In this document: positions 1 through 64,000 of the stretch, one piece after another
Layout of the letters: each line of letters starts with the position of its first letter
How positions within the stretch are numbered: position 1 is the stretch's first letter
Assembly (NCBI RefSeq): GCF_000092245.1
Contig: NC_014166.1
Coordinates: forward strand, 1,674,001 to 1,738,000
Direction of reading: 5' to 3'
Origin: Arcobacter nitrofigilis DSM 7299
GTDB taxonomy: Bacteria > Campylobacterota > Campylobacteria > Campylobacterales > Arcobacteraceae
Length of the DNA: 64,000 bases
The notes under the pieces: model-generated
Told to the model about the DNA's origin: nothing
What the model saw: only the letters and a program-made list of their open reading frames with translations
Database searches by the model: none
Translations under genes and position numbers: made by a program

Positions 1-1049
1 TAGTTTTGTTTTAATAAGTCTCTTGGCTCTTTCCAAACATTTTGCATCTTTTTAGCATGACATGGATCATGATAAGTTACCACATCATCAATTTTTTTAC
101 CTGAATTAGCCAATACTTCTTTTAATTTAGTATTATTTTCAAGCCATTTTGTAGCCATAAATACTTTTTTAGATAATTTTACAGCCCTTGCTTTCCATTG
201 GGGTTGATTATGTAAATAATGTTCCCAATCTTGGTTAATCATAGCACTACATGTAGCTTCAGGGATAATTATGGCATCAACATCATCAATCCATGTTTCA
301 AAATACTCTATATTTTTTTTAACTAAATAATCAACAGTATCAAAATCACCAGTAAAATATGCAGGTGCTCCACAACATAACTGTTTTTTAGGAATAAAAA
401 TATCTATTTCTAGTTTCTTTAAAATATCAACTAAACTATCGCCAATATTTGTATAACTATAATTACCCATACAACCGATAAAAATAGCAACTCTGTTTTT
501 TATACTACTATCTTTATTTTTCACATTTGCAGGTATATTTTCTGGATATTTATTTAAAAATGTTCTTTTATCTGCATAAGGTAGGGCTCTATCTTTTTTT
601 ACAATTGGTAAAGAAAACCTTGGAACTGCCGAACTGCTTTTTTCTTCAATTTTTATTGCACAAGTTTGAAACATCCAACCAAGTTTAGACATAAAATCCA
701 TTATTTTTCTATGTCTTAATAAAAAGAAAAAAGCTCTTTTATACCAAGCTATTCCATATTTTTTAGCAATATCAGAACGAACTTGCTCAATAATCATATC
801 CGTAGGTAAGTCATTTGGACAAACTTCAACACAGTTTGTACATAAGAAACAACTCTCAAAAATATCTTTCGCATTTTTATCTAATTCTAATTCATCTCTC
901 TCATATGCACCTAATAAATCAATAAATCCTCTTGGAGAGGTTGCTTCATCTTGATTTATATTAAATATTGTACATACAGGTTTACATTTTCCACATTTAA
1001 CGCAATCATCGCTGATGCTAGTATAATCAAATTTATTAATTGTATTCAT
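1..1049 (-). CDS. (Fe-S)-binding oxidoreductase subunit, GlcF/GlpC-like (partial)
   Basis: Electron-transfer subunit of the type that pairs with a flavin dehydrogenase (glycolate, lactate or glycerol-3-phosphate oxidation); the substrate cannot be told from here. The reading frame starts at the ATG at 1049 and runs off the window start, giving at least 349 codons. Two ferredoxin-like clusters are visible near residues 16-26 (CVKCGKCKPVC) and 67-78 (CFLCTNCVEVCP). They are followed by cysteine-rich CCG-type segments: GCMGNY with LCCGAP, and DPCHAKKM close to the window edge. This order is typical of GlcF/LutA/GlpC proteins. Its start codon shares one base with the hemN stop (TAATG), so the two are probably co-transcribed and translationally coupled. 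Confidence 0.85.
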   Translation of the reverse strand, partial: MNTINKFDYTSISDDCVKCGKCKPVCTIFNINQDEATSPRGFIDLLGAYERDELELDKNAKDIFESCFLCTNCVEVCPNDLPTDMIIEQVRSDIAKKYGIAWYKRAFFFLLRHRKIMDFMSKLGWMFQTCAIKIEEKSSSAVPRFSLPIVKKDRALPYADKRTFLNKYPENIPANVKNKDSSIKNRVAIFIGCMGNYSYTNIGDSLVDILKKLEIDIFIPKKQLCCGAPAYFTGDFDTVDYLVKKNIEYFETWIDDVDAIIIPEATCSAMINQDWEHYLHNQPQWKARAVKLSKKVFMATKWLENNTKLKEVLANSGKKIDDVVTYHDPCHAKKMQNVWKEPRDLLKQN

Positions 1050-2416
1050 TATATAGTTTTACTAAACCTTCTTTTATTTTCAGGAATTTTTTTCAAATAA
1101 GCATCAAAAGGCATACAAATATTTCGTATAAGCATTGCACCTGTGGGGTTTACTTTTATAAACTCTTTATCTAATGTCATTAGTTCAGCTTCAATAAACT
1201 CATCTAAAGCATCCACATCTTCTTTGAAGTATTCAAAAAAATCAATATCAAATTTATCTTCAACTCTTTTTATATTTAAAGAAAAATTGCTCATAAGTTC
1301 CATTATTACAAATTGTCTTAATTGATCATCTGCACTTAATTTATAACCTTTAAATGTAGGTAACATACCATTATCTAAAGCTTCTTCATATTGTTTCAAA
1401 TCTTTATAATTTTGTGCATAATAATTAACACCATCACCAATTGATGTAACACCAATACCTATTAAATCGGCTCCACCTTTAGTTGTATAACCTTGAAAGT
1501 TTCTATGTAATTCACTTTTTTCAATTGCTTTAAAAAGTTCGTCACCTTCTTTTGCAAAGTGATCCATTCCAACCATTTTATATCCATTACTTGTGAAAAA
1601 ATCAATAGTATCTTTTAAAATAAGTAATTTTTCACTAGGTGGGGCAAAAGTTGTTTCATCAAATTTTCTCATAGTTTTCATAAGCCAAGGAACATGAGCA
1701 TAATTAAATACTGCAAATCTATCAGCGTCTAGCTCTAATATCTTATGAAGTGTTTCGTTAAATGTTTCTCTATTTTGATGTGGTAAACCATATATCAAAT
1801 CGATATTTATAGATTTAATTCCAGCTTCCCTTGCGATATTCATAACATTTTGAGTTGTTTCATATGGTTGGATTCTATGAATAGTTTTTTGAACCTCTTC
1901 ATCTAAATCTTGAACTCCAAAACTAAGTCTATTGAATCCACCTTTTTTAAGAACATCCATGTGCTCTTTTGTAAAATATCTTGGATCCACTTCACATGAA
2001 ATTTCAGCGTCACTACTAAAGTTTGGAAAACTTCTTTTTATCATAGAAATTACTTCATCTAATTGTTCAGGTGAAAAATAAGTTGGCGTTCCTCCACCAA
2101 AGTGCATTTGCGTTACTTTTCTTGAAGTATCCACATATTTTTCAAGTAATTTTAGCTCTTTTTGTACATACTCTAAATATCTTACTTTTTTATCTTCTTT
2201 AGATGTAAAAATTACATTACATCCACAAAAATAACAGGCACTTCTACAAAAAGGAAGATGCAAATATAATGATAAATTTCGTGAAGAGTCTTGTTTTGAA
2301 AAAATATCTATTAAATCTTCTTGTGAAAACTCTTCTGTAAACTCAGGAGCTGTTGGATATGAAGTATATCTAGGTCCTGGTTTTGAGTATTTTTCAAACT
2401 TCTTAAAATCAATCAT
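1049..2416 (-). CDS. hemN: oxygen-independent coproporphyrinogen III oxidase HemN
   Basis: Radical SAM enzyme that decarboxylates coproporphyrinogen III to protoporphyrinogen IX in haem synthesis under low oxygen. The signature [10 protein letters not shown] near residue 60 has the extra cysteine (CxxxCxxCxC) that separates true HemN from HemW. The usual N-terminal [13 protein letters not shown] segment is present, and the length (455 aa) fits HemN. A start four codons upstream at 2428 is possible, but GGGAAAAG lies just ahead of the ATG at 2416, which also begins the conserved sequence. It overlaps the argF 3' end by 8 bases, giving the order argF-hemN-Fe-S subunit. A second, HemW-type paralogue is at 55099. 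Confidence 0.95.
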
Positions 2417-3335
2417 TTCTTTTCCCATCTAACCAAACCATAATACCTTTTTGTGCATGTAGTCTATTTTCAGCCTCTTCAAATACTTTGCTTTGAGGTC
2501 CTTCAAATACCTCTTCAGAAACTTCATATTCTCTATAAGCTGGTAAACAATGTAAGAAAATAGCATTAGAGTTTGCATAAGACATAAGTTTTGTATCTAC
2601 AATATACCCTGTAAAATCTTTTACTCTTTTCTCTTTTTCATCTTCTTGTCCCATAGATACCCACGTATCTGTTGTAACAACAGTTGCATTTTTTATAGCT
2701 TCTATTGGATCGTTACCAATTACTATTTTAGCACCTGATATTTTTGCAAATTCTAAAGCTCTGTCTAAAATTTTTTGATTTACTTCATAACCTTTTGGAG
2801 TAGCAATTCTAAGTTCAAACCCAAGTTTTGCTGCTAGCATTAACCATGAATGAGCTAAATTATTTCCATCACCTACATATGCAGCAACTAAATCTTTGTC
2901 TTTACCTTCTTCTATAATCGTCAAGTAATCAGCTAAAAGTTGTACAGGATGAAAGTCATCAGTTAACCCATTTATTACAGGTACTTTTGAATATTGTGCA
3001 AATTCTTCTAGTTTTGAATGCTCAAAAGTTCTAATCATAACCATATCAACCATTCTTGAAATAACTCTAGATGTATCACTCATAGGCTCTCCACGTCCTA
3101 GTTGTATATCATTTGAAGATAAAAATAATCCTATACCACCTAGTTGATATATACCTGTTTCAAAAGATACTCTTGTTCTTGTAGAACTCTTTTCAAAAAT
3201 CATACCAAGTACTTGTTTAGGTAAATATTCTTTAAAATTTCTTTGTTTTGTTTCAGCTTTTATTTGTATTGCTAGATCTAAAATCTCTAATAATTCTTCT
3301 TTGCTAAAATCTGCAATTGTTAAGAAATGTCTCAT
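2409..3335 (-). CDS. argF: ornithine carbamoyltransferase
   Basis: Transfers the carbamoyl group from carbamoyl phosphate to ornithine, making citrulline for arginine synthesis. The carbamoyl-phosphate loop SSTRTR (near residue 48), the HPVQ segment and the catalytic HCLP loop near the C terminus are all intact. The frame is open up to 3362, but the ATG at 3335 (MRHFLT) is preceded by AAGGAA at a good distance and matches the usual N terminus, giving 308 aa. First gene of a leftward run with hemN. Confidence 0.95.
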
Positions 3336-3523
3336 ACTAGTTCCTTGTTTTAATAAAAGCAAATATTATATTGGAATTGGCTTTATTTTAAACTTAATAA
3401 CAACAACTATTTTTATTCTCTTTATCCATAAGCTCCATAAAATGACACTTTAGTGACTTTTTTAGTAATTACAATTTAAGACAATATTACTTAGACTTTC
3501 CTTATTAGATTGAAGGAATAAAA

Positions 3524-5638
3524 ATGGAAAAATATATATTTAAACGTGATAAAGAAAAAGAAGTGTATCAATCTTATAAAATAAAAGATGCAATAAAAAA
3601 AGCCTTTAAAAGTGAACAAATAAATTATGATGAAAGAGTATTTTTTAATGTTGTTAATAAATTAGGGCTAATCGAAGAATTATTTGTAGAAGATATTCAA
3701 GATATTATAGAAAAAGAGCTTTATAATTTTAAGTATTTTGAGGTAATGAAATCATTTATGGTGTATAGACATACCCACAAACTCCAAAGGGAACATGTCT
3801 TAGGATTAAGTGAAGATACAACTTTTATAAACTCGACGCAAACTGTTGAAGAGTATATTTTAAAAAGTGATTGGAGAGTAAATGCTAACTCTAATACTGG
3901 ATATTCACATGCAGGTCTTATAAATAATAGTGCAGGAAAAATAATTGCAAATTATTGGTTGGATAAAATATATTCTAAAAAAGAAGGTTATGCCCATAGA
4001 AATGCTGATTATCATATACATGATTTGGATTGTTTAAGTGGATATTGTGCAGGCTGGAGTTTAAGGATTTTACTTGATGAGGGATTTAATAAAGTGAGAG
4101 GAAGAGTAGAAAGTAGTGCTCCAAATCATTTTAGAGAAGCATTAGGACAAATGGCAAACTTCTTGGGAATACTACAAAGTGAATGGGCAGGTGCTCAAGC
4201 CTTTAGTAGCTTTGATACTTATTTAGCTCCTTATGTATTTAAGGACAATTTAGAATATAAAGAAATAAAAAAAGCTGTAAGAAGTTTTATTTATAATTTA
4301 AATGTTCCCGCTCGTTGGGGACAAAGTCCTTTTACAAATATCACTATTGATTGGACTGTTCCAAATGATTTAAAAGATCAAATTCCTACACGAAACCAAA
4401 AGCACCTTTTTAAAGACTTTAAAGATGAAATTCTTCTAAAAAAACTAAGAATCAAAGGATGTAACTCATTTGAAGAATTGACTTATAAAGATTTTCAAAA
4501 TGAAATGAACCTCATAAACAAAGCCTATTATGAAATAATGACAGAAGGTGATAAAACAGGTCAACCTTTTACTTTTCCTATTCCTACTGTAAATATCACT
4601 GAAGATTTTGATTGGTATGGAGAAAATACAGATTTATTATTTGAAAATACAGCAAAAATTGGAAGTTCATATTTTCAAAATTTTATTGGTAGTCAATATG
4701 AAAAAGATGAAAATGGAAATTTAGTCCCAAATGAAAAAGCCTATAAACCAGGTCATGTGAGAAGTATGTGTTGTAGGTTGCAACTTGACTTAAGAGAACT
4801 TCTTAAAAGAGGTGGTGGATTATTTGGAAGCGCTGAAATGACAGGAAGTATTGGTGTAGTTACTATTAATATGGCTAGACTAGGATATTTATATAAAGGT
4901 GATATAAATAGTCTACTTAAAAAACTAGAAGAGTTAATGGACTTAGCAAAATCAACCTTAGAGAAAAAAAGAGTCTTTATTCAAGATATGTATGAAAGAG
5001 GTCTATTCCCTTATACAAAAAGATATCTAAAAGGATTTAATAATCACTTTTCAACTATTGGTGTAAATGGTATGAATGAAATGTTAAAAAACTATTTTTC
5101 TAATGAAGTTGATATGGCTTCAGACATTGGAAATGATTTTTGTATCCAAATATTAGATTTTATGAGAGATAAAATGCTTCAATATCAAGAAGAGACTGGT
5201 AACTTATATAATCTTGAAGCAACACCAGCAGAGGGTACAACTTACAGATTTGCAAAAGAAGATAAAAAAAGATTTAAAGACATTATTCAAGCTGGATTTG
5301 ATAAAAATATCTATTATACAAACTCTTCTCAACTTCCAGCAAACTATACAGATGATCCATTTGAAGCATTAACGCTACAAGATGAACTTCAGTGTAAATA
5401 TACAGGTGGGACAGTTTTACACTTATATATGAATGAAAGAATCTCATCAATAGAATCTTGTAGAAAATTTGTGAAAAATGTAATCACAAATTTTAGACTT
5501 CCATATATAACCGTAACGCCATTATTCTCTATTTGTGAAAAACATGGGTATTTAAATGGGGAGCATGAGTTTTGTCCAAAATGTGATGAAGAAATTTTAA
5601 AACAGGAGATAAAAGATGAATTATCAAGAATTGCTTGA
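3524..5638 (+). CDS. nrdD: anaerobic (class III) ribonucleoside-triphosphate reductase, main polypeptide without its glycyl-radical loop
   Basis: Reduces ribonucleoside triphosphates to deoxyribonucleotides without oxygen. Residues 1-90 are an ATP-cone allosteric domain, followed by the ten-stranded barrel. Near the C terminus a zinc-ribbon-like segment (CEKHG, then CPKC) is present. In ordinary NrdD the zinc segment is followed within the same chain by the RVxGY glycyl-radical loop. Here the protein stops about 20 residues after the last cysteine, and the loop is coded by the next, overlapping gene at 5616 in another frame. The start is set by GAAGGAAT ahead of the ATG. The 161-base upstream gap presumably holds the promoter; I could not identify an NrdR box. 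Confidence 0.93.
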   Translation: MEKYIFKRDKEKEVYQSYKIKDAIKKAFKSEQINYDERVFFNVVNKLGLIEELFVEDIQDIIEKELYNFKYFEVMKSFMVYRHTHKLQREHVLGLSEDTTFINSTQTVEEYILKSDWRVNANSNTGYSHAGLINNSAGKIIANYWLDKIYSKKEGYAHRNADYHIHDLDCLSGYCAGWSLRILLDEGFNKVRGRVESSAPNHFREALGQMANFLGILQSEWAGAQAFSSFDTYLAPYVFKDNLEYKEIKKAVRSFIYNLNVPARWGQSPFTNITIDWTVPNDLKDQIPTRNQKHLFKDFKDEILLKKLRIKGCNSFEELTYKDFQNEMNLINKAYYEIMTEGDKTGQPFTFPIPTVNITEDFDWYGENTDLLFENTAKIGSSYFQNFIGSQYEKDENGNLVPNEKAYKPGHVRSMCCRLQLDLRELLKRGGGLFGSAEMTGSIGVVTINMARLGYLYKGDINSLLKKLEELMDLAKSTLEKKRVFIQDMYERGLFPYTKRYLKGFNNHFSTIGVNGMNEMLKNYFSNEVDMASDIGNDFCIQILDFMRDKMLQYQEETGNLYNLEATPAEGTTYRFAKEDKKRFKDIIQAGFDKNIYYTNSSQLPANYTDDPFEALTLQDELQCKYTGGTVLHLYMNERISSIESCRKFVKNVITNFRLPYITVTPLFSICEKHGYLNGEHEFCPKCDEEILKQEIKDELSRIA

Positions 5639-5780
5639 AAGAAACAGTAAAAAAAGAACAAAATGTATAGTTTATACTAGAGTTATGGGTTACCATAGAC
5701 CAGTTGAAAGCTTTAATATAGGTAAAAAAGGTGAACACAAAGAAAGAATCAAATTTGTTGAATCAAAAAATTGTTTATGA
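5616..5780 (+). CDS. detached glycyl-radical domain of class III ribonucleotide reductase
   Basis: A 54-codon gene, easily missed because both ends overlap neighbours (23 bases with nrdD, 50 with nrdG). Its core reads CIVYTRVMGYHRP and then ESFNIGKKGEHKER. This is the NrdD C-terminal signature, with Gly25 in RVMGY as the expected radical-bearing glycine. It has its own ATG and a strong Shine-Dalgarno (AGGAGA, about 6 bases upstream), so it is expected to be made as a separate polypeptide that completes NrdD. The frame differs by one from nrdD, so a ribosomal frameshift is an alternative. However, a frameshift product would carry a linker longer than in usual NrdD. The assignment of the motif is firm; the mode of assembly is inference. 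Confidence 0.85.
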   Translation: MNYQELLERNSKKRTKCIVYTRVMGYHRPVESFNIGKKGEHKERIKFVESKNCL

Positions 5781-6435
5781 TTTTACAAAATTTACAACTA
5801 CAGATTACATAGGATATTTATCTTGTGTAATCTGGTTTAAAGGGTGTAATATGAGATGTCAATATTGTTATAATAATGATATTGTATTTTCTAAAAATGG
5901 TAATTACTCTTTAAATGATATTTTAACTTTTTTGAAAAATAGAGTAGGGATGCTTGATGCTGTAGTATTATCAGGAGGTGAAGCAAGCCTTTATGATTTG
6001 ACTGCTATTTGTAAAAAAATTAAAGAATTGGGATTTAAAATAAAGCTAGATACAAATGGATTAAATCTTGTTTTAATAAAAAAACTTATAAAAGAGAAAC
6101 TAATAGATTATATGGCAATAGATTTTAAAGCGCCAAAATATAAATATAAAACTATAACAGGTGTAAATAAATATACCCAATTTATTAATACAATAAAATA
6201 TTTGATAAATATTAATTTTAGTTTTGAACTTAGAACTACTGTTAATTCAAGCTTATTAGATGAGAATGATATAAATAATATGATAAATACAATTACTAAC
6301 TTGGGATATAAAAATACATACTACTTACAAAATTTTTTACAAACTAGTTCAAATATTGGAAATATACAAAAACAAAGGGATATAAAAAAAGAAGAACTTA
6401 TACAAAATAGTTTAACTATTCAATGGAGAAATTAA
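5731..6435 (+). CDS. nrdG: anaerobic ribonucleotide reductase activase, radical SAM
   Basis: Activates NrdD by generating the glycyl radical with S-adenosylmethionine and a [4Fe-4S] cluster. The radical SAM motif CNMRCQYC is near residue 39, with the glycine-rich LSGGEASL segment at about residue 79. It starts with GTG at 5731, inside the glycyl-radical gene; TTG codons at 5755 and 5758 are weaker alternatives. At 234 aa it is somewhat longer than short NrdG proteins. The 3' end meets the convergent response regulator with a 24-base overlap. Confidence 0.9.
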   Translation: MNTKKESNLLNQKIVYDFTKFTTTDYIGYLSCVIWFKGCNMRCQYCYNNDIVFSKNGNYSLNDILTFLKNRVGMLDAVVLSGGEASLYDLTAICKKIKELGFKIKLDTNGLNLVLIKKLIKEKLIDYMAIDFKAPKYKYKTITGVNKYTQFINTIKYLININFSFELRTTVNSSLLDENDINNMINTITNLGYKNTYYLQNFLQTSSNIGNIQKQRDIKKEELIQNSLTIQWRN

Positions 6436-7092
6436 ATACCCTTGCCCTAAAACATTTTCAATAACATCTTTAGACATTTTTAGCCTTAGTCTTTTTATAA
6501 AGGTTCTAAGCCGCTCATCACTTACTTCTTCACTCCAAAGTGTAGATTTTATTTCTTCAGTACTTACAAGAATATTTTGATGTTTTATTAATAAATACAA
6601 AAAATCTTTTTCCCGTTTTGTAATATTTACAATTTTTCCATTTTCATACAAAGTCATAGTATTATTATCAAAGGCAAAATTCTCTTTTAGTAATACTCTT
6701 TTTTGTTTGTTTAACTTAGGTGCTATTTTTTTAATGTGATTTATAAGGTCTTCTGGATCAAAAGGCTTAATAAAATATTTATTTATTCCTGTATCAATGG
6801 CTTTTAATAACTTTTCTTTATCAGAATGAGCACTTAATATAATAATAGGAGTTACTTCATCAAACTCTTTTATTTTTTGTGTCATTTCCAAACCATCACA
6901 AAGTGGCATCATAATATCAGTTATTACAATATCTGGTTTAAATGATTTAAACTTTTTTAAACCCTCTTTCCCATCTTTTGCAATAATTACAGAAAAAAAA
7001 TAATCATTTATTGCATCTTTTAAAAGTTGAGCTAGTCTTTTCTCATCCTCGACTATTAATATTTTTAAATCTTTTAATAAGTTTTCTTTCAT
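6412..7092 (-). CDS. two-component response regulator, OmpR-type
   Basis: DNA-binding response regulator. Residues 9-120 form a receiver with the acidic pair EDE, the phospho-acceptor aspartate in DIVITDIMMP and the conserved lysine in FIKPF. Residues 135-226 form a winged-helix DNA-binding domain (KREKDFLYLLI, ERLRTFIKRLRLK). It follows the histidine kinase by 7 bases and is its evident partner. The signal and target genes are unknown. Confidence 0.92.
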   Translation of the reverse strand: MKENLLKDLKILIVEDEKRLAQLLKDAINDYFFSVIIAKDGKEGLKKFKSFKPDIVITDIMMPLCDGLEMTQKIKEFDEVTPIIILSAHSDKEKLLKAIDTGINKYFIKPFDPEDLINHIKKIAPKLNKQKRVLLKENFAFDNNTMTLYENGKIVNITKREKDFLYLLIKHQNILVSTEEIKSTLWSEEVSDERLRTFIKRLRLKMSKDVIENVLGQGYLISPLNS

Positions 7093-7099
7093 ATCTTTC

Positions 7100-7777
7100 C
7101 TAATTATTTAAAGGTATAATAATCGTAAAAATAGAACCATTTTTATAGTTTTTGTGAACTAATTCACCTTCGAAACTTTTTTCAATAATCATCTTTGACA
7201 TAAACAATCCCAATCCTGTACCTTGACTTTTATGTTTTGTTGTAAAATAAGGATCAAATATTTTATCTAAGTTATCTTTACTAATTCCGCCAGCATTATC
7301 TATTATTTCTAATTTCGCATATTTTTTATCTAAGATTTTCTCTTCACTTAATTTTATTTCTATAATTTTGTTATTTATACTATTAAGTATAAAGGCATCT
7401 TTTGAGTTTTGAATTAGATTTATAACTACTTGTGTAAGTTCATTTAATACGCCTACAACTTGGTAGTTCAATGGCACATTTAACTTTAAAGTTATACCTT
7501 CAATAACTTTTTTTAAAATCACTAAAGATTCATCAACTGCTTTTTTTATCTCAAAGCTTTTCTTTTCTTTTTGTGGATTGAAAAAGTTTGAAAAATCATC
7601 TATTATTGAAGACATTGTAGATATCAAATTTTTACTCTCAAGATAAAGTTCATCTAACTTCTCTTTTTCATCTGTATTAAAAAACTTTTTCATATTAAAA
7701 AGTGTTAGATTAAGCTCTGTTAAGGGTTGTCGCCATTGATGGGCAATATTTCCTAACATTTGACCTAAACTTGCCAT
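7100..7777 (-). CDS. histidine kinase catalytic fragment (C-terminal part of split kinase)
   Basis: 225 aa holding the DHp helix with the phospho-acceptor histidine in NIAHQWRQPL, the N box (VVINLIQNSKDAF), G1 (DNAGGI), F box (DPYFTTK) and G2 (GTGLGL). All catalytic boxes are intact, so it could act if translated from the internal ATG at 7777. No clear Shine-Dalgarno precedes that ATG, and the frame is open further upstream in the direction of the coiled coil. See the pseudogene entry for the frameshift. Confidence 0.75.
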   Translation of the reverse strand: MASLGQMLGNIAHQWRQPLTELNLTLFNMKKFFNTDEKEKLDELYLESKNLISTMSSIIDDFSNFFNPQKEKKSFEIKKAVDESLVILKKVIEGITLKLNVPLNYQVVGVLNELTQVVINLIQNSKDAFILNSINNKIIEIKLSEEKILDKKYAKLEIIDNAGGISKDNLDKIFDPYFTTKHKSQGTGLGLFMSKMIIEKSFEGELVHKNYKNGSIFTIIIPLNN

Positions 7778-7920
7778 TCTTGATTGTAAAAATAGAAGTT
7801 TTTGTTTCTCTTCATTTTTTTTAATCTCATCCTTAACTCTATGTTCTAAGGTTTTATTTAACTCTTTTAACTCTTTTGTTTTAATAGATACTCTATTTTC
7901 TAAATCTTTATTTAACTCTT

Positions 7921-8310
7921 CTAACTCTTTTTCTTTTTTTCTAATCTTTTCTTTAACTCAACTTCTTCTGTTACATCATATCTTATAGCAATGAACTCTT
8001 TTATATCATCATTCTCATCTAAAATAGGAGTAATCGTAGTATTTAAATAGACAGTTTCCCCATCTTTTGTTAGATTTTTAACTGTTGCTTTATAGGGTTT
8101 TTTATTTAAAATAGTACTCCAAAGGAGGGTAAAATTCCTCTTTGGAATATCTGGATGTCTTACAATATTATGGTTTGCACCAATTAGTTCTTCATGTTTA
8201 TAGCCAGAAATTTTGCAAAACTCATCATTGACAAAAGTTATTATTCCATTAATATCAGTTTTAGATACTATATTTGAATTTTCAATTGCCTCTTGATAAG
8301 TTTGGCTCAT
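7921..8310 (-). CDS. PAS domain fragment (N-terminal part of split histidine kinase)
   Basis: 129 aa forming one PAS domain with PAC motif: SKTDINGIITFVNDEFCKIS, then GANHNIVRHPDIP, ending with IRYDVTEEVELK. This kind of PAS with NIVRHPDMP is typical of redox or aerotaxis-type sensors, so flavin binding is possible but not shown. It begins one base after the hemB stop (TAAAATG), so the sensor is in the hemB operon. If truly expressed alone it would be a free PAS protein. Confidence 0.75.
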   Translation of the reverse strand: MSQTYQEAIENSNIVSKTDINGIITFVNDEFCKISGYKHEELIGANHNIVRHPDIPKRNFTLLWSTILNKKPYKATVKNLTKDGETVYLNTTITPILDENDDIKEFIAIRYDVTEEVELKKRLEKKKKS

Positions 8311-8311
8311 T

Positions 8312-9286
8312 TTATTTTCTATTTAAAAGCTCACAAGCCTCTTTTGCATGATATGAAATAATAATATCAGCACCAGCTCTTTTAAAAGATATTAAAGTTT
8401 CCATTACTGTTCTTTCATAATCAATTAAACCAGCTTTTTCTGCATTTTTAAGTAAAGCATATTCTCCACTTACATTATAAACAGCTAGTGGTAAATTTGA
8501 ATTGTTTCTAACATCTCTTACAATGTCCAAATATGCTAATGCTGGTTTTACCATAAGAATATCTGCCCCTTGATTTTCATCTTGAATTGATTCTTCAATA
8601 GCTTCTCTTCTATTTGCTGGATTCATTTGATAAGATCTTCTATCACCAAAAGATGGAGTTGAATCAGCAACATCTCTAAAAGGCCCATAATAAGCACTTG
8701 CAAATTTAGTTGAATATGCCATAATTGGTAAATCAGTAAATCCATTTTCATCTAAAGCAGTTCTTAAAGTCTCAATAATACCATCCATCATTCCACTAGG
8801 AGCAATCATATCAGCACCAGCGCGTGCATGAACAAGAGCTTGTTGAGCAGATATTTCTAATGTTTTATCATTATCAACAGTTTGAGTTTTTGGGTCAAGT
8901 ATTCCACAATGACCATGGTCCGTATATTCACAAAAACATAAATCAGTAGATACAAACATATTAGGGAACTTCTCTTTTACAGCTCTTATTGTTCTTGCAA
9001 TTATACTCTCATCACATAAACATTCACTTCCTACAGAGTCTTTAACATCGGGAATACCAAATAAAATAATTGAATTTAAACCTATAGTTTGAATATATTC
9101 ACACTCTTTTAAAATCTCATCAATGCTCATTTGAAAAACACCTGGCATAGATGCAACTTCAGTTTTAATACCGCTTCCCTCTACTACAAATAATGGATAT
9201 ATAAAATCATTTGGGCTTAGGTTTGTTTCTTGCACTAGTGCTCTTAAATTTTCATTAATTCTTAATCTTCTTAATCTTTTAAACAT
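8312..9286 (-). CDS. hemB: delta-aminolevulinic acid dehydratase (porphobilinogen synthase)
   Basis: Condenses two 5-aminolevulinate molecules to porphobilinogen, the second common step of haem synthesis. The metal-binding segment [14 protein letters not shown] (near residue 120) has the cysteines of zinc-type enzymes. The Schiff-base lysines sit in [16 protein letters not shown] and [10 protein letters not shown]. Full length at 324 aa. It is followed directly by the PAS sensor gene. It is one of four haem-pathway genes in the window (hemN, hemB, hemD, hemW). Confidence 0.96.
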
Positions 9287-9305
9287 TCTATTTACCTCTT
9301 TTAGA

Positions 9306-9311
9306 TATAAT
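9306..9311 (+). promoter_or_regulatory. probable sigma70 -10 box for ribA
   Basis: GATATAAT with the TATAAT at these positions, about 35 bases before the ribA ATG in the divergent hemB/ribA gap. No good -35 is seen, as is usual in Campylobacterota. Confidence 0.55.
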
Positions 9312-9346
9312 CTGCACCATTTTAACAGTTTAAGGTTTAAAAAGAT

Positions 9347-9910
9347 ATGAATATAGAAGAATCAAATATTGCAAACTTACCAACAACACATGGTAATTTC
9401 CAAATACAATCTTTTAAAGAACAACACAAAGAACATTTAGTAATTTTTTCAAATAATTTAGGTGATGTTGTAAATGTAAGAGTACATTCAGAATGCTTAA
9501 CGGGAGATGCTATAGGCTCTCTAAAGTGTGATTGTCAAGCCCAATTAAATTTCTCATTAGATTATATAAACAAAAATAGTGGTATGGTTATATACTTAAG
9601 ACAAGAAGGAAGAAATATAGGTTTATTAAATAAAGTAAATGCTTATGCCCTGCAAGATAAAGGATTTAATACAATTGAAGCAAATCACCAACTAGGTTTT
9701 CAAGCTGATGAAAGAACTTATGAAATTGTGGAATATATTCTAAATAAATTTAATATTAAAAAAATAAATTTGATAACAAACAATCCTCACAAAATAGAGA
9801 GTCTACCTAATATTGAGATTATTAAAAGAATTCCTGTAGTTGTAGGTGCGAATGAGAATAACAAAGACTATTTAAAAGTCAAAAAAGAAGAAATGGGGCA
9901 TTTACTATAG
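9347..9910 (+). CDS. ribA: GTP cyclohydrolase II
   Basis: First enzyme of riboflavin synthesis, opening GTP to a diaminopyrimidine. The three zinc cysteines are in [20 protein letters not shown], and the catalytic [10 protein letters not shown] loop and NHQLGF substrate segment follow. It is a stand-alone RibA of 187 aa, needed because the RibA-like half of the RibB protein at 30118 is degenerate. Its last base is the first of the rsmG GTG start, so translation is coupled. Confidence 0.95.
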
Positions 9911-10494
9911 TGAAAATAAATAATTTAGAAGAATTAAATTTAGGAGAGGATTTTTTACCAAAATGTGAAGAGTTTAAAAAAACTTTGCAGCATTGGGGCA
10001 AAGTACATAATCTTTCTGCTGAATTAGAAGATGAGAAAATAGAAAAAAATATCTATGATTCTATTTATGTTTTAAAGTTTATAAAAGATTATAAAACTGT
10101 TGCAGATATAGGGACAGGTGCTGGTTATCCTGGACTTATTTTGGCAATGGCAAGACCTAATATTAAATTTTATTTAATAGAACCAAGAGCTAAAAGAGTT
10201 GCTTTTTTAAATTTTATTAAAAACTCACTAAAACTTGATAACATAGAAATATTATGCAATAGAGTAGAATATGTAAAAGATATTAAAGTTGATTTAATCA
10301 CTTCAAGAGCAGTTACTAATACTTCTTTATTATTAGATTTGACAAAAGATATTTCAACAGAGAGTACATCTTATTTATTTTATAAAGGTAGTATGCTTGA
10401 ATCAGAACTTGAAGAAGCAAAAATACATAACTATGAAATAATCAAAAAAGATGAAAAAAGAAATTATCTATACATAAACAAAGGAAATAAATAA
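9910..10494 (+). CDS. rsmG: 16S rRNA (guanine-N7) methyltransferase
   Basis: Methylates G527 of 16S rRNA. The SAM-binding loop DIGTGAGYPGL is near residue 66, and the HWGKVHNLSA segment is typical of the N-terminal part. 194 aa, the usual size. It starts with GTG overlapping the ribA stop, and its last base overlaps the ATG of the next gene. Confidence 0.93.
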   Translation: MKINNLEELNLGEDFLPKCEEFKKTLQHWGKVHNLSAELEDEKIEKNIYDSIYVLKFIKDYKTVADIGTGAGYPGLILAMARPNIKFYLIEPRAKRVAFLNFIKNSLKLDNIEILCNRVEYVKDIKVDLITSRAVTNTSLLLDLTKDISTESTSYLFYKGSMLESELEEAKIHNYEIIKKDEKRNYLYINKGNK

Positions 10495-10715
10495 TGGTAT
10501 TTAAAATATTAACAATTATTATTGTTCTATTTATTGTTTATATTCTATTTTTTAAAAAAAGAAGAGAAAGTGAAATTGGTAGTAAAAAGCCAAAAAGAGA
10601 AGAAGCAATAGCAGATATAATGGAAGAGTGTCCCACTTGTAAAACTTATGTTTCAAAAAAAGAAGCAATATTGAGTAATGGAAAATACTATTGTTCAAAG
10701 GAGTGTTTACGATGA
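10494..10715 (+). CDS. small membrane-anchored protein with two-CxxC zinc knuckle (PP0621-like)
   Basis: 73 aa: one N-terminal membrane helix (residues 3-20, strongly Ile/Val/Leu), a basic linker, then CPTCKTYVSKKEA and YYCSKEC. This layout is that of the small PP0621-type proteins found beside housekeeping genes; the function is unknown. Overlaps rsmG by one base. Confidence 0.75.
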   Translation: MVFKILTIIIVLFIVYILFFKKRRESEIGSKKPKREEAIADIMEECPTCKTYVSKKEAILSNGKYYCSKECLR

Positions 10716-11083
10716 TAATACTTGGTGATAATTTAGTACCATTTGAAGAGACTTCATTTATAAAAGAACTTGAAGATATAACAAATACAAAAGCAAATTC
10801 TACAATTTTATTTGATTTTAATGAAAGTCTTCTAAAATATTCTTATGATAATAACTTGTTTACAGGAGTTATTGTACATACAATAAAAGAAGCACTTTAT
10901 GCAAATGCTTTACATGCTAAATATATTATATGTGATAAACCTCTAGATAAAACTATTCAAGATATTGCAGAAAATTATATGTTTGATTCTAAAGTATTAA
11001 CAATAATAGAATCTAGTAATGAACTTGAAATAGTGGCCATGAATAAAATTGATGGTGCAATATATAAAAACTTGTTAGGATAA
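10712..11083 (+). CDS. conserved-looking hypothetical protein
   Basis: 123 aa, not recognised. The ATG at 10712 overlaps the previous stop (ATGA) and has AAGGAG about 9 bases upstream, so I prefer it to the in-frame codon at 10691. The predicted pattern alternates strands and helices (TILFDF, VIVHTIKEALYANALHAKYIICD, VLTIIESSNEL), like a small Rossmann-type fold. No catalytic motif is seen. It lies in the rsmG-glyS operon. Confidence 0.7.
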   Translation: MIILGDNLVPFEETSFIKELEDITNTKANSTILFDFNESLLKYSYDNNLFTGVIVHTIKEALYANALHAKYIICDKPLDKTIQDIAENYMFDSKVLTIIESSNELEIVAMNKIDGAIYKNLLG

Positions 11084-11085
11084 AC

Positions 11086-11232
11086 ATGAAAGATATACTT
11101 GATATAATAGTTATTATAGCTTTTGTAATAATAGTTTTTGGATTTATTAGAGGCTTCAATAAACAACAAATTGCAAAACATACAAAAAAATTAGAAGAAA
11201 TTGAGAAAAGGGAAAAAGAGAAAAATGAATAA
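11086..11232 (+). CDS. small single-pass membrane protein, 48 aa
   Basis: Starts at ATG 11086, 2 bases after the preceding stop, and overlaps the glyS start by 8 bases. Residues 4-21 are a hydrophobic helix (IVIIAFVIIVFGF), followed by a highly charged Lys/Glu tail. The tight coupling to both neighbours supports it as a real gene. Function unknown. Confidence 0.65.
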   Translation: MKDILDIIVIIAFVIIVFGFIRGFNKQQIAKHTKKLEEIEKREKEKNE

Positions 11233-13240
11233 ACCATTATTAATTGAAATAGGTGTTGAAGAACTACCTGCTATACCATTTTTAAAAGAGTTACCAAATA
11301 TTGAAAAAAAATGGAGTGATATTTTAGAGAAGTTTAAATTATCAACTGATTTTGACTTTTTTTATACTCCAAGAAGACTAGTTCTTTGGCATAGAGAATT
11401 TAACTTAACTCAAGAAGATACAACTGTTGAACAATATGGAGCTCCTGTTGCGATTGCATATAAAGATGGAAAACCAACAGGTGCAGCAATTGGTTTTGCA
11501 AAAAAATGTGCAATAGAAGTAGATGATATCAAAACAATAAATAATGGGAAAGATGAAGTTTTATACTTTAAAAAAGAAGAAAAGGGGAAAGCTTCAAAAG
11601 ATTTATTAAATGAAATGATAAATGAATTTATAAATGCACTTGATTTTGGAAAATCTATGAGATGGGCTAGTAGAACGGATAGTTTTATAAGACCTATACG
11701 AAGTCTAATAATGATGTTAGGTGAAGAGATAGTTGAGGGTGAACTTTATGGGGTAAAAAGCTCAAACAAATCATTTGCTCATAGAATGGTCTCTTATGAA
11801 CCATTTAGTTTTGACTTTGCAGGAGATTACTTTTGTAAGTTAGATAAAAATGGAGTAATTTTATATCCAGAAGATAGAAAAAAGATTATATTAGATCAAA
11901 TGAAAGATATAGAATCACAAAACAATCTAAAAATAGATATAGATCCTGAATTATTAGAAGAAATTGTTGCAATAACAGAATATCCAACAGCTCTATTAGG
12001 AAGTTTTGATGAAGAGTTTTTAGAATTACCAGAAGAAGTAATTGTAACTTCAATGAAAGAACACCAAAGATACTTTGCCGTTTATAAAGAAGGAAAATTA
12101 TCAAATAACTTTATTGTTGTGTCAAACTCTAAAACAGAAGATTTCTCTTTTATAGTTGCAGGAAATGAAAAAGTTTTAAGACCAAGATTATCAGATGCTA
12201 TGTTCTTTTATAAAAATGATTTAAATAATGGACTATCAAATGAAGGTCTAAAAAATCTAGTTTTTGTAGATGGACTAGGTTCTATGTATGAAAAATGTGA
12301 AAGAGAAGTAAAGATAGCTTCATATTTAGCCGAAGTATTTGAAATAAAAGAAAAAGAATTATTAACTAAAGCAGTGATGCTTTCAAAAGCTGATTTGATG
12401 TCTGAAATGGTTTATGAATTTACTGAATTACAAGGACTTATGGGATATTACTATGCAAAAGCTGCAAATGAAGACAAGCTAGTTTTTACAGCTTTAAAAG
12501 AACAATACTTACCTGATGGAGAAGACTCAGACCTACCATCAAATAAATTCTCAGCAATAGTTGCATTATCTTATAAACTTGATAATCTTATGGGACTTTT
12601 TAGTGTTGGAAAGATTCCAACTGGTTCAAAAGATCCATTTGGATTAAGACGAGCAGCAGCTGGTATTGTAAAAATTTCTATGGAACATAAGCTTGAAGTA
12701 AATCTATCAAATATAATTGATAATTTATTAGATACATATAGTGGATTAAAAAAAGAAAAATTAATTGAATTTTTTAATGAAAGATTATTTAAGATATTTG
12801 ATGTAAACCCATCTGTAATAAAAGCAGTTTTAGGAAGTGGGGAAGGGGATATTTACAAAATTTCTCAAAAAATTTGTGCTCTTAATCCAATAGTATTAAG
12901 TGATGACTTTAAAGAATCATCAACTACTTTTAAAAGAGTAGCAAATATCATTAAAGATATTGATGTAAATAATACATTAAATATCGATGAATCTTTATTT
13001 GAACAAGATGAAGAAAAAGATTTATATGAAACTTATACTCTGTTAATAAATAAAAAATATAATACTTATGAAGAAGAACTTGACGCACTATTTTCTTTAA
13101 AGCCAAAATTAGATAAATTTTTCGATAATGTTTTTGTAAACCATGAAGATGAAAATATAAAAACAAACAGAAAAAATCTAATAGGACTTGTTTATCAAGC
13201 TTTTAGAAATATTGCAGATATTAAAGAAATTACAATATAA
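11225..13240 (+). CDS. glyS: glycyl-tRNA synthetase beta subunit
   Basis: Beta subunit of the tetrameric bacterial glycyl-tRNA synthetase; binds tRNA-Gly, while the alpha subunit (not in this window) carries the aminoacylation site. The N terminus MNKPLLIEIGVEELPA is the family signature, and DPFGLRRAAAGI and VTSMKEHQRYFAV are typical internal blocks. The ATG at 11225 follows AAGGG; an in-frame codon at 11201 lies inside the previous gene and is not needed. 671 aa, full length. Confidence 0.95.
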   Translation: MNKPLLIEIGVEELPAIPFLKELPNIEKKWSDILEKFKLSTDFDFFYTPRRLVLWHREFNLTQEDTTVEQYGAPVAIAYKDGKPTGAAIGFAKKCAIEVDDIKTINNGKDEVLYFKKEEKGKASKDLLNEMINEFINALDFGKSMRWASRTDSFIRPIRSLIMMLGEEIVEGELYGVKSSNKSFAHRMVSYEPFSFDFAGDYFCKLDKNGVILYPEDRKKIILDQMKDIESQNNLKIDIDPELLEEIVAITEYPTALLGSFDEEFLELPEEVIVTSMKEHQRYFAVYKEGKLSNNFIVVSNSKTEDFSFIVAGNEKVLRPRLSDAMFFYKNDLNNGLSNEGLKNLVFVDGLGSMYEKCEREVKIASYLAEVFEIKEKELLTKAVMLSKADLMSEMVYEFTELQGLMGYYYAKAANEDKLVFTALKEQYLPDGEDSDLPSNKFSAIVALSYKLDNLMGLFSVGKIPTGSKDPFGLRRAAAGIVKISMEHKLEVNLSNIIDNLLDTYSGLKKEKLIEFFNERLFKIFDVNPSVIKAVLGSGEGDIYKISQKICALNPIVLSDDFKESSTTFKRVANIIKDIDVNNTLNIDESLFEQDEEKDLYETYTLLINKKYNTYEEELDALFSLKPKLDKFFDNVFVNHEDENIKTNRKNLIGLVYQAFRNIADIKEITI

Positions 13241-13249
13241 GGATTACAA

Positions 13250-13390
13250 ATGAAAAAATTTATAGCTCTTATGACAATGATAACATTTATTACAGTATTA
13301 AGTGGATGTGCAACTTGGAATGGTGTTAAAAAAGATACTTCCGATGCCTATGATGCAACAAAAGAAGCTATTCATGATGCAACAAAGTAA
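13250..13390 (+). CDS. small lipoprotein, entericidin-like
   Basis: 46 aa. The signal peptide ends in the lipobox LSGC (Cys20), followed by a short helical tail rich in Lys, Asp, Ala and Thr (DAYDATKEAIHDATK). Size and composition recall entericidin-type lipoproteins, but toxin or antitoxin function is not shown. It sits 9 bases after glyS, and its stop codon lies in the following terminator stem. Confidence 0.7.
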   Translation: MKKFIALMTMITFITVLSGCATWNGVKKDTSDAYDATKEAIHDATK

Positions 13391-13410
13391 TTAGTTTACT
13401 TTGTTGTTTC
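13380..13410 (+). terminator. Rho-independent terminator of the rsmG-glyS-lipoprotein operon
   Basis: Perfect 11-bp stem CAACAAAGTAA / TTACTTTGTTG with a 5-base loop, followed by a T-rich run. It includes the lipoprotein stop codon. Confidence 0.85.
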
Positions 13411-13412
13411 TT

Positions 13413-13694
13413 TTAAAAGTATGGTAAATAGATTTTATAGTCTTTATTTATTTTAAATAAAATATTTAAAGACATTTTTTGAAGTAGAGTAAATCTTTTA
13501 TATAAAACAATATATCTATTTGGTAAAAAATCAAATTTGATATTATTTTTTGTTAAAGTGTAAGTTATTTTTATTAATTCTCTTTTAGCTGATTCATATT
13601 CATTATCATAATCAAATTTTAAAACCTTATTTTCATTGTCAAATTCATAGTAAGCTAAGTTTAGTGAATCGATTTCTGTTTTTATATCTTTCAT
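13413..13694 (-). CDS. hypothetical protein homologous to the N-terminal domain of the HemD protein at 14697
   Basis: 93 aa, no known family recognised. Aligned by eye with residues 1-80 of the HemD-fusion protein it shares the LNL.Y..D pattern, KREL.KITY.L.K.NI.FD.L and a final K.F....K segment. It thus represents a free-standing copy of a small domain that is otherwise fused to uroporphyrinogen-III synthase. Convergent with the glyS operon and close to its terminator. Function unknown. Confidence 0.7.
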   Translation of the reverse strand: MKDIKTEIDSLNLAYYEFDNENKVLKFDYDNEYESAKRELIKITYTLTKNNIKFDFLPNRYIVLYKRFTLLQKMSLNILFKINKDYKIYLPYF

Positions 13695-13798
13695 GTTATT
13701 ACTTTATTTAAATTTGTTATTTTATTATTTTATTATCCATTAGTTAACAGAAGATTAACAAACTAATCTTTTTTTAAGAAAGTATGAGTGATTTTTTT

Positions 13799-13826
13799 AA
13801 AATAGAGTGAAAATTCACTCTATTTT
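13799..13826 (-). terminator. palindromic hairpin at the end of the HhH gene
   Basis: 13-bp perfect inverted repeat AAAATAGAGTGAA / TTCACTCTATTTT directly downstream of the stop at 13828. The arms end in T runs on both strands, so it could terminate in both directions. Confidence 0.65.
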
Positions 13827-13827
13827 A

Positions 13828-14073
13828 TTATTTACAAGCAGAAAATGAGATTTTATCTTCATTTTTTTCTAAAAGAGCTTTTCCTATACCTTTTACATTT
13901 AAAAGGTCATCTTTATTTTTAAAACATTTATGTTGAGTTCTATATTGAACAATCGATTCAGCTTTTTTTGCTCCAATCCCATTTAGAGTTTTTAATTCCT
14001 CAACAGAAGCTTTATTTATGTCAATTGCAAATAAAGCCAAACAAAACAGCGTTAGCATCAAAATGATTTTCAT
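13828..14073 (-). CDS. secreted helix-hairpin-helix protein, ComEA-like
   Basis: 81 aa with an N-terminal signal peptide (residues 1-16) and one HhH pair: INKASVEELKTLNGIGAKKAESIVQYR and then LLNVKGIGKALLEK. Such proteins bind double-stranded DNA in the periplasm and support natural transformation. The protein ends with a cysteine-containing tail (FSACK). It stands alone with its own terminator. Confidence 0.85.
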   Translation of the reverse strand: MKIILMLTLFCLALFAIDINKASVEELKTLNGIGAKKAESIVQYRTQHKCFKNKDDLLNVKGIGKALLEKNEDKISFSACK

Positions 14074-14169
14074 TTTTTCTCCTTAATTTAAATAATATAT
14101 TATTATAAAATTTAAATTAATTAATGCTTTAACAGAAACTAATATGTAACTAAATAGTTTAAAATATGT

Positions 14170-14670
14170 TTATTTATTATTTATATACTTTAAAACATCC
14201 TCAAAATTTCCAAATATAATCTTCTCTACACTACATGCAATCATTAAATTTATAGAATAATCAAAATCTTCAATAATCATATTGTCATTATCTACATATG
14301 CACTATTATGAAGATATTTTTCATTTTCATTAAAACTATCCAAATAACTTTGATTATTTTGCATATAACCGTAAACATCTTTTCCTAAAGCTTTTGCATA
14401 ACCACATTCCCAAATTGTTCCAGAGTCAGCCTCTTTGCCACGGAATTGATTCAAATTTGCAATAACGATATCTGATTGATGTATTAATTCAACATTTGCT
14501 TTATAAATATCTTGTGCTATTTTTTGTTTGCTTTGGTTAAAATCAACAACGTTATCTAAGGGATATAATCCTTCATAATCATATTTTTTGCAAAGAACAG
14601 AGTAAGTTTGACCTATTTGTATAGAGTTTTGTTTAAAAACATCAAATCCAGCAATATATATTTTTTTCAT
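14170..14670 (-). CDS. nucleoside 2-deoxyribosyltransferase
   Basis: Exchanges bases between deoxyribonucleosides (salvage). The family pattern is clear: IYIAGFDVF at the N terminus, IVIANLNQFRG, then EADSGTIWECGYAKALGK carrying the catalytic glutamate region. 166 aa, usual length. It follows the hemD gene by 26 bases on the same strand and is probably co-transcribed. Confidence 0.88.
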   Translation of the reverse strand: MKKIYIAGFDVFKQNSIQIGQTYSVLCKKYDYEGLYPLDNVVDFNQSKQKIAQDIYKANVELIHQSDIVIANLNQFRGKEADSGTIWECGYAKALGKDVYGYMQNNQSYLDSFNENEKYLHNSAYVDNDNMIIEDFDYSINLMIACSVEKIIFGNFEDVLKYINNK

Positions 14671-14696
14671 ATTATTTTAGTCCTATTTTGTTGTAT

Positions 14697-15596
14697 TTAT
14701 AAAAGTATTGCTTTTTTTATACAAGAGCTCAAAGAAGCCTTATCTGAAAGTATTGGTTTTATATCAGAGGGAAAATACTTTAATGTTGTTTCTCCAATTG
14801 ATATTGCTTTAAAGCTGTGATGCCATTTAAATGTCTTAAAAAAGTATTCTACTGTAGAAGGAGAAGAGAATATAATCTTTGAGTTCTTAGGCAAAACCTC
14901 TTTTACCAAAGGCTCTATGTAATTGTTCTCATAGAGAATTACTTCTTCTGATAAAATACCATTTTTATTTAAATCATCTGATATATTTGATGTAATTTTA
15001 TTACCTCTTACATACAAAACTTTTTTATTTTTTAATTCACATACTAATTCATTTGTAAATTCATAAGTATTACTTTTATTTGCAATAAAATTAATATATC
15101 CGCCTAATTCTTTAACTTTTTTTGCACTTTCTTTACCTATAACATAAGAGGGAATATCTTTCCAATCACTATTAACTTTATCTATAGCCATAACACCATT
15201 TTGTGAACTAAATACTAAGGCATCATATTTTCTAAGATCTATATCTTTTTCTAGGTATTTAATTTCAAATAATGGGATATTTTTTGCCCATTTTCTTTTT
15301 TGATTATTTAATAAAAAGATATTTGCTTTAGAATTGTTATAATCTTCTATTTTATCTTTTATTTTTTTTATTATTCTATCAAAAATAGAAAATTTTTTAT
15401 TTATCGCGATTAAACTGTTATTTTCAAGAACATCAAATCTTATATTATGTTTTGAAAGCACATAGGTAATTTTAAAAAACTCTTTTTTTACATTTTCATT
15501 AGTATAATCTACCTCATTTATGAATAGGTTCTTTTTATAATCATAATCGAAATAAATTAGATTAAGTGTAGGAATAATTTGTTCAATTTTTTTCAT
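14697..15596 (-). CDS. hemD: uroporphyrinogen-III synthase with an additional N-terminal domain
   Basis: The C-terminal ~210 residues have the weakly conserved HemD pattern: DALVFSSQNGVMAI, YVIGKESAKKVKELG, VLYVRGNKI, IIFSSPSTVEYFF and AISIGETT. HemD cyclises hydroxymethylbilane to uroporphyrinogen III. Residues 1-85 are not part of HemD and match the free 93-aa protein at 13413. The ATG at 15596 (MKKIEQ) is preferred to the upstream codon at 15635 because AAAAGAG precedes it. The gene sits next to the displaced tRNA end, so the phage integrated just upstream of hemD. Confidence 0.85.
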   Translation of the reverse strand: MKKIEQIIPTLNLIYFDYDYKKNLFINEVDYTNENVKKEFFKITYVLSKHNIRFDVLENNSLIAINKKFSIFDRIIKKIKDKIEDYNNSKANIFLLNNQKRKWAKNIPLFEIKYLEKDIDLRKYDALVFSSQNGVMAIDKVNSDWKDIPSYVIGKESAKKVKELGGYINFIANKSNTYEFTNELVCELKNKKVLYVRGNKITSNISDDLNKNGILSEEVILYENNYIEPLVKEVLPKNSKIIFSSPSTVEYFFKTFKWHHSFKAISIGETTLKYFPSDIKPILSDKASLSSCIKKAILL

Positions 15597-15679
15597 TATA
15601 AATACTCTTTTATATTTTATTAAATGATAATACATATTAATTAATAAAGGGTTAATAAGGGAAGTTTAAAAGTAGAAGT

Positions 15680-15725
<46 letters not shown>

Positions 15726-15832
15726 TACGTTTGTTGTTTTTGATATTGATTGTTTTATCGTTGTTTATTGCTTAATTTAAACTTAATAATTTTACTCATT
15801 AAGTGGTATTTTAAGAGGTAAAATTTACCTAT

Positions 15833-15900
15833 TTGTGACTGAGCTGCTTAATAAATTTTGTGACTGATCTATTTATTTTTTTTTGATTGTGACTGACCTG
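15833..15900. repeat. left cluster of three GTGACTG repeats
   Basis: Three direct copies of TTGTGACTGANCT-type sequence with GTGACTG cores at 15835, 15860 and 15889 (spacing 25 and 29). Positions 15846-15869 recur with one mismatch at 19363-19386, on the other side of the lysogeny genes. They may be binding sites of a replication, recombination or regulatory protein. Confidence 0.7.
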
Positions 15901-15928
15901 TATTGAAAATGAGTATTTTCAAATTTAT

Positions 15929-16471
15929 TTATATTTGGAAGTCGTAGAATAGGGTTATTTTTTCTTTATTATTTGTAATTAAATCAAATCTTGAATCAAT
16001 TATTGCCTCTTTTATTTTTCTATTTATTTCAGGATATTTTGATTCTTTTTCGTACTTTATTTTACTTATATTTTTATTCTTATCAATATTGAAAGAAACT
16101 ATTACTTTTTCTCTTAATCCATGTTCCTTGTACAATTCAGGGATTTTTAAATGTTTTAATACAATTATTTCATTTATGTTTTGTTTTAAATATTTTTTAT
16201 TTTTTTGTTCTTCGTTTAGCTGTGCATCTATTTTATTTTGTCTTGTTTCTAAATTGGTTAAATTATTTGATAAAGCACTTCCTTTTACTATAGTATTTTC
16301 ATCAATTTTTTGTGTTTCTATTTTTGCTTTTATTCTTCTTTCTTCTCTTACAATATAGTATTTTATTTTTTTAGTTTCTACTTGTTTAAAATCTGTATTA
16401 ATTAAAGAGTTTTCTAATGATGAACTAAATAATAGATTTGCTGTTATTATTGATGCAATTATTATCTTCAT
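15929..16471 (-). CDS. secreted protein with TonB/TolA-like C-terminal domain (phage-carried)
   Basis: 180 aa. Residues 1-18 form a signal peptide. Residues 30-105 are charged and helical, probably an extended or coiled region. The C-terminal 75 residues follow the TonB C-domain pattern: IPELYKEHGLREKVIVSFNID, ISKIKYEKESKYPEI and AIIDSRFDL. No retained membrane helix is evident, so the product is expected to be periplasmic. Last gene of the repressor operon, overlapping the membrane-protein gene by 4 bases, so it is expected to be expressed in the lysogen. A role in receptor interference is possible but unproven. Confidence 0.65.
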   Translation of the reverse strand: MKIIIASIITANLLFSSSLENSLINTDFKQVETKKIKYYIVREERRIKAKIETQKIDENTIVKGSALSNNLTNLETRQNKIDAQLNEEQKNKKYLKQNINEIIVLKHLKIPELYKEHGLREKVIVSFNIDKNKNISKIKYEKESKYPEINRKIKEAIIDSRFDLITNNKEKITLFYDFQI

Positions 16472-16785
16472 ATATTTATAACTTTTTCATTATAATTTAT
16501 CTCTTTTTCTTCTTCTTTTTTCTCTATTTTCAATGTACTTTTTATATCATCAAATAATATTGCAGTAGGTGGTAAAAATATTAATGATATAGTCCAAACT
16601 ATTTTATTAGATTCTTTTACATAGTCTGTTAGTAAATTAGTTATAAAACAATATAGCCATAAAATAAAGTACATTATTCCTATAATTATCATCATAGAAG
16701 TGTCATTTTCTTTAATACTCATATAAATCATTCCTGAAAATACACTTAAATATAATATTGTTAAATATGGTCTATAAGGTTTCAA
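16468..16785 (-). CDS. small polytopic membrane protein of the repressor operon
   Basis: 105 aa with about three membrane helices (residues 8-24, 30-50 and 63-82) and a charged C-terminal tail rich in Lys and Glu. It sits between the repressor gene (1-base gap) and the secreted TonB-C-like gene (4-base overlap). Expression in the lysogen together with the repressor is typical of superinfection-exclusion proteins; that is inference from position only. Confidence 0.65.
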   Translation of the reverse strand: MKPYRPYLTILYLSVFSGMIYMSIKENDTSMMIIIGIMYFILWLYCFITNLLTDYVKESNKIVWTISLIFLPPTAILFDDIKSTLKIEKKEEEKEINYNEKVINI

Positions 16786-16786
16786 T

Positions 16787-17098
16787 CTATTCCTTTATTT
16801 TTAATCTTTCAGCATTTAATAAATGATAATAAATTTCATTCATTTTATTATTTGCTTCTTCTATTATTTTTTGATTTTCTTCTTTAAAATTAATGTTTTT
16901 TGTAAAATTATCTTTTTCACCAGTTAATATATAATCAATTGATAAATTAAATTCTTTTTTTATTTTAATTGCCACTTCACTTGATATTAAACGACCGTTT
17001 AAATAGTTATTTAACGCTTGTTGTGTTATACCAATTCTTTGACAAAAGTCTTTTTTTGTAAGCTTAGTATTTCTAATTATTTCTTCTAAAACAGTCAT
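16787..17098 (-). CDS. phage repressor, HTH (Cro/CI type)
   Basis: 103 aa. A helix-turn-helix spans residues 13-50 (KKDFCQRIGITQQALNNYLNGR), with FNLSIDYILTGE closing the domain as in many short phage repressors. The C-terminal half is helical and probably dimerises. No peptidase domain is present, so induction would not be by RecA-driven self-cleavage. Divergent from the lysogeny operon across a control region with two ACAATTGT boxes. Confidence 0.85.
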   Translation of the reverse strand: MTVLEEIIRNTKLTKKDFCQRIGITQQALNNYLNGRLISSEVAIKIKKEFNLSIDYILTGEKDNFTKNINFKEENQKIIEEANNKMNEIYYHLLNAERLKIKE

Positions 17099-17117
17099 CT
17101 TTTTACTTTCGTGTTAT

Positions 17118-17158
17118 ACAATTGTTTAATAAATTACTTGACAAAGTTAAACAATTGT
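17118..17158. promoter_or_regulatory. probable repressor operators (two ACAATTGT palindromes)
   Basis: Perfect 8-bp palindromes at 17118-17125 and 17151-17158, in larger inverted context (TATACAATTGTTTAA facing TTAAACAATTGTGTAA), 33 bases centre to centre. One lies by the repressor gene's own leftward promoter region, the other inside the spacer of the rightward promoter. Confidence 0.75.
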
Positions 17159-17165
17159 GTAATAA
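17138..17165 (+). promoter_or_regulatory. rightward early promoter of the phage
   Basis: Consensus -35 TTGACA at 17138-17143 and TAATAA at 17160-17165 (16-base spacer). The spacer contains one ACAATTGT operator, so repressor binding would block it directly. It should drive the genes from 17200 through the integrase. Confidence 0.7.
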
Positions 17166-17199
17166 TTCCATAATCTAATATATAAAAAAAGGTTTATCC

Positions 17200-17436
17200 A
17201 TGCAAAATAAAACCTCTATAACTGATAATTATAACAAAATTAACAAAAATAACAAATTTTCGAAAAAGTTTGTATACTGCATTGTAAAGACATTATTAGG
17301 TAATACTTACAAATGTAAAATTTTATATGAAACACCAAAAACAATTTGTATTAATTGGTTTAATGGAAAAAGATATTTTTCTCCTAAAACTCTATTGTCA
17401 AATGAACTTTCAATTGTAAAGTTTTTAAATGACTAA
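17200..17436 (+). CDS. hypothetical phage protein, first gene of rightward lysogeny operon
   Basis: 78 aa, basic, Asn/Lys-rich N terminus, then a segment (FVYCIVKTLLGNTYKCKILYETPKTI) that looks like a small beta barrel. AAAAAGG precedes the ATG. Its position opposite the repressor is where Cro or excisionase genes usually lie, but no HTH is visible. Overlaps the next gene by 8 bases. Confidence 0.65.
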   Translation: MQNKTSITDNYNKINKNNKFSKKFVYCIVKTLLGNTYKCKILYETPKTICINWFNGKRYFSPKTLLSNELSIVKFLND

Positions 17437-17896
17437 TACATTTTTAAACACAATTAATTATTCTATAGATAAGTTTTGTAATTCTTTAGGATTTAATAAA
17501 ACATACTTTCATCAGTTCTTAAATTGTTCAGAGAAACAAGCACCAAAATTCTTGAATCCAAATGATGATTTTAAACAATTAAAAGTAATAGATTTAATTT
17601 CAATATTGGATAATCTAGACACTAAACATAGAAAAATTATATTAGATAATCTATGCAAAAAATATGATTTTGTTTGCCTTGATTCTGCAACTACTGAAAA
17701 CAATAATATTTCACTTGAACATATTTTATTAAGTATTACTTCGACTAATGGTGAATTATCATCAAATTTTCTTCAAGCTTTAGAAGATGGAAATATATCA
17801 CTTGATGAAAATAAATTATTAAATGAAATAGCTTATAAGTTTAGAAGTCTTTTAAGAATTTTTGAATTTAAAATCAATGGTGTATCAAATGACTAG
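17429..17896 (+). CDS. phage regulatory protein, possibly CII (CP76)-like
   Basis: 155 aa. The C-terminal pattern (LEHILLSITSTNGELSSNFLQALEDGNISLDENKLLNEI, split here only for reading) resembles the GD-x-AL-x-DG-x-I layout of phage CII-family regulators, and the N-terminal part (SLGFNKTYFHQFLNCSE) could be a winged or HTH-like motif. That family match is by pattern only. It lies between the first lysogeny gene and the integrase. Confidence 0.5.
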   Translation: MTNTFLNTINYSIDKFCNSLGFNKTYFHQFLNCSEKQAPKFLNPNDDFKQLKVIDLISILDNLDTKHRKIILDNLCKKYDFVCLDSATTENNNISLEHILLSITSTNGELSSNFLQALEDGNISLDENKLLNEIAYKFRSLLRIFEFKINGVSND

Positions 17897-19040
17897 ACCT
17901 AAAAATTATCCGACTAACTATAAAAATATTTATTATTATATTTCTATTAAAACCAATAAAAAAGTATATTTTGGAAGATATTATGAAAATAAAAAACAAA
18001 AAACTATTTCTTTGGGTTCTTCTTTAAATATTGCTAAAAAGAAAATGAATCTTATTAAAAAAGGTATTTCTAAAAAAGATTCTTCTTTGATAGTTTATAA
18101 CAAAGAAGTTTTAAAAAAATATGATAAGGAATCTATAGAAGTTCTTTATTTTGAGTATATAGACATTGAGGGTAAAAAATGGAGTACACAAGAGCTTAAA
18201 ACTAAAAAATCTAGGTTTAAAAGATGGATATTACCACATTTTGGAAAAATGAATATACATGATGTTAGATATTCACATATTCAAAAGTTTATAAACGATA
18301 TAGATGATAAAAAACTTTTAGCAAGAAAAACTCAAGAAAATCTAAAATCTAGTATTCAATCTTTTTTTAAATTCTGTATAAAAGAGGGTTATTTAAATAC
18401 TGGAAATCCTGCACAATATGTTGATATTAAAGCCTATGATAATCATGTACCTATGACTTTAACTTTAGAGCAAATTATAAGATTTTATCAAACTATTATT
18501 GATATAGATTGTCATTCATCACCTAATCAATCGGCTAATTTAGATAATAGAAAAAAAAGATTAATGTTAATTCTTATGATTCATGGTAGAAGATGGAATG
18601 AAGCTCAAAATCTATGTTGGTCTGAGATAGATTTTATTTCAAATTTATATATTATTCCTGCTCATAAGTCAAAAACTAAAAAAACCCAAAAACATAAAAT
18701 GACTGACTTCTTAAGACTTGAATTAATGGAATTAAAAGTTATATCAAAAGAGGGTGAGGATTTTTTATTCATTAATCCACAAACAAAAAAGCCTTATTCT
18801 TCAATAAATACATTTTTTAAAACTATCAAAAAGAAAGCAGATATCCCTAAAACTTTTAGATGTCAAGATTTTAGACATGTAGTAGGGACTGTCGCATATC
18901 AAAACTTAGGTATACCACTAGAAAATATAAGAGATGTACTTGCACATGGTTCAGTTACAACAACTGAAATATATAGTGATAAAGATAGTTTAAACAGTAG
19001 AAAAGTTTTAACTTCTTTATTCGAAATGTTTGGATTTTAA
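17889..19040 (+). CDS. int: phage integrase, tyrosine recombinase
   Basis: Catalyses site-specific insertion at tRNA-fMet. An N-terminal arm-binding region (YYISIKTNKKVYFGRYY, with a KKQKTISLGS turn) is followed by a SAM-like core-binding domain (residues ~85-170) and the catalytic domain. Visible catalytic residues are Arg in HGRRWNEAQ, Lys in KSKTKK, QDFRH (the first histidine of the usual HxLRH is Gln), HG in LAHGSVTTTEIYS and its Tyr. I take the ATG at 17889, overlapping the previous stop; in-frame codons at 17862 and 17877 are alternatives. 383 aa. Confidence 0.9.
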   Translation: MTRPKNYPTNYKNIYYYISIKTNKKVYFGRYYENKKQKTISLGSSLNIAKKKMNLIKKGISKKDSSLIVYNKEVLKKYDKESIEVLYFEYIDIEGKKWSTQELKTKKSRFKRWILPHFGKMNIHDVRYSHIQKFINDIDDKKLLARKTQENLKSSIQSFFKFCIKEGYLNTGNPAQYVDIKAYDNHVPMTLTLEQIIRFYQTIIDIDCHSSPNQSANLDNRKKRLMLILMIHGRRWNEAQNLCWSEIDFISNLYIIPAHKSKTKKTQKHKMTDFLRLELMELKVISKEGEDFLFINPQTKKPYSSINTFFKTIKKKADIPKTFRCQDFRHVVGTVAYQNLGIPLENIRDVLAHGSVTTTEIYSDKDSLNSRKVLTSLFEMFGF

Positions 19041-19041
19041 C

Positions 19042-19347
19042 ATGAGCAATGTTTTTAGAACTGGCTTTATACATATTACAAAAGAACAAGCTATTGAAGC
19101 ATTTTATAATCAAGAAAATTTATTTGTTTCTTTTAATTGTTCTCATATTTTTACTCAAGTTAATTTTGAAACTAAATTGTTAAATATGAATCTTGATACA
19201 GAATTTGTACAATGCTTTAATTTAGTAAAAATGAAACAAGTTTTCCCACATAAATTAAATGATACTTTTTTCTATATAGAAGAACCAAAACCCGTTGAAG
19301 TTATTGATAATCAATTAACTTTTAATTTTAGTGACTGTCCAGGATAA
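19042..19347 (+). CDS. hypothetical phage protein downstream of integrase
   Basis: 101 aa, not recognised. The ATG at 19042 lies one base after the integrase stop. The protein is beta-rich with paired aromatic residues (LFVSFNCSHIFTQVNFETKLLNM) and ends in LTFNFSDCPG. Its last codons run into the right GTGACTG repeat cluster. Possibly an excision or accessory factor; no evidence beyond position. Confidence 0.55.
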   Translation: MSNVFRTGFIHITKEQAIEAFYNQENLFVSFNCSHIFTQVNFETKLLNMNLDTEFVQCFNLVKMKQVFPHKLNDTFFYIEEPKPVEVIDNQLTFNFSDCPG

Positions 19348-19389
19348 AAATGTGACTTGGCAGCATAATAAATTTTGTGACTGATCCTG
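19329..19389. repeat. right cluster of GTGACTG repeats
   Basis: Cores at 19331 (GTGACTG), 19352 (GTGACTT) and 19377 (GTGACTG), spacing 21 and 25, in the same orientation as the left cluster. AATAAATTTTGTGACTGATC at 19367-19386 is identical to 15850-15869. Together the clusters bracket the whole lysogeny region. Confidence 0.7.
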
Positions 19390-19472
19390 GTATTAATTTT
19401 TATATAAATTTTCATTTGAATTTTTATATAAGGGTTAAAACCTTAAAAAATGAATACAAAAAAGGAAAGAAA

Positions 19473-19874
19473 ATGGCAGATAATAAAAAAGAATTAAGTC
19501 AAGATGAATTGATAGCACAAGCAGTTGCACAAGCAAATAAACAATTTGAACTTAAACAAGCACAAAGAGAAACTAATAAGGTTGTTATTGGTGCAAGGGT
19601 TCAAGAACTTATTTTAAAAGAGGGTTCTCCAATTATTGATAAAGAAACTAAACAACAAAAAATTGGTCCTGATGGTGTAGCACTTTGTTATCCAAATAAA
19701 CATTTTGTAAAACTTGAGGCTATGGGTGTATCTATTGAAACAGAGATTTCAAAAGTAAATTTTGAAACTCTAGAAGAACATAAAACATATCTTTGTGAGG
19801 GTCATATTGGTTTAGTTAAAAAATTTGGAAATGATTTTATAGAACCAATATTTAGACATTTTACAAGAATTTAG
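19473..19874 (+). CDS. probable phage single-stranded-DNA-binding protein (OB-fold-like)
   Basis: 133 aa. The ATG at 19473 has a strong leader (AAAAAAGGAAAGAAA) nearly identical to that of the gene at 27617. Residues 1-38 are a Gln/Ala/Lys-rich helix. Residues 38-133 show a run of strands (NKVVIGARVQELIL, KHFVKLEAMGVSIETEIS, KTYLCEGHIGLVKKFG, DFIEPIFRHFTRI) compatible with a five-stranded OB barrel. Position before a rolling-circle Rep fits an ssDNA binder such as gpV of filamentous phages. No sequence match is claimed. Confidence 0.5.
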   Translation: MADNKKELSQDELIAQAVAQANKQFELKQAQRETNKVVIGARVQELILKEGSPIIDKETKQQKIGPDGVALCYPNKHFVKLEAMGVSIETEISKVNFETLEEHKTYLCEGHIGLVKKFGNDFIEPIFRHFTRI

Positions 19875-19899
19875 TATTTAGGCTTTTGCCTATTTACTA
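19872..19899 (+). terminator. hairpin after the putative SSB gene
   Basis: Imperfect inverted repeat TAGTA-tt-TAGGC / GCCTA-tt-TACTA around a TTTT loop, overlapping the stop codon. There is no clear T run, so it could be an mRNA-stabilising structure instead of a terminator. Confidence 0.45.
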
Positions 19900-20263
19900 A
19901 GAATTGAAAAAGGCACACAAGAAACATTTTATTTTTTACTACGAATTTTTTAATATGTGATGTTTTTCTTTTGTGTCTCTTTGAATTCTATTTTTGCCAT
20001 TTTGTGAGGGCTTGCCCGAACTTGTAAAGGTAGAATTTAATTGTTTTTATTTACTTTCTGAAAGTTTTGATTCTAGTTTGATTCTTTTTTAAAGAATATA
20101 TGTGCTAGACGGTTAATTATCAAAAGTAAAATTTGTTTGAGGATAACGGACGCAATTAATTTAAATTCTAATGTTTTTGCATAAGAGAAAATCAATGTAA
20201 AAATAGAAGATTGAATTTGCCCCTAAACCGATAAAGAAAAGTTTTGATTTTAAGGAGATTATT
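19875..20263 (+). other. 389-base non-coding region upstream of the replication genes, candidate origin
   Basis: No open frame with a start and Shine-Dalgarno is seen. The region holds the hairpin at its left end, TGAGGGCTTGCCCGAA at 20005-20020 (a GGGC/GCCC mini-hairpin repeated exactly at 27079-27094) and a GC-richer patch at 20109-20155 in otherwise AT-rich DNA. It is the largest gap of the phage and lies before the PAPS-reductase/rep genes, so it is the best candidate for a replication origin or a structured leader RNA. Confidence 0.45.
20005..20020. repeat. TGAGGGCTTGCCCGAA hairpin repeat, copy 1
   Basis: 16 bases identical to 27079-27094. The core GGGCTTGCCC can form a short hairpin with a 2-4 base loop. 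GC-rich islands of this kind are rare in this genome. Confidence 0.6.
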
Positions 20264-20485
20264 TTGAGTTATCGTGAAATGAGAATATTAGAAGAGTATG
20301 GAAGTGAAGAGGCTTATTTTGAATCTTTTTCTCCTAGAGATTTTGATTTTAAAGAATCTGATTTATATGTTCCTCTTAAGATTAAAAGAAAAAAAATAAA
20401 AAATAAAAATAAAAAATATATTTCTAAAGAAATTTTTCAAATGAAAGAAGATAAAAAGGCTTTTTATGTTCAATACAATAACTAA
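20264..20485 (+). CDS. hypothetical phage protein, 73 aa
   Basis: Starts with TTG at 20264; AAGGAG at 20252-20257 decides the start. Acidic N-terminal half, very basic Lys-rich centre (KIKRKKIKNKNKKYISK), which could bind nucleic acid. It overlaps the PAPS-reductase-like gene by 20 bases. Not recognised. Confidence 0.6.
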   Translation: MSYREMRILEEYGSEEAYFESFSPRDFDFKESDLYVPLKIKRKKIKNKNKKYISKEIFQMKEDKKAFYVQYNN

Positions 20486-21602
20486 TAAAAATAAAACAAC
20501 ATATGAAGAATTAAAGCAAAAACAATCTTGGTCTTTGTGGAAAAAAGTTGAGCATACAAGAAAAAGAATAAGAGAATTTGTACAATTTACTAATGGTAAA
20601 GCTTATTTGTCTTTTAGTGGTGGTCTTGATTCTACTGTTTTACTTCATATTGCAAGATTGGATTATCCTGATATTGTTGCAGTCTTTTGTAATACAACAA
20701 ATGAAGACCCTGAAATATTAAAATTTGTTAGAACTGTTGATAATGTTAAGACTTTATATCCAAAAATGAAATTAAAAGAAGTTATCTCAAAATATGGTTT
20801 TCCTTTTGTTTCAAAAAAAGTTAGTAGGTCAATTACTGATTTAAGAAATCCACATAAAGATAATCCAAATATTAGGAATTTATATTTGACTGGTTATAAC
20901 AGAAAGGGTATTTTTGCACCCTCTTGGAAACTTGCAAAAAAATGGTATTTTTTAATGGATAAAGAAGTTACAAAGTTTGATATTACTTCAATTTGTTGTG
21001 ATATTTTAAAAAAAGAACCTATGAAAAGATTTCAAAAAGAAACGGGTTTATTTCCAATTGTTGGTACTACAGCAGATGAGGGTCAAGATAGAGAGTTAAA
21101 TTATATTAAGTATGGTTGTAATATTTATGATAGTAAGAAACCTAAATCTAGACCTCTTTCAATTTGGACTAATCAAGATGTATGGGATTATATTAAAATT
21201 AATGATTTAAATTATTGTTCTTTATATAATGACTTTGTCTCAGTTGATGGAATTTTTGTTAAAGGAGAGGCTCGTACGGGTTGTGTTGCTTGTGGTATGG
21301 GTTGTTCTTTAGAAGATGTTAATAGATTTGATTCTTTAAAGTATAGAAATCCTAAATATTATAAAAATATTATGAGCTATACAAATAATGGTGTTACATT
21401 TGAAGAGGCTTTTAAACATACTTTTGTTTCTTTTTCTGATTTTAATACAAAAGAAAATTATTTAAAGTTTTTAAATAATGCCTTATCAGATTTAAATGGT
21501 TGTAATGTTGATTTTCATTCTACACCAGTATATAAGGAAATGCAAGAAAAAAACATTAGTCCCCTTGCTGGATTAACAAGGGGGTCTAAGTGGGACATTT
21601 AG
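20466..21602 (+). CDS. phage PAPS-reductase-family (PP-loop ATPase) protein
   Basis: 378 aa. The PP-loop pyrophosphatase motif SGGLDSTVLL is near residue 48, followed by PDIVAVFCNTT, the ICCDILKKEP segment and a C-terminal cysteine cluster CVACGMGC. This is the phosphoadenosine-phosphosulfate reductase / DndC-like superfamily, members of which occur in phages. Here it lies in a replication operon, immediately before rep (13-base overlap), so a nucleic-acid or nucleotide thiolation or anti-defence role is as plausible as sulfate reduction. Substrate unknown. Confidence 0.85.
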   Translation: MFNTITNKNKTTYEELKQKQSWSLWKKVEHTRKRIREFVQFTNGKAYLSFSGGLDSTVLLHIARLDYPDIVAVFCNTTNEDPEILKFVRTVDNVKTLYPKMKLKEVISKYGFPFVSKKVSRSITDLRNPHKDNPNIRNLYLTGYNRKGIFAPSWKLAKKWYFLMDKEVTKFDITSICCDILKKEPMKRFQKETGLFPIVGTTADEGQDRELNYIKYGCNIYDSKKPKSRPLSIWTNQDVWDYIKINDLNYCSLYNDFVSVDGIFVKGEARTGCVACGMGCSLEDVNRFDSLKYRNPKYYKNIMSYTNNGVTFEEAFKHTFVSFSDFNTKENYLKFLNNALSDLNGCNVDFHSTPVYKEMQEKNISPLAGLTRGSKWDI

Positions 21603-22981
21603 GAAATTTAAAAATTACAGTTTTAAATGATTTAGTAGATACATTAAAGCTACATTTTTATTCATCAGATTTATCAGATGAAAAGGAACTTGAAGATTAT
21701 AATAAAATTGTTTCTTCATTTTGTGATATAAAATCTGAAGCTATGCAAATAAAAAATGCAGATAATCAAAAAAGATTTATATCGCATGAATTTCATGGTT
21801 ATAAATTTCGTGTTATGGCAACTGCTCAAAATAATTTTAATGTAGTTATTCAAAATGGTGATGTCTCAATATCACTTTTAAAACATTCAGTTAAACATAA
21901 TAATCCTTTAATTAAAGTAGAGTTTAGAGCAGAATTTCTTTGCAGATATGGTTATATAAAAGCAATCCAATCAGTTAAAAATCTTATTCAAAATTTCCTA
22001 TTAAATTATCATGTAAAAGTTAGTGAAATACACCTTGCAAAAGATATACAAGGTTATGAGTTTTGTACTTTTGATTTTCATAGAGTAAAAACACTTTCAA
22101 AAACTAAAACAATATTTCATAATGATATTTCATCTGAATATTATTTCGGTAATCGTTTTACTGGTTTTTCAGTAGGTAAGGGCGACGAAATGCTAAGAGT
22201 TTATAATAAAACAGTAGAAATCACTCAAAAGAAACAAAAAGCATTTATAGAGGTTCTTAAGTGGGCTAATAATCCTGATTTTGATAATAAAAAAAATGTA
22301 TGGCGTTTAGAATTTCAATTAAGAAGAGAAAGGCTTAAATATTTACTTGGTAATGATGGTCTTTTAGATTCTCTTGATAATGTCCTTAAATCTATATCTA
22401 ATCTTTGGAATTATTGTATCAATAGATTTGTTCATAAAAATTTATCTAATACAGAAGTTCAAGAACAAATAACACAAATGAAAATATTAAAAAATGGTAC
22501 TTTTAAATATTTATCAGCTGAAACATTAAGAAAAAGGTTTCAAAGAGCAGATACTTCTATTGTATGGGATAGTATTCAAACATTTGAGGGTAATGTTGGA
22601 TATGAACTCCAAAAGGTAAAAGATATTAAAAAACCTGAGGTACAGTATGTTAAAAATGCTTTTAAAGCCATAATATCAACTTTTGTAAAACTAAAAAGAG
22701 GGGATTTTAATTCCCATGAACTCACAGAAATATTACTTGAAGCAGATAGAGAGCAACGAGAAAAAACAGATATAAATATTATTGATAATGCAAGATTAAA
22801 AGCCTTAGATTATATGAGCCATGCAAAAGTATTTTATGAAAAAACTGGGATTATAGAAGATGGATTTGATAAATTTAATAAAGACTTAGCAAATAATCTA
22901 CAACAAACATTCGCATTAATAGAAAATGAACCATCAACTATTTTAACTTTTGAACAATTCCAAAAAAGGTTGATAGCATGA
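21590..22981 (+). CDS. phage replication initiation protein, rolling-circle type (Rep_trans-like)
   Basis: 463 aa, GTG start preceded by AGGGGG. The middle block (YYFGNRFTGFSVGKGDEMLRVYNKT, then VWRLEFQLRRERLKYLL, each under 26 residues in the protein) follows the replication initiation factor pattern FtgF-iG...lriYdKt...RvEfqlrr, known from RstA of CTX-type phages and rolling-circle plasmids. The C-terminal ~170 residues are helical and unknown. It indicates replication through a single-stranded intermediate. It overlaps the next small gene by 4 bases. Confidence 0.85.
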   Translation: MGHLGNLKITVLNDLVDTLKLHFYSSDLSDEKELEDYNKIVSSFCDIKSEAMQIKNADNQKRFISHEFHGYKFRVMATAQNNFNVVIQNGDVSISLLKHSVKHNNPLIKVEFRAEFLCRYGYIKAIQSVKNLIQNFLLNYHVKVSEIHLAKDIQGYEFCTFDFHRVKTLSKTKTIFHNDISSEYYFGNRFTGFSVGKGDEMLRVYNKTVEITQKKQKAFIEVLKWANNPDFDNKKNVWRLEFQLRRERLKYLLGNDGLLDSLDNVLKSISNLWNYCINRFVHKNLSNTEVQEQITQMKILKNGTFKYLSAETLRKRFQRADTSIVWDSIQTFEGNVGYELQKVKDIKKPEVQYVKNAFKAIISTFVKLKRGDFNSHELTEILLEADREQREKTDINIIDNARLKALDYMSHAKVFYEKTGIIEDGFDKFNKDLANNLQQTFALIENEPSTILTFEQFQKRLIA

Positions 22982-23175
22982 GTTTATATCTTCCACTTAC
23001 AAAAATTCAACATGAGATAATAGTCGCTATTTCTGAACTTATTTATATAAGAGAAAGTGAACCAAACAATAATAAAAAAACAAATATAAATGCTTTTAAA
23101 ATCTCAAAACATATCAATAGAGATTATAAAACAGTTAGAACAAATCTTAAAAAATTAAAGGAGATAAGATGTTAA
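22978..23175 (+). CDS. small winged-helix-like phage protein
   Basis: 65 aa. The C-terminal half reads like a helix-turn-helix (INAFKISKHINRDYKTVRTNLKKL). Coupled to rep by an ATGA overlap and to the lysozyme gene by a 7-base overlap. It may regulate rep or late genes. Confidence 0.6.
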   Translation: MSLYLPLTKIQHEIIVAISELIYIRESEPNNNKKTNINAFKISKHINRDYKTVRTNLKKLKEIRC

Positions 23176-23585
23176 TGGATAGAACTGAAAGAATGTTAAT
23201 TAAACATGAGGGATTACAAACTAAGGTTTATACTTGCCCTGCAAATAAATTAACTATTGGTGTAGGTAGGAATTTAGAAGATAGAGGTATCACAAAAAAA
23301 GAAGCTTTATATCTTTTGAATAACGACATAGTTGAATGTCATAATAAATTATCTTTAGAATTACCTTTTTATGATTCTTTAGATGATGTTAGGCAAGAAG
23401 TGTTAATAAATATGTGTTTTCAATTAGGTTTTACGGGATTTTCAAAATTTAAAAAGACTTTGAAATATATTAATGATTTTGATTTTGAAAAAGCTTCAAA
23501 AGAAATGCTTAATTCTTTATGGGCAAAACAAACTCCAAATAGAGCAAATGAATTAGCACAAATCTTAAGAAAGGGGGAATATTAA
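23169..23585 (+). CDS. phage lysozyme (endolysin), T4-like muramidase
   Basis: 138 aa, glycoside hydrolase 24 pattern. Catalytic Glu is in HEGL (residue 15), Thr in LTIGVGR, both at T4 spacing. The middle residue of the E-D-T triad is Cys (VYTCPANKLT), a natural variant seen in other phage lysozymes. No signal peptide or SAR helix, so release would need a holin; the small membrane proteins at 23587 and 29617 are candidates. An in-frame ATG at 23175 is an alternative start. Confidence 0.9.
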   Translation: MLMDRTERMLIKHEGLQTKVYTCPANKLTIGVGRNLEDRGITKKEALYLLNNDIVECHNKLSLELPFYDSLDDVRQEVLINMCFQLGFTGFSKFKKTLKYINDFDFEKASKEMLNSLWAKQTPNRANELAQILRKGEY

Positions 23586-23586
23586 A

Positions 23587-23787
23587 ATGTGGCAATCATT
23601 ATTAATTGATTTAGGTATTACTTTAGTTAAAAAATATATTAATTCTAGTGAATCTAAAAAAGATGATAAAGTTTTAGAACTTGTTCAAACTGGTGCAAAT
23701 TATTTAGCTAATAAGCCAAATAATACTGTTAGTACAAATACTGCTGTTTCATTAAAAAATGAATCTATGCGTAAGATACAAGGTTAA
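23587..23787 (+). CDS. small phage protein, possible holin or minor structural protein
   Basis: 66 aa, 1 base after the lysozyme gene. Residues 1-17 are moderately hydrophobic and amphipathic (MWQSLLIDLGITLVKKYI), the rest polar. A holin role is suggested by position only. Confidence 0.55.
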   Translation: MWQSLLIDLGITLVKKYINSSESKKDDKVLELVQTGANYLANKPNNTVSTNTAVSLKNESMRKIQG

Positions 23788-23790
23788 TTT

Positions 23791-24876
23791 ATGTCTGGTT
23801 ATTACGATAAATACGGCGGTAATCCATCATATATTGAAGTAACTGCGGGAAATTCCTCTCTAACCACTACTTATGGAAGTGGTGGCTGGGGGAATGGTGC
23901 TTATATTAAAGAATATGAAAGACCAGTATTTAAACCATTATTTCAAGATGTTAATTTGTTTGACCCTAATAAACATAGGGCGTATTTAGTTAATCCTAAT
24001 CGATATAGTCCTTATGCTGAAACTTCTAATTATAGTAATTATTATAATAATTATCCTAGAAGTTTTGATAGAACTAAAATAGAACTTGTGACAGTTGAAA
24101 AAGACGGTAAAAAATATACAACATTGTCACCTAATACTATTGATTATTTAAAAAAAGCTGATGAAGTCTTTGCTCAAAGAGTTGTTTGGCTACAAAGACA
24201 AAAAGAGTATATGCAATCTTATTATAATAATCTTCCACAATTTCAACAAGAAGTTGATGGAAAAGAGATTATTAAACATATTAATGAGTGTGATTCTTTA
24301 ATTAATCAGGCTGAAAATTCATTTGCTAATTTTGTTGGTGGTTTTGCTGATTCTTTAGTTGATTTAAATAGACCTTTTCTTTATGAAGATGGAAATAATA
24401 GTTATCCAGTTTCTGTTGGTAATTTTTCTCCATACGAATTAGATGAAATGATTAATGATATTTTTGGAAATGTTACTGGTGATAATTTTATACCTATTGC
24501 TAATAAAAATATTTATGAAGCAAAAGAGGAAACTTCATGTTGTTTAAAATATTGTTCAAATAAAGATTATTTTCGTATGAAAGATGTTTCTTATCAAGAT
24601 TCTCAACAAAAGATTAATGATGATAAAGAATTTGAAAAATACAAAAATAGTGATTTTTATGAGCCTTATTCTCCTCCTCCATCTTATCAACAAATAAATA
24701 TTAATCAATACATGCAAATGTATCAGCAAGGTATGGCAATAGTAAATAGTCCAATAAACTATTTATTTGATAAATTAAAACCTTATATTGATGGTTTAAG
24801 TGGTTCTACTTCTTGGGTTAAATATAAGATAACAGCACAAAATAATAATATAAATATAGATTTAGATTTTAGATAG
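23791..24876 (+). CDS. phage structural-type protein of unknown family
   Basis: 361 aa, unrecognised. The N-terminal 100 residues are rich in Tyr, Asn, Gly and Pro (YDKYGGNPSYIEV, YSNYYNNYPRSF). Residues 110-180 are helical. A cysteine cluster (CCLKYC) is near residue 250, followed by a proline- and tyrosine-rich stretch (YEPYSPPPSYQQINI) and a helical C terminus. No membrane helix or ATPase motif. Start by ATG 3 bases after the previous stop; weak Shine-Dalgarno (AAGGTT). It opens the block between lysozyme and fibre, where virion proteins are expected. Confidence 0.6.
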   Translation: MSGYYDKYGGNPSYIEVTAGNSSLTTTYGSGGWGNGAYIKEYERPVFKPLFQDVNLFDPNKHRAYLVNPNRYSPYAETSNYSNYYNNYPRSFDRTKIELVTVEKDGKKYTTLSPNTIDYLKKADEVFAQRVVWLQRQKEYMQSYYNNLPQFQQEVDGKEIIKHINECDSLINQAENSFANFVGGFADSLVDLNRPFLYEDGNNSYPVSVGNFSPYELDEMINDIFGNVTGDNFIPIANKNIYEAKEETSCCLKYCSNKDYFRMKDVSYQDSQQKINDDKEFEKYKNSDFYEPYSPPPSYQQININQYMQMYQQGMAIVNSPINYLFDKLKPYIDGLSGSTSWVKYKITAQNNNINIDLDFR

Positions 24877-24888
24877 AAAGGAGAAAAA

Positions 24889-25056
24889 ATGGCAGAAAAT
24901 ATAGGCGGTTCATGTGAAGAACTTCTACAAACAATGGTTGAAAAATTAACAACTATAAGTGATTCTTTACATGATATAAAAGATAGTAATAAAAAAATCA
25001 GTGAAGTAATGAATAAAATAAATACTTTTATTTCAAGCGAGGTGAGTAATGGCTGA
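24889..25056 (+). CDS. small coiled-coil phage protein, 55 aa
   Basis: ATG at 24889 preceded by AAAGGAG. Entirely helical with heptad-like hydrophobics (LLQTMVEKLTTISDSLHDIK). It overlaps the next gene by 8 bases, which supports real expression. Function unknown. Confidence 0.65.
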   Translation: MAENIGGSCEELLQTMVEKLTTISDSLHDIKDSNKKISEVMNKINTFISSEVSNG

Positions 25057-25900
25057 TGCAGTATTCGTATTAAGTGCAAAAAATGGTAAGGTTTTAACAC
25101 CTGATAACGATAATTATGTTAAAAATGTTGATAATGTTTACTCTAACATTAATTTAAAAGGTGAAAATTTCGGTTCAATTAATTTTGATAGAAATAAGTT
25201 ACCAAGTGATATTGAATTAAGTTTACCTCCAGTTGCTCCTGAATCACCGGGGGGAAATGGTCTTTTGCAAAACATGAAAAAAAATAGTGATACAGTTGCT
25301 AAAAGTATGAATAATGTTGCTGAAGTTTTACATACAAGTAATATTGTAGGTCAAAGACAAGTTCAAGCAGTTGAAAATATGGCAAATAGTATAACTTCTG
25401 CAATGAGTTTAATTGCAAATGTTTTAAGTATTGCTAATAATCATAAAGATATTGGTAATAAACTTCAAAATTATCATAATAATATTCAAACTCAAAAAAA
25501 CTTTTTACAAATAGATAAATTAGAATTTGATTCAAAACCTTTATCTAATATAGTAGATGTAAATGGAAATCCAGTAATTCCAAGACAAGAAAAAGTAAAA
25601 GCAAATGTAAATCAAAATGAATATCATGATTTTAATAAAAATGGTACTGAAAATTTAAAAGATACAAGCAATAATCGTATAGCCCCAAGAATGGCTAAGG
25701 CTCGTTACCATGAAGAAAAGGCACAAGATGAAGAAAGAATGAATAAATTTGATTGGGGAAATCATTTGGATTCTCTTACGGGTGCTAGTGATGAAATTAA
25801 TAATCATGGTAGTAATTTACTTGATGAAATTATAAATATGCATAGCTTAGATGAAGATTCTATTAAAAAAATAGATGATGAAATAAAAAAAATAAACTAG
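25049..25900 (+). CDS. phage structural-type protein of unknown family
   Basis: 283 aa. The N-terminal 70 residues are beta-like and end in a PPVAPESPGG linker. Residues 75-150 are a long helix with hydrophobic spacing (VAKSMNNVAEVLHTSN, SMSLIANVLSIA in part), probably a coiled coil or membrane-apposed helix. The C-terminal part is polar and charged. GAGGTG precedes the ATG at close range. Same operon as 23791-27454. Confidence 0.6.
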   Translation: MADAVFVLSAKNGKVLTPDNDNYVKNVDNVYSNINLKGENFGSINFDRNKLPSDIELSLPPVAPESPGGNGLLQNMKKNSDTVAKSMNNVAEVLHTSNIVGQRQVQAVENMANSITSAMSLIANVLSIANNHKDIGNKLQNYHNNIQTQKNFLQIDKLEFDSKPLSNIVDVNGNPVIPRQEKVKANVNQNEYHDFNKNGTENLKDTSNNRIAPRMAKARYHEEKAQDEERMNKFDWGNHLDSLTGASDEINNHGSNLLDEIINMHSLDEDSIKKIDDEIKKIN

Positions 25901-25913
25901 GGAGATATAAATA

Positions 25914-26717
25914 ATGGCTAATAGTAAAGTTTCGCAAATTGCAGGTAATACAAGTGAGGATTTTATTGATGAAGCGGTAAGCGGTTATACATATCTTTAT
26001 GCAAAAAAAGCATTTGAGCCACTTTTAAATAAAATTGCAGGTGGTAAAGAAGATAGTATATTAAGAGAAGCATTAGAGGGTGCTATTAATACTTTGCAAT
26101 TTGGAATAATGAATGCAGTTATGATGACAGTTACAGAATATGCATTTTCTAAACTTGCATTAACTGCTACTGCTACAATAGCATTTTTAAAAGCTACATA
26201 TATTGCACAAAAAGCAAGAAAATTAATAGCGGGGGCTTTGGGTGCTGTTCCATTTGTTGGTAAAGGTTTAGGAAATGTTGTTAGTGCTACTGGCTCGTTT
26301 CTTTCTTCTGATAGACAGCAACTTGCCACAATGGCAAATAATACCTCTAATAACTTGACTACAGTTGTGTCACAAGAGAGACAAAATCAAATTATGATAA
26401 GAGGATATCAACATAAATCAGCAGATAATAACACATCAAACGCAATAAGACTTAAACAAAGCGGTGATAATAAATATGTAACAATATTTACACATAAAAC
26501 TATGACTGGTACATGGTTAAATACAACAGAAGATAAAAGAATCTATGAAAAAGCAACTAATACAACTGTAAAATCAAGTGGAACTGCTACTTGGTCGGTT
26601 CTTTATTCAAAACTAAATCAATTTTCAGAATTTGCCAAAACTGCCGAGGGTGTTATTATGAATAATACAATGGCATCTGTTAAGATGTTGGAAGCTCAAG
26701 GGGCAAAATTGTCATGA
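25914..26717 (+). CDS. phage membrane or membrane-interacting protein
   Basis: 267 aa. Residues 55-140 are strongly hydrophobic: GIMNAVMMTVTEYAFSKLAL, then TATATIAFLKATYIA and a glycine-rich LIAGALGAVPFVGKGLG. They are followed by a polar C-terminal half. A virion protein that sits in, or pierces, a lipid membrane would look like this (compare membrane proteins of lipid-containing phages), as would a pore-former. GGGAGA precedes the ATG. The GKG segment is not a Walker A motif. Confidence 0.6.
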   Translation: MANSKVSQIAGNTSEDFIDEAVSGYTYLYAKKAFEPLLNKIAGGKEDSILREALEGAINTLQFGIMNAVMMTVTEYAFSKLALTATATIAFLKATYIAQKARKLIAGALGAVPFVGKGLGNVVSATGSFLSSDRQQLATMANNTSNNLTTVVSQERQNQIMIRGYQHKSADNNTSNAIRLKQSGDNKYVTIFTHKTMTGTWLNTTEDKRIYEKATNTTVKSSGTATWSVLYSKLNQFSEFAKTAEGVIMNNTMASVKMLEAQGAKLS

Positions 26718-27076
26718 GTAAAATATTTCATGTAACATTAACACAAGGTAGGGCAGATACTTTTTATATAGAAGCAAATACAAAAAGTGATGTATTAACT
26801 TTTCTTTCTTCTGTTAGTACTGCTGTAATATCAAATATAAAAGAAGTAGTATTTTCAAAAGAATATGATATTAATTATATTCCTCAAACTATTGAAAATA
26901 ATACTTCTCATAAATCTGTTAAGGCTATTGCATTATCTAAAACTTATTCTAAAATCTTTGAATTTTTTAATATTAAAGATAGTGTGACTAATCAGGACAT
27001 CATTAAACAATTAAAGCAATTAATGATTTTAAATGAACCAATTATTGATATTGCGTCAATAACATTTTACAAATAA
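26714..27076 (+). CDS. small phage protein, paralogue of the 27107 product
   Basis: 120 aa, overlaps the previous gene by 4 bases. It begins with two strands (FHVTLTQGRADTFYIEA), a helix (SDVLTFLSSV) and a strand (SNIKEVVF). The C-terminal half (SVKAIALSKTYSKIFEFFN, IIDIASITF) aligns by eye with the 27107 product. No function recognised. Confidence 0.6.
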   Translation: MSKIFHVTLTQGRADTFYIEANTKSDVLTFLSSVSTAVISNIKEVVFSKEYDINYIPQTIENNTSHKSVKAIALSKTYSKIFEFFNIKDSVTNQDIIKQLKQLMILNEPIIDIASITFYK

Positions 27077-27078
27077 TT

Positions 27079-27094
27079 TGAGGGCTTGCCCGAA
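27079..27094. repeat. TGAGGGCTTGCCCGAA hairpin repeat, copy 2
   Basis: Exact copy of 20005-20020, here in the 30-base gap before the gene at 27107. Its last bases run into the AAAGG Shine-Dalgarno, so the hairpin could affect translation. Confidence 0.6.
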
Positions 27095-27106
27095 AGGATA
27101 AAAGAT

Positions 27107-27454
27107 ATGCCAAAATTTCAAATACAATATAAATGTAACTCAAAAACTCATACTATTAATTTAGATTCTGATTCGTGGCAAAAAGCTAGAGATTTTGCTT
27201 TGACTATAATTAATGGAGAAATTACAGAGATAAGACAATTTGTACATGAAGATAATAGAATTAAAAAAGATGATAAAGATTATATTTCTTATAAATCTAT
27301 TTTTATAAAAGATAATACTTCTTCTTTTAGTTCTTTTAAAATTCCAAAAGTTAAAAAAAATATTACTTCTTCTTTTTTTCAAGATTTAGTTGCTACTTAT
27401 ATAAAAATTAATTCTAAAAAACCTTATTCTATTACTATTACTACAAAAATATAA
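27107..27454 (+). CDS. small phage protein, paralogue of the 26714 product
   Basis: 115 aa. The ATG at 27107 follows AAAGG (27094-27098); the in-frame TTG at 27086 lies in the hairpin repeat. The order of strands and helix (FQIQYKCN, HTINLDSDSWQKARDFALTI, ITEIRQFV) and the C-terminal half (SIFIKDNTSSFSSFKI, PYSITITT) match the preceding gene. A tandem duplication is likely. Last gene before a terminator. Confidence 0.6.
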   Translation: MPKFQIQYKCNSKTHTINLDSDSWQKARDFALTIINGEITEIRQFVHEDNRIKKDDKDYISYKSIFIKDNTSSFSSFKIPKVKKNITSSFFQDLVATYIKINSKKPYSITITTKI

Positions 27455-27492
27455 CTCGTTTATTTACTTATTGGTTTTTTAACTCATTAAAT

Positions 27493-27515
27493 TCCCCTAA
27501 TATGGGGATTTTTTT
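27493..27515 (+). terminator. Rho-independent terminator ending the structural block
   Basis: Stem TCCCC / GGGGA with a TAATAT loop, followed by seven T. It separates the block up to 27454 from the gene at 27617. Confidence 0.75.
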
Positions 27516-27530
27516 CTTTGATTTTCCCTA

Positions 27531-27559
27531 TTGAATTTATTCTTAAATTTTTAGATAAT
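27531..27559 (+). promoter_or_regulatory. sigma70-like promoter of the 27617 gene
   Basis: TTGAAT at 27531-27536 and GATAAT at 27554-27559, spacer 17 bases. It gives a 5' leader of about 50 bases before the strong AAAAAAAGGAAAGAAA leader of the gene. Confidence 0.6.
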
Positions 27560-27616
27560 TTTATTACAGATTAATTTAAAAAAATAAATCTAAAAAAAAC
27601 AAAAAAAGGAAAGAAA

Positions 27617-28015
27617 ATGGCAAAAGATTGGAAAGTTACACAAACTGCAACAGTTAAAGGAGTTAAGAGAACTTGTTCTTTTATTTTACCTTATATGGAG
27701 ACAGCTGATGTTTCAGCTTTTTGTACTCTTTTAGAGGGTGGTTATCAAATTACAGAAATTAATGAATCACTTAGTGATATGACTTCAGCTGAAACTAATG
27801 CAGCTAATTCTACTCCAGTTAATTCAATTTATATTAGAGGTGAAAATGCACAATCTGTATCTGTTAGAGGTTTTGGTGGTAGTCCAATTCACTTTAAAAA
27901 TACTGTGACTGAGGATGATATTGGAATTGTTCTACAAAATAAAAAAATATTTCAATATGTTCCAGATGCTAAAGTAGTTAGTTTTTCAGTTAAAACAAGT
28001 GAAAGCTTAATTTAA
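27617..28015 (+). CDS. highly expressed small phage protein, candidate major virion protein
   Basis: 132 aa, unrecognised, no signal peptide or membrane helix. Beta-rich with a short helix: WKVTQTATVKGVKRTCSFIL, ADVSAFCTLLEGG, YQITEINESL; then VNSIYIRGENAQSVSVRGFG and KVVSFSVKTS. The first half follows the same strand-strand-helix-strand order as the 26714 and 27107 products. It stands alone between a terminator and a second hairpin, with its own promoter and the strongest Shine-Dalgarno of the phage, so abundant expression is likely. A capsid or coat role is inference. Confidence 0.6.
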   Translation: MAKDWKVTQTATVKGVKRTCSFILPYMETADVSAFCTLLEGGYQITEINESLSDMTSAETNAANSTPVNSIYIRGENAQSVSVRGFGGSPIHFKNTVTEDDIGIVLQNKKIFQYVPDAKVVSFSVKTSESLI

Positions 28016-28042
28016 CAAGGGGGGAGTTTATTCTCCTTTGTT
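28014..28042 (+). terminator. hairpin after the 27617 gene
   Basis: AACAA..GGGAG / CTCCTTTGTT stem with a bulge, TTTATT loop and a following T-rich stretch, overlapping the stop codon. Confidence 0.55.
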
Positions 28043-28099
28043 ATTTCTAAAGTTTTAATCAAAGATTTTATAAATAACAAAATAATATAAAGGTATAAA

Positions 28100-29317
28100 A
28101 TGGCTACATCAATAGAAATTTTAAATAATATCCGTGATACTATTTCTAATCTTGTTGATAAATATAATGAACAATCAACAGCAACTGAAACTACAAAAGA
28201 TGAATTAAAAGAAATAGACAAAGAGTTAGGCGACTGCTTTAATCTTCTTCTTCAAATAGATACATCACTTACTAGTCTTAATTTTGATGATTCAAAATCA
28301 TTAATAATAGACTTAAAAACAAAACAAGAAAAAATTGATTTATTATTAGATTTAGAAACTATTATTAATGAAATGATTACAAAGTTTGATAATGGTTTAT
28401 TTAAAGGTGAAAGAGGTGATAAGGGAGAAAAAGGAGATACTGGACTTCCTTTTACTTATGATATGTTTACAGAGGCACAACTTGCATTATTAAAAGGTGT
28501 TAAAGGTGACAAAGGAGAAAAAGGGGATTCTTTTACCATTGATGATTTTACATCTGAACAATTAGAATCTTTAAGAGGTGCTACTGGTTCACAAGGTATT
28601 CAAGGTGAACAAGGTTTAAGAGGTGCTACGGGTACTGCTTTAACTTTTGATATGCTTACTTTAGGACAAAAAGAAGAGTTAAGGGGTGCTACTGGTTCAC
28701 AAGGTATTCAAGGAGAAAAGGGTGCAACTGGTAAGCCTTTAACTTTTGATATGCTTACTTTAGAACAAAAAGAAGAGTTAAGGGGTGCTACTGGTTTACA
28801 AGGTAAATCTAATTATGATATTTATTTAGAAACTGGTGCTAGTGGTACAAAAGAAGATTTTTTGCAGTTATTTTCTTCTAAGTTATTAAATATTAAAACT
28901 ATTACTGATAAGAATCAAATTGCTTCTACAGTTATAAATACTTGGGACTCTCTTTTTTCTTTTTCTTATACTCCTATGTCTATTAATTCTAAACTATTGT
29001 TTTTATTTAGTGTTAATGTAACTGTTTTTCAAGATGATGGTTATTTAAAATTAACAAAAGATGGTTTAGATGTTGATTTGCCAACCTCTGGCGGTGATGT
29101 TAAAGCACATGCCCTTTTTTCTTCTTATGCCGGTTGGAATGGTAATTGTGTTTCTTTTCAGGTTTCTGATTTGGTTTCAGAATTAAAAGAGTTTGTTTTT
29201 GATTTAAAATGTTATGGAGCAGGTGCGTCTGTAATTTATAATAGACGTTCAAGTACAAATGGTGAAGATTCAGGAGCAGGTGTTTCTACAGTTACAATTT
29301 TTGAGTTTAAGGAGTAG
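28100..29317 (+). CDS. collagen-repeat phage fibre or spike protein
   Basis: 405 aa. Residues 1-100 are helical. Residues ~103-236 hold Gly-X-Y collagen blocks (GERGDKGEKGDTG, GATGSQGIQGEQG) alternating with a spacer like LTFDMLTLEQKEELRG, the arrangement used in many phage fibres for trimeric stems. Residues 237-405 form a beta-rich head (SKLLFLFSVNVTVF, VSTVTIFEF) expected to bind the host. At DNA level a 99-bp unit repeats (28641 and 28740). AAAGG precedes the ATG. Confidence 0.85.
   Translation: MATSIEILNNIRDTISNLVDKYNEQSTATETTKDELKEIDKELGDCFNLLLQIDTSLTSLNFDDSKSLIIDLKTKQEKIDLLLDLETIINEMITKFDNGLFKGERGDKGEKGDTGLPFTYDMFTEAQLALLKGVKGDKGEKGDSFTIDDFTSEQLESLRGATGSQGIQGEQGLRGATGTALTFDMLTLGQKEELRGATGSQGIQGEKGATGKPLTFDMLTLEQKEELRGATGLQGKSNYDIYLETGASGTKEDFLQLFSSKLLNIKTITDKNQIASTVINTWDSLFSFSYTPMSINSKLLFLFSVNVTVFQDDGYLKLTKDGLDVDLPTSGGDVKAHALFSSYAGWNGNCVSFQVSDLVSELKEFVFDLKCYGAGASVIYNRRSSTNGEDSGAGVSTVTIFEFKE
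28406..28810 (+). repeat. collagen-coding direct repeats with 99-bp period
   Basis: The segment TAACTTTTGATATGCTTACT starts at 28641 and again at 28740. GGTGCTACTGGTTCACAAGG occurs at 28577 and 28685 with near-copies beside them. Units differ by few bases, so copy number could change by recombination or slippage. Confidence 0.8.
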
Positions 29318-29319
29318 TT

Positions 29320-29616
29320 ATGTTGTTTGAAGCTGTTTATAATTTAAGACCTGATTGTAGTTTTAAAGTTGTAAATGATAAATTAATTTGGTTAGATGAT
29401 ATTAATAAAAAACCTTCTAGTTTAGAAATTGATTCAGAAGTTATAAGATTAAAAAAATTATATGATAATACAGAATATCAAAGACTTAGAAAAAAAGAAT
29501 ATGATAAATTAAATCAGTACGAAATGCAATATGATGATCTAATTAACAATACTACTACATGGCAAGATAAAATCCAAGAAATAAAAGATAGGTTTCCAAA
29601 ACCTACTGGAATATAA
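29320..29616 (+). CDS. fibre-associated small protein (tail-fibre-assembly / XkdW-like)
   Basis: 98 aa, 2 bases after the fibre gene. The C-terminal pattern YQRLRKKEYDKLNQYEMQYD, then WQDKIQEIKDRFPKP, resembles the short phage proteins with YxxxRxxxYPxxxxQLD...W...I..VK..YPKP that accompany fibre genes. It is probably a fibre chaperone or attachment factor. Confidence 0.6.
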   Translation: MLFEAVYNLRPDCSFKVVNDKLIWLDDINKKPSSLEIDSEVIRLKKLYDNTEYQRLRKKEYDKLNQYEMQYDDLINNTTTWQDKIQEIKDRFPKPTGI

Positions 29617-29835
29617 ATGGAGCTTTTACAATCAATACTTGATTATATTGCGGTTCCTTTATATCTTTGGATTTGGTGGACTGATAGAAAAATAGTTAAG
29701 TTAGAGGCTCAAAAAATTACAAATGAAGATTTAGCAAAAATCTATAAAGAAATAAAAGAAATGAATGCTAATTTTAATAACAATTTTATTACTCAAAAGT
29801 CTTGTGATTTTAGGCATGGAGTTAAAGGTTCTTGA
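29617..29835 (+). CDS. small membrane protein, holin- or spanin-like
   Basis: 72 aa starting directly after the previous stop. One hydrophobic helix (YIAVPLYLWIWW, residues 9-22), then a charged helix. The arrangement resembles short phage holins and lysis accessory proteins. Its stop codon ends at the base before the right att repeat, so it is the last phage gene. Confidence 0.6.
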   Translation: MELLQSILDYIAVPLYLWIWWTDRKIVKLEAQKITNEDLAKIYKEIKEMNANFNNNFITQKSCDFRHGVKGS

Positions 29836-29913
<78 letters not shown>

Positions 29914-29925
29914 GTCATAAAATTT

Positions 29926-30000
29926 TGGATGGGGTAGCAGGATTCGAACCTGCGAATATCGGCACCAAAAGCCGAGGCCTTACCACTTGGCGATACCCCA
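29926..30000 (-). tRNA. tRNA-Gln (UUG)
   Basis: 75 bases with encoded CCA. Acceptor stem TGGGGTA/TACCCCA, anticodon stem CGGC/GCCG with loop TTTTGGT, giving anticodon TTG. It lies 12 bases upstream of tRNA-fMet in one transcript. Confidence 0.95.
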
Positions 30001-30015
30001 ATTTTTAAGAGAGGA

Positions 30016-30044
30016 ATTATAGTAAATTTTTATATTTTTGTCAA
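30016..30044 (-). promoter_or_regulatory. consensus sigma70 promoter of the tRNA-Gln-tRNA-fMet operon
   Basis: Reading leftward: TTGACA (30044-30039), 17-base spacer, TATAAT (30021-30016), a perfect consensus. It points at the tRNA genes and, without a visible terminator after tRNA-fMet, into the phage antisense to its last genes. Confidence 0.88.
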
Positions 30045-30075
30045 GATAATTTATATTTGTTTTTGTATATTTTGA

Positions 30076-30081
30076 TATAAT
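30076..30081 (+). promoter_or_regulatory. probable -10 box of ribB
   Basis: GATATAAT about 37 bases before the ribB ATG, divergent from the tRNA promoter; no clear -35. Confidence 0.5.
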
Positions 30082-30117
30082 TAATTTATAAATAAAAATA
30101 ATTAAAAGAGATTTAAA

Positions 30118-31149
30118 ATGTCAGCAATTAAAAGAGTACAAGAAGCTATTGAAGAGATAAGAAAAGGTAACATGGTAATCATGTTAGATGATGAAGATAG
30201 AGAGAATGAAGGTGATTTAGTTTATGCAGCAGCCTTATCTACTCCACAAAAAGTAAATTTTATGGCAAGTCATGCAAAAGGTCTTGTTTGTGTTTCGATT
30301 ACTAAAAATACAGCAAATAGATTGGAACTAAATCCAATGGTAGTTGCAAACACATCATCATATGAAACTGCTTTTACAGTTTCAGTTGATGCAGCAAGTG
30401 CAAGTACAGGGATTAGTGCAGGGGAGAGAGATGATACAATTAAAATATTAGCAAACCCTGTAAGTAATACAAAAGAGTTAGTAAAACCTGGACATATTTT
30501 CCCTCTAATTGCAAAAGATGGAGGAGTTCTTGTTAGAACAGGTCATACAGAAGGTTCTATAGACTTATGTAAATTAGCAGGATTTAATGGTGAAGCTGTT
30601 ATTTGTGAAATCATGAAAGAAGATGGAACAATGGCAAGAAGAGATGATTTAGATATTTTTGCTCAAAAACATAAACTAAAACAAATCTATATCTCTGACT
30701 TAGTAGAGTATAGATTATCACATGAAATATTAGTAGAAGAAGTTTCTTCTTCAAATATGAACTTTTTTGGGAAAGAAGTTATAAAAAAAGAGTTCAAAGA
30801 TCATTTAGATAATGTTCATACTGCGATTATATTTGGTGACTTTGAAGATACAACTCATGTTAAATTTCATTCAGTAATCCCAGATATTCAACTGTTTTTA
30901 AATGATGATAAATTAAATTCTATGATAAAAACTATAAATTTTCTACAAGCAAAAAATGGTATTTTAATTTTTCTTAATGAATTTATGAATCATCCAGAGT
31001 CAAAAAAAGATTATGGAATAGGTGCACAAATACTTAATCTATTTGATATTAAAAAAATCAAATTACTTACAAGTGGGGGAAAACATTCATTTGTAGGATT
31101 AAATGGATTTGGTCTAGAAATTGTAGAAGAGATTCAAATAGAGGGATAA
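30118..31149 (+). CDS. ribB: 3,4-dihydroxy-2-butanone 4-phosphate synthase with degenerate RibA-like domain
   Basis: Residues 1-200 are RibB, converting ribulose 5-phosphate to the four-carbon unit of riboflavin: DDEDRENEGDL near residue 25, SASTGISAGERDDTI and RTGHTEGSIDL are conserved. Residues 205-343 follow the fold order of GTP cyclohydrolase II (IGAQILNLFDIKKIKLLT) but lack its three zinc cysteines and the RQEGRGIG loop, so that half cannot be an active RibA. The active RibA is the separate gene at 9347. AAAAGAG precedes the ATG. Confidence 0.92.
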   Translation: MSAIKRVQEAIEEIRKGNMVIMLDDEDRENEGDLVYAAALSTPQKVNFMASHAKGLVCVSITKNTANRLELNPMVVANTSSYETAFTVSVDAASASTGISAGERDDTIKILANPVSNTKELVKPGHIFPLIAKDGGVLVRTGHTEGSIDLCKLAGFNGEAVICEIMKEDGTMARRDDLDIFAQKHKLKQIYISDLVEYRLSHEILVEEVSSSNMNFFGKEVIKKEFKDHLDNVHTAIIFGDFEDTTHVKFHSVIPDIQLFLNDDKLNSMIKTINFLQAKNGILIFLNEFMNHPESKKDYGIGAQILNLFDIKKIKLLTSGGKHSFVGLNGFGLEIVEEIQIEG

Positions 31150-31164
31150 ATTTGTAGTAGGGAC

Positions 31165-31656
31165 TTATTTAATCCCTGCTACTGCTTTTACTACTTCAAG
31201 TGATTTTTTTATCTTTATAATATCATTAGATAATTCTTCTGTATTTTCTTTATAATATGTCGAAGACTCAATTATATTTATTCTGTTTTCAAGTTTTAAT
31301 ATAGAGTTAGCTCTTGTATCTTCATCTTCAATATTAATATAATTTAATGGATTTTGGCTAGAAAGTTTTTTCAATCTAAATAAAAAAAGATACTTATTAT
31401 CAGGATTTTCATCAAAGAAACTACAAATTTCATTATAAACTTCTTCTTTAGATGAATCAAATTTATTGTATATCACACTTGCATAATCATTCAAAAATGT
31501 TTCATAGTTCTCATAATCAATAAAAAAATCTTTCAATAAAGAGATATTTTCTATATTTTTATTATTAAACTTCTCATCAATCATATGAATAACGCATAGA
31601 TATGCTACTTTAGAACATTTTTTCTCAATATCTTTTAAAGTACTTTCTAATTCCAT
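31165..31656 (-). CDS. hypothetical helical protein downstream of pckA
   Basis: 163 aa, mostly helical and acidic (ELESTLKDIEKKCSK, EVYNEICSFFDENPD), not recognised. The ATG at 31656 follows AAGGATAAAATA. An open frame to 31719 exists but its first codons lie in the pckA terminator. It may be read by partial readthrough from pckA. Confidence 0.65.
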   Translation of the reverse strand: MELESTLKDIEKKCSKVAYLCVIHMIDEKFNNKNIENISLLKDFFIDYENYETFLNDYASVIYNKFDSSKEEVYNEICSFFDENPDNKYLFLFRLKKLSSQNPLNYINIEDEDTRANSILKLENRINIIESSTYYKENTEELSNDIIKIKKSLEVVKAVAGIK

Positions 31657-31672
31657 TATTTTATCCTTAAAT

Positions 31673-31708
31673 AAAAAAAGGGAGATGAAAAACTCATCTC
31701 CCTTTTTT
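31673..31708 (-). terminator. strong terminator after pckA
   Basis: AAAGGGAGATGA / TCATCTCCCTTT stem flanked by A6 and T6 runs, loop of 5; it would work on both strands. Confidence 0.88.
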
Positions 31709-31725
31709 AGTAAAATCACAAATTT

Positions 31726-33303
31726 TTATAATTGTGGACCAGCTGCTGTAAAGTCATAATCACTTTCTAATGTTAAATATTTTTTAAAATTTTTAACATA
31801 CATTCCTGCAAGTTTTTTTGACATCTCATCATAAGCTTCTGTATCTTCCCAAGTATGTCTAGGGTTTAATACTTTTGTTTCAACACCATCGAGTGTTTTT
31901 GGAACAGCTAAATTAAACACTGGAAGTGTTTCAAAATCACTTTGTGTAATAGAACCATCTAAAATACCATTAATACAAGCCCTTGTATTTTTAATACTCA
32001 TTCTTGTACCAATACCATAAGGACCACCAGTCCATCCAGTATTTACTAAATAAACATTTACATTATGTGCATCAATTTTTTCACCTAAAAGTGCTGCATA
32101 AATAGTTGGGTTTAAAGGTAAAAAAGCTTCACCAAAACATGAACTAAAAGTAGCAACTGGTTCAGTAATACCTCTTTCAGTTCCTGCAACTTTTGCAGTA
32201 TATCCACTTAAGAAGTAGTACATTGCTTGTTGTTTAGTAAGTTTTGCAACAGGTGGTAAAACACCAAATGCATCAGCACATAAGAAAATAATATTCTTAG
32301 GATGTCCACCTTTCATATCAGGTGTATGATTTTCAATGTGGCTTAAAGGATAAGAAACTCTTGTATTTTCAGTCTTACTTCCATCAGTAAAATCTACAAT
32401 GCCATTTTCATCAGCTACAACATTTTCTAATATTGCACCTTTTTTAATAGCCCCATAAATTTCTGGCTCATGTTCTGCAGATAAGTTAATAACTTTAGCA
32501 TAACAACCACCTTCAAAATTGAAAACTCCATTATCATCCCAACCATGTTCATCATCACCTATTAAAGCTCTATTTGGATCAGTTGATAATGTTGTTTTTC
32601 CTGTTCCTGAAAGTCCAAAGAATAAAGCTGTATCTCCATCTTTACCAATATTTGCAGAACAATGCATTGGAAGTTTTCCTTCTAAAGGAAGCCAATAGTT
32701 CATCATAGAAAAAAGACCTTTTTTCATCTCACCAGCGTACCAAGTACCACCAATAATTGCAATATTTTCTTCCACATTAAATACCACAAAAACTTCAGAA
32801 TGAAGTCCATGACTCACATATGATTTATCTATTGTCTTACAAGCATTATATACTGTAAATTGAGGAGAGAACCCATCTAGGTCTGATTCGTCAGGCATTA
32901 TAAACATATTTTGTATAAAATTTGCTTGCCAAGCTATTTCTGTAATAAATCTAGCTGATCTTCTTGAATCAATAGAAGCACCACAAAATACATCAGTAAC
33001 AAATAAATCTTTATTGCTTAACTGTTTTTTTGCAGTTAATAATAAATCATCATAAACATCTTTTGTTACAGCAGTATTTATATCACCCCAAGCTATATAT
33101 TTGTTTGAAGGATCTTGATTTACAAAAAATTTATCTTTTGGACTTCTACCAGTAAAAATACCAGTATCAATCATTAAAGCACCAGTTGAAGATATTTGTG
33201 CACCTTCATTTTTTACTGCATGATTAATTAATAAATCTACATCACTGTTTCTATATACAGTTTGAACGTTTTCTAAACCTAATTGGCTTCTAATATCAGA
33301 CAT
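31726..33303 (-). CDS. pckA: phosphoenolpyruvate carboxykinase (ATP)
   Basis: Converts oxaloacetate and ATP to PEP and CO2 in gluconeogenesis. The P-loop [11 protein letters not shown], the DDEHGW metal/kinase segment and the GRSPKDKF N-terminal block are intact; 525 aa is the usual size. It lies 22 bases after oadB, on the same strand, so oxaloacetate decarboxylation and PEP formation are linked in one operon oadG-oadA-oadB-pckA. Confidence 0.96.
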
Positions 33304-33324
33304 TATTCTTTTTTTCCTAATAAA

Positions 33325-34647
33325 TTAAAATATTGATAATAATACACCAGCCGCTACTGCAGAACCAATAACACCGGCAACATTTGGACCCATCGCGTGC
33401 ATCAATAACACATTTGATCTGTCATATTCCTGACCAACTTTACTAACAACTCTAGCTGCCATTGGTACAGCACTTACTCCTGCCGCTCCAATTAATGGAT
33501 TAATTTGATTATCTTCAGAACTAAATTTATTCATAAGTTTAGCCATAAGTACACCAGCTGCAGTACCTGCAGAAAATGCTAATAATCCAATAACCATAAT
33601 CCCTAATGTATCTAACACTAGAAATTTATCCGCTGCTAATTTTGAACCAACTCCTAAACCTAAGAAGATAGTTACAATATTGATTAAAGAATTTTGCATT
33701 GTATCGGAAAGTCGCTCAACAACTCCTGATTGTTTTAAGAAATTTCCAAATGCAAATGCTCCAATCAATGGAGTTGATTCTGGAAGTACTAAAACAGCGA
33801 GCATTAAAATCAAAATCGGAAGAAAAAGTTTTTCTAATTTATGTACTTTTCTTAGTTTTGGCATTTTAATTCTTCTCTCAGCATCAGTTGTAAGAGCTTT
33901 CATTATAGGAGGTTGAATTACAGGAACCAATGCCATATAAGAGTATGCAGCAACGGCAATTGCACCTAACATTTCAGGAGCAAGTCTATTTGCAATAAAT
34001 ATTGATGTTGGACCATCAGCTCCACCAATAATAGAAATAGCAGATGCAGTTTGTAAATCAAATCCTATCATAACGGCACCAACAAGAGATCCAAAAATAC
34101 CAAATTGTGCTGCACCACCAAGTAGGGCAGATTTTGGATTAGCTAAAAGTGGTGAGAAGTCTGTCATTGCCCCAACACCCATAAAAATTAGTAGTGGGAA
34201 AAACTCATTTGCTATTCCCATATTATAAATAATTCCTAGCATTCCATGTTCACCACCCATATGGGCTAAAGGAATGTTTGCTAACAATCCACCAAATGCA
34301 ATTGGAAGAAGTAATAATGGCTCAAATCCTTTTGCAATTGCTAAATAAAATAGCACAAAACAAATAATAAACATAATGATTCTACCAAATGATTGTTCAA
34401 AAAATGTCATAGGTCTTTCATGAGCAGAATTTGGTTCTGACGTCATAACATCATCTTTTGGATTAATTAAAGCATTAATACCTGTTGTATCAAAAAAAGA
34501 AACTACCAATTGCCCAATGGTTTTAGAGTGATACTCTTTAGTTTTTGTTGGAGCTTCTGTCCCACTTGGAATATCAGAAGCAAATGCGTTTATGCTAAAT
34601 ATACACATAAGTGAAATTAACAAAGAAGCGATTAATTTTTTATTCAT
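33325..34647 (-). CDS. oadB: oxaloacetate decarboxylase Na+ pump, beta subunit
   Basis: Integral membrane subunit that releases CO2 from carboxybiotin and pumps Na+. About nine to ten membrane helices; the signature [16 protein letters not shown] holds the essential aspartate, and [15 protein letters not shown] is also conserved. The N terminus is longer than classical OadB: an apparent signal peptide (residues 1-23) and a ~50-residue soluble stretch precede the first helix. 440 aa. Confidence 0.93.
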
Positions 34648-34668
34648 AAATTTTCTCCAATTTATTTA

Positions 34669-36486
34669 TTAACCAATAATGGCAATAACTTGACCTTCTT
34701 CAACAGCTTCACTTTGCGTAACTAAGAAAGATTTAATTGTTCCATCAACTGGCGCTTCAACATCAATTTCCATTTTCATGGCTTCTAAAATTGCAACAAC
34801 TTCACCTTTTGCAACTTTATCTCCAACATTTTTAGTTATTTTCCAAACATTACCACTTACAGTTGCACCAACTTCTACACCATCAGCACTTGTTACTGGT
34901 GCTGCAACAGCTTGAGTTGTTGTATTTTGTACAGGTGTTACTTGAATATCTGCATTTCCTTCTGCAACAGTTACATTAAATTTTTGTCCATCTACTACTA
35001 CAGTATAGTTTCCAGTTGAATTACCCATAACTTTATTTTCTCCTAATTTACAATCTTTATCATCTTCACATATATCTAAACTATTTTTTCTAACACTTAA
35101 AGGACTATTTCCTTTTAAAAATGAAATACCTTTTTCATCACAAGCAGCAGCAATAAAAATATTTTCTTCACTAGTTTCAATATTTTCTTCAACAAGTCTA
35201 TTTTTCCAATATTTCATAGTTTTCTTTTCATCTCTATCTGAAATATCTAATGGATTTTCTTTTGTTGGTTCTAATTTTAATTTTTCTGCTGCTAATGCTA
35301 CAACCTCGGCATCTGGTTCAACAGGAGTTTTACCAAAGTATCCAAGTACCATTTTCCCATAACCAGGTGCTATTTGTTTCCATGGACCAAACATTACATT
35401 TGCATATGCTTGTTGCCAATAAAATTGAGAAACAGGAGTTACAGAAGTACCATATCCACCTTTTTCAACAACTTCTCTCATAGCTTTTATAACTTCTGGA
35501 AATTTATTTAAAGTACCATTATCTCTCATCATTTGTGTATTTGCAGTCAAGGCACCACCTGGCATTGGTGAAAAAGGAATCAATGGAGAAACTTGAGTAG
35601 CTTCTGGTGGCATAAAGTAATCTTTTAAACAATCAGTTAGAACTTCTTCATATTTTAGAATTTTTTCTATTTCTAAACCACCAAGATCATAATTCATTCC
35701 CTTAACAGCATGCATCATAGTTAAAATATCAGGTTGACTAGTCCCACCTGAAACTGGACTTGCAGCTAAATCAATACCATCAGCACCAGCATCAAGTGCT
35801 GCTAAATAACAAGAAATACTTACACCTGCAGTTTCATGGGTATGTAATCTAATATGAGTATCTTCACCAACTAGTTTTCTAGCCATTCTGATTGTATCAA
35901 AGATTTTTTGAGGAGAAGAAGTTCCTGATGCATCTTTGAAACAAATTGAATCATAAGGAACGCCACTATCTAATATTTTTCTTAATGTTTTTTCATAAAA
36001 AGGAACATCATGAGCACCAACACATCCTGGAGGTAAATCCATAAGTGTTACAACAACTTCATGGTTCAATCCATATTTTTTGATACATTCTGCTGAGTAT
36101 TCAAGATTTTGAACGTCATTTAAAGCATCAAAATTTCTGATTGTTGTAGTCCCATGTTTAGCAAACATTTTAGCATGTAAATCAATAAGATCTCTTGATC
36201 CTGTATCTAACATAACAGTATTAATTCCACGAGCTAGAGTTTGTAAGTTTGCATCGGGGCCAACTATTTCTCTAAATTTGTCCATCATTTCAAATGCGTT
36301 TTCTTGTAAATAGAAGAATAAAGATTGAAATCTTGCTCCTCCACCAAACTCAAAATGATTTATTCCTGCCTCTTTTGCAGCTTCAACAGCTGGAAAAAAG
36401 TCATTCATTAAAACTCGCCCACCAAAAACTGATTGGAAACCATCCCTAAAAGTGGTATCCATTATATCAATATATTTTTTTGACAT
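34669..36486 (-). CDS. oadA: oxaloacetate decarboxylase alpha subunit (carboxyltransferase with biotin domain)
   Basis: Transfers CO2 from oxaloacetate to biotin. The N-terminal carboxyltransferase barrel shows DTTFRDGFQS and the metal/lysine region SICFKDASGTSSP with HTHETAG. The C-terminal biotinyl domain carries EAMKME with the biotinylated lysine. A proline/alanine linker joins them. 605 aa. Pyruvate carboxylase subunit B is similar, but oadG and oadB on both sides decide for the Na+ pump. Confidence 0.94.
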   Translation of the reverse strand: MSKKYIDIMDTTFRDGFQSVFGGRVLMNDFFPAVEAAKEAGINHFEFGGGARFQSLFFYLQENAFEMMDKFREIVGPDANLQTLARGINTVMLDTGSRDLIDLHAKMFAKHGTTTIRNFDALNDVQNLEYSAECIKKYGLNHEVVVTLMDLPPGCVGAHDVPFYEKTLRKILDSGVPYDSICFKDASGTSSPQKIFDTIRMARKLVGEDTHIRLHTHETAGVSISCYLAALDAGADGIDLAASPVSGGTSQPDILTMMHAVKGMNYDLGGLEIEKILKYEEVLTDCLKDYFMPPEATQVSPLIPFSPMPGGALTANTQMMRDNGTLNKFPEVIKAMREVVEKGGYGTSVTPVSQFYWQQAYANVMFGPWKQIAPGYGKMVLGYFGKTPVEPDAEVVALAAEKLKLEPTKENPLDISDRDEKKTMKYWKNRLVEENIETSEENIFIAAACDEKGISFLKGNSPLSVRKNSLDICEDDKDCKLGENKVMGNSTGNYTVVVDGQKFNVTVAEGNADIQVTPVQNTTTQAVAAPVTSADGVEVGATVSGNVWKITKNVGDKVAKGEVVAILEAMKMEIDVEAPVDGTIKSFLVTQSEAVEEGQVIAIIG

Positions 36487-36491
36487 TAAAA

Positions 36492-36743
36492 TTAACCTTT
36501 TTGATTATTGTGATGTTGAATAACTGCAGTAATAGCAGCAATCTTTTTTGCAGTAATATCAGATGTTGCAACACTGGGTTGAACTTTTTTAGCAGTTTTA
36601 ATATTTTCTTTTTCAGGAAAATACTTTTTTATAAGCCCTGCTTGAGCTTTCAAAGCCAAAACCATAATTATAAGGAAAGAAAAAACTATTCCCATTCCTA
36701 AAACCATAAATTTTAATGCTTCCATGACTAAATTTGTTTCCAT
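36492..36743 (-). CDS. oadG: oxaloacetate decarboxylase gamma subunit
   Basis: 83 aa: one N-terminal membrane helix (FMVLGMGIVFSFLIIMVLAL) and a polar tail, the OadG layout; it anchors the complex. The ATG at 36743 follows GGAG, so the open TTG codon at 36758 is not used. It starts the oadGAB-pckA operon and ends 5 bases before oadA. Confidence 0.85.
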   Translation of the reverse strand: METNLVMEALKFMVLGMGIVFSFLIIMVLALKAQAGLIKKYFPEKENIKTAKKVQPSVATSDITAKKIAAITAVIQHHNNQKG

Positions 36744-36860
36744 ATATTTCTCCGTCAAAACACCGAATTCAAATTAAATTCTATAGTAATTAACCTTTGT
36801 TAAAATTAATTTTATGGGAAATATATGTAAAATTTTAAAATTTACACTATTTATACATAT

Positions 36861-36956
36861 TTACAATATTTTGTTACCATATTTGTATAATAAATAGTCA
36901 ATTCTTTTTATTGCTCTTGAAATTGATGATTTTGTGTCTAAAATGATTGTTTGCAT
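36861..36956 (-). CDS. putative 31-aa small protein opposite the S24 repressor gene
   Basis: ATG at 36956 preceded by AAGGAG at ideal distance. Product MQTIILDTKSSISRAIKRI followed by DYLLYKYGNKIL, basic, amphipathic. It lies in the gap between oadG and the repressor gene. The strong Shine-Dalgarno supports it; no family recognised. Confidence 0.5.
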   Translation of the reverse strand: MQTIILDTKSSISRAIKRIDYLLYKYGNKIL

Positions 36957-37029
36957 GATACGCTCCTTAAAAATATTTCAAATTCTAATATATTTTTTAA
37001 AAACTATTGAAAAATATTTCATTTTGTAA

Positions 37030-37035
37030 TATAAT
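37030..37035 (+). promoter_or_regulatory. probable -10 box of the S24 repressor gene
   Basis: TATAAT 18 bases before the ATG, implying a very short leader. GAAAAATATTTC at 37009-37020 overlaps the upstream promoter region and recurs as AAAAATATTTC around 36970, possible autoregulatory sites. Confidence 0.45.
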
Positions 37036-37052
37036 TTCAAAAAGGAGACAAA

Positions 37053-37709
37053 ATGTTATTAGTAAATGAGATAATTGAAAGACTAAAAGATGTTTTAAGT
37101 ACTGATGGTATCAAAGGGAAAATCTTTGACAAAGATGTTGCTGATGCACTAAGTTTATCACAAGCTAATTTTGCAACTATGAAAAATAGAAGTAAAATTC
37201 CTTTTTCAAATATACTAGACTTTTGTGCAATAAAAAAGATTTCAATAAATTGGCTTTTATATAACCAAAACCCAGGTTCACTTGTTGACTCAACAGATAA
37301 ATACTGGATAAAATACTTTCCAGAAATTTCAGTTAGTGCAGGAGGAGGGGCATATGATAGTGATGAAAATTATGAAAATATCGAAGTTCCACCATATTTT
37401 GTAGATACCTTAGGTGGAGAACAAAACTTAAAAAATATCGAAGCAATAAATGTAATTGGTGATTCAATGGAGCCCACACTAAATTCAAACAATATTATCT
37501 TTGTAGATAAATCAATAAAAAGTGGATTTAGAGATGGAATCTATGCTTTTACAACTAACCATGGACTATTTGTAAAAAGAATACAAAAAAGAGTTGATGG
37601 AAAGCTTGATATTATTTCAGATAATAAAGACTACCCAGCTCAAATAATGAAAAGTGATGAATTAGAAATTTTAGGTAAAGTTGTAGGTTCTTTTGGAATG
37701 GTATTTTAA
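37053..37709 (+). CDS. S24-family (LexA/CI-like) transcriptional repressor
   Basis: 218 aa. The N terminus is a helix-turn-helix of the phage CI type (DVADALSLSQANFATMKNRSKIP). The C-terminal half is an S24 peptidase with the catalytic serine in GDSMEPT and the lysine in FVKRIQ, so self-cleavage on DNA damage is possible. An Ala-Gly-like cleavage region (SAGGGAY) precedes it. AAAAGGAG precedes the ATG. No phage genes adjoin it, so it may be a host regulator or a domesticated repressor. Confidence 0.88.
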   Translation: MLLVNEIIERLKDVLSTDGIKGKIFDKDVADALSLSQANFATMKNRSKIPFSNILDFCAIKKISINWLLYNQNPGSLVDSTDKYWIKYFPEISVSAGGGAYDSDENYENIEVPPYFVDTLGGEQNLKNIEAINVIGDSMEPTLNSNNIIFVDKSIKSGFRDGIYAFTTNHGLFVKRIQKRVDGKLDIISDNKDYPAQIMKSDELEILGKVVGSFGMVF

Positions 37710-38695
37710 AAGAGTTCTGAACTTTCAGCTAAAGATAACTTTAAAGTCTCTTCGACTTTAAACTTGTCATAACCCATTATATAAATTGCATTGAAATATT
37801 CTTTTTTGATAACTTGCTTTAAGTTGTCTAAGTTTTCTAATACAATTTGGGTTTCATCTAAACCTTCAATATAAATAGGACTTATAAATATAGTTTTACC
37901 ATATTTATATTTCTTTTCTAAATATTTAATCTCATTTACAAGTAGTTCTAAGTTTTTTTGACAAACAATAAACTTATTACTCTTACCAAAATCTATAACA
38001 TTTAAGTATTTATCAACAAAAATCGGTTTAAAGTGTGTCAATTTAACTAATTTATGAAAATCAATGTCAATATTTAAGAAATTATAAACAGCTAAAAACT
38101 GGTTTATATAAAGTGATGGGATTTTTAGTTTATTGAAATATTTTTCTTTATATGAAAATGATGTTTCAAATAATGAGTGCTCAATAAGATTTTCAATTTC
38201 ATACTCTTTTGTAGAAAAAACTTTATAATTTGGATATATTTTTTTGATAAGTTCTTCATCCGCACAAAAAAATATCTCTTCTTCAGATAAATTCTCAATA
38301 ATTTTTGTACTTCTTAGTAAATTAGAAGAGATAAGATGAATCTCTTTTTTTGAAGATTTATATATGTTTATTAAATCATAAGTAACTTTGTCACAATAAT
38401 AAACTTCTAAATTAAGAGTAGAAAATTTATATCTAAAAAGTTTGACTAAGGCTTCATAAACTGAAGGCACTTTTATCCAAGCAATTTCTTTATCTAACAC
38501 TTCAATTTCAAAATCATAAACAATAGCAAAAGCACCATTTTGCATAGCAATTTCTATATCATCTTTATTTTTAACTAAAAATAAATCACCTTCAATTACT
38601 TTCTTTGGATCAGTTTTAATATTGTATATAAAAGAGATAGAGGGGGAGTTTTTAAGCTCTCCATCTATAATATCAATGATAGAAGAAATATTCAC
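37706..38695 (-). CDS. MurF-like protein lacking the ATP-binding motif
   Basis: 329 aa. The first 100 residues follow the N-terminal domain of Mur ligases (TDPKKVIEGDLFLVKN, IEIAMQNGAFAIVYD, VPSVYEALVKLFRYKF). The GTxGKT nucleotide loop and central catalytic residues that should come next are missing. The rest is weakly conserved. It may be a catalytically inactive relative; its function is unknown. 3' end overlaps the S24 gene by 4 bases, convergent; 8 bases downstream of metG on the same strand. Confidence 0.6.
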   Translation of the reverse strand: MNISSIIDIIDGELKNSPSISFIYNIKTDPKKVIEGDLFLVKNKDDIEIAMQNGAFAIVYDFEIEVLDKEIAWIKVPSVYEALVKLFRYKFSTLNLEVYYCDKVTYDLINIYKSSKKEIHLISSNLLRSTKIIENLSEEEIFFCADEELIKKIYPNYKVFSTKEYEIENLIEHSLFETSFSYKEKYFNKLKIPSLYINQFLAVYNFLNIDIDFHKLVKLTHFKPIFVDKYLNVIDFGKSNKFIVCQKNLELLVNEIKYLEKKYKYGKTIFISPIYIEGLDETQIVLENLDNLKQVIKKEYFNAIYIMGYDKFKVEETLKLSLAESSELF

Positions 38696-38703
38696 AATAT
38701 TTC

Positions 38704-40650
38704 TTAAGAGATTTTCGTTCCAGAAATTTTTGGTTTTTCAGGACGAACTAAATTTAAACCATTTTCATCACGAGCAGCTAAAAGCATACCTTCACTAAGC
38801 ATTCCCATTAGTTTTGCAGGTTTTAAGTTTGCTACAACACAAGCTTGTGTTCCAACAAGCTCTTTAGCACTGTAAGATTCTTTTATTCCAGCTAAAATCT
38901 GTCTATTTCTTCCTTCTCCTAAATCAACTTGGAGTTTTAAAAGTTTTTTAGATTTAGGAACTTCTTCTGCTTCTACAATAGTACCAATTTTTAAAGTTAT
39001 TTCAAAAAATTTATCAATAGTGATTAAATTATCTTCTTCAATAGCTTCTTCTAATTTTTCTTCTTTTTTAGCAGGTTGAGTAGCTACATCAGTTGGTTTT
39101 GCTTGCTCTAATAATAGTTCTTCTATTCTTGGGAATAGTTGTTCTATTTTAGTAATAGTAACATCTTCAAGTAATTCTTTATTTCCTATTATTTTTGTAT
39201 AGTTTTGGGTATTTATTTCTAATCCAATACATTGAGCTATTTTAGAAATTTTCTCAGGCATTACAGAATCTAAAAGTAGGGCAACCTTAGCCATAATATT
39301 AGTAATCAAAGAAACTAAAGCCATAGCTTCATCAGCTTTGCCTTCTTTCATTTTAGTCCAAGGTTCATAATCACCAATTGCTTTATTTGCGATAGTAAGA
39401 ACTTTCCAAATCTCTTCAAGATATCTATTTAATTGCATATTATAAATATAACCTTCAATCCCAGATAAAATTTCATTTACTTCATCTAATTCTTTTTGAT
39501 GGAATTTAACTACATCTTTTGAAGTAACTTTATATTCAAAATATTTTCCACTCATACCAATAATTCTATTAAGTAAATTTCCTAAGTCATTTCCCAAATC
39601 TGAATTTATTCTATCCATTAGAGCTTTTTGAGAGAAATCACCATCTTGACCAAAAGGAACTTCTCTCAGCATAAAATATCTAAAGGCATCAAGTCCATAT
39701 GCATCTGCAACTTCTTTAGGATTTACCACATTTCCTTTTGATTTTGACATTTTATCACCATCTCTTGTCCACCAACCATGTGCTGCTATATGCTTTGGTA
39801 AGGGTAAATCTAAAGACATCAAAAATGCTGGCCAATATATAGCATGAAATCTTAGAATATCTTTTCCCACTAACTGAATATTGGCTGGCCAATATTCCAT
39901 ATTTTTATCATCATTTCCATATCCAAGTGCAGTTATATAGTTAAGCAAGGCATCCAACCACACATACATAACATGTTTGGGTTCGTTTAATGATTCAGGT
40001 AATTTAACACCCCAATCAAATGATGTTCTAGATATAGATAAGTCTCTTAATCCACTTTTTACAAAATTGATAATTTCATTCTTTTTAGAACGAGGTAAAA
40101 TACAGTCTGGGTTCTCTTCATACCATTTTAAAAGTTTATCTTCATAAGCAGATAATTTAAAGAAATAACTCTCTTCTTTTACTATATTTGTGGGTTTTCC
40201 ACAATCAGGGCAGAATTCATCTTCTATTAATTGTTTTTCAGTAAAAAATGTCTCACATGACACACAATAATAACCTTCGTACTCACCTTTATAAATATCA
40301 CCTTTGTTAAACATTTTTTCAAAGGCAAATTGAACACCAGTTTTATGCTCTTCATCAGTTGTTCTTATAAACTTGTCATATGTAATATCAAAATCATCCC
40401 ATAAAGCTCTAAATTTTCCAGAAACTTCATCTGCATACTCTTTAGAAGTCTTACCTCTTAGTTTTGCACTCTCTTCAATTTTTTGTCCATGTTCATCAGT
40501 ACCAGTAAGAAAAAAAGTTTTTTTACCAGTCAATCTTGAGTATCTAGCCAACATATCAGCAATGATAGTAGTATAGGCATGACCTATATGTGCAACATCA
40601 TTCACATAATAAATAGGAGTAGTAATATAAACATTTTTGTGACAATTCAT
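38704..40650 (-). CDS. metG: methionyl-tRNA synthetase
   Basis: Charges tRNA-Met. Class I motifs HIGHAY (residue ~21) and KMSKSKGN are intact. A zinc knuckle of the CVSCETFF / CPDCG type is present. The C-terminal ~100 residues are a Trbp111-type tRNA-binding domain (FFEITLKIGTIVEAEEVPKS). 648 aa. Confidence 0.96.
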   Translation of the reverse strand: MNCHKNVYITTPIYYVNDVAHIGHAYTTIIADMLARYSRLTGKKTFFLTGTDEHGQKIEESAKLRGKTSKEYADEVSGKFRALWDDFDITYDKFIRTTDEEHKTGVQFAFEKMFNKGDIYKGEYEGYYCVSCETFFTEKQLIEDEFCPDCGKPTNIVKEESYFFKLSAYEDKLLKWYEENPDCILPRSKKNEIINFVKSGLRDLSISRTSFDWGVKLPESLNEPKHVMYVWLDALLNYITALGYGNDDKNMEYWPANIQLVGKDILRFHAIYWPAFLMSLDLPLPKHIAAHGWWTRDGDKMSKSKGNVVNPKEVADAYGLDAFRYFMLREVPFGQDGDFSQKALMDRINSDLGNDLGNLLNRIIGMSGKYFEYKVTSKDVVKFHQKELDEVNEILSGIEGYIYNMQLNRYLEEIWKVLTIANKAIGDYEPWTKMKEGKADEAMALVSLITNIMAKVALLLDSVMPEKISKIAQCIGLEINTQNYTKIIGNKELLEDVTITKIEQLFPRIEELLLEQAKPTDVATQPAKKEEKLEEAIEEDNLITIDKFFEITLKIGTIVEAEEVPKSKKLLKLQVDLGEGRNRQILAGIKESYSAKELVGTQACVVANLKPAKLMGMLSEGMLLAARDENGLNLVRPEKPKISGTKIS

Positions 40651-40663
40651 TTTTTACCTTTAA

Positions 40664-40864
40664 TTAAAATTCAAATCCACCTGTAGAACCTTTGTTCATA
40701 GATTCATACACGGCTATAACATATCTTTTTCTTATTTCACAATCAAAAAACTTCTCACAAGGATTACAAGAATCAAATTCAAAAGATTTTTGACACTCTT
40801 TTAAGTTATTTATTTGCTCTTCTAGAGCTTCTTCCCAATGATCAGGGGTTTGATTATTTTCCAT
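40664..40864 (-). CDS. small cysteine-rich conserved-type protein
   Basis: 66 aa with [19 protein letters not shown] and a C-terminal [19 protein letters not shown]. The spacing of cysteines suggests a small metal site. I recall similar short genes beside fbp or metG in Campylobacterota but assign no function. The ATG at 40864 is preferred; GTG at 40870 is possible. Overlaps the fbp end by 11 bases. Confidence 0.7.
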
Positions 40865-41699
40865 TTTCACTATAAACTTTTAAAACTCTATTAATCTCTT
40901 CTTTTGAACCAAAAAAACAAGGAGTTGTATCGTGGATATGAGTAGTAGGGACTTCTAAAACTCTTTTAAAACCATCAACTGCTCCACCACCTGCTTTTTC
41001 ATAAGTAAGTGCAAAAGGAAATACTTCAAAAAGTTGTCTTAGTTTTCCTTTTGGTCTATCAGAAGTTCCTGGATATGAGAAAAGTCCACCACCTTTAAGA
41101 AGTATTTGATGAAGATCAGGAACCATTCCACCACTATATCTTAATCTATAACCATCATTGAAAATATCATCAATCAATTGTTTATGAAAAGGAGCCCAAC
41201 AATTTTGTGTAGAACCTGGTGCATTTAATTTCCCTTTTTCATTTAATTTAATATCTTGAATAAATTTAAATTCCCCATTAAGTAATCTATACATTTTTAC
41301 ATCATCAGTTGTAATCACCATTTCAACTCTTGGCCCAAATACTACATAAACAGAAGCAATAATGTTTTGTGCATTAAATTCATTTTTATAAATACCAAAA
41401 ATAGAACCAACTGACAAGTTAACATCAACTAAAGAAGAGCCATCTAAAGGATCATAAGCGATTAAGTACTCACCATCAGCGTGTAAATTTACAATATTCT
41501 CTTGCTCTTCACTAACTATTGCTTTTATTGATTTTACTTTTGCAAATATCTCTTCAATAATAATATCACTTTGGATATCTAGTTTTAACTGAGTATCTCC
41601 AGTTGAGTTTTCTTGTTCACTTTTGCCTGTATCACCTGTCTCTATAAGATATTTTATCTTTATAGCTGATTCTTTTATCGCATCAAAAATTTCATTCAT
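40854..41699 (-). CDS. fbp: fructose-1,6-bisphosphatase class I
   Basis: Hydrolyses fructose 1,6-bisphosphate in gluconeogenesis. Metal site [23 protein letters not shown] and the lead EEQENI are conserved; [12 protein letters not shown] and the C-terminal region follow the family. 281 aa, shorter than enterobacterial FBPase but usual for this phylum. One-base overlap with mobB. Confidence 0.93.
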
Positions 41700-42202
41700 T
41701 ATTTTACTCTTTTCGCATTTTGTTCAATCCATTCAATTATCTCTTCTGGATTATTTAAATCTAACCTTTTCATTCCCTCTGGAATATCTTTTATACTTTC
41801 ATCGGTTGCAATTACATCCGTTACTTCAAAATAAGATTCTTCAATTCTATCCCTAAATATTGCTATTCTGGGAAGAGGTAAAGTCTTAAGACCTTCAACT
41901 AACAGATAATCAAAGTCACCAAACATATTTATAATCTCATCTATTGAAGAAGTTGTCTGTTTAAACATTGTAGTTCTTTTAGGCCCTACAACTGCGACAT
42001 CTGCTCCTGTTTGAAAAAATTTGAAAGAATCTTTTCCTTCTCTATCAAAGCTAGCTTTATCCTTAGGATCATGCTTTACTATGCAAACTTTGTATCCCAT
42101 ATCTTGAAGAATACTTGATACTTTTATTACTAACGTTGTTTTCCCACTATTTGAGGGACCTGTAAATGCTACAGCTAAATGTTTTTTTGTATTTAATTTC
42201 AT
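41699..42202 (-). CDS. mobB: molybdopterin-guanine dinucleotide biosynthesis protein MobB
   Basis: GTP-binding adaptor for molybdenum cofactor guanylylation. P-loop [10 protein letters not shown] at residue 15, [10 protein letters not shown] and the LLVEGLK segment are typical. 167 aa. First gene of mobB-fbp-small protein-metG. Confidence 0.92.
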
Positions 42203-42280
42203 TTTGGGATTTTATCTAAATGATGGTTAAAGTATCTTTAGTGTAAAATCACGAACTTATTATATAAATTTGGAGAATTT

Positions 42281-42790
42281 ATGAACAAACTTTTGTCAAT
42301 TATTTTATTTACTTATTTACTTTTTATAACTGGTTGTAGCTCTTATTCTATAACAAAATACTTTGACAAAGATGAGTTTTTTCTTAATTCATTTCAATAT
42401 ACAAAAAAAGCAGATATTGTAGAAAATAATGAAGTTTTAGCTATATTTACTGCAACATATTTAAATAAAGTTGATGATAAATATGATGATAAGTATGAAA
42501 ACTTCATAGTTTCTGTTTATGTTGCAAATAATAAAAAAGCTGGGGTACCAATTATAACTTTAGATAAACAAAGTTATTCAAAAGATGAAATAAAGGAAAA
42601 AATAAGCTATAAAGAAAACTATATAAAAATACAAGAGATAAAAAAAGGTTCAAAAATGATTGAATCAATTCCTTTAAAAAACCCATGGGCAAAATATTAT
42701 TTAATCAAATTTGAGAAAAACAAAGAAATAGAAAATCCACTATTATCATATAAATTTACTGAGAAACAGAAGGCAGAGATAAGTTTTTAA
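42281..42790 (+). CDS. lipoprotein of unknown function
   Basis: 169 aa. Signal peptide with lipobox LFITGC (Cys19), then a soluble domain of alternating strands. GGAG lies upstream of the ATG. The 3' end overlaps the convergent transglycosylase-like gene by 35 bases. Not recognised. Confidence 0.75.
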   Translation: MNKLLSIILFTYLLFITGCSSYSITKYFDKDEFFLNSFQYTKKADIVENNEVLAIFTATYLNKVDDKYDDKYENFIVSVYVANNKKAGVPIITLDKQSYSKDEIKEKISYKENYIKIQEIKKGSKMIESIPLKNPWAKYYLIKFEKNKEIENPLLSYKFTEKQKAEISF

Positions 42791-44147
42791 AGAAATCTTC
42801 TAAACTTAGTTTTTTCTTATCAATAATCTTAGTATAAACAATATAGTTTACAATAAAATCTTTTGCTTTTTCATTATCCATAAGCTCTAAACTTAAATAC
42901 GGTTCATATAATTTATTAGCATGAAATAGTCCAAATTTTAATTTGTCATTTACATATTTTCGATTATTAATATACCCATAAAAACAAATCAAAGGATGAA
43001 AATAATCGATTTTTAAATCATCTAATATATAAGTGAAATAATCAATATTTATCTTTGGGTCAAGAAGTTCTTCTTTTTTAGTGGTTAAATTATATAAAAG
43101 CATTAGCTTTTCAGCTTTTTTTAGACTTACTTGCATCAAACCTAAGTTAAACTCAGGTGATACTTTGTTTTCATTAAAAGAGCTTAGAGTCTTTGCAAAT
43201 GAGTTTATTAGTATATTTTTATAATTAGAATATTTTTTTAAAAAGTCATAATCTAAAACTTTAAAATCCGCACCAAATATAATTTTTTCTTTCAATTGTT
43301 GTTTTATGTATAAAGTATAAATATTTAAATCATTTGATTCTTTTAGTGCATTTAAGCTCTTATCATCTTTATTTAATAAATAAAGCCAGAAGTTAGCTTT
43401 ATCTTTATCTTTTTGGCTAATAGCTTTTAATAGAGCATTCTCAAAGTATATATTTGTTTTAAGGTCATACTTTTTATTTAAAACTCTATTGAGTCCTAAT
43501 AAAAATGATACTTCATAATTATAATTTGTATCATTAAATTCTAAAAAAGTAGATTGTAAGAAGTTTAATTTGGGATTTGAAATAACTATTGATAAAAATT
43601 TTTCAAATTTTTTGTCATCTTTTATTTTTTCAATAGTATTAAAGGGAAGTTTATAATTTAACTTATCATATAAAAAGTTATCACTAGTATTTAAATATAC
43701 ATCATAAATTATATCTTTAGAAGAAGAAACAACTTTAGTAAAAGGAATAGGGGAGTTTATTATTTTTAACTCTTTTGCTAAAAGAGGATAAGTACCTTCT
43801 ATCTTTTGTATTATTGAATTTAATTCTAAGGCATTTAATTTAAGAGCTTTTTTTAGAGTAAGTCCAACAGCAATACAATCACTATATGAATCAACTAACT
43901 CTTTAGCAGTTGCATTTAGACATTGAGAGACAGCTAGAGTCTCATCAAAATCTATTTTTTTTGCATATTCATCAAAAATGATTTTATTTACATTTGAAAT
44001 ATGTTCTAGTATATTTATAGTATTTTCATATGATTTTTCACTATTTGATAGTTTGACATAATTGTCAAAATCACTTTTTAAAATATTCTCAGAGGAATAT
44101 ACATAAGAATTTATGAGAAGAAAGCACAAAACACTCTTAAATCTCAT
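42756..44147 (-). CDS. Slt-like lytic transglycosylase homologue lacking the catalytic glutamate
   Basis: 463 aa with signal peptide (residues 1-18), a long helical superhelix and a C-terminal SLT-like domain. The usual motif ARQESRFNPNAVSPAGARGLMQ aligns with FAKTLSSFNENKVSPEFN followed by LGLMQV. The Ser/Phe/SP/GLMQ frame is kept, but the catalytic Glu is Leu. As read it cannot cleave glycan by the known mechanism. It follows yggT and the gltX-like gene, a gene order I recall for active versions in other Campylobacterota. Confidence 0.75.
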   Translation of the reverse strand: MRFKSVLCFLLINSYVYSSENILKSDFDNYVKLSNSEKSYENTINILEHISNVNKIIFDEYAKKIDFDETLAVSQCLNATAKELVDSYSDCIAVGLTLKKALKLNALELNSIIQKIEGTYPLLAKELKIINSPIPFTKVVSSSKDIIYDVYLNTSDNFLYDKLNYKLPFNTIEKIKDDKKFEKFLSIVISNPKLNFLQSTFLEFNDTNYNYEVSFLLGLNRVLNKKYDLKTNIYFENALLKAISQKDKDKANFWLYLLNKDDKSLNALKESNDLNIYTLYIKQQLKEKIIFGADFKVLDYDFLKKYSNYKNILINSFAKTLSSFNENKVSPEFNLGLMQVSLKKAEKLMLLYNLTTKKEELLDPKINIDYFTYILDDLKIDYFHPLICFYGYINNRKYVNDKLKFGLFHANKLYEPYLSLELMDNEKAKDFIVNYIVYTKIIDKKKLSLEDFFKNLSLPSVSQ

Positions 44148-44156
44148 AAAAAGTCC

Positions 44157-44435
44157 TTACATTCCCATAAATAATCTTCCTAAAAATGTTTCTAGGAAAA
44201 TAAGTACTAAAATAAGAATCATTGGTGCTAAATCCATACCACCAAATACTGTAGGAATATACTTTCTAATTAAAGCATATGCAGGTTCTGTCAATCTATA
44301 TAGCATCTGAACTATTGGATTATAAGGATCTGGTCTAACCCAAGAAATAAGGGCTGAAATAATTACCACCCACTTATATAAAAATATAACACTCATTACA
44401 ACTGTAGCAATTGAGCCTATTAATGCATCTGTCAT
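44157..44435 (-). CDS. YggT-family membrane protein
   Basis: 92 aa with two hydrophobic segments around the family hallmark [22 protein letters not shown]. YggT proteins help osmotic adaptation and envelope or division functions; the precise role is unclear. It overlaps the gltX-like gene by 4 bases. Confidence 0.9.
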
Positions 44436-45721
44436 TTTACAATCTCTCCCATATAATTTTTAATTAGTGAATAAATAGCTGATAAATCTGGACCTGTATG
44501 TGTTCCTGTTAAAAGATATCTCAAGTTTCTTGATAAGGATTTATCATCTAATTTTGTATTTTCTATAATATATTTTTCTAGTTCATTAAAATCACCCATG
44601 AAAGGGGCAGAGGATAAACATTCTTTTAAATCAAAAAAATCATCTTCAAATCCTTTTAAAGAATCTTTTGAACTAAAAATCAAATCTATTTTAGCCTTAA
44701 TCTCATTTATTGTACTTGCTTCATCTAAATATAGTTTTCCAAGCTTTCCAATATCTGTATCAGCAAAACCTAATATTTTGGATAATCTCATTTCATCTAA
44801 AGTAGCAATATGTTTTTTATTAATAAGTTTTAATTTTTCTACATCAAACTCAACTGTATCATTTGAAACTTTTTCAATATCGAACCACTCAATAGCTTCT
44901 TCAATTGTAAAGATTTCACTTGGAGTTTTATTCCCTAATAATACTAAATAATTAGCAATTGCACTTGGTAAAAAGCCTTGTTCTATAAAGTATCTTACAC
45001 TATTTAGATCATTTTCTTTATTACTATTTACATTTAAAATACTAGAAGTATGTATATAATCAATTCTTTTAGTATAATTTAGCTGATTTCTTACATATAT
45101 TTGTTTTGCTGTATTTTCTATGTGTTTTTCTTCTCTTATTACAGTAGAGATATCATAAAGCATATCATCAACAGAACAAGCGAAGTTATAAGTTGGTGTT
45201 TTATCATGTTTTAAAATGATAAAAGAATCAACATAAGATGGTTGAAAAGAGAAATTTCCTTTAAGTAAATCAGTAAATTCAACAGTATTTTCTGGCTTTT
45301 TAATTCTAACTGTAAATGGTGCATTACAATTTAAAACTGTTTCATCAGATAAGGTTTCACAAAAACCATCATAACTAATTACTTTGCCTTCTTCTTTACA
45401 TTTTGCACTTATCTCTTCTAGTTTTTCATCTGAACAAAAACAAGAAAAAGCTTTTTTTGAACCCATTAACTGCATAGTTAATTTTTGATGATATTTTAAA
45501 TTTTCACTTTGATAAACAACAGCTTTATGTTCAATAGAAAAAAGAGTTAAAAGTTCAAGTATTACCTTATCATTTCCCTCAATGACTTTTTCTTTATCTA
45601 AGTCTTCTATTCTTATTAAGAGTTCTTCATTTAATTGTTTGGCAACAATGTAGTTAAATAAAGCAACTCTTAGATTTTCTAGGCTCATAACCTCTGCAAG
45701 ACTTTGTGAGAACCTTAACAA
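44432..45721 (-). CDS. glutamyl-tRNA synthetase paralogue with both catalytic signature motifs lost
   Basis: 429 aa, co-linear with GltX over its whole length: [50 protein letters not shown] and [13 protein letters not shown]. Where GltX has APSPTGxxHIGN, this protein has [12 protein letters not shown], and where it has KLSKR it reads NSNKEN; VIRGEDH is VIREEKH. Loss of HIGH and KMSKS argues that it cannot activate glutamate. A true gltX must lie elsewhere in the genome. It could still bind tRNA or ATP weakly and act as a regulator, or be decaying; the open frame is intact. Confidence 0.85.
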
Positions 45722-45722
45722 A

Positions 45723-47006
45723 TTATTTCCTTACTATTGAAAATGATAAATTTTCTATCTCTGCATGAGATTTAATATAACTATTAATTTGTTTTAAACT
45801 TAATTTTTCTATTTTTTCTAACTCTTTAGTTGAATAATCTTGATTTAAGCCTCTATAGTAAAGAGTAAAAGCTCGATTTAATCTTTGGCTTAGAGTTTCT
45901 ACTCTTAAAGGCTCACTTCCTGTTAAGAAGTTTTTAGCAGCTTCTAATTCATCTTTAGTGATACCTTTATTTACAAATTCATTTACAATTTTAACTACTA
46001 AATCTTTTGCTTCATTTGCTGTTTCATTTTTTGTTTGTAAATAACCTGTAAAGTATGTATGAGATTTATTTATAGAAATTTGACCATAAGCACTATAGGC
46101 TAGACCTCTTTTTACTCTTATCTCTTCCATTAATCTAGAACCAAAACCACTTCCACCTAAAATAAAAGAAGCTACTTTTGCAATATAATTATTTTCATCA
46201 TTTACTTTTACATTAAAAGGACTTCCAAAATAGATATAGGCTTGTTCAGTCTCTTTTATTTGCTCTTTTACAATTTTTTTGTCAGAAGCTTCAATATCTA
46301 TCATTTTTGATTCTTTTCCATGCTTTAAAGAGCTTAAAATAGGTTCTAAATTAGTTTTTAACTCCTCTAAAGAGATATCTCCACCTGCAACAATAATTAA
46401 ATTCTCTAAAATCAAATTTGAATTAATAAAATTTTTAACATCTTCAAGTGAAATTTTTGAAATAGACTCTACTGTTCCATTTGATGGATTTTCTAAAGAA
46501 GTACCATTGAAAAGTATTTTATTTAATTCATTTCTCGCTACATAATCATAATCATTCTCTTTTCTTTTTAAAGAACCTGTTAAAATTGTTTTTATTTTTT
46601 CTACTGTTTCATCTTTATAATTAGGTGATTTTAATAATTCACTTAATAATTCTAAACCATTTTTATAAACATCTTTAATAGATGATAATTCAATAACAAA
46701 TGTTTCAAATCCGTGAGAAACATTTAATGAAATTGCTAAGTTCTCTAATTTTTGTGCAAACTTTGTACTTCCATCTTTTAAAGTACCTTCATTTAATAAT
46801 CTTGCAGATAAACCTGCTAAACCATTTTTATCATTATCTTTTATTGAACCACTATTTTTGAAAACTAATTGTAAATTAAAAGTTGGTAAAGAGTGTTGTT
46901 CTTCAAAAATAACTGGTATATCTGTATTTCCTATTTTAATATGCTCTATTTGGGCACCCATTAAAAATCCTTGTATTATTAATAATATTAATGCTATTTT
47001 TTTCAT
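45723..47006 (-). CDS. M16-family peptidase-like protein without the zinc motif
   Basis: 427 aa with signal peptide (residues 1-18) and the two-domain M16B fold: [20 protein letters not shown] is the C-terminal hallmark with the R...Y pair. The HxxEH site should lie at [14 protein letters not shown], where H, E and H are Gly, Ala and Arg. It resembles the non-catalytic partner of two-subunit M16 proteases. It ends 1 base before the gltX-like start, same strand. Confidence 0.8.
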
Positions 47007-47013
47007 ATTAGAA

Positions 47014-48081
47014 TTAAAACCTTTCTAATATCTCATATGCAGTATTTCTTTTCGCCGGATTTTCACCTATATCTCGTATTAATTCAATCATTTCATCTTG
47101 ATTCATACAATTACTAGCACCTGCTGCAGCAACTACATTTTCTTCCATCATTGTACTTCCAAGGTCATTTGCACCAAATTTAAGTGCCATTTGACCGATA
47201 TAACTCCCTTGAGTTACCCAAGAACTTTGAATATTAGGAAAATTATCTAAAAAAATTCTTGAAACTGCTAAAAGCCTTAAATATCTATTTGAAGATTGGG
47301 GCTTCATATCAGGAATCTCTTCTAATAATTTTGTATTGCTGCTTTGGAAAGACCACATAATAAATGCTCTGAATCCACCAGTTTCATCTTGTAATTGTCT
47401 AATTAAATCCCAATGCTCAATAATTTCTTCATCTGTCTCAACTGTTCCAAACATCATAGTAGCTGTTGTTTTCATACCAATTGAATGAGCAAGTCTATGA
47501 ACTTCTAACCATTTACTTGCATCTATTTTTTTGGGAGCAATAATATCCCTTACTCTATCACTTAAAATTTCAGCCCCAGCCCCAGGAATTGAACTTAATC
47601 CTTTATCTTGCAATCTTTTTAAAACTTCTAAGATAGATATTTTAGAAACCTTTGCAATATAAACAATTTCTATCGCAGAAAAAGAGTGTAGGGTGATTTG
47701 TGGGAATTTAGTATGAATATGTTCAACTAAATCCTCATAGTATTCAATTTTTAATTTTGGATGAACTCCACCTTGCATAAGGATTTGTGTTCCACCAATT
47801 TCAAGTAATTCTTCAATCTTTTTATCAATCTCTTCATATGATAAAACATATGAATCATCATCTCTTCCGTGTCTATAAAAAGCACAGAATTTACAGTCAA
47901 CCCAACATACATTTGTATAATTGATATTTCTATCAACTACAAAGGATGTAATTCTATCAGGATGTAATTGTTCTTTAATTTTAGAAGCCATTTCTCCTAA
48001 TTCAACTAAAGAGGCATTATGAATTAAATCTAATGCCTCTTTTTTCGTAATTCTATTTGTTATACTCATTTTTTTTACCAT
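47014..48081 (-). CDS. mqnC: cyclic dehypoxanthinyl futalosine synthase (radical SAM)
   Basis: Third step of the futalosine pathway to menaquinone. Radical SAM motif CWVDCKFCAFYR near residue 58, GGVHPKLKIEYYEDL and the C-terminal GANDLGSTMMEENVV match MqnC. 355 aa from the codon at 48081; an ATG four codons later is an alternative. Presence fits Campylobacterota, which lack the classical men pathway. Confidence 0.9.
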   Translation of the reverse strand: MVKKMSITNRITKKEALDLIHNASLVELGEMASKIKEQLHPDRITSFVVDRNINYTNVCWVDCKFCAFYRHGRDDDSYVLSYEEIDKKIEELLEIGGTQILMQGGVHPKLKIEYYEDLVEHIHTKFPQITLHSFSAIEIVYIAKVSKISILEVLKRLQDKGLSSIPGAGAEILSDRVRDIIAPKKIDASKWLEVHRLAHSIGMKTTATMMFGTVETDEEIIEHWDLIRQLQDETGGFRAFIMWSFQSSNTKLLEEIPDMKPQSSNRYLRLLAVSRIFLDNFPNIQSSWVTQGSYIGQMALKFGANDLGSTMMEENVVAAAGASNCMNQDEMIELIRDIGENPAKRNTAYEILERF

Positions 48082-48099
48082 TATTTACTCTTTATATTT

Positions 48100-50361
48100 T
48101 TAAAAAGATGATCCTAAAGCAAATTCGAATGAAGATGTTTTATCTCCAGGCTTATCATCCAATGCTTTTGAGAAAATAAATTGCATTGGTCCAAATGGAG
48201 ATATCCATTCAAATAAAGCTCCCGTACCACTTCTTTTTATCTCTGAAAAAGAATCTTTCCCAATCATACCATAATCATAAAAAACTCCCCATCTCATTTT
48301 AGATTTAGGAATTAAAGGAAAAGATAACTCAATACTATTTGCAAACATTTGTTTATAAACTGTTTTATTTATTAAATTATCATCTGGACCAAAGGCATAT
48401 GTTTCATAACCTCTTAGTGTTTTAGGTCCACCCATATATAAAGAGTCCCCTCTATTTAAATGCCCATTATCAATTAAAAAGTTTAAATTTGCTCTATATC
48501 TAAAAATCCAATCATGATTAGTTAAATCTTCCAAAGAATGAAAATATTTAAAATTTGTTAAACTTTTCATATATTCTGAATCACCACCAAGACCTGCATA
48601 TTCAAAAGAAGTACCAGCTTTTACCCCACTTCTTGGTAATAAATAATCATCAGTATTATCAAAATTTAAATATGGAGTAATAGAACTAGTTATATAATCT
48701 TGATTTACATCAGCTGGTAAAGACTTTCCATCATTATTATTTCTGTCAGAATATTCTTCATCAATCATATCAAATCTATATCTTGCACCTGCATATAAGT
48801 TTCTTATAACTTCTCTACCAGCAGAAACTGAAAATCCTTTAGAAGTTTTATCTAATTGATAATCTCCATTTTCTGTACCTGAATAATCAATCTCATCTTC
48901 AGATTGATGTACTTCAACAGATCCATTATATTTACTATCCCTAATAGCGGGGTTTGATAATGAAACTTTGTAGTTATGATTTTTTTCTGAAAAATCAACA
49001 TTTACCCCAACTGCTAAACCTGAGCCAAATACATTCTTTTCATTAACACCTGCACTAATTAATAATCCATCATAAGAACCATATCCTCCACCAAGAGTAA
49101 TATTTCCAGTTGGAGTCTCTTTTACATGTACAAGTAAATCCATAGTAGTATCAGTAATTCTTTTTTGTTCAATTGTTACATCATCAAAAAAACCTGTTCT
49201 TTTTAATTTATTTTTTGATTCAGTCAAATCTGTAAGTGAAAATAAATCACTAGGTGCTAAATAAACATCTCTTCTTATAACTCTATCTAAAGTTCTACTA
49301 TTACCAGAAATAATTACATCATGTATATAAACTTTTTTACCAGGAATTATATTAAATACTACGTCTGCTGTACCAGCTTTTTCATTTTTATTTATATCAT
49401 ACTTAACTTGAGTAAAAGCATATCCCAAATCTGATACTTTTGTTTTTAAAAATTCAACATCTTTTCGGAGTTTTTCAATATTAAAAACATCACCTTTTTC
49501 AAGCTTTAATTCACTATATAATGTTTTAGGATCAATTATTGAGGCATCAACATATATTTTTATATCATTTGTTTTATATTGTTTACCCTCATGAATAAAA
49601 AAATCTAAAACTGCATCATCTGAAGCAAAATTAATTTTCATAAATGGATCTTTAACTGTAGAATCAAGATAACCCTTTTTAAAGTATTGATCTCTAATTC
49701 TTGGAGCATCATAAGGTAGTTGTTCCAAATTAACTTCTCCGCTGTTATTCCCAAACCACCAAGGAATAAAATCTCTTTGATTATTTGCAGTTACTTCTGT
49801 AAAATCATCTGCATCAAGTTCTTTTGCACCATAATAATTTGCTTTTCTGATTATAATCTCATCACCCACATTTACATCAAAAGTAACAGCTACAGCATCA
49901 TTATCTAAATTTTCTACGTTAACTTCAACTACAGAATTTACATAACCTTCTCTTTCTAAGTTTTTAAGTAAAACTTCTTTAGCGTGCTTAATTTTAGAAG
50001 GAGTATACATATTTCCTTTTTTTATACCCATTCTTGAATATAACTCTTCTTTATCTTCATCTCTACTTTTGTAATTATTCATTTCGATATTAGCAATAGA
50101 TGGTTTTTCTTTAAATATAAATTCAAGATTTCCATTATTATTATTTACTTTTATATCATCAAAATATCCGAATTTATAGAACTTTTTAATTGCATTATTA
50201 ATTGATTTATTATTTATATCATCACCAACTCTGAAGTCTATTGTTTCATCTGCGATATCTTGAGAAATCCTAGATAAGTTAACATATTTTATTGACTGTA
50301 TCTCTTGCCCATGCAAAAATGTAGCCAGCATTAAAGATGTATATAAAGCAGTTTTTTTCAC
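48100..50361 (-). CDS. bamA: outer membrane protein assembly factor BamA
   Basis: Central Omp85 insertase. Signal peptide (residues 1-18), five POTRA repeats (residues ~20-410; EGYVNSVVEVNV, KGYLDSTVKDPF, LGYAFTQVKYDI) and a C-terminal 16-strand barrel with GDSLYMGGPKTLRGYE (the VRGF/Y-like lid loop) and terminal Phe (ALGSSF). 753 aa. Followed by mqnC on the same strand. Confidence 0.95.
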   Translation of the reverse strand: MKKTALYTSLMLATFLHGQEIQSIKYVNLSRISQDIADETIDFRVGDDINNKSINNAIKKFYKFGYFDDIKVNNNNGNLEFIFKEKPSIANIEMNNYKSRDEDKEELYSRMGIKKGNMYTPSKIKHAKEVLLKNLEREGYVNSVVEVNVENLDNDAVAVTFDVNVGDEIIIRKANYYGAKELDADDFTEVTANNQRDFIPWWFGNNSGEVNLEQLPYDAPRIRDQYFKKGYLDSTVKDPFMKINFASDDAVLDFFIHEGKQYKTNDIKIYVDASIIDPKTLYSELKLEKGDVFNIEKLRKDVEFLKTKVSDLGYAFTQVKYDINKNEKAGTADVVFNIIPGKKVYIHDVIISGNSRTLDRVIRRDVYLAPSDLFSLTDLTESKNKLKRTGFFDDVTIEQKRITDTTMDLLVHVKETPTGNITLGGGYGSYDGLLISAGVNEKNVFGSGLAVGVNVDFSEKNHNYKVSLSNPAIRDSKYNGSVEVHQSEDEIDYSGTENGDYQLDKTSKGFSVSAGREVIRNLYAGARYRFDMIDEEYSDRNNNDGKSLPADVNQDYITSSITPYLNFDNTDDYLLPRSGVKAGTSFEYAGLGGDSEYMKSLTNFKYFHSLEDLTNHDWIFRYRANLNFLIDNGHLNRGDSLYMGGPKTLRGYETYAFGPDDNLINKTVYKQMFANSIELSFPLIPKSKMRWGVFYDYGMIGKDSFSEIKRSGTGALFEWISPFGPMQFIFSKALDDKPGDKTSSFEFALGSSF

Positions 50362-50430
50362 GTGTATCCTTATAACTATTCTTATTAAAGCAGATAATAT
50401 AACTAAATAAAGTTTATAGGATGATTAAGA

Positions 50431-50436
50431 TATAAT
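50431..50436 (+). promoter_or_regulatory. probable -10 box of tyrA
   Basis: GATATAATC about 34 bases before the GTG start; no clear -35. Confidence 0.5.
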
Positions 50437-50469
50437 CTTTTTTCATAATAAATAACAAGAGGGGATATA

Positions 50470-51300
50470 GTGAATATTGGAATTATTGGTTTAGGTCTTA
50501 TGGGTGGTTCTATTGCTAAAGCTGTAAAAAAATATGCAATTGCAAAAAATGTATATGGCTATGCAAGAAATGAACAAACTGCAAAAGAGATAAAGGATTT
50601 AAAATTAGTCGATAAACTAATGAGTTTAGAAGATTTAAAAAAGAATTCAGATGTAATTATTCTAGCTATTCCAGTTGATTCAATAATTTCAATGTTTGAT
50701 GAACTAAAAGATGTAACTGAAAATACTACAATAATGGACTTAGGTTCAACAAAAGAGTACATTGTTAAAAATATCCCAAAAGAAATAAGAAGAAACTTTA
50801 TTGCTGCTCATCCTATGACTGGTACTGAGAATTTTGGACCTAAAGCTGCAATTGATGGTTTATATGAAGGTAAAACTGTTGTTTTATGTGATTTAGAGGA
50901 TAATGATGAACTTCATAAAAATAGAGCCATAACAATATTTCAAAATATTGGTATGAGACTTGTATTTATGAAAGCTTCTGATCATGATATTCATGCTTGT
51001 TATATGTCACACTTACCGCATGCTATATCATACTCCCTAGCTAATACAGTTATGAGCCATGAGGATCCAAGGTCAATTATCGCACTAGCTGCTGGTGGAT
51101 TTAAAGATATGAGTAGGGTAGCAAAATCAAGTCCTAATATGTGGACAGACATTTTTAAACAAAATAGAAAAAACCTACTTAAATCTATAGATTTATTTGA
51201 AACACATATGAAAGAAGTAAGAGATATGGTTGAAAATGAAGATTATGAAGCATTAGCTTTATGGATGAAAAAAGCTAATAGTTTGCATGAGATACTTTAA
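50470..51300 (+). CDS. tyrA: prephenate dehydrogenase
   Basis: Oxidises prephenate to 4-hydroxyphenylpyruvate for tyrosine. NAD-binding GLGLMGGSIAKA at the N terminus, AHPMTGTENFGP and HDIHACYMSHLPHA (catalytic His region) are conserved. GTG start after AGAGGGG. 276 aa, no fused domain. Convergent with folP, 4-base overlap. Confidence 0.93.
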   Translation: MNIGIIGLGLMGGSIAKAVKKYAIAKNVYGYARNEQTAKEIKDLKLVDKLMSLEDLKKNSDVIILAIPVDSIISMFDELKDVTENTTIMDLGSTKEYIVKNIPKEIRRNFIAAHPMTGTENFGPKAAIDGLYEGKTVVLCDLEDNDELHKNRAITIFQNIGMRLVFMKASDHDIHACYMSHLPHAISYSLANTVMSHEDPRSIIALAAGGFKDMSRVAKSSPNMWTDIFKQNRKNLLKSIDLFETHMKEVRDMVENEDYEALALWMKKANSLHEIL

Positions 51301-52106
51301 AGTATATCTATATTATTAATAGCTTCTTGAACTTTTATTGCTTGAAAATGTTCTTTTACATCATGACATCTTACAATTGAAGCGCCATTTTTAATCGATT
51401 CTAAATGAATTGCCAAAGTGCCAGGAAGTCTCTCTTCTGGGCTTGATTCTGTAATAGCATTTATCATAGATTTTCTACTTGCTGCCATTAATAATTCAAA
51501 TCCAAAATGGCTAAAATAATTTAAGTTTTTGATAAGTGTTAAATTATGTTGTAAATTTTTCCCAAAGCCAATACCTACATCTAAGATAATATCTTTTATT
51601 CCAAAACTTTTTGCTTTTTCAACTCTTTGTTTAAAAAAATCATTAATATCTAAAATCACATTTTTGTATTCTGGACTTTGTTGCATATTTTGTGGATTAT
51701 TTTGCATATGCATTATAATAACTTCAGCATTATATTTTGAAGCTACTTTACAAACTCCATCATTTTCTAGTCCTGTAATATCATTAACTATACTAAAGCC
51801 TTTACATAATGCATAATCTAACACTTTGGGTTCATAGGAATCCAATGAAAACTTCACTTTTTCATATAATTTTTCTTCATAAATTAAATCAATTATTGGT
51901 TTTACACGACTTAGTTCTTCTTCAACTGATACTGAAATACTTCCAGGACGACTTGAAACTCCTCCTAAATCAATAATATTTGCACCATCACTTATCATTT
52001 GTTCTATTTTTAGAACTGCGCTTGAGCCATAAAATCTACTGTTTTTAAAAAAAGAATCTTCATTGGCATTAATAATGCCCATTATTTTTGTTTTATTAGT
52101 TTTCAC
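51297..52106 (-). CDS. folP: dihydropteroate synthase
   Basis: Condenses p-aminobenzoate with the pterin pyrophosphate in folate synthesis. MGIINANEDSFFKNSR (pyrophosphate loop), IIDLGGVSSRPGS, SLDSYEP and the final IVRCHDVKEH are the conserved blocks. 269 aa. Last of the run rppH-lysC-hobA-holB-folP. Confidence 0.93.
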   Translation of the reverse strand: MKTNKTKIMGIINANEDSFFKNSRFYGSSAVLKIEQMISDGANIIDLGGVSSRPGSISVSVEEELSRVKPIIDLIYEEKLYEKVKFSLDSYEPKVLDYALCKGFSIVNDITGLENDGVCKVASKYNAEVIIMHMQNNPQNMQQSPEYKNVILDINDFFKQRVEKAKSFGIKDIILDVGIGFGKNLQHNLTLIKNLNYFSHFGFELLMAASRKSMINAITESSPEERLPGTLAIHLESIKNGASIVRCHDVKEHFQAIKVQEAINNIDIL

Positions 52107-52133
52107 AAAGACCTCACTTTTTTTGAAGTATTT

Positions 52134-52757
52134 TTATCTGTATTTTCTATGAATAATTGTAAGAAGTAGAGTAGTTAAGATATTAATTGGTCTAGAATTT
52201 AACTCTAAAAGTTTTATTCCATTTGAAAAAACATCTAACTCTTTTTGAGTTAATTTTATTTTTTGAGAATTTATTTTTAGCATAACAGACTCAATAATAG
52301 CTTTTGCCTCTTTTTTACCAATTTTTTGATTATCTTTTAAATATTGATACAAACTTTTTAAATCCATTCTAAGAAAATCAAAATCAATATCAACTCTGTC
52401 TATTTTGCTTTTAAGATATTTATGAGGCATTCTTGAAAGAATAGTAGGCAAAATATTTGATTTTGCTGTTGTAATAATAACAAAAACTATGTTCCTAGGT
52501 GGTTCCTCTAATACTTTTAATAAAGAATTCTGAGCTTCAACTCTAAAGCTATTTCCACAAAGAACTATATATTTTGTTTCATTTGATGAGATATAAGCTT
52601 CTTTAATCACTTGTTGAGCCTGAGCTGTTAAAAAATCATCTTTTTCTTCATTTCTTATGATTCTATAACTATGTTGAGGCAAAGAAGGGATTAAACTACT
52701 TAAAGTTTCATCTATGTTGTTAACAATTAGTATGCTTGAACTATTAATGTTAATCAA
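52134..52757 (-). CDS. holB: DNA polymerase III delta-prime subunit
   Basis: Clamp-loader subunit, in the short form usual in this phylum (207 aa, no N-terminal Walker domain). EAQNSLLKVLEEPPRNIVFVI and LPTILSRMPHK are the delta-prime signatures; the last carries the SRC-like arginine region. Coupled to hobA (2-base gap). Confidence 0.9.
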   Translation of the reverse strand: MININSSSILIVNNIDETLSSLIPSLPQHSYRIIRNEEKDDFLTAQAQQVIKEAYISSNETKYIVLCGNSFRVEAQNSLLKVLEEPPRNIVFVIITTAKSNILPTILSRMPHKYLKSKIDRVDIDFDFLRMDLKSLYQYLKDNQKIGKKEAKAIIESVMLKINSQKIKLTQKELDVFSNGIKLLELNSRPINILTTLLLTIIHRKYR

Positions 52758-52759
52758 TT

Positions 52760-53311
52760 TTAACTCTCAACATTAATTTCAGCAAAAAGAGCTGCACTTA
52801 AAGTTTTATTATATAATCTAAACATCTGCAATAACTTCATATCTAAAGCCATATCACTACTTTTTAAATTAAAAGCATCTTGTTTTTCTTCATCAAAAAG
52901 CCAAAGAAAAGAGTATTTAGAAACTTTTGGTATAAAAGCTCTTGCATCTTGACTTCTTCCTATATACCAAAAACAATAACCATTTGGAAAAGATATATTT
53001 AACATATCTTTGAGATAATTAACGTCATCTTCATTTTGAACATTATCCATCAATTTATAAAATGATTTAAAATCATAAAATGGTAAATATGGTCTATTTA
53101 GGCTTTTTTTATTTATATTTGTAAGAATATACTCTAAAAACCAATTTCTTTCATCATCACTTATTACTATTACAGAACACCCTTTATCTAAAATACTAAT
53201 AACTGATTTAGCAACTAAAGGTGTCCATTCATATTTTTTTTCTTCTAACCAAGGTGACAATAGTTTATCGTCCCTGATTGTATCAACAGTCCAATTTAAG
53301 AATTCTTGCAC
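52760..53311 (-). CDS. hobA: DnaA-binding initiator protein HobA
   Basis: Stimulates DnaA oligomerisation at the origin; the functional analogue of DiaA found in Campylobacterota. 183 aa with SIS-like alternation (GCSVIVISDDERNWFLEYIL, YCFWYIGRSQDA). Assigned from length, sequence pattern and the lysC-hobA-holB-folP order known from Helicobacter. It is a strong lineage marker. Confidence 0.9.
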   Translation of the reverse strand: MQEFLNWTVDTIRDDKLLSPWLEEKKYEWTPLVAKSVISILDKGCSVIVISDDERNWFLEYILTNINKKSLNRPYLPFYDFKSFYKLMDNVQNEDDVNYLKDMLNISFPNGYCFWYIGRSQDARAFIPKVSKYSFLWLFDEEKQDAFNLKSSDMALDMKLLQMFRLYNKTLSAALFAEINVES

Positions 53312-53313
53312 TT

Positions 53314-54522
53314 TTATTTATCCAAATCATATGCATCATGTAAAGCACGAACGGCTAACTCTGCATACTTTTCTTCAACTATCACTGAAATCTTTATCTC
53401 ACTAGTTGAGATTATTCTTATATTAATATTTTCATTAGCCAAGGCAGTAAAGGCTTTTGAAGCAACTCCTGTATGAGACTTCATACCAACACCTACTATT
53501 GAAACTTTACAAATCTTTTCATTGTAGTCAAATTTTTCAACTTCATCTTCAAATTTGTGCATAATAGTTTTACAGATTTCCAAATCAGTTGTAGGAATTG
53601 TAAAGTCCAAAGATGTTTTTCCATCTACTGCAACTGTTTGTACTATCATATCAACATTAATATTTGCATCTGCAAGTGCTGTAAAGATATAAGATGCAAT
53701 TCCTGGTCTATCTGTAACTCCATACATACCAACTCTTACTTGATTTTTATCCAAAGCAATACCACTTACTATTGGCTGTTCCATTATATTCTCTTCCTTT
53801 GTTATTAAAGTACCTTCTACTTCTGGAGTAAAGCTACTTCTTGATATTAAATTTACGTTTAATTTTTTTGCCATTTCTACAGATCTATTTTGTAAAACTT
53901 TTGCACCTAAACTTGCTAACTCTAACATCTCATCATATGATATTTTGTCAAGTTTTTTTGCTTTTGGTTCTATTCTAGGGTCTGTTGTATATATACCATC
54001 AACATCTGTATAAATTTCACAAACATCTGCTTCTATTGCACCTGCAATTGCAACAGCTGTTAAATCTGAACCACCTCGCCCAAGTGTAGTTACTCTACCT
54101 TTTTGCGTAACCCCTTGAAAACCAGCAACTACAACAACTTTGCCTTCAGCTATTGATTCTTTCATATTTTTTGTATCTATGTATTCAATTCTAGCTTTTG
54201 TATGTCTTTCATCTGTTACAATACCAGCTCTACCACCACTCATAGAAATAGCACTATAACCAGCTTCATTTAAAGCAATAGACAATAAAGCTGAAGTAAC
54301 TCTCTCTCCTGAACTTAATAACATATCCATTTCAGAAGGAGCAGGCATTTTTGAATAACTTTCAGCATATTCAATCAATTTATTAGTTTCACCACTCATT
54401 GCAGAAACTACTGCAATAACATCATGTCCATCATCTTTGATTTTTTTAATAATTGTAGCAACGTTTTGAATTCGTTCTAATGTACCAACACTAGTACCAC
54501 CAAATTTTAATACTTTTAACAT
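53314..54522 (-). CDS. lysC: aspartate kinase
   Basis: Phosphorylates aspartate for the Lys/Met/Thr family. KFGGTSVG at the N terminus, GRGGSDLTA and EIYTDVDGIYTTDPR in the kinase domain, and two C-terminal ACT domains (RPGIASYIFTALADANINVD, HTGVASKAFTALANENINI) for feedback control. 402 aa. Two bases before hobA. Confidence 0.96.
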   Translation of the reverse strand: MLKVLKFGGTSVGTLERIQNVATIIKKIKDDGHDVIAVVSAMSGETNKLIEYAESYSKMPAPSEMDMLLSSGERVTSALLSIALNEAGYSAISMSGGRAGIVTDERHTKARIEYIDTKNMKESIAEGKVVVVAGFQGVTQKGRVTTLGRGGSDLTAVAIAGAIEADVCEIYTDVDGIYTTDPRIEPKAKKLDKISYDEMLELASLGAKVLQNRSVEMAKKLNVNLISRSSFTPEVEGTLITKEENIMEQPIVSGIALDKNQVRVGMYGVTDRPGIASYIFTALADANINVDMIVQTVAVDGKTSLDFTIPTTDLEICKTIMHKFEDEVEKFDYNEKICKVSIVGVGMKSHTGVASKAFTALANENINIRIISTSEIKISVIVEEKYAELAVRALHDAYDLDK

Positions 54523-54539
54523 CTAATTCATAATCCTTT

Positions 54540-55043
54540 TTAAATATAACCTTCATTTTTAAAATACTTCAATACTTGTTTATAAACTGTTCTTTTAAAA
54601 AAAGTTATATAATCATAAATATTTTTAGTTGGAACAAATTTATATTCGCTAAATTCAGGTGTATGATGAGTATAAATATCTATTTTTGCACCATCATTTA
54701 ATTTCACTAAATAATACTTTTGTATTTGCCCATCATATGGTTTCATCTTTTCAGCAATTGCTGGGGGGAAATCATAACTTACCCACTGCGGATACTCTGC
54801 AATGATTTTAATATCATTAGTACCAATTTCCTCTTCTAACTCTCTAAATAAAGCTTCTTTAGCTGTTTCACCATCATCAATTCCACCTTGAGGAAACTGC
54901 CATGCATTTTCAACGTCAGTTCTTGAAGCTATGAAAAGTTCACATTTTTGAGGATACTTTGCTGATAAAACAATTGCTGCTACATTAGGTCTATAATTTT
55001 TACCACTCACATTTGTAGGTATATTCTCACTTTTATCAATCAT
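54540..55043 (-). CDS. rppH: RNA pyrophosphohydrolase (Nudix)
   Basis: Removes pyrophosphate from 5' ends of mRNA, triggering decay. Nudix box GGIDDGETAKEALFREL followed by EEEIG is intact, with WQFPQGG upstream of it as in RppH/NudH. 167 aa. Its leader can form a hairpin that includes the Shine-Dalgarno. Confidence 0.93.
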   Translation of the reverse strand: MIDKSENIPTNVSGKNYRPNVAAIVLSAKYPQKCELFIASRTDVENAWQFPQGGIDDGETAKEALFRELEEEIGTNDIKIIAEYPQWVSYDFPPAIAEKMKPYDGQIQKYYLVKLNDGAKIDIYTHHTPEFSEYKFVPTKNIYDYITFFKRTVYKQVLKYFKNEGYI

Positions 55044-55044
55044 A

Positions 55045-55076
55045 AATATCTTTTCCCTTATAATAAGGGAAATATT
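55045..55076 (-). promoter_or_regulatory. hairpin in the rppH leader that covers the Shine-Dalgarno
   Basis: Inverted repeat TTCCCTTA / TAAGGGAA extended by ATAT on both sides with a short AT loop. On the rppH strand the right arm AAGGGAA is the only Shine-Dalgarno-like sequence before the ATG, so folding would limit translation. On the other strand it lies upstream of hemW. Confidence 0.45.
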
Positions 55077-55098
55077 ATAATAAACTTAGGATTAAAAA

Positions 55099-56160
55099 TT
55101 GCTTTTATACATACATATTCCATTTTGTGATAGTAAATGCTTTTATTGCGCATTTAACTCATATGTAGATAGATTTCACTTGAAACAAACTTATATGAAA
55201 GCTATTGAGAAACAACTAATTTACGATATTGAACACTATTTAAAAGATGAAAAGATAGAGACAGTATTTATAGGTGGAGGAACTCCTAGTTGTGTAGATT
55301 TTAAAGAGTATGAAAATATTTTTAGAATCATATCACCATATTTAATTGAAAACTGCGAAATAACAAGTGAAGCCAACCCAAATTCTGCAACAAAAGAATG
55401 GCTTCAAGGTATGAGAGATTTAGGTGTAAATAGAATCAGCTTTGGAGTACAAAGTTTTAATGATAAAAAACTAAAATACTTAAATCGAGCGCATAATAGT
55501 AATAGTGCTATAAGTGCTATACAAAATGCTAAATGTATAGGTTTTAATAGTATTAATTGTGATATTATTTACGGTGTACAAGGTGATAACTTTGAAAAAT
55601 TAAAGTACGATTTTAATATGATAAATGACCAAAATATCGACCATATAAGTGCATATTCTTTAACCTTAGAAGAGGGAACAAAGTTCTTTAATAAATCCCA
55701 TGTAAAAATAGATGATGAAGAGCTATCTTATAAGCTATTTGACTATTTAAAAGGCTTAGGCTATGAACAATATGAGATTTCTAACTTTTCAAAGTCTAAA
55801 AAGACTCAATCTAAACACAATTTTGGCTATTGGGAATATACAAACTACTTAGGAATTGGAACAGGTGCTGTTGGCTTTGTAGATAATTTCAGATACTATC
55901 CCAATAAAAATATAGAACAATATATAGAAAACCCTATTTCTTATGAAAAAGAGTATATGGATGAAGTAGATATTAAAACAGAGAAAGTACTATTAGGACT
56001 TAGGTCTAATGTGGGAGTAAACTTAGCTATTTTTAATGAAAATGAATTAAAAAAAGCAAAAATATTAATCGAAGAAAAAAAGCTATACAAAGTAGATAAT
56101 AAAATCTATAATTACAATTTTTTACTCGCAGATGAGATATCTTTATTTATACTAGATTAA
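55099..56160 (+). CDS. hemW: HemW-type radical SAM protein (haem chaperone)
   Basis: 353 aa, TTG start. CDSKCFYCAF is the CxxxCxxCxF form that marks HemW, as opposed to HemN with an extra cysteine. GGGTPSCVD, EANPNSAT and GVNRISFGVQS match the family. HemW is thought to insert or carry haem for respiratory enzymes; it is not coproporphyrinogen oxidase. Confidence 0.92.
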   Translation: MLLYIHIPFCDSKCFYCAFNSYVDRFHLKQTYMKAIEKQLIYDIEHYLKDEKIETVFIGGGTPSCVDFKEYENIFRIISPYLIENCEITSEANPNSATKEWLQGMRDLGVNRISFGVQSFNDKKLKYLNRAHNSNSAISAIQNAKCIGFNSINCDIIYGVQGDNFEKLKYDFNMINDQNIDHISAYSLTLEEGTKFFNKSHVKIDDEELSYKLFDYLKGLGYEQYEISNFSKSKKTQSKHNFGYWEYTNYLGIGTGAVGFVDNFRYYPNKNIEQYIENPISYEKEYMDEVDIKTEKVLLGLRSNVGVNLAIFNENELKKAKILIEEKKLYKVDNKIYNYNFLLADEISLFILD

Positions 56161-56192
56161 CTTCTATTAAAGAATAATTTATACTCTATATG

Positions 56193-56198
56193 TATAAT
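56193..56198 (+). promoter_or_regulatory. probable -10 box of prmC
   Basis: TGTATAATAC, an extended -10 (TG at -15 side), 22 bases before the TTG start. Confidence 0.5.
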
Positions 56199-56219
56199 AC
56201 GGTTTTCAAAGGAGTTTAA

Positions 56220-57044
56220 TTGACAATAAAAGAGACCATAAAAAAATATTCACAAGAACTAAAAGAAGTAACACATATACCAGCAAAAGAAGTAGAAATA
56301 TTGATTATGTTTCTACTAGAAAAAAATGTTATTTGGATGCATTTAAATGGTAATTTTGAGTTTACAAAAGAGGAAGAACTAAAAGCTTTAGTTAAAAAAA
56401 GAGCTACACATTTTCCTTTAGAATATCTTACAAATAGAGTTTCTTTTTATGGTGAAACATTTATTATAAAACAGAATGTTTTAATACCTAGACCAGAGAC
56501 TGAAATATTAGTTGAAAAAGCATTTGAAAAATTAAAACAAATAGAAAATCCAAAAGTAGTAGAAATTGGAACAGGAAGTGGAATAATTTCAGTAATGCTT
56601 TCAAAACTACTTCCTCAACTAAAAGTTACTGCAGTTGATATAAATGATGATGCCTTAGAATTAGCAAAAGAAAATGCAAAAAAACACTCAGTTGAAAATC
56701 AAATTTCTTTTATAAAATCTGATTTATTAAAAGAGGTTAGTGGAGATTTTGACATGTGTATTTCAAATCCACCATATATTTCAAATAATTATGTTTTACC
56801 ACATAATGTTAAATACGAGCCTAAAAATGCCCTTTTTGGAGGAGAAATTGGTGATGAACTTTTAAAAGATTTGATAAAAGAAGTTACGGAGAAAAATATA
56901 AAATATCTATATTGTGAATATGGATATGATCAAAAAGAATCTATAAAAAATTATATGAAAAAATTCAATGTAAAATCACTAGAGTTTTATAAAGACTATT
57001 CTGATTTTGATAGAGGATTTTTGATTGAATTTAATACTAAATAA
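56220..57044 (+). CDS. prmC: release-factor glutamine methyltransferase
   Basis: Methylates the GGQ glutamine of release factors. SAM motif VEIGTGSGIISV, substrate motif SNPPYIS and the HemK-type EYLTNRVSFYGETF segment. TTG start after AAAGGAG. 274 aa. Confidence 0.94.
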   Translation: MTIKETIKKYSQELKEVTHIPAKEVEILIMFLLEKNVIWMHLNGNFEFTKEEELKALVKKRATHFPLEYLTNRVSFYGETFIIKQNVLIPRPETEILVEKAFEKLKQIENPKVVEIGTGSGIISVMLSKLLPQLKVTAVDINDDALELAKENAKKHSVENQISFIKSDLLKEVSGDFDMCISNPPYISNNYVLPHNVKYEPKNALFGGEIGDELLKDLIKEVTEKNIKYLYCEYGYDQKESIKNYMKKFNVKSLEFYKDYSDFDRGFLIEFNTK

Positions 57045-57054
57045 AAGGAATAAT

Positions 57055-59022
57055 ATGTTTGAAGAATTTAATGTAAATAATTTAGAAAAAATGAAAGAGT
57101 TGTTAGAAATAAAATTAAAAGAGTCAAAAGAGCAAATAGAAAAGCTTTTAGACCTAGAAAATAAAACTTATGATAACTTTGTAAAGCCATATCAAGAAAT
57201 AGGGGAGTACATAAATGAATTCTTAACTCCTATGTTTCATATTGATTCTGTTAAAAATACAGAAATAACGACAAAAGTGCATGAAGAATGTCTTCCCTTG
57301 ATTTCTAATTACTCAACTGAGCTAAGCCAAAATGTAAATATTTATAGAGCTTTAAAAGATATACAAGATAATGGTAATACCTCTTTAAATAATATACAAA
57401 AAAAAGTCTTAGAAAATGAAATTAGAGACTTTGAATTATCAGGTTGTCATTTAAATAATAATTTGAAAAATAGACTTAAAGAGATAAATTTAAGACAAAG
57501 TGAGTTATCACATAAGTTTTCGCAAAACCTATTAAATGCAACAAACTCATATGAAATGATAATTGAAGATTATGAAGATGTAAAAGAAATACCAGAATCT
57601 GATCTAGAACTCGCCAAATTTGAAGAAGATGACAAAATAAAATATAAGTTTACTTTACAAATGCCCTCTTATGTAGCTTATATTACATATGGAACAAATA
57701 GAGGCAAAAGAGAAGAGATATATAAAGCATACTGCACAAGAGCACCAGAAAATGGAAAAATCATTGAAGAGATACTTGCATTAAAAGATGAAAAGTCTAA
57801 AATACTAGGTTTTGACTCATATGCACAGTATTCATTAAGTACTAAAATGGCCAAAACAGAAGATGAAGTAATAGATTTCTTGTATGAATTAGCTAAAAAA
57901 GGAAAAGTTGGTGGTAAAAATGAAGTTGAAGAGATAAAAGAATTCGCTAAAAAAGATGGAATTGAAGAATTAAAATCTTTTGATTTATCTTATTATTCGG
58001 AAAAATTAAAAAAAGAAAAATATGATTTTGATGAAGAATTATATAGACCATATTTTGAAAAAGAATCTGTTTTAAAAGGATTTTTTGAATTTCTAAATTC
58101 AATATTTGATATTGAATTTAAAGTATCAAATACTCCTACTTGGGATGAAAAAGCAACTGCTTATGATATCTTTGAAAATGGAAAATTATCTTCAAAAATT
58201 TATATCGATTTAGAATCAAGAAAAGACAAAAGAGGAGGGGCATGGATGAACAATTGGCATTCATATTATGTAGATAAACATAATAATACTCATTTGCCAA
58301 CTGCTTACATTGTTTGTAACTTTCCACAATCAACAAAGGATACAAAATCACTGTTAAGACACTCAGATGTTGTAACACTTTTTCATGAAATGGGACATGC
58401 TTTACATCACTTATTAAGTAAAGTTCCTGAACCTTTTGTTAGTGGAATTTCTGGTGTTGCATGGGATACAGTTGAATTTCCTTCACAGTTTTTAGAATAC
58501 TTTTCTTATGATAAAACTGTTTTAAAACAGTTTGCAAAACATTATAAAACAGGTGAGATATTATCAGATGAAGCCATAGATAAAATCATAAAAGCAAGAA
58601 ATTTTCAGTCATCATTAAATATGATTAGACAAGTAGAATTTGCTCTTTTTGATTTTAAACTTCACCAAAAATTATATAAAAATGAAGAGGATGTACAAAA
58701 ATTATTAAATGAAATTAGAGATGAAATTTCTATCATTAAACCACCAATTTACAATAAATTTCAAAATGGTTTTTCTCATATTTTTGGAGGAGGATATGCT
58801 GCTGGATACTACTCTTATAAGTGGGCAGAAGTTTTAAGTGCAGATGCTTATTATATGTTTATAGAATCAGAAAATACATTCAATAAAGAGCTAGCTTTAA
58901 AATATAAAAAAGCAATTTTAGAAAAAGGTGGTTCTTCTGATATGAATGAACTTTTTTTTGAATTTGCTCAAAGAGAGCCAAGTGTTGATTCTTTATTAAA
59001 AATTGATGGAATTATTAGCTAA
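57055..59022 (+). CDS. prlC: M3-family oligopeptidase (oligopeptidase A-like)
   Basis: Zinc metallopeptidase degrading oligopeptides in the cytoplasm. Zinc motif LFHEMGHALHHLL near residue 445 with the distal GISGVAWDTVEFPSQFLE block; C-terminal FGGGYAAGYYSYKWAE is typical of the OpdA/Dcp group. The ATG at 57055 follows AAAAGGAAT; the open codon at 57025 lies within prmC. 655 aa. Confidence 0.92.
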   Translation: MFEEFNVNNLEKMKELLEIKLKESKEQIEKLLDLENKTYDNFVKPYQEIGEYINEFLTPMFHIDSVKNTEITTKVHEECLPLISNYSTELSQNVNIYRALKDIQDNGNTSLNNIQKKVLENEIRDFELSGCHLNNNLKNRLKEINLRQSELSHKFSQNLLNATNSYEMIIEDYEDVKEIPESDLELAKFEEDDKIKYKFTLQMPSYVAYITYGTNRGKREEIYKAYCTRAPENGKIIEEILALKDEKSKILGFDSYAQYSLSTKMAKTEDEVIDFLYELAKKGKVGGKNEVEEIKEFAKKDGIEELKSFDLSYYSEKLKKEKYDFDEELYRPYFEKESVLKGFFEFLNSIFDIEFKVSNTPTWDEKATAYDIFENGKLSSKIYIDLESRKDKRGGAWMNNWHSYYVDKHNNTHLPTAYIVCNFPQSTKDTKSLLRHSDVVTLFHEMGHALHHLLSKVPEPFVSGISGVAWDTVEFPSQFLEYFSYDKTVLKQFAKHYKTGEILSDEAIDKIIKARNFQSSLNMIRQVEFALFDFKLHQKLYKNEEDVQKLLNEIRDEISIIKPPIYNKFQNGFSHIFGGGYAAGYYSYKWAEVLSADAYYMFIESENTFNKELALKYKKAILEKGGSSDMNELFFEFAQREPSVDSLLKIDGIIS

Positions 59023-59044
59023 TTTTTGGCACAATACCACTTGA

Positions 59045-59050
59045 TATAAT
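59045..59050 (+). promoter_or_regulatory. probable -10 box upstream of the coiled-coil gene and xerH
   Basis: TTGATATAATATC with TATAAT at these positions, about 19 bases before the ATG; no clear -35. Confidence 0.45.
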
Positions 59051-59068
59051 ATCAGATAAGGATAGTTA

Positions 59069-59545
59069 ATGAGTAATAATAGTGATACAATTTCTAAATT
59101 GAGCGATGCTCTTTCTAATTTAATAAATGCATATGAAACTTTACAAAAAGAAAAAGAAGATTTAGAAAAAGAAAACCAAGGGTTAAAAAATAAAATTGAA
59201 GATTTAGAATCTTCAAATGGAGATTTAAAAAGTAAATTAAATGATATAAACTCTACTAATGAAAAACACGGAAGTAATATAAATTCAATGTTACACAAAA
59301 TTGAAAATATTCTAAAAGTAGGTGATAGAAAAAAAGATAGTTATACTACTAATAGCTATAACAATCATCCTTCCTCTAAAGATGATGATGAAGAATTTTC
59401 AACTACACCTACTATTTCTAGTGATACCTTCCCTAAACAAAAGGCAGAATCAGTTAGTGTAGATGATATTCAATTAGAAAAAAAATCAGATGATAAGATT
59501 GATTTAAATAGAATGGCTTCTTTATTAAATGGTTTCAATAAGTAA
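59069..59545 (+). CDS. coiled-coil protein of unknown function
   Basis: 158 aa. Residues 5-75 form a continuous heptad-rich coiled coil (ETLQKEKEDLEKENQGLK), residues 85-130 are Ser/Thr/Asp-rich and probably disordered, and a short conserved-looking end reads DLNRMASLLNGF. The layout recalls small cell-division coiled coils but no family is recognised. First of a three-gene run ending in xerH. ATG start; weak Shine-Dalgarno (AAGGATAG). Confidence 0.7.
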   Translation: MSNNSDTISKLSDALSNLINAYETLQKEKEDLEKENQGLKNKIEDLESSNGDLKSKLNDINSTNEKHGSNINSMLHKIENILKVGDRKKDSYTTNSYNNHPSSKDDDEEFSTTPTISSDTFPKQKAESVSVDDIQLEKKSDDKIDLNRMASLLNGFNK

Positions 59546-59565
59546 AGGTGATTTAATATAATAAT

Positions 59566-59841
59566 ATGACATTACTTCTAAATAAACTATCTCTATACTC
59601 CACCTTTGGAGTAGATGATTTTGAATCATTAGATAAAGTAATAAATAATATGGCACCTTCTATGGTGGAGTACTATTTATCTGATTTATCTGATGGATTT
59701 GAAAATGTATATTTAAATAAGAGAAATATACAAAATAGTCTAACAATAGGAGATTTTGCCATATATTTAGATTATTCAGATGAAATTTATTTAGAAATAG
59801 ATGATAATAAAGAAGATTTAGAAACTTCAAGTTTATGGTAA
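59566..59841 (+). CDS. small acidic protein upstream of xerH
   Basis: 91 aa, acidic, with alternating strands and helices; not recognised. It ends 4 bases before the xerH ATG, indicating co-transcription with the recombinase. Confidence 0.65.
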   Translation: MTLLLNKLSLYSTFGVDDFESLDKVINNMAPSMVEYYLSDLSDGFENVYLNKRNIQNSLTIGDFAIYLDYSDEIYLEIDDNKEDLETSSLW

Positions 59842-59845
59842 CTAG

Positions 59846-60901
59846 ATGAGATACCCTTTAGATTGTGAATTATCTTTTAATAAAACTTTTTTATTTTGGT
59901 TAAGTAGATTTGTTAGAAATAAAATTACATCTCTTTCAAATAGACAAGTTACAAATAAAGATCGACTTGCTGAAATAATTCAAGAACTAATTAATGGCTT
60001 TAATGATATAAATGATTTAAAAAACTTAATTAAAGAAGTAAGAAATATTGGTATGAATGGTATTTCTGTTTATTATTTACCCTTAGAAAAACTCTATTTT
60101 TATTTAATAAAATTTGGAGCTTCATCTATGAGAGAAATTGATGAAGAAATATTAAGTGATTTTTTAGCATCACAAACTGCAAATTTATCAGATGCAAGTA
60201 AAAAAAACCACAGAATAGCATTGATTTCTTTTTTTGGATATATTGATAAACAAAATGAAGAAGAAAATGGTAATGCCTATAGATATGGAATAGAATTAAA
60301 AAACTGGGGTGGTTTATCAGGTAAAAGTGGAACGAAACTACCTTCTTACATGAATAAAGAAGAAGTCAACAAATTTATAAAAGCTATTGATGAATACCCA
60401 TTTAAGAATCCTATTATTGGAACAAGAAATAGATTAATTATAAAAATCATTTTATATACAGGTATTCGAGTAGGGGAAGCAATTAGTATTAAAATAAAAG
60501 ATATTAATAAAGATGGTGATGCTTATATTATACAAGTTAGGGGAAAAGGTAATAAACCTAGAATTGTTATGATAAAAGAACATATTATAAAAGATGATCT
60601 TTCTACTTGGTTGGAGAATAACTGTTGTGAAGAAAATTTACTTTTCTGTAATCAAAAAAATAAAAAGCTCACTCAAGCTTACATCGGACGATTAGTTGAA
60701 CAAATCTTAATAAGCTGTGGAATAAGAAAAGAAAAAAACGGACCGCATATGTTAAGACACTCATTTGCAACATTACTATATCAAAATAGTCATGATTTAA
60801 TATTAGTACAAGAATCACTTGGACATGCAGACATAAATACTTCAAGAATATATACACACTTTGATAAAAACAGATTAAATAGAACTACTGATATCTTTTA
60901 A
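59846..60901 (+). CDS. xerH: XerH-type tyrosine recombinase
   Basis: Single recombinase that resolves chromosome dimers at difH in Campylobacterota. Catalytic residues are visible: Arg in YTGIRVGEA, Lys in GKGNKPR, HMLRHSFATLL, and LGHADINTSRIYTHF with the nucleophilic Tyr. N-terminal MRYPLDCELSFNKTFLFWL is typical of the XerH group. 351 aa. I could not identify a difH site with confidence near the gene. Confidence 0.9.
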   Translation: MRYPLDCELSFNKTFLFWLSRFVRNKITSLSNRQVTNKDRLAEIIQELINGFNDINDLKNLIKEVRNIGMNGISVYYLPLEKLYFYLIKFGASSMREIDEEILSDFLASQTANLSDASKKNHRIALISFFGYIDKQNEEENGNAYRYGIELKNWGGLSGKSGTKLPSYMNKEEVNKFIKAIDEYPFKNPIIGTRNRLIIKIILYTGIRVGEAISIKIKDINKDGDAYIIQVRGKGNKPRIVMIKEHIIKDDLSTWLENNCCEENLLFCNQKNKKLTQAYIGRLVEQILISCGIRKEKNGPHMLRHSFATLLYQNSHDLILVQESLGHADINTSRIYTHFDKNRLNRTTDIF

Positions 60902-60925
60902 TATTCTTTAAGTAAAGTACTTTCT

Positions 60926-60948
60926 ACTTCTTATAAAAAGAAGTTTTA
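60926..60948 (+). terminator. hairpin after xerH
   Basis: ACTTCTT / AAGAAGT stem with a 5-base loop and T-rich flank, 25 bases after the xerH stop. Confidence 0.5.
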
Positions 60949-61157
60949 AAATTTTACAATCTTTCATCGAATATAGCTTTTAAATTCCTTAACTTTATTA
61001 AATACAAAGTTAATATTTTTGTATATAAATTTCACATAAATTACTCATTAATTTCTATATTAAATAATAATGAAATAAATTATTCATTTTAAAGTACTAT
61101 CAAAGAATTAAAATAGTAGAATCCAAAATTAAAAAATATAATAAAGGATTAACTATA

Positions 61158-62636
61158 TTGAATCATTTAGTTCTTAATCAAATAAATTCTTCTTTAATTT
61201 GTGGTCAAGATTGTAAATATGATGACTCATTTTTATTAATAGAACAAGAAATAGATAAAACATATAGTGTAAACCAAGAAGAAGAGACAAATTGGGAATA
61301 TGTAGTAGAAAACTGTGAAAAAATTTTATTAGAAAAGTCAAAAGATATAAAAGTTTCTTCATGGTATTTATATGGACTTATTAAACAAAATTCTTTTAAT
61401 AATTTTGAAAATTCTTTAAGAATTTATATTAAACTTTTGGAGACTTTTTCAACTCAAATGCATCCAAAATCTTTAAAAGCAAAAAGAAACATTTTTTTGT
61501 GGCTTGAAGAATTACTTACTAATGATTTACTAAATAATATAGCAAAAATCAATAAAGAAGATTTTTTACAATATTATACTTATTTTATTAGACTAGATAC
61601 AGTTATCAAGATGATACTAGAAAATGATTCAGAAAGTTTTTTTAAAAAGATAATTAAATATTTTGAAGAAAATAAAATAAAAAAACTTACTCAAACAACT
61701 TCTAATAATAAAATCAGTTCTACAAATGAACAAGAAATAAAAGAAATAACAAATAAAGATGAAGCTTTAAAGGTTATGAGAAATTTTAAAAAATATGCTT
61801 TAATGCTAACAAAATATTATAGAAGTAATAATATTTCTGATTTAAAAGCTTTAAGAATCACAAGACTTTTATCTTTTTTAGAAATAGAAGGCTTACCTCC
61901 ATCAGAAAATAATATTACACATCTAAATCCACCTTCAATATTAGAGATAAATGAAATAGAAGATAATTATAAAAATAAAAACTATGAAGAGGCTTTCTTA
62001 TTAGTTGAAGAGATTTTAGAGGTTTGTCCTTTTTGGTTGGATGGCCATTATTATGCTTTTAATATTTTAGAAAAAACTAATAACAATATAGAATCTTTTG
62101 AAGCAAAAAAAACTTTCTTAAATTTTATAGAAATAAATGAAAATATTGAAAAATTATATTTTAATGATGAAACTCCTTTTGCCTCAAATAAAGTAAAAAA
62201 TTGGTTAAAAGAAAATTTAATTAATAAGCTTGAGGAACCTAAGAATTTATTAGTTCAAAGTACAAAAGATAAAGATGATTTAGATAAAGCTTACAAATTA
62301 GCCGAAGAAAATAAAATAAAGGATGCGATGAAACTATTAGAAGGAAATTACAATTATGCTTCATCTTTTGAAGATAAATTTAACTGGCGTTTAAATCATG
62401 CAAAACTATCTTTGCAATATAACAAAAATGATATTGCTTTAGTTTTATTAGAAGATTTAGAAAAAGAGATTGATAGGTTTTATCTATATGAATGGAATCC
62501 AAAGTTAGCTGCAAATGTTTATACTTTAATTTTGAGTTCTTTTAATAACACAGATATAGATACTGAAAAAATAAATACTATTTATAACAAGCTATGTAAA
62601 ATTGATATAAATAGTGCATATGAACTTAAAATTTAA
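61158..62636 (+). CDS. tssA: type VI secretion protein TssA
   Basis: Cap/adaptor protein that primes sheath-tube assembly. The N-terminal ImpA domain is recognisable: SLICGQDCKYDDSFLLIEQE, NWEYVVENCEKILLEKSKDI and QMHPKSLKAKRN near residue 110. The C-terminal region (from ~330) is helical and repeat-like. TTG start with AAAGGAT upstream. 492 aa. First gene of the T6SS cluster; the 256-base gap before it should hold its promoter. Confidence 0.88.
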   Translation: MNHLVLNQINSSLICGQDCKYDDSFLLIEQEIDKTYSVNQEEETNWEYVVENCEKILLEKSKDIKVSSWYLYGLIKQNSFNNFENSLRIYIKLLETFSTQMHPKSLKAKRNIFLWLEELLTNDLLNNIAKINKEDFLQYYTYFIRLDTVIKMILENDSESFFKKIIKYFEENKIKKLTQTTSNNKISSTNEQEIKEITNKDEALKVMRNFKKYALMLTKYYRSNNISDLKALRITRLLSFLEIEGLPPSENNITHLNPPSILEINEIEDNYKNKNYEEAFLLVEEILEVCPFWLDGHYYAFNILEKTNNNIESFEAKKTFLNFIEINENIEKLYFNDETPFASNKVKNWLKENLINKLEEPKNLLVQSTKDKDDLDKAYKLAEENKIKDAMKLLEGNYNYASSFEDKFNWRLNHAKLSLQYNKNDIALVLLEDLEKEIDRFYLYEWNPKLAANVYTLILSSFNNTDIDTEKINTIYNKLCKIDINSAYELKI

Positions 62637-62647
62637 TAGGAGAACAA

Positions 62648-63136
62648 ATGAATAAACAATCAGAATCACCAAAAGAGAGAATTAATGTCACTTATAAACC
62701 AGCAACAGGGGATGTTCAAGAAGATGTAGAAATTCCTTTTAAAATAACATTATTAGGTGAATATAATCCAAATGAAGAGAAAAAACCAGTTGAAGAAATA
62801 AAAGCAATAAAAGTTGATAAAAATAATTTTAACGACGTATTAAAAGGACAAAATTTATCTGTCTCTTTTAATGTTGAAAATAAATTAGTGAAAGAAGAAG
62901 ATAGTTCTTTGGGGGTGAATTTAAAAATTAACACAATTAAAGATTTTTCACCAGAAAATGTCGTTGAAAATGTTCCTGAAATGAAAGTTTTAATGGAATT
63001 AAGAAAATCATTAATGGCATTAAAAGGCCCACTAGGTAACGTTCCTGCATTTAGAAAAGCAATTGAGAGTGCTATTTATAATAAAGAGGAAAGAGATAAA
63101 TTAATGTCTGAATTAAATTTAGATTCAAAAGAATAA
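62648..63136 (+). CDS. tssB: type VI secretion contractile sheath small subunit TssB
   Basis: 162 aa. SPKERINVTYKPATGDVQED near the N terminus and the C-terminal ELRKSLMALKGPLGNVPAFR are the TssB/VipA signatures. It forms the sheath with TssC. AGGAGA precedes the ATG; it ends 9 bases before tssC. Confidence 0.95.
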   Translation: MNKQSESPKERINVTYKPATGDVQEDVEIPFKITLLGEYNPNEEKKPVEEIKAIKVDKNNFNDVLKGQNLSVSFNVENKLVKEEDSSLGVNLKINTIKDFSPENVVENVPEMKVLMELRKSLMALKGPLGNVPAFRKAIESAIYNKEERDKLMSELNLDSKE

Positions 63137-63145
63137 AGGAGTTTT

Positions 63146-64000
63146 ATGTCAACGAATGAAGTTTTAGAACAAAATAATGTAAGTACTACAAATAGCTTAT
63201 TAGATGCAATTGTTGCACAAACAAAATTGACTCAAGATGATGATACATATGATGTAGTTAAATCAGGAGTAGGGGCTTTAATAGAAGAACTTATAAGTTC
63301 AAATAATAATGAAGAAAAAGTTAATAAATCAGTAATTGATAAAATGATTGCAGAAATTGATAAAAAAATATCTTCTCAAATGGATGAAATATTACATAAT
63401 AAACAATTCCAAGCATTAGAATCAAAATGGCGTGGGTTATATATGTTAGTTGAAAGAACAGATTTTAGACAAAATATTCTTATGGAATTTATTAATGTTT
63501 CGAAAGAAGACTTAATTGAAGACTTTGAAGAGAGTTTAGATATTACACAATCTGGTTTATATAAACACGTTTATTCATCAGGATATGGTCAATTTGGTGG
63601 AGAACCAGTTGGTACTATAATTGCAGATTATGAATTATCTCCATCAAATGTTGATATTAAGTTTTTAAATAAAGTTGCAGCAATTTCAGCAATGGCACAT
63701 GCTCCATTTATAGGAGCAGCTGGTCCTAAATTTTTTGGACTAAATAGCTTTGAAGGTTTACCTGATTTAAAAGATATAGAAGATGTAATGAGTTCTCCTC
63801 AGTTTGCAGCATGGAGAGGATTTAGAAAAAATGAAGATTCTAGATATGTAGGTCTTACTTTACCTAGATTTTTACTAAGAGCACCTTATGATCCAGAAGA
63901 TAATCCTATTTCAAATTTTGTTTACAAAGAAGATGTATCAAAAGACCATGAAAATTATTTATGGGGAAATACTGTTTATGCATTTGCAAGTAAATTAACT
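63146..64000 (+). CDS. tssC: type VI secretion contractile sheath large subunit TssC (partial)
   Basis: 285 codons to the window edge, frame still open. ALESKWRGLYMLVERTDF, SGYGQFGGEPVG, AAISAMAHAPFIGAAGPKFFG and ENYLWGNTVYAFA match TssC/VipB. AAAGGAG precedes the ATG. The rest of the T6SS genes must lie to the right. Confidence 0.95.
   Translation, partial: MSTNEVLEQNNVSTTNSLLDAIVAQTKLTQDDDTYDVVKSGVGALIEELISSNNNEEKVNKSVIDKMIAEIDKKISSQMDEILHNKQFQALESKWRGLYMLVERTDFRQNILMEFINVSKEDLIEDFEESLDITQSGLYKHVYSSGYGQFGGEPVGTIIADYELSPSNVDIKFLNKVAAISAMAHAPFIGAAGPKFFGLNSFEGLPDLKDIEDVMSSPQFAAWRGFRKNEDSRYVGLTLPRFLLRAPYDPEDNPISNFVYKEDVSKDHENYLWGNTVYAFASKLT

Follow-up and report, generated by a model that had tools for sequence, protein, structure and literature searches.

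A sensor kinase gene of Arcobacter nitrofigilis DSM 7299 is broken in two at a short run of adenines, and the question raised by this locus is whether that run acts as a reversible switch, is a site of recoded translation, has recently mutated, or is recorded one base short in the published consensus. The window (the whole stretch of DNA analysed, 64,000 nucleotides) was previously the subject of a preliminary description, which reported a kinase gene split at a homopolymer. That observation is real: positions 7934-7940 of the plus strand read TTTTTTT, corresponding to A7 on the coding (minus) strand, and the PAS and kinase open reading frames (ORFs) on either side of it lie in different frames. 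The parts of the locus are as follows:

8312..9286 (-): hemB (porphobilinogen synthase), the upstream gene, whose synteny is conserved
7921..8310 (-): ORF of 129 aa with the PAS domain, the N-terminal half, whose stop codon lies 10 nt past the tract
7934..7940 (-): the A7 tract, site of the frame break, in the zero-frame register A_AAA_AAG
7100..7957 (-): the C-terminal half, an open frame with a coiled-coil linker, HisKA with HQWRQPL, and HATPase_c
6412..7092 (-): response regulator (receiver plus Trans_reg_C), the downstream gene, with an AGGAAAG-like ribosome site of its own

The kinase frame is open over all of its 285 codons (it extends between the stop codons TGA at 7960 and TAG at 7102), which bears out the further claim that no other stop interrupts the gene. 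Within this frame the first ATG, GTG or TTG is the ATG at 7777, about 12 codons before the phospho-acceptor motif, so that the ORF beginning there (7777-7100) comprises 225 aa; moreover, inspection by eye of the sequence upstream of this ATG revealed nothing resembling a Shine-Dalgarno sequence. Because the frame thus offers no earlier start codon and no visible ribosome-binding site, it is unlikely that a useful kinase would be translated independently. A domain search recognizes both halves: the PAS half matches PAS_3 (E 1.4e-15), and the kinase half matches HATPase_c (E 1.9e-17) and HisKA (E 5e-4, with a score below the curated cut-off).

The order hemB, PAS kinase, OmpR-type response regulator is conserved within the family: among 30 loci (L161-L190), hemB was found in 29 and the regulator in 29, the two missing neighbours (hemB in L170, the regulator in L167) not being found in the stretch covered. 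At three other loci (L009, L010 and L045) no response regulator was found immediately after the kinase; that of L045 is situated about 1.5 kb away. The linkage to hemB is real and conserved, and the break would, as had been proposed, uncouple the PAS domain from the kinase. Among solved structures and NCBIfam models, the PAS half is nearest to the PAS domains of Aer and NifL: it matches an aerotaxis receptor (8dik, E 1.6e-21), a 'sensor protein' (3ewk, E 7e-23), a nitrogen fixation regulator (2gj3) and the NifL NCBIfam model (E 7e-22, with a score far under the model cut-off). The Aer and NifL PAS domains bind FAD, and redox- or oxygen-linked control is, judging from these sequence similarities, a reasonable guess at the role of the hemB-adjacent system. 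A parallel with H. pylori ArsS/hemB was considered and dropped; the literature search yielded nothing on a frameshift in that system.

Orthologues and the age of the break

To place the break among relatives, the intact orthologue from a sister species (G001) was used as the query in a search of 104 family genomes, of which 75 yielded a match at E <= 1e-60. In every one of the 67 other genomes with a hemB-linked orthologue (E <= 1.5e-70), the gene is a single uninterrupted frame of 356-428 codons, where in five cases one TAA inside the matched span was taken as the terminal stop and where seven weaker matches (G093, G004, G112, G019, G117, G016 and G125) were left out of the count. A. nitrofigilis DSM 7299 is the sole split genome in this search (133 + 285 codons); in other words, as in a pseudogene, its frame is disrupted relative to intact orthologues. 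No second A. nitrofigilis strain with a sequenced genome emerged from the literature or from a search of genome contigs by name, a search that may omit the window's own genome; one paper takes NC_014166.1 as the record of this type strain (PMC10336517).

At the aligned position of the tract both sister species carry A8, and an uninterrupted A8 occurs there in 13 of the 55 other distinct orthologue sequences; one (L188) carries A7 followed by G, in frame, and the remaining rows have AAG codons or other residues. The A tract therefore reflects codon usage rather than a maintained element. The orthologues also fall into two linker classes: the PAS domain and the H-box are separated by about 33 residues in one and 76 in the other, a difference that amounts to the gain or loss of a 43-residue coiled coil (L004, L006, L007, L015, L033 and L034 compared with L002 and others).

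Across the syntenic block, the DNA of A. nitrofigilis and that of G001 are about 90% identical, and dN/dS between the two genes lies within 0.09-0.12 (PAS 0.094, linker 0.095, kinase 0.116). When G002 is used as an outgroup, 10 amino-acid changes in the kinase are confined to A. nitrofigilis versus 7 to G001, as are 11 versus 15 synonymous codon changes. Thus neither relaxed selection nor any further disabling change, such as another stop, accompanies the break. Both halves are under purifying selection, and therefore the break is either very recent or not real. The preservation of both halves and the recency of the break, each put forward in the preliminary description, agree with these values, with the domains found, and with the intactness of the gene in relatives.

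A second split gene in the window

The same window contains a split gene of another kind, namely that of the anaerobic ribonucleotide reductase NrdD. Its 704-aa body (3524-5638, plus strand) ends at position 530 of the 562-position Pfam model, and a separate 54-aa ORF (5616-5780, plus strand), which has its own AGGAG site, covers positions 530-562, including the glycyl-radical motif. Of 60 relatives belonging to the same order, 38 have NrdD and 35 gave a match to the small ORF; at each of the 30 loci read, from 29 relatives and A. nitrofigilis itself, the tail is a separate short frame (52-73 codons). Two genomes (G006 and G048) have model positions 1-562 fused in one frame; in another (G025) positions 2-562 are spanned only across two TAA stops; and for two more (G039 and G034) one search gave a single long frame of body plus tail (811 and 804) and the other gave short frames (57 and 73). 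A literature search, judged by title or by the start of the abstract, found no split NrdD. This conserved split is more interesting than that of the kinase.

Mutation or consensus error

The explanation favoured here, to which something close to an even chance is given, is that one base was lost by replication slippage, very recently, from an ordinary A8 in the DSM 7299 kinase gene. This explanation starts from the observed break, from its uniqueness among relatives and from the preservation of both halves, and supposes that the DNA really carries the break. The slip may have occurred in the type strain or in its laboratory stock; slippage in A/T tracts of 7-8 bases within C. jejuni sensor and regulator genes is documented in culture (PMC3930126, PMC7677240). 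Translation would then end after a 129-aa PAS-only protein; since the kinase half lacks a good start site, the neighbouring OmpR-type regulator would receive a reduced signal or none. Small amounts of full-length product might still be made when ribosomes slip by -1 at A_AAA_AAG, and rare slippage in the reverse direction could bring the gene back into frame. The break can be explained without an evolved switch: unless both versions of the tract occur, the A7 split is a singleton for which an ordinary explanation suffices.

Somewhat less probable, yet a serious contender, is a consensus error, in which case the real gene is intact and the assembly of 2010 lacks one base of the tract. The genome of this strain (type strain CI; 3,192,235 bp) was assembled from 454 reads (43.5x, the main source) and Illumina reads (15.7x) and polished, with a stated error below 1/100,000; its pseudogenes number 28 in the text of the report and 70 in its table (PMC3035288). 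The same report assigns the organism to biosafety level 1, with no pathogenicity known. For a 454-based draft, the stated error ceiling leaves room for as many as about 4 errors within the 404 kb examined below. The break is a singleton that falls among the longest run classes, with neither half decayed, and a survey of 1106 genomes expected singleton frameshifts with intact homologues to stem from sequencing errors and not from genuine indels (PMC3711429).

Against such an error stand the Illumina polishing and the state of the neighbourhood. For the latter, 404 kb of A. nitrofigilis, or 12.7% of its genome, was set against a single 366-kb contig from G001, with 295 kb aligning; in counting breaks, stops within 25 residues of either query end were dropped. 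(The internal stops flagged in a first pass all lay about 13 residues or less from a query end and reflected over-long starts or slightly different ends; likewise, a 5-base gap at genome position 1690992 was left out of the count because it falls in an ORF that is short and aligns poorly.) Among the 276 matched G001 genes, the split kinase alone is frame-broken in A. nitrofigilis, and in the reverse direction none of 277 is broken. This single break was found despite 100 A/T runs of at least 8 in the G001 genes (95 of length 8 and 5 of length 9); the 277 shared genes of A. nitrofigilis contain 423 A/T runs of 7 and 71 of at least 8. Between genes, homopolymers of at least 6 show 10 indels deleted and 8 inserted in A. 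nitrofigilis relative to G001 (counting those that are not a multiple of 3), and this balance gives no sign of systematic undercalling by the assembly in the compared region.

One break per 404 kb is compatible with a low rate of real pseudogenes as well as with the error ceiling given for the assembly. Polishing and the absence of other breaks nearby tip the balance slightly toward a real mutation, though the two are close. If the recent slip is real, then the type strain of the Arcobacter type species may be blind to the signal of a conserved hemB-linked system, and the loss of kinase signalling would be relevant to physiological work with DSM 7299; if instead the consensus is wrong, the annotation of the kinase gene is to be corrected.

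Switching and recoding at the tract

That the tract has evolved to turn the two-component system reversibly on and off, as the preliminary description suggested, is improbable. Its appeal lies in the recency of the break, in the intactness of both halves, and in the precedent of C. jejuni FlgR and FlgS, which switch through A/T tracts (PMC3930126, PMC7677240). This poly-A precedent makes phase variation at this locus conceivable, though unsupported. The tract is of ordinary length for this genome: the sense ORFs of 264 kb of A. nitrofigilis contain 283 A7, 60 A8 and 3 A9 runs, and across these 264 kb A/T runs do not exceed 9, while G or C runs of at least 7 are absent. Nor is it conserved or variable among relatives in the manner of a contingency locus: A8 occurs in 13/55 rows, 0/67 other genomes are off-frame, and one state is seen in one assembly. 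A literature search, judged by title, found no Arcobacter that switches by homopolymer phase variation. The bolder proposal, that in a salt-marsh Arcobacter slippage or leaky decoding makes the hemB-linked PAS kinase alternate between two forms, PAS-only and full-length, is likewise a long shot; if true, switching of the FlgSR type through poly-A would no longer be confined to Campylobacter and would include a heme- or redox-linked regulator, and poly-A phase variation in the phylum would gain another two-component system.

Least probable is programmed or compensatory -1 ribosomal frameshifting at A_AAA_AAG, by which PAS-only and full-length proteins would be made from one mRNA. The heptamer does stand in the right register (GAA AAA AAG in the PAS frame), conforms to the zero-frame pattern X_XXY_YYZ, and leads by a -1 shift into the second ORF, the kinase frame; the motif ranks with the most efficient ones in E. 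coli if a stimulator is present (PMC4066793); and the three tRNA-Lys genes found are all UUU (54 of 55 tRNA matches were examined). Against this, the 246 predicted ORFs of the 264 kb contain 33 occurrences of A_AAA_AAG in slippery register; folds of the RNA downstream are no more stable than those of shuffled sequences (z -0.02 over 60 nt, 0.32 over 70 nt), so that no stimulatory structure was detected there; and the split is absent from all relatives examined, all 67 of which have a single frame. Because the heptamer is in register and only UUU tRNA-Lys was found, low-level leakiness is plausible, but a frameshifting programme is not supported. Transcriptional slippage is described for runs of 9 (PMC5009743) and for a run length n > 7 (PMC3711429); the run here is 7.

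Three known systems invite comparison. With C. jejuni FlgS/FlgR (Hendrixson 2006, 2008, as described in PMC3930126 and PMC7677240) the present case shares a single-base indel, an A/T run of 7-8 bases, a two-component gene and the phylum; in C. jejuni, however, both states and reversion were observed, whereas here there is one state in one assembly, and the kinase and operon differ from the hemB-linked system. With a -1 site of the dnaX type it has in common the identical heptamer in register and the finding of only UUU tRNA-Lys; the present site differs in having no stimulatory structure, in the frame break being unconserved, and in the relatives having one frame. The singleton frameshifts of the GeneTack survey (PMC3711429) share with the present case one broken genome, intact homologues elsewhere, and poly-A at the break.

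Follow-up and report, generated by a model that had tools for sequence, protein, structure and literature searches.

An intact gltX2 orthologue without catalytic motifs in Arcobacter nitrofigilis and other GlnRS-bearing Campylobacterales

The gltX2 locus and its product

The stretch of the Arcobacter nitrofigilis DSM 7299 genome (one contig of 3,192,235 bp) analysed here, referred to as the window, spans 64,000 nucleotides and carries on its reverse strand an open reading frame of 429 codons with a TTG start (44432–45721), referred to as gltX2, the intactness of which had already been claimed in a sequence-only reading and was confirmed. A Shine–Dalgarno-like AAGGAA (45724–45733, reverse strand) precedes the TTG codon from within the 3′ end of the upstream gene, i.e., that of an M16-family protease (45723–47006, reverse strand; family read from the sequence rather than via a profile search). 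The GTAAGGAAATAnnTTG context at this start is preserved in most of the inspected orthologues with eroded catalytic motifs (referred to as dead orthologues). Downstream, yggT (44157–44435, reverse strand) shows an ATGA overlap with the gltX2 stop codon and has its Shine–Dalgarno sequence (GGAGA) inside the gltX2 C-terminus. It is followed by an slt-like gene (42756–44147, reverse strand), the name of which we take from the presumed counterpart at the H. pylori/C. jejuni locus. The 3′ end of this gene overlaps by 35 bases (42756–42790) with that of a small gene on the forward strand (42281–42790).

The M16 protease and slt-like genes are syntenic in relatives, and the order M16 protease–gltX2–yggT–slt is common to the dead and intact relatives examined; H. 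pylori HP0643 and its neighbours presumably have the same gene order. The location of gltX2 next to yggT and slt is conserved in Campylobacterales, with yggT (searched for by motif) undetected at some loci of families f4, f6, and f7, and with the gltX2–yggT adjacency also kept in families f16 and f20. The product matched the bacterial GluRS profile TIGR00464 (gltX_bact) over its full length (NCBIfam profile search; residues 2–421, 321.6 bits against a cut-off of 289.95) as well as PF00749 (171.6 bits), and its closest solved structures are GluRS enzymes. The TIGR00464 match and the conserved neighbours argue for orthology to the Campylobacterales GltX2, i.e., the tRNA-Gln-charging GluRS, and the gene is assigned accordingly. 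In Campylobacterales, GltX2 is the maker of Glu-tRNA-Gln for GatCAB (reviewed in PMC9976931).

The same early reading had described the protein as a GltX relative without HIGH and KMSKS motifs, and the profile matches together with the destroyed motifs bear this out. The class I motif 1 region (45674–45718, reverse strand, residues 2–16) is degenerate, with the H and G of the aligned RFAPSPTGYLHIGN replaced by S13 and E15, respectively, and with the HIGN-type motif at its end reading SLEN. The VIRGEDH equivalent (45122–45142, reverse strand, residues 194–200) reads VIREEKH. As for the third motif, its loss, first read as NSNKEN, stands, whereas its interpretation as a substitution does not, since the KMSKR loop (NVNSNKEN; 45008–45031, reverse strand, approximately residues 231–238) is shortened by a deletion of four residues. 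The active site of gltX2 consequently contains neither the HxGx signature of class I synthetases nor a KMSKS loop. The zinc-site residues CxCx20Yx3C (C94, C96, Y117, and C121; 45359–45442, reverse strand; motif defined in PMC4381286) are retained, being present in 92–95% of 60 non-redundant dead orthologues. A confident GluRS fold including the anticodon domain was predicted (AlphaFold2; pLDDT 91.9, pTM 0.87), which superposed on the T. thermophilus GluRS 1j09 with a TM of 0.87, and in which pLDDT fell below 50 only at residues 233–237, i.e., in the shortened KMSKR loop.

The genome carries three class Ic synthetases, i.e., the gltX2 product, GltX1, and GlnRS. The other gltX sought in the genome thus proved to be a normal GltX1 (C1:146598+) with intact motifs (RFAPSPTGYLHIGG, VIRGDDH, and KKLSKR), while GlnRS (C1:2215114+; 768 residues) has intact PHIGH and MSKR motifs and a GatB/YqeY-like tail. 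Since catalysis by the gltX2 product is inferred to be abolished, GlnRS would be the working enzyme. The A. nitrofigilis GltX2 cannot be expected to form Glu-tRNA-Gln, and its tRNA-Gln activity, initially suspected to be lost or moved, appears to have moved to GlnRS elsewhere in the genome. Dasgupta & Basu (2014; PMC3927822) noted the co-occurrence of GluRS2 with GlnRS in some epsilonproteobacteria, including A. nitrofigilis, and took GlnRS to be the possibly non-functional partner. Our sequence data argue against this guess, and point to GlnRS as the one at work.

Motif loss and GlnRS across Campylobacterales

All 104 Arcobacteraceae genomes matched the query, nearly all with the GltX2 orthologue itself. 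Among 100 orthologues, motifs were eroded in 57 of the 60 from GlnRS-bearing genomes and intact in 39 of the 40 from genomes scored as lacking GlnRS (Fisher P of 4.9e-23, a value that overstates independence as the genomes are related). The three intact cases with GlnRS were MAGs (G233, G236, and G240), and the lone dead case without GlnRS (G265) was a 74%-complete assembly. A tree computed with the motif columns left out showed at least seven changes of motif state inside the Arcobacteraceae, and all four informative independent pairs pointed in the same direction (sign test p of 0.125, not significant alone). The genome G234, scored as lacking GlnRS, was rejected as a counter-example: its GlnRS-like stretch (G234:C171:7500-10500; 44% identity to Arcobacter GlnRS) contains 15 in-frame stops (four TAG and 11 TAA), and the contig looks like a foreign one from an organism reading TAA/TAG as a residue.

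Among the 57 dead Arcobacteraceae orthologues, the H of HIGH survives in six, the G of VIRGEDH in none, and the KMSKR lysines in six and four, respectively. Erosion stages vary, with G219 retaining HIGN while having lost the KMSKR loop, and G273 reading HVAN and KKISQ, and loop deletions are of unequal length even inside one genus. These unequal stages and loop lengths point to many separate losses, and the conversion of GltX2 to a retained pseudo-synthetase is best described as a repeated one. Dead GltX2 may have some residual activity, particularly where erosion is incomplete, as in G219.

The congener G224, whose protein is 86% identical, displays the same kind of motif loss. Sequencing or assembly error and strain-specific decay were ruled out by the same state occurring in 57 Arcobacteraceae genomes, several of which are single-contig. 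Sister species with intact motifs, regarded beforehand as a sign of local decay or read errors, do exist in the form of the relatives without GlnRS; nevertheless, local decay or read error does not follow, because motif loss goes together with GlnRS in six families, and dead gltX2 is under purifying selection (see below).

In the order as a whole, a profile search found GlnRS in 107 of 299 genomes, of which about 86 keep GltX2, 15 have lost it, and 6 are ambiguous (counts read by hand from result tables). From these, 30 GlnRS-bearing genomes were chosen in five other families, 28 of which were readable (L287 and L297, for which an incorrect ORF was extracted, were left out), and motifs were eroded in 27 of the 28. 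G130 carries GlnRS alongside an intact or near-intact GltX2. In the open-licence literature, we found no description of an inactive GluRS2, either for Arcobacter or for the rest of the order.

Gene arrangement varies among these families. At eight f20 loci (L280, L286, L288–L290, L294, L299, and L301), the frames of glnS, dead gltX2, and yggT lie end to end in the same orientation, placing the GlnRS gene directly upstream of the gltX2 whose job GlnRS would have taken over, while in several f16 genomes (e.g., L273, L292, and L293) glnS adjoins gltX2 mostly divergently. Five genomes of f17 and f13 (G017, G035, G060, G073, and G296) yielded only one GltX, together with GatB, and searches found neither GlnRS nor GltX2 in them; their GltX1 may have turned non-discriminating, or the genes may be missing from the assemblies. 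Finally, a GlnRS sequence with ca. 50% identity and with many in-frame stops in its N-terminal half (L307; G260:C290:7000-10000) is possibly a decaying glnS, and an intact GltX2 was not seen in this 84%-complete assembly.

Selection on dead orthologues

Purifying selection on dead gltX2 was apparent from omega (dN/dS) values of 0.05–0.17 in nearly all dead–dead pairs. Omega amounted to 0.051–0.141 in 13 comparisons between dead Arcobacteraceae orthologues, to 0.14 between A. nitrofigilis and G224 (LRT 79.9), and to 0.146–0.174 in three close dead pairs of f20; one f16 pair gave 0.375, and many distant pairs were dS-saturated. GltX1 yielded 0.022–0.045 in the same genomes where measured, and simulated neutral pairs yielded 0.71–1.16. 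Pooled omega was 0.088 for dead versus 0.045 for intact GltX2, with an LRT of 1233 for the dead set against an omega of 1. Most of the relaxation fell on residues 185–300 (0.105 in dead vs. 0.024 in intact GltX2), the part containing the VIRGEDH and KMSKR sites, with little of it in the anticodon domain (0.096 vs. 0.073). A pseudogene was ruled out given the intact frame, an omega far from 1, and the simulated neutral control. The earlier view that the protein is kept though non-catalytic is thus supported by both motif loss and purifying selection.

It could be argued that gltX2 is a recently redundant gene in slow decay, i.e., a pseudogene in waiting, as motifs erode stepwise in different genomes, omega in dead copies is roughly double the intact value, and 15 of the 107 GlnRS-bearing genomes lack gltX2. 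However, omega lies far below 1 although both members of each pair are already dead, none of the 57 dead Arcobacteraceae copies has a disrupted frame, and dead clades cover whole genera with saturated dS. We consider such decay very improbable.

The 60 non-redundant dead orthologues, which come from six families, share 119 columns in which one residue is held in at least 80% of rows (some in >95%), including R3, R18, D40, R139, D185, and D186. This conservation also bears on the idea that the protein is unneeded and that its frame stays open only through translational coupling to yggT. The ATGA overlap and the Shine–Dalgarno sequence within the C-terminal codons, found in dead and intact orthologues alike, fit such coupling, as does the gltX2–yggT adjacency retained in f16 and f20. 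Nevertheless, coupling is served by any open frame and does not require the amino-acid sequence, whereas omega is approximately 0.09 and was unchanged (0.086, LRT 1193) when the last 25 codons, containing the yggT ribosome-binding site, were omitted. Coupling as the sole reason is therefore improbable as well, albeit marginally less so than decay. The residues Q79, K100, Y180, and N264 at first appeared to be derived but were rejected as dead-specific novelties since they also occur in intact GltX2 of genus g2; nothing thus indicates that residues were acquired for a novel function. The net charge of residues 185–300 falls from –1 to –7 in dead GltX2, which argues against ordinary acceptor-stem binding.

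Possible retained function and comparison with known systems

Orthology, synteny, motif loss, its association with GlnRS, the recurrence of this loss across families, gene retention, and dN/dS are all read directly from the genomes, and we consider it very probable that GltX2 lost catalysis after takeover by GlnRS and was retained as a folded pseudo-synthetase under purifying selection. The ancestral GltX2 would have made Glu-tRNA-Gln for GatCAB; upon arrival of GlnRS, tRNA-Gln charging would have shifted to the latter, and GltX2 would have lost ATP and amino-acid activation. Loss of the motifs with the frame kept suggests that aminoacylation was dropped and something else was retained. The non-catalytic GltX2 would then be kept for aminoacylation-independent work that it already performed, and we lean towards such a second function, hidden where tRNA-Gln is still charged by GltX2 and exposed by the gain of GlnRS. 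In what is the least certain step, this job would most likely consist of binding tRNA-Gln and/or GatCAB via the acceptor/zinc and anticodon domains, which is our best guess, and might amount to a GatCAB scaffold for tRNA-Asn or to the sequestering or clearing of stray Glu-tRNA-Gln. Any single molecular job for dead GltX2 is nevertheless rather unlikely when taken by itself.

GatB was found in 293 of the 299 genomes and AsnRS in none of the 299; tRNA-Asn consequently still depends on GatCAB. A role of dead GltX2 as partner or scaffold of GatCAB, specifically for Asn-tRNA-Asn synthesis, would agree with this distribution and with the H. pylori GluRS2–GatCAB transamidosome (Huot et al. 2011, cited in PMC4027206). 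Moreover, a role on behalf of GatCAB has been suggested for the zinc domain of GluRS (PMC4381286), the motif of which dead GltX2 retains. Against this stands the presence of GatB in 14 of the 15 GlnRS-bearing genomes without GltX2, which indicates that the second function is dispensable and that GatCAB does not strictly depend on GltX2, such strict dependence being unsupported. This partner role is tentatively put forward.

Somewhat more doubtful is a quality-control role, in which dead GltX2 would bind or hydrolyse misacylated Glu-tRNA-Gln from GluRS1 or GlnRS. H. pylori GluRS2 reportedly binds tRNA-Gln and GatCAB, and its hydrolysis of excess Glu-tRNA-Gln was reported by Huot et al. 2011. 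Of the residues that we take to line the glutamate pocket after T. thermophilus GluRS (GltX1 numbering), R5 is present in 57 of the 57 dead orthologues, S9 in 54, E41 in 41, Y184 in 40, and R202 in 43, so that part of the pocket persists while several of its residues are not strictly kept. The reduced tRNA-facing positive charge of residues 185–300 also speaks against this role, and GatCAB would convert Glu-tRNA-Gln anyway.

Whichever job applies, conversion of GltX2 to a retained pseudo-synthetase would, if true, amount to a separation-of-function experiment that nature has carried out in several families, and would provide a conserved residue footprint for a GltX2 function that is masked in Campylobacter and Helicobacter, where GltX2 must charge tRNA-Gln. 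The annotation of gltX2 as 'glutamate--tRNA ligase' is probably wrong in most GlnRS-bearing Campylobacterales. Non-catalytic synthetase paralogues are already known, but here one synthetase appears to have been independently inactivated on many occasions and nonetheless retained.

The closest known system is GluRS2 of H. pylori and other Campylobacterales, which shares the profile, length, yggT and slt neighbours, HIGN-type ancestor, and CxCx20Yx3C motif with the A. nitrofigilis protein, in which, by contrast, HIGH, VIRGEDH, and KMSKR are destroyed and GlnRS is present. A retained second GluRS is likewise found in Thermotoga maritima, where an 'inactive GluRS2' charges neither tRNA-Glu nor tRNA-Gln (PMC3927822). 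It arose independently via gene duplication in hyperthermophiles, whereas in Campylobacterales a formerly active tRNA-Gln enzyme would have lost its motifs repeatedly after arrival of GlnRS. The HisRS paralogue HisZ, a regulatory subunit of ATP phosphoribosyltransferase, is similarly an adenylation-dead synthetase paralogue that has been retained in a regulatory or structural capacity, although it belongs to class II and has another partner, while GltX2 belongs to class I; we know of no HisZ-like partner enzyme for GltX2. Finally, GluQRS/YadB shares the GluRS-like fold and zinc motif and has a function other than charging the tRNA 3′ end. The gltX2 product scored only 126.3 bits against the GluQRS profile TIGR03838 (cut-off 276.7) and counts 429 residues versus the ca. 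300 expected. Moreover, GluQRS keeps ATP-dependent glutamate activation and is devoid of an anticodon domain, and the gltX2 product appears to be its opposite in both respects.
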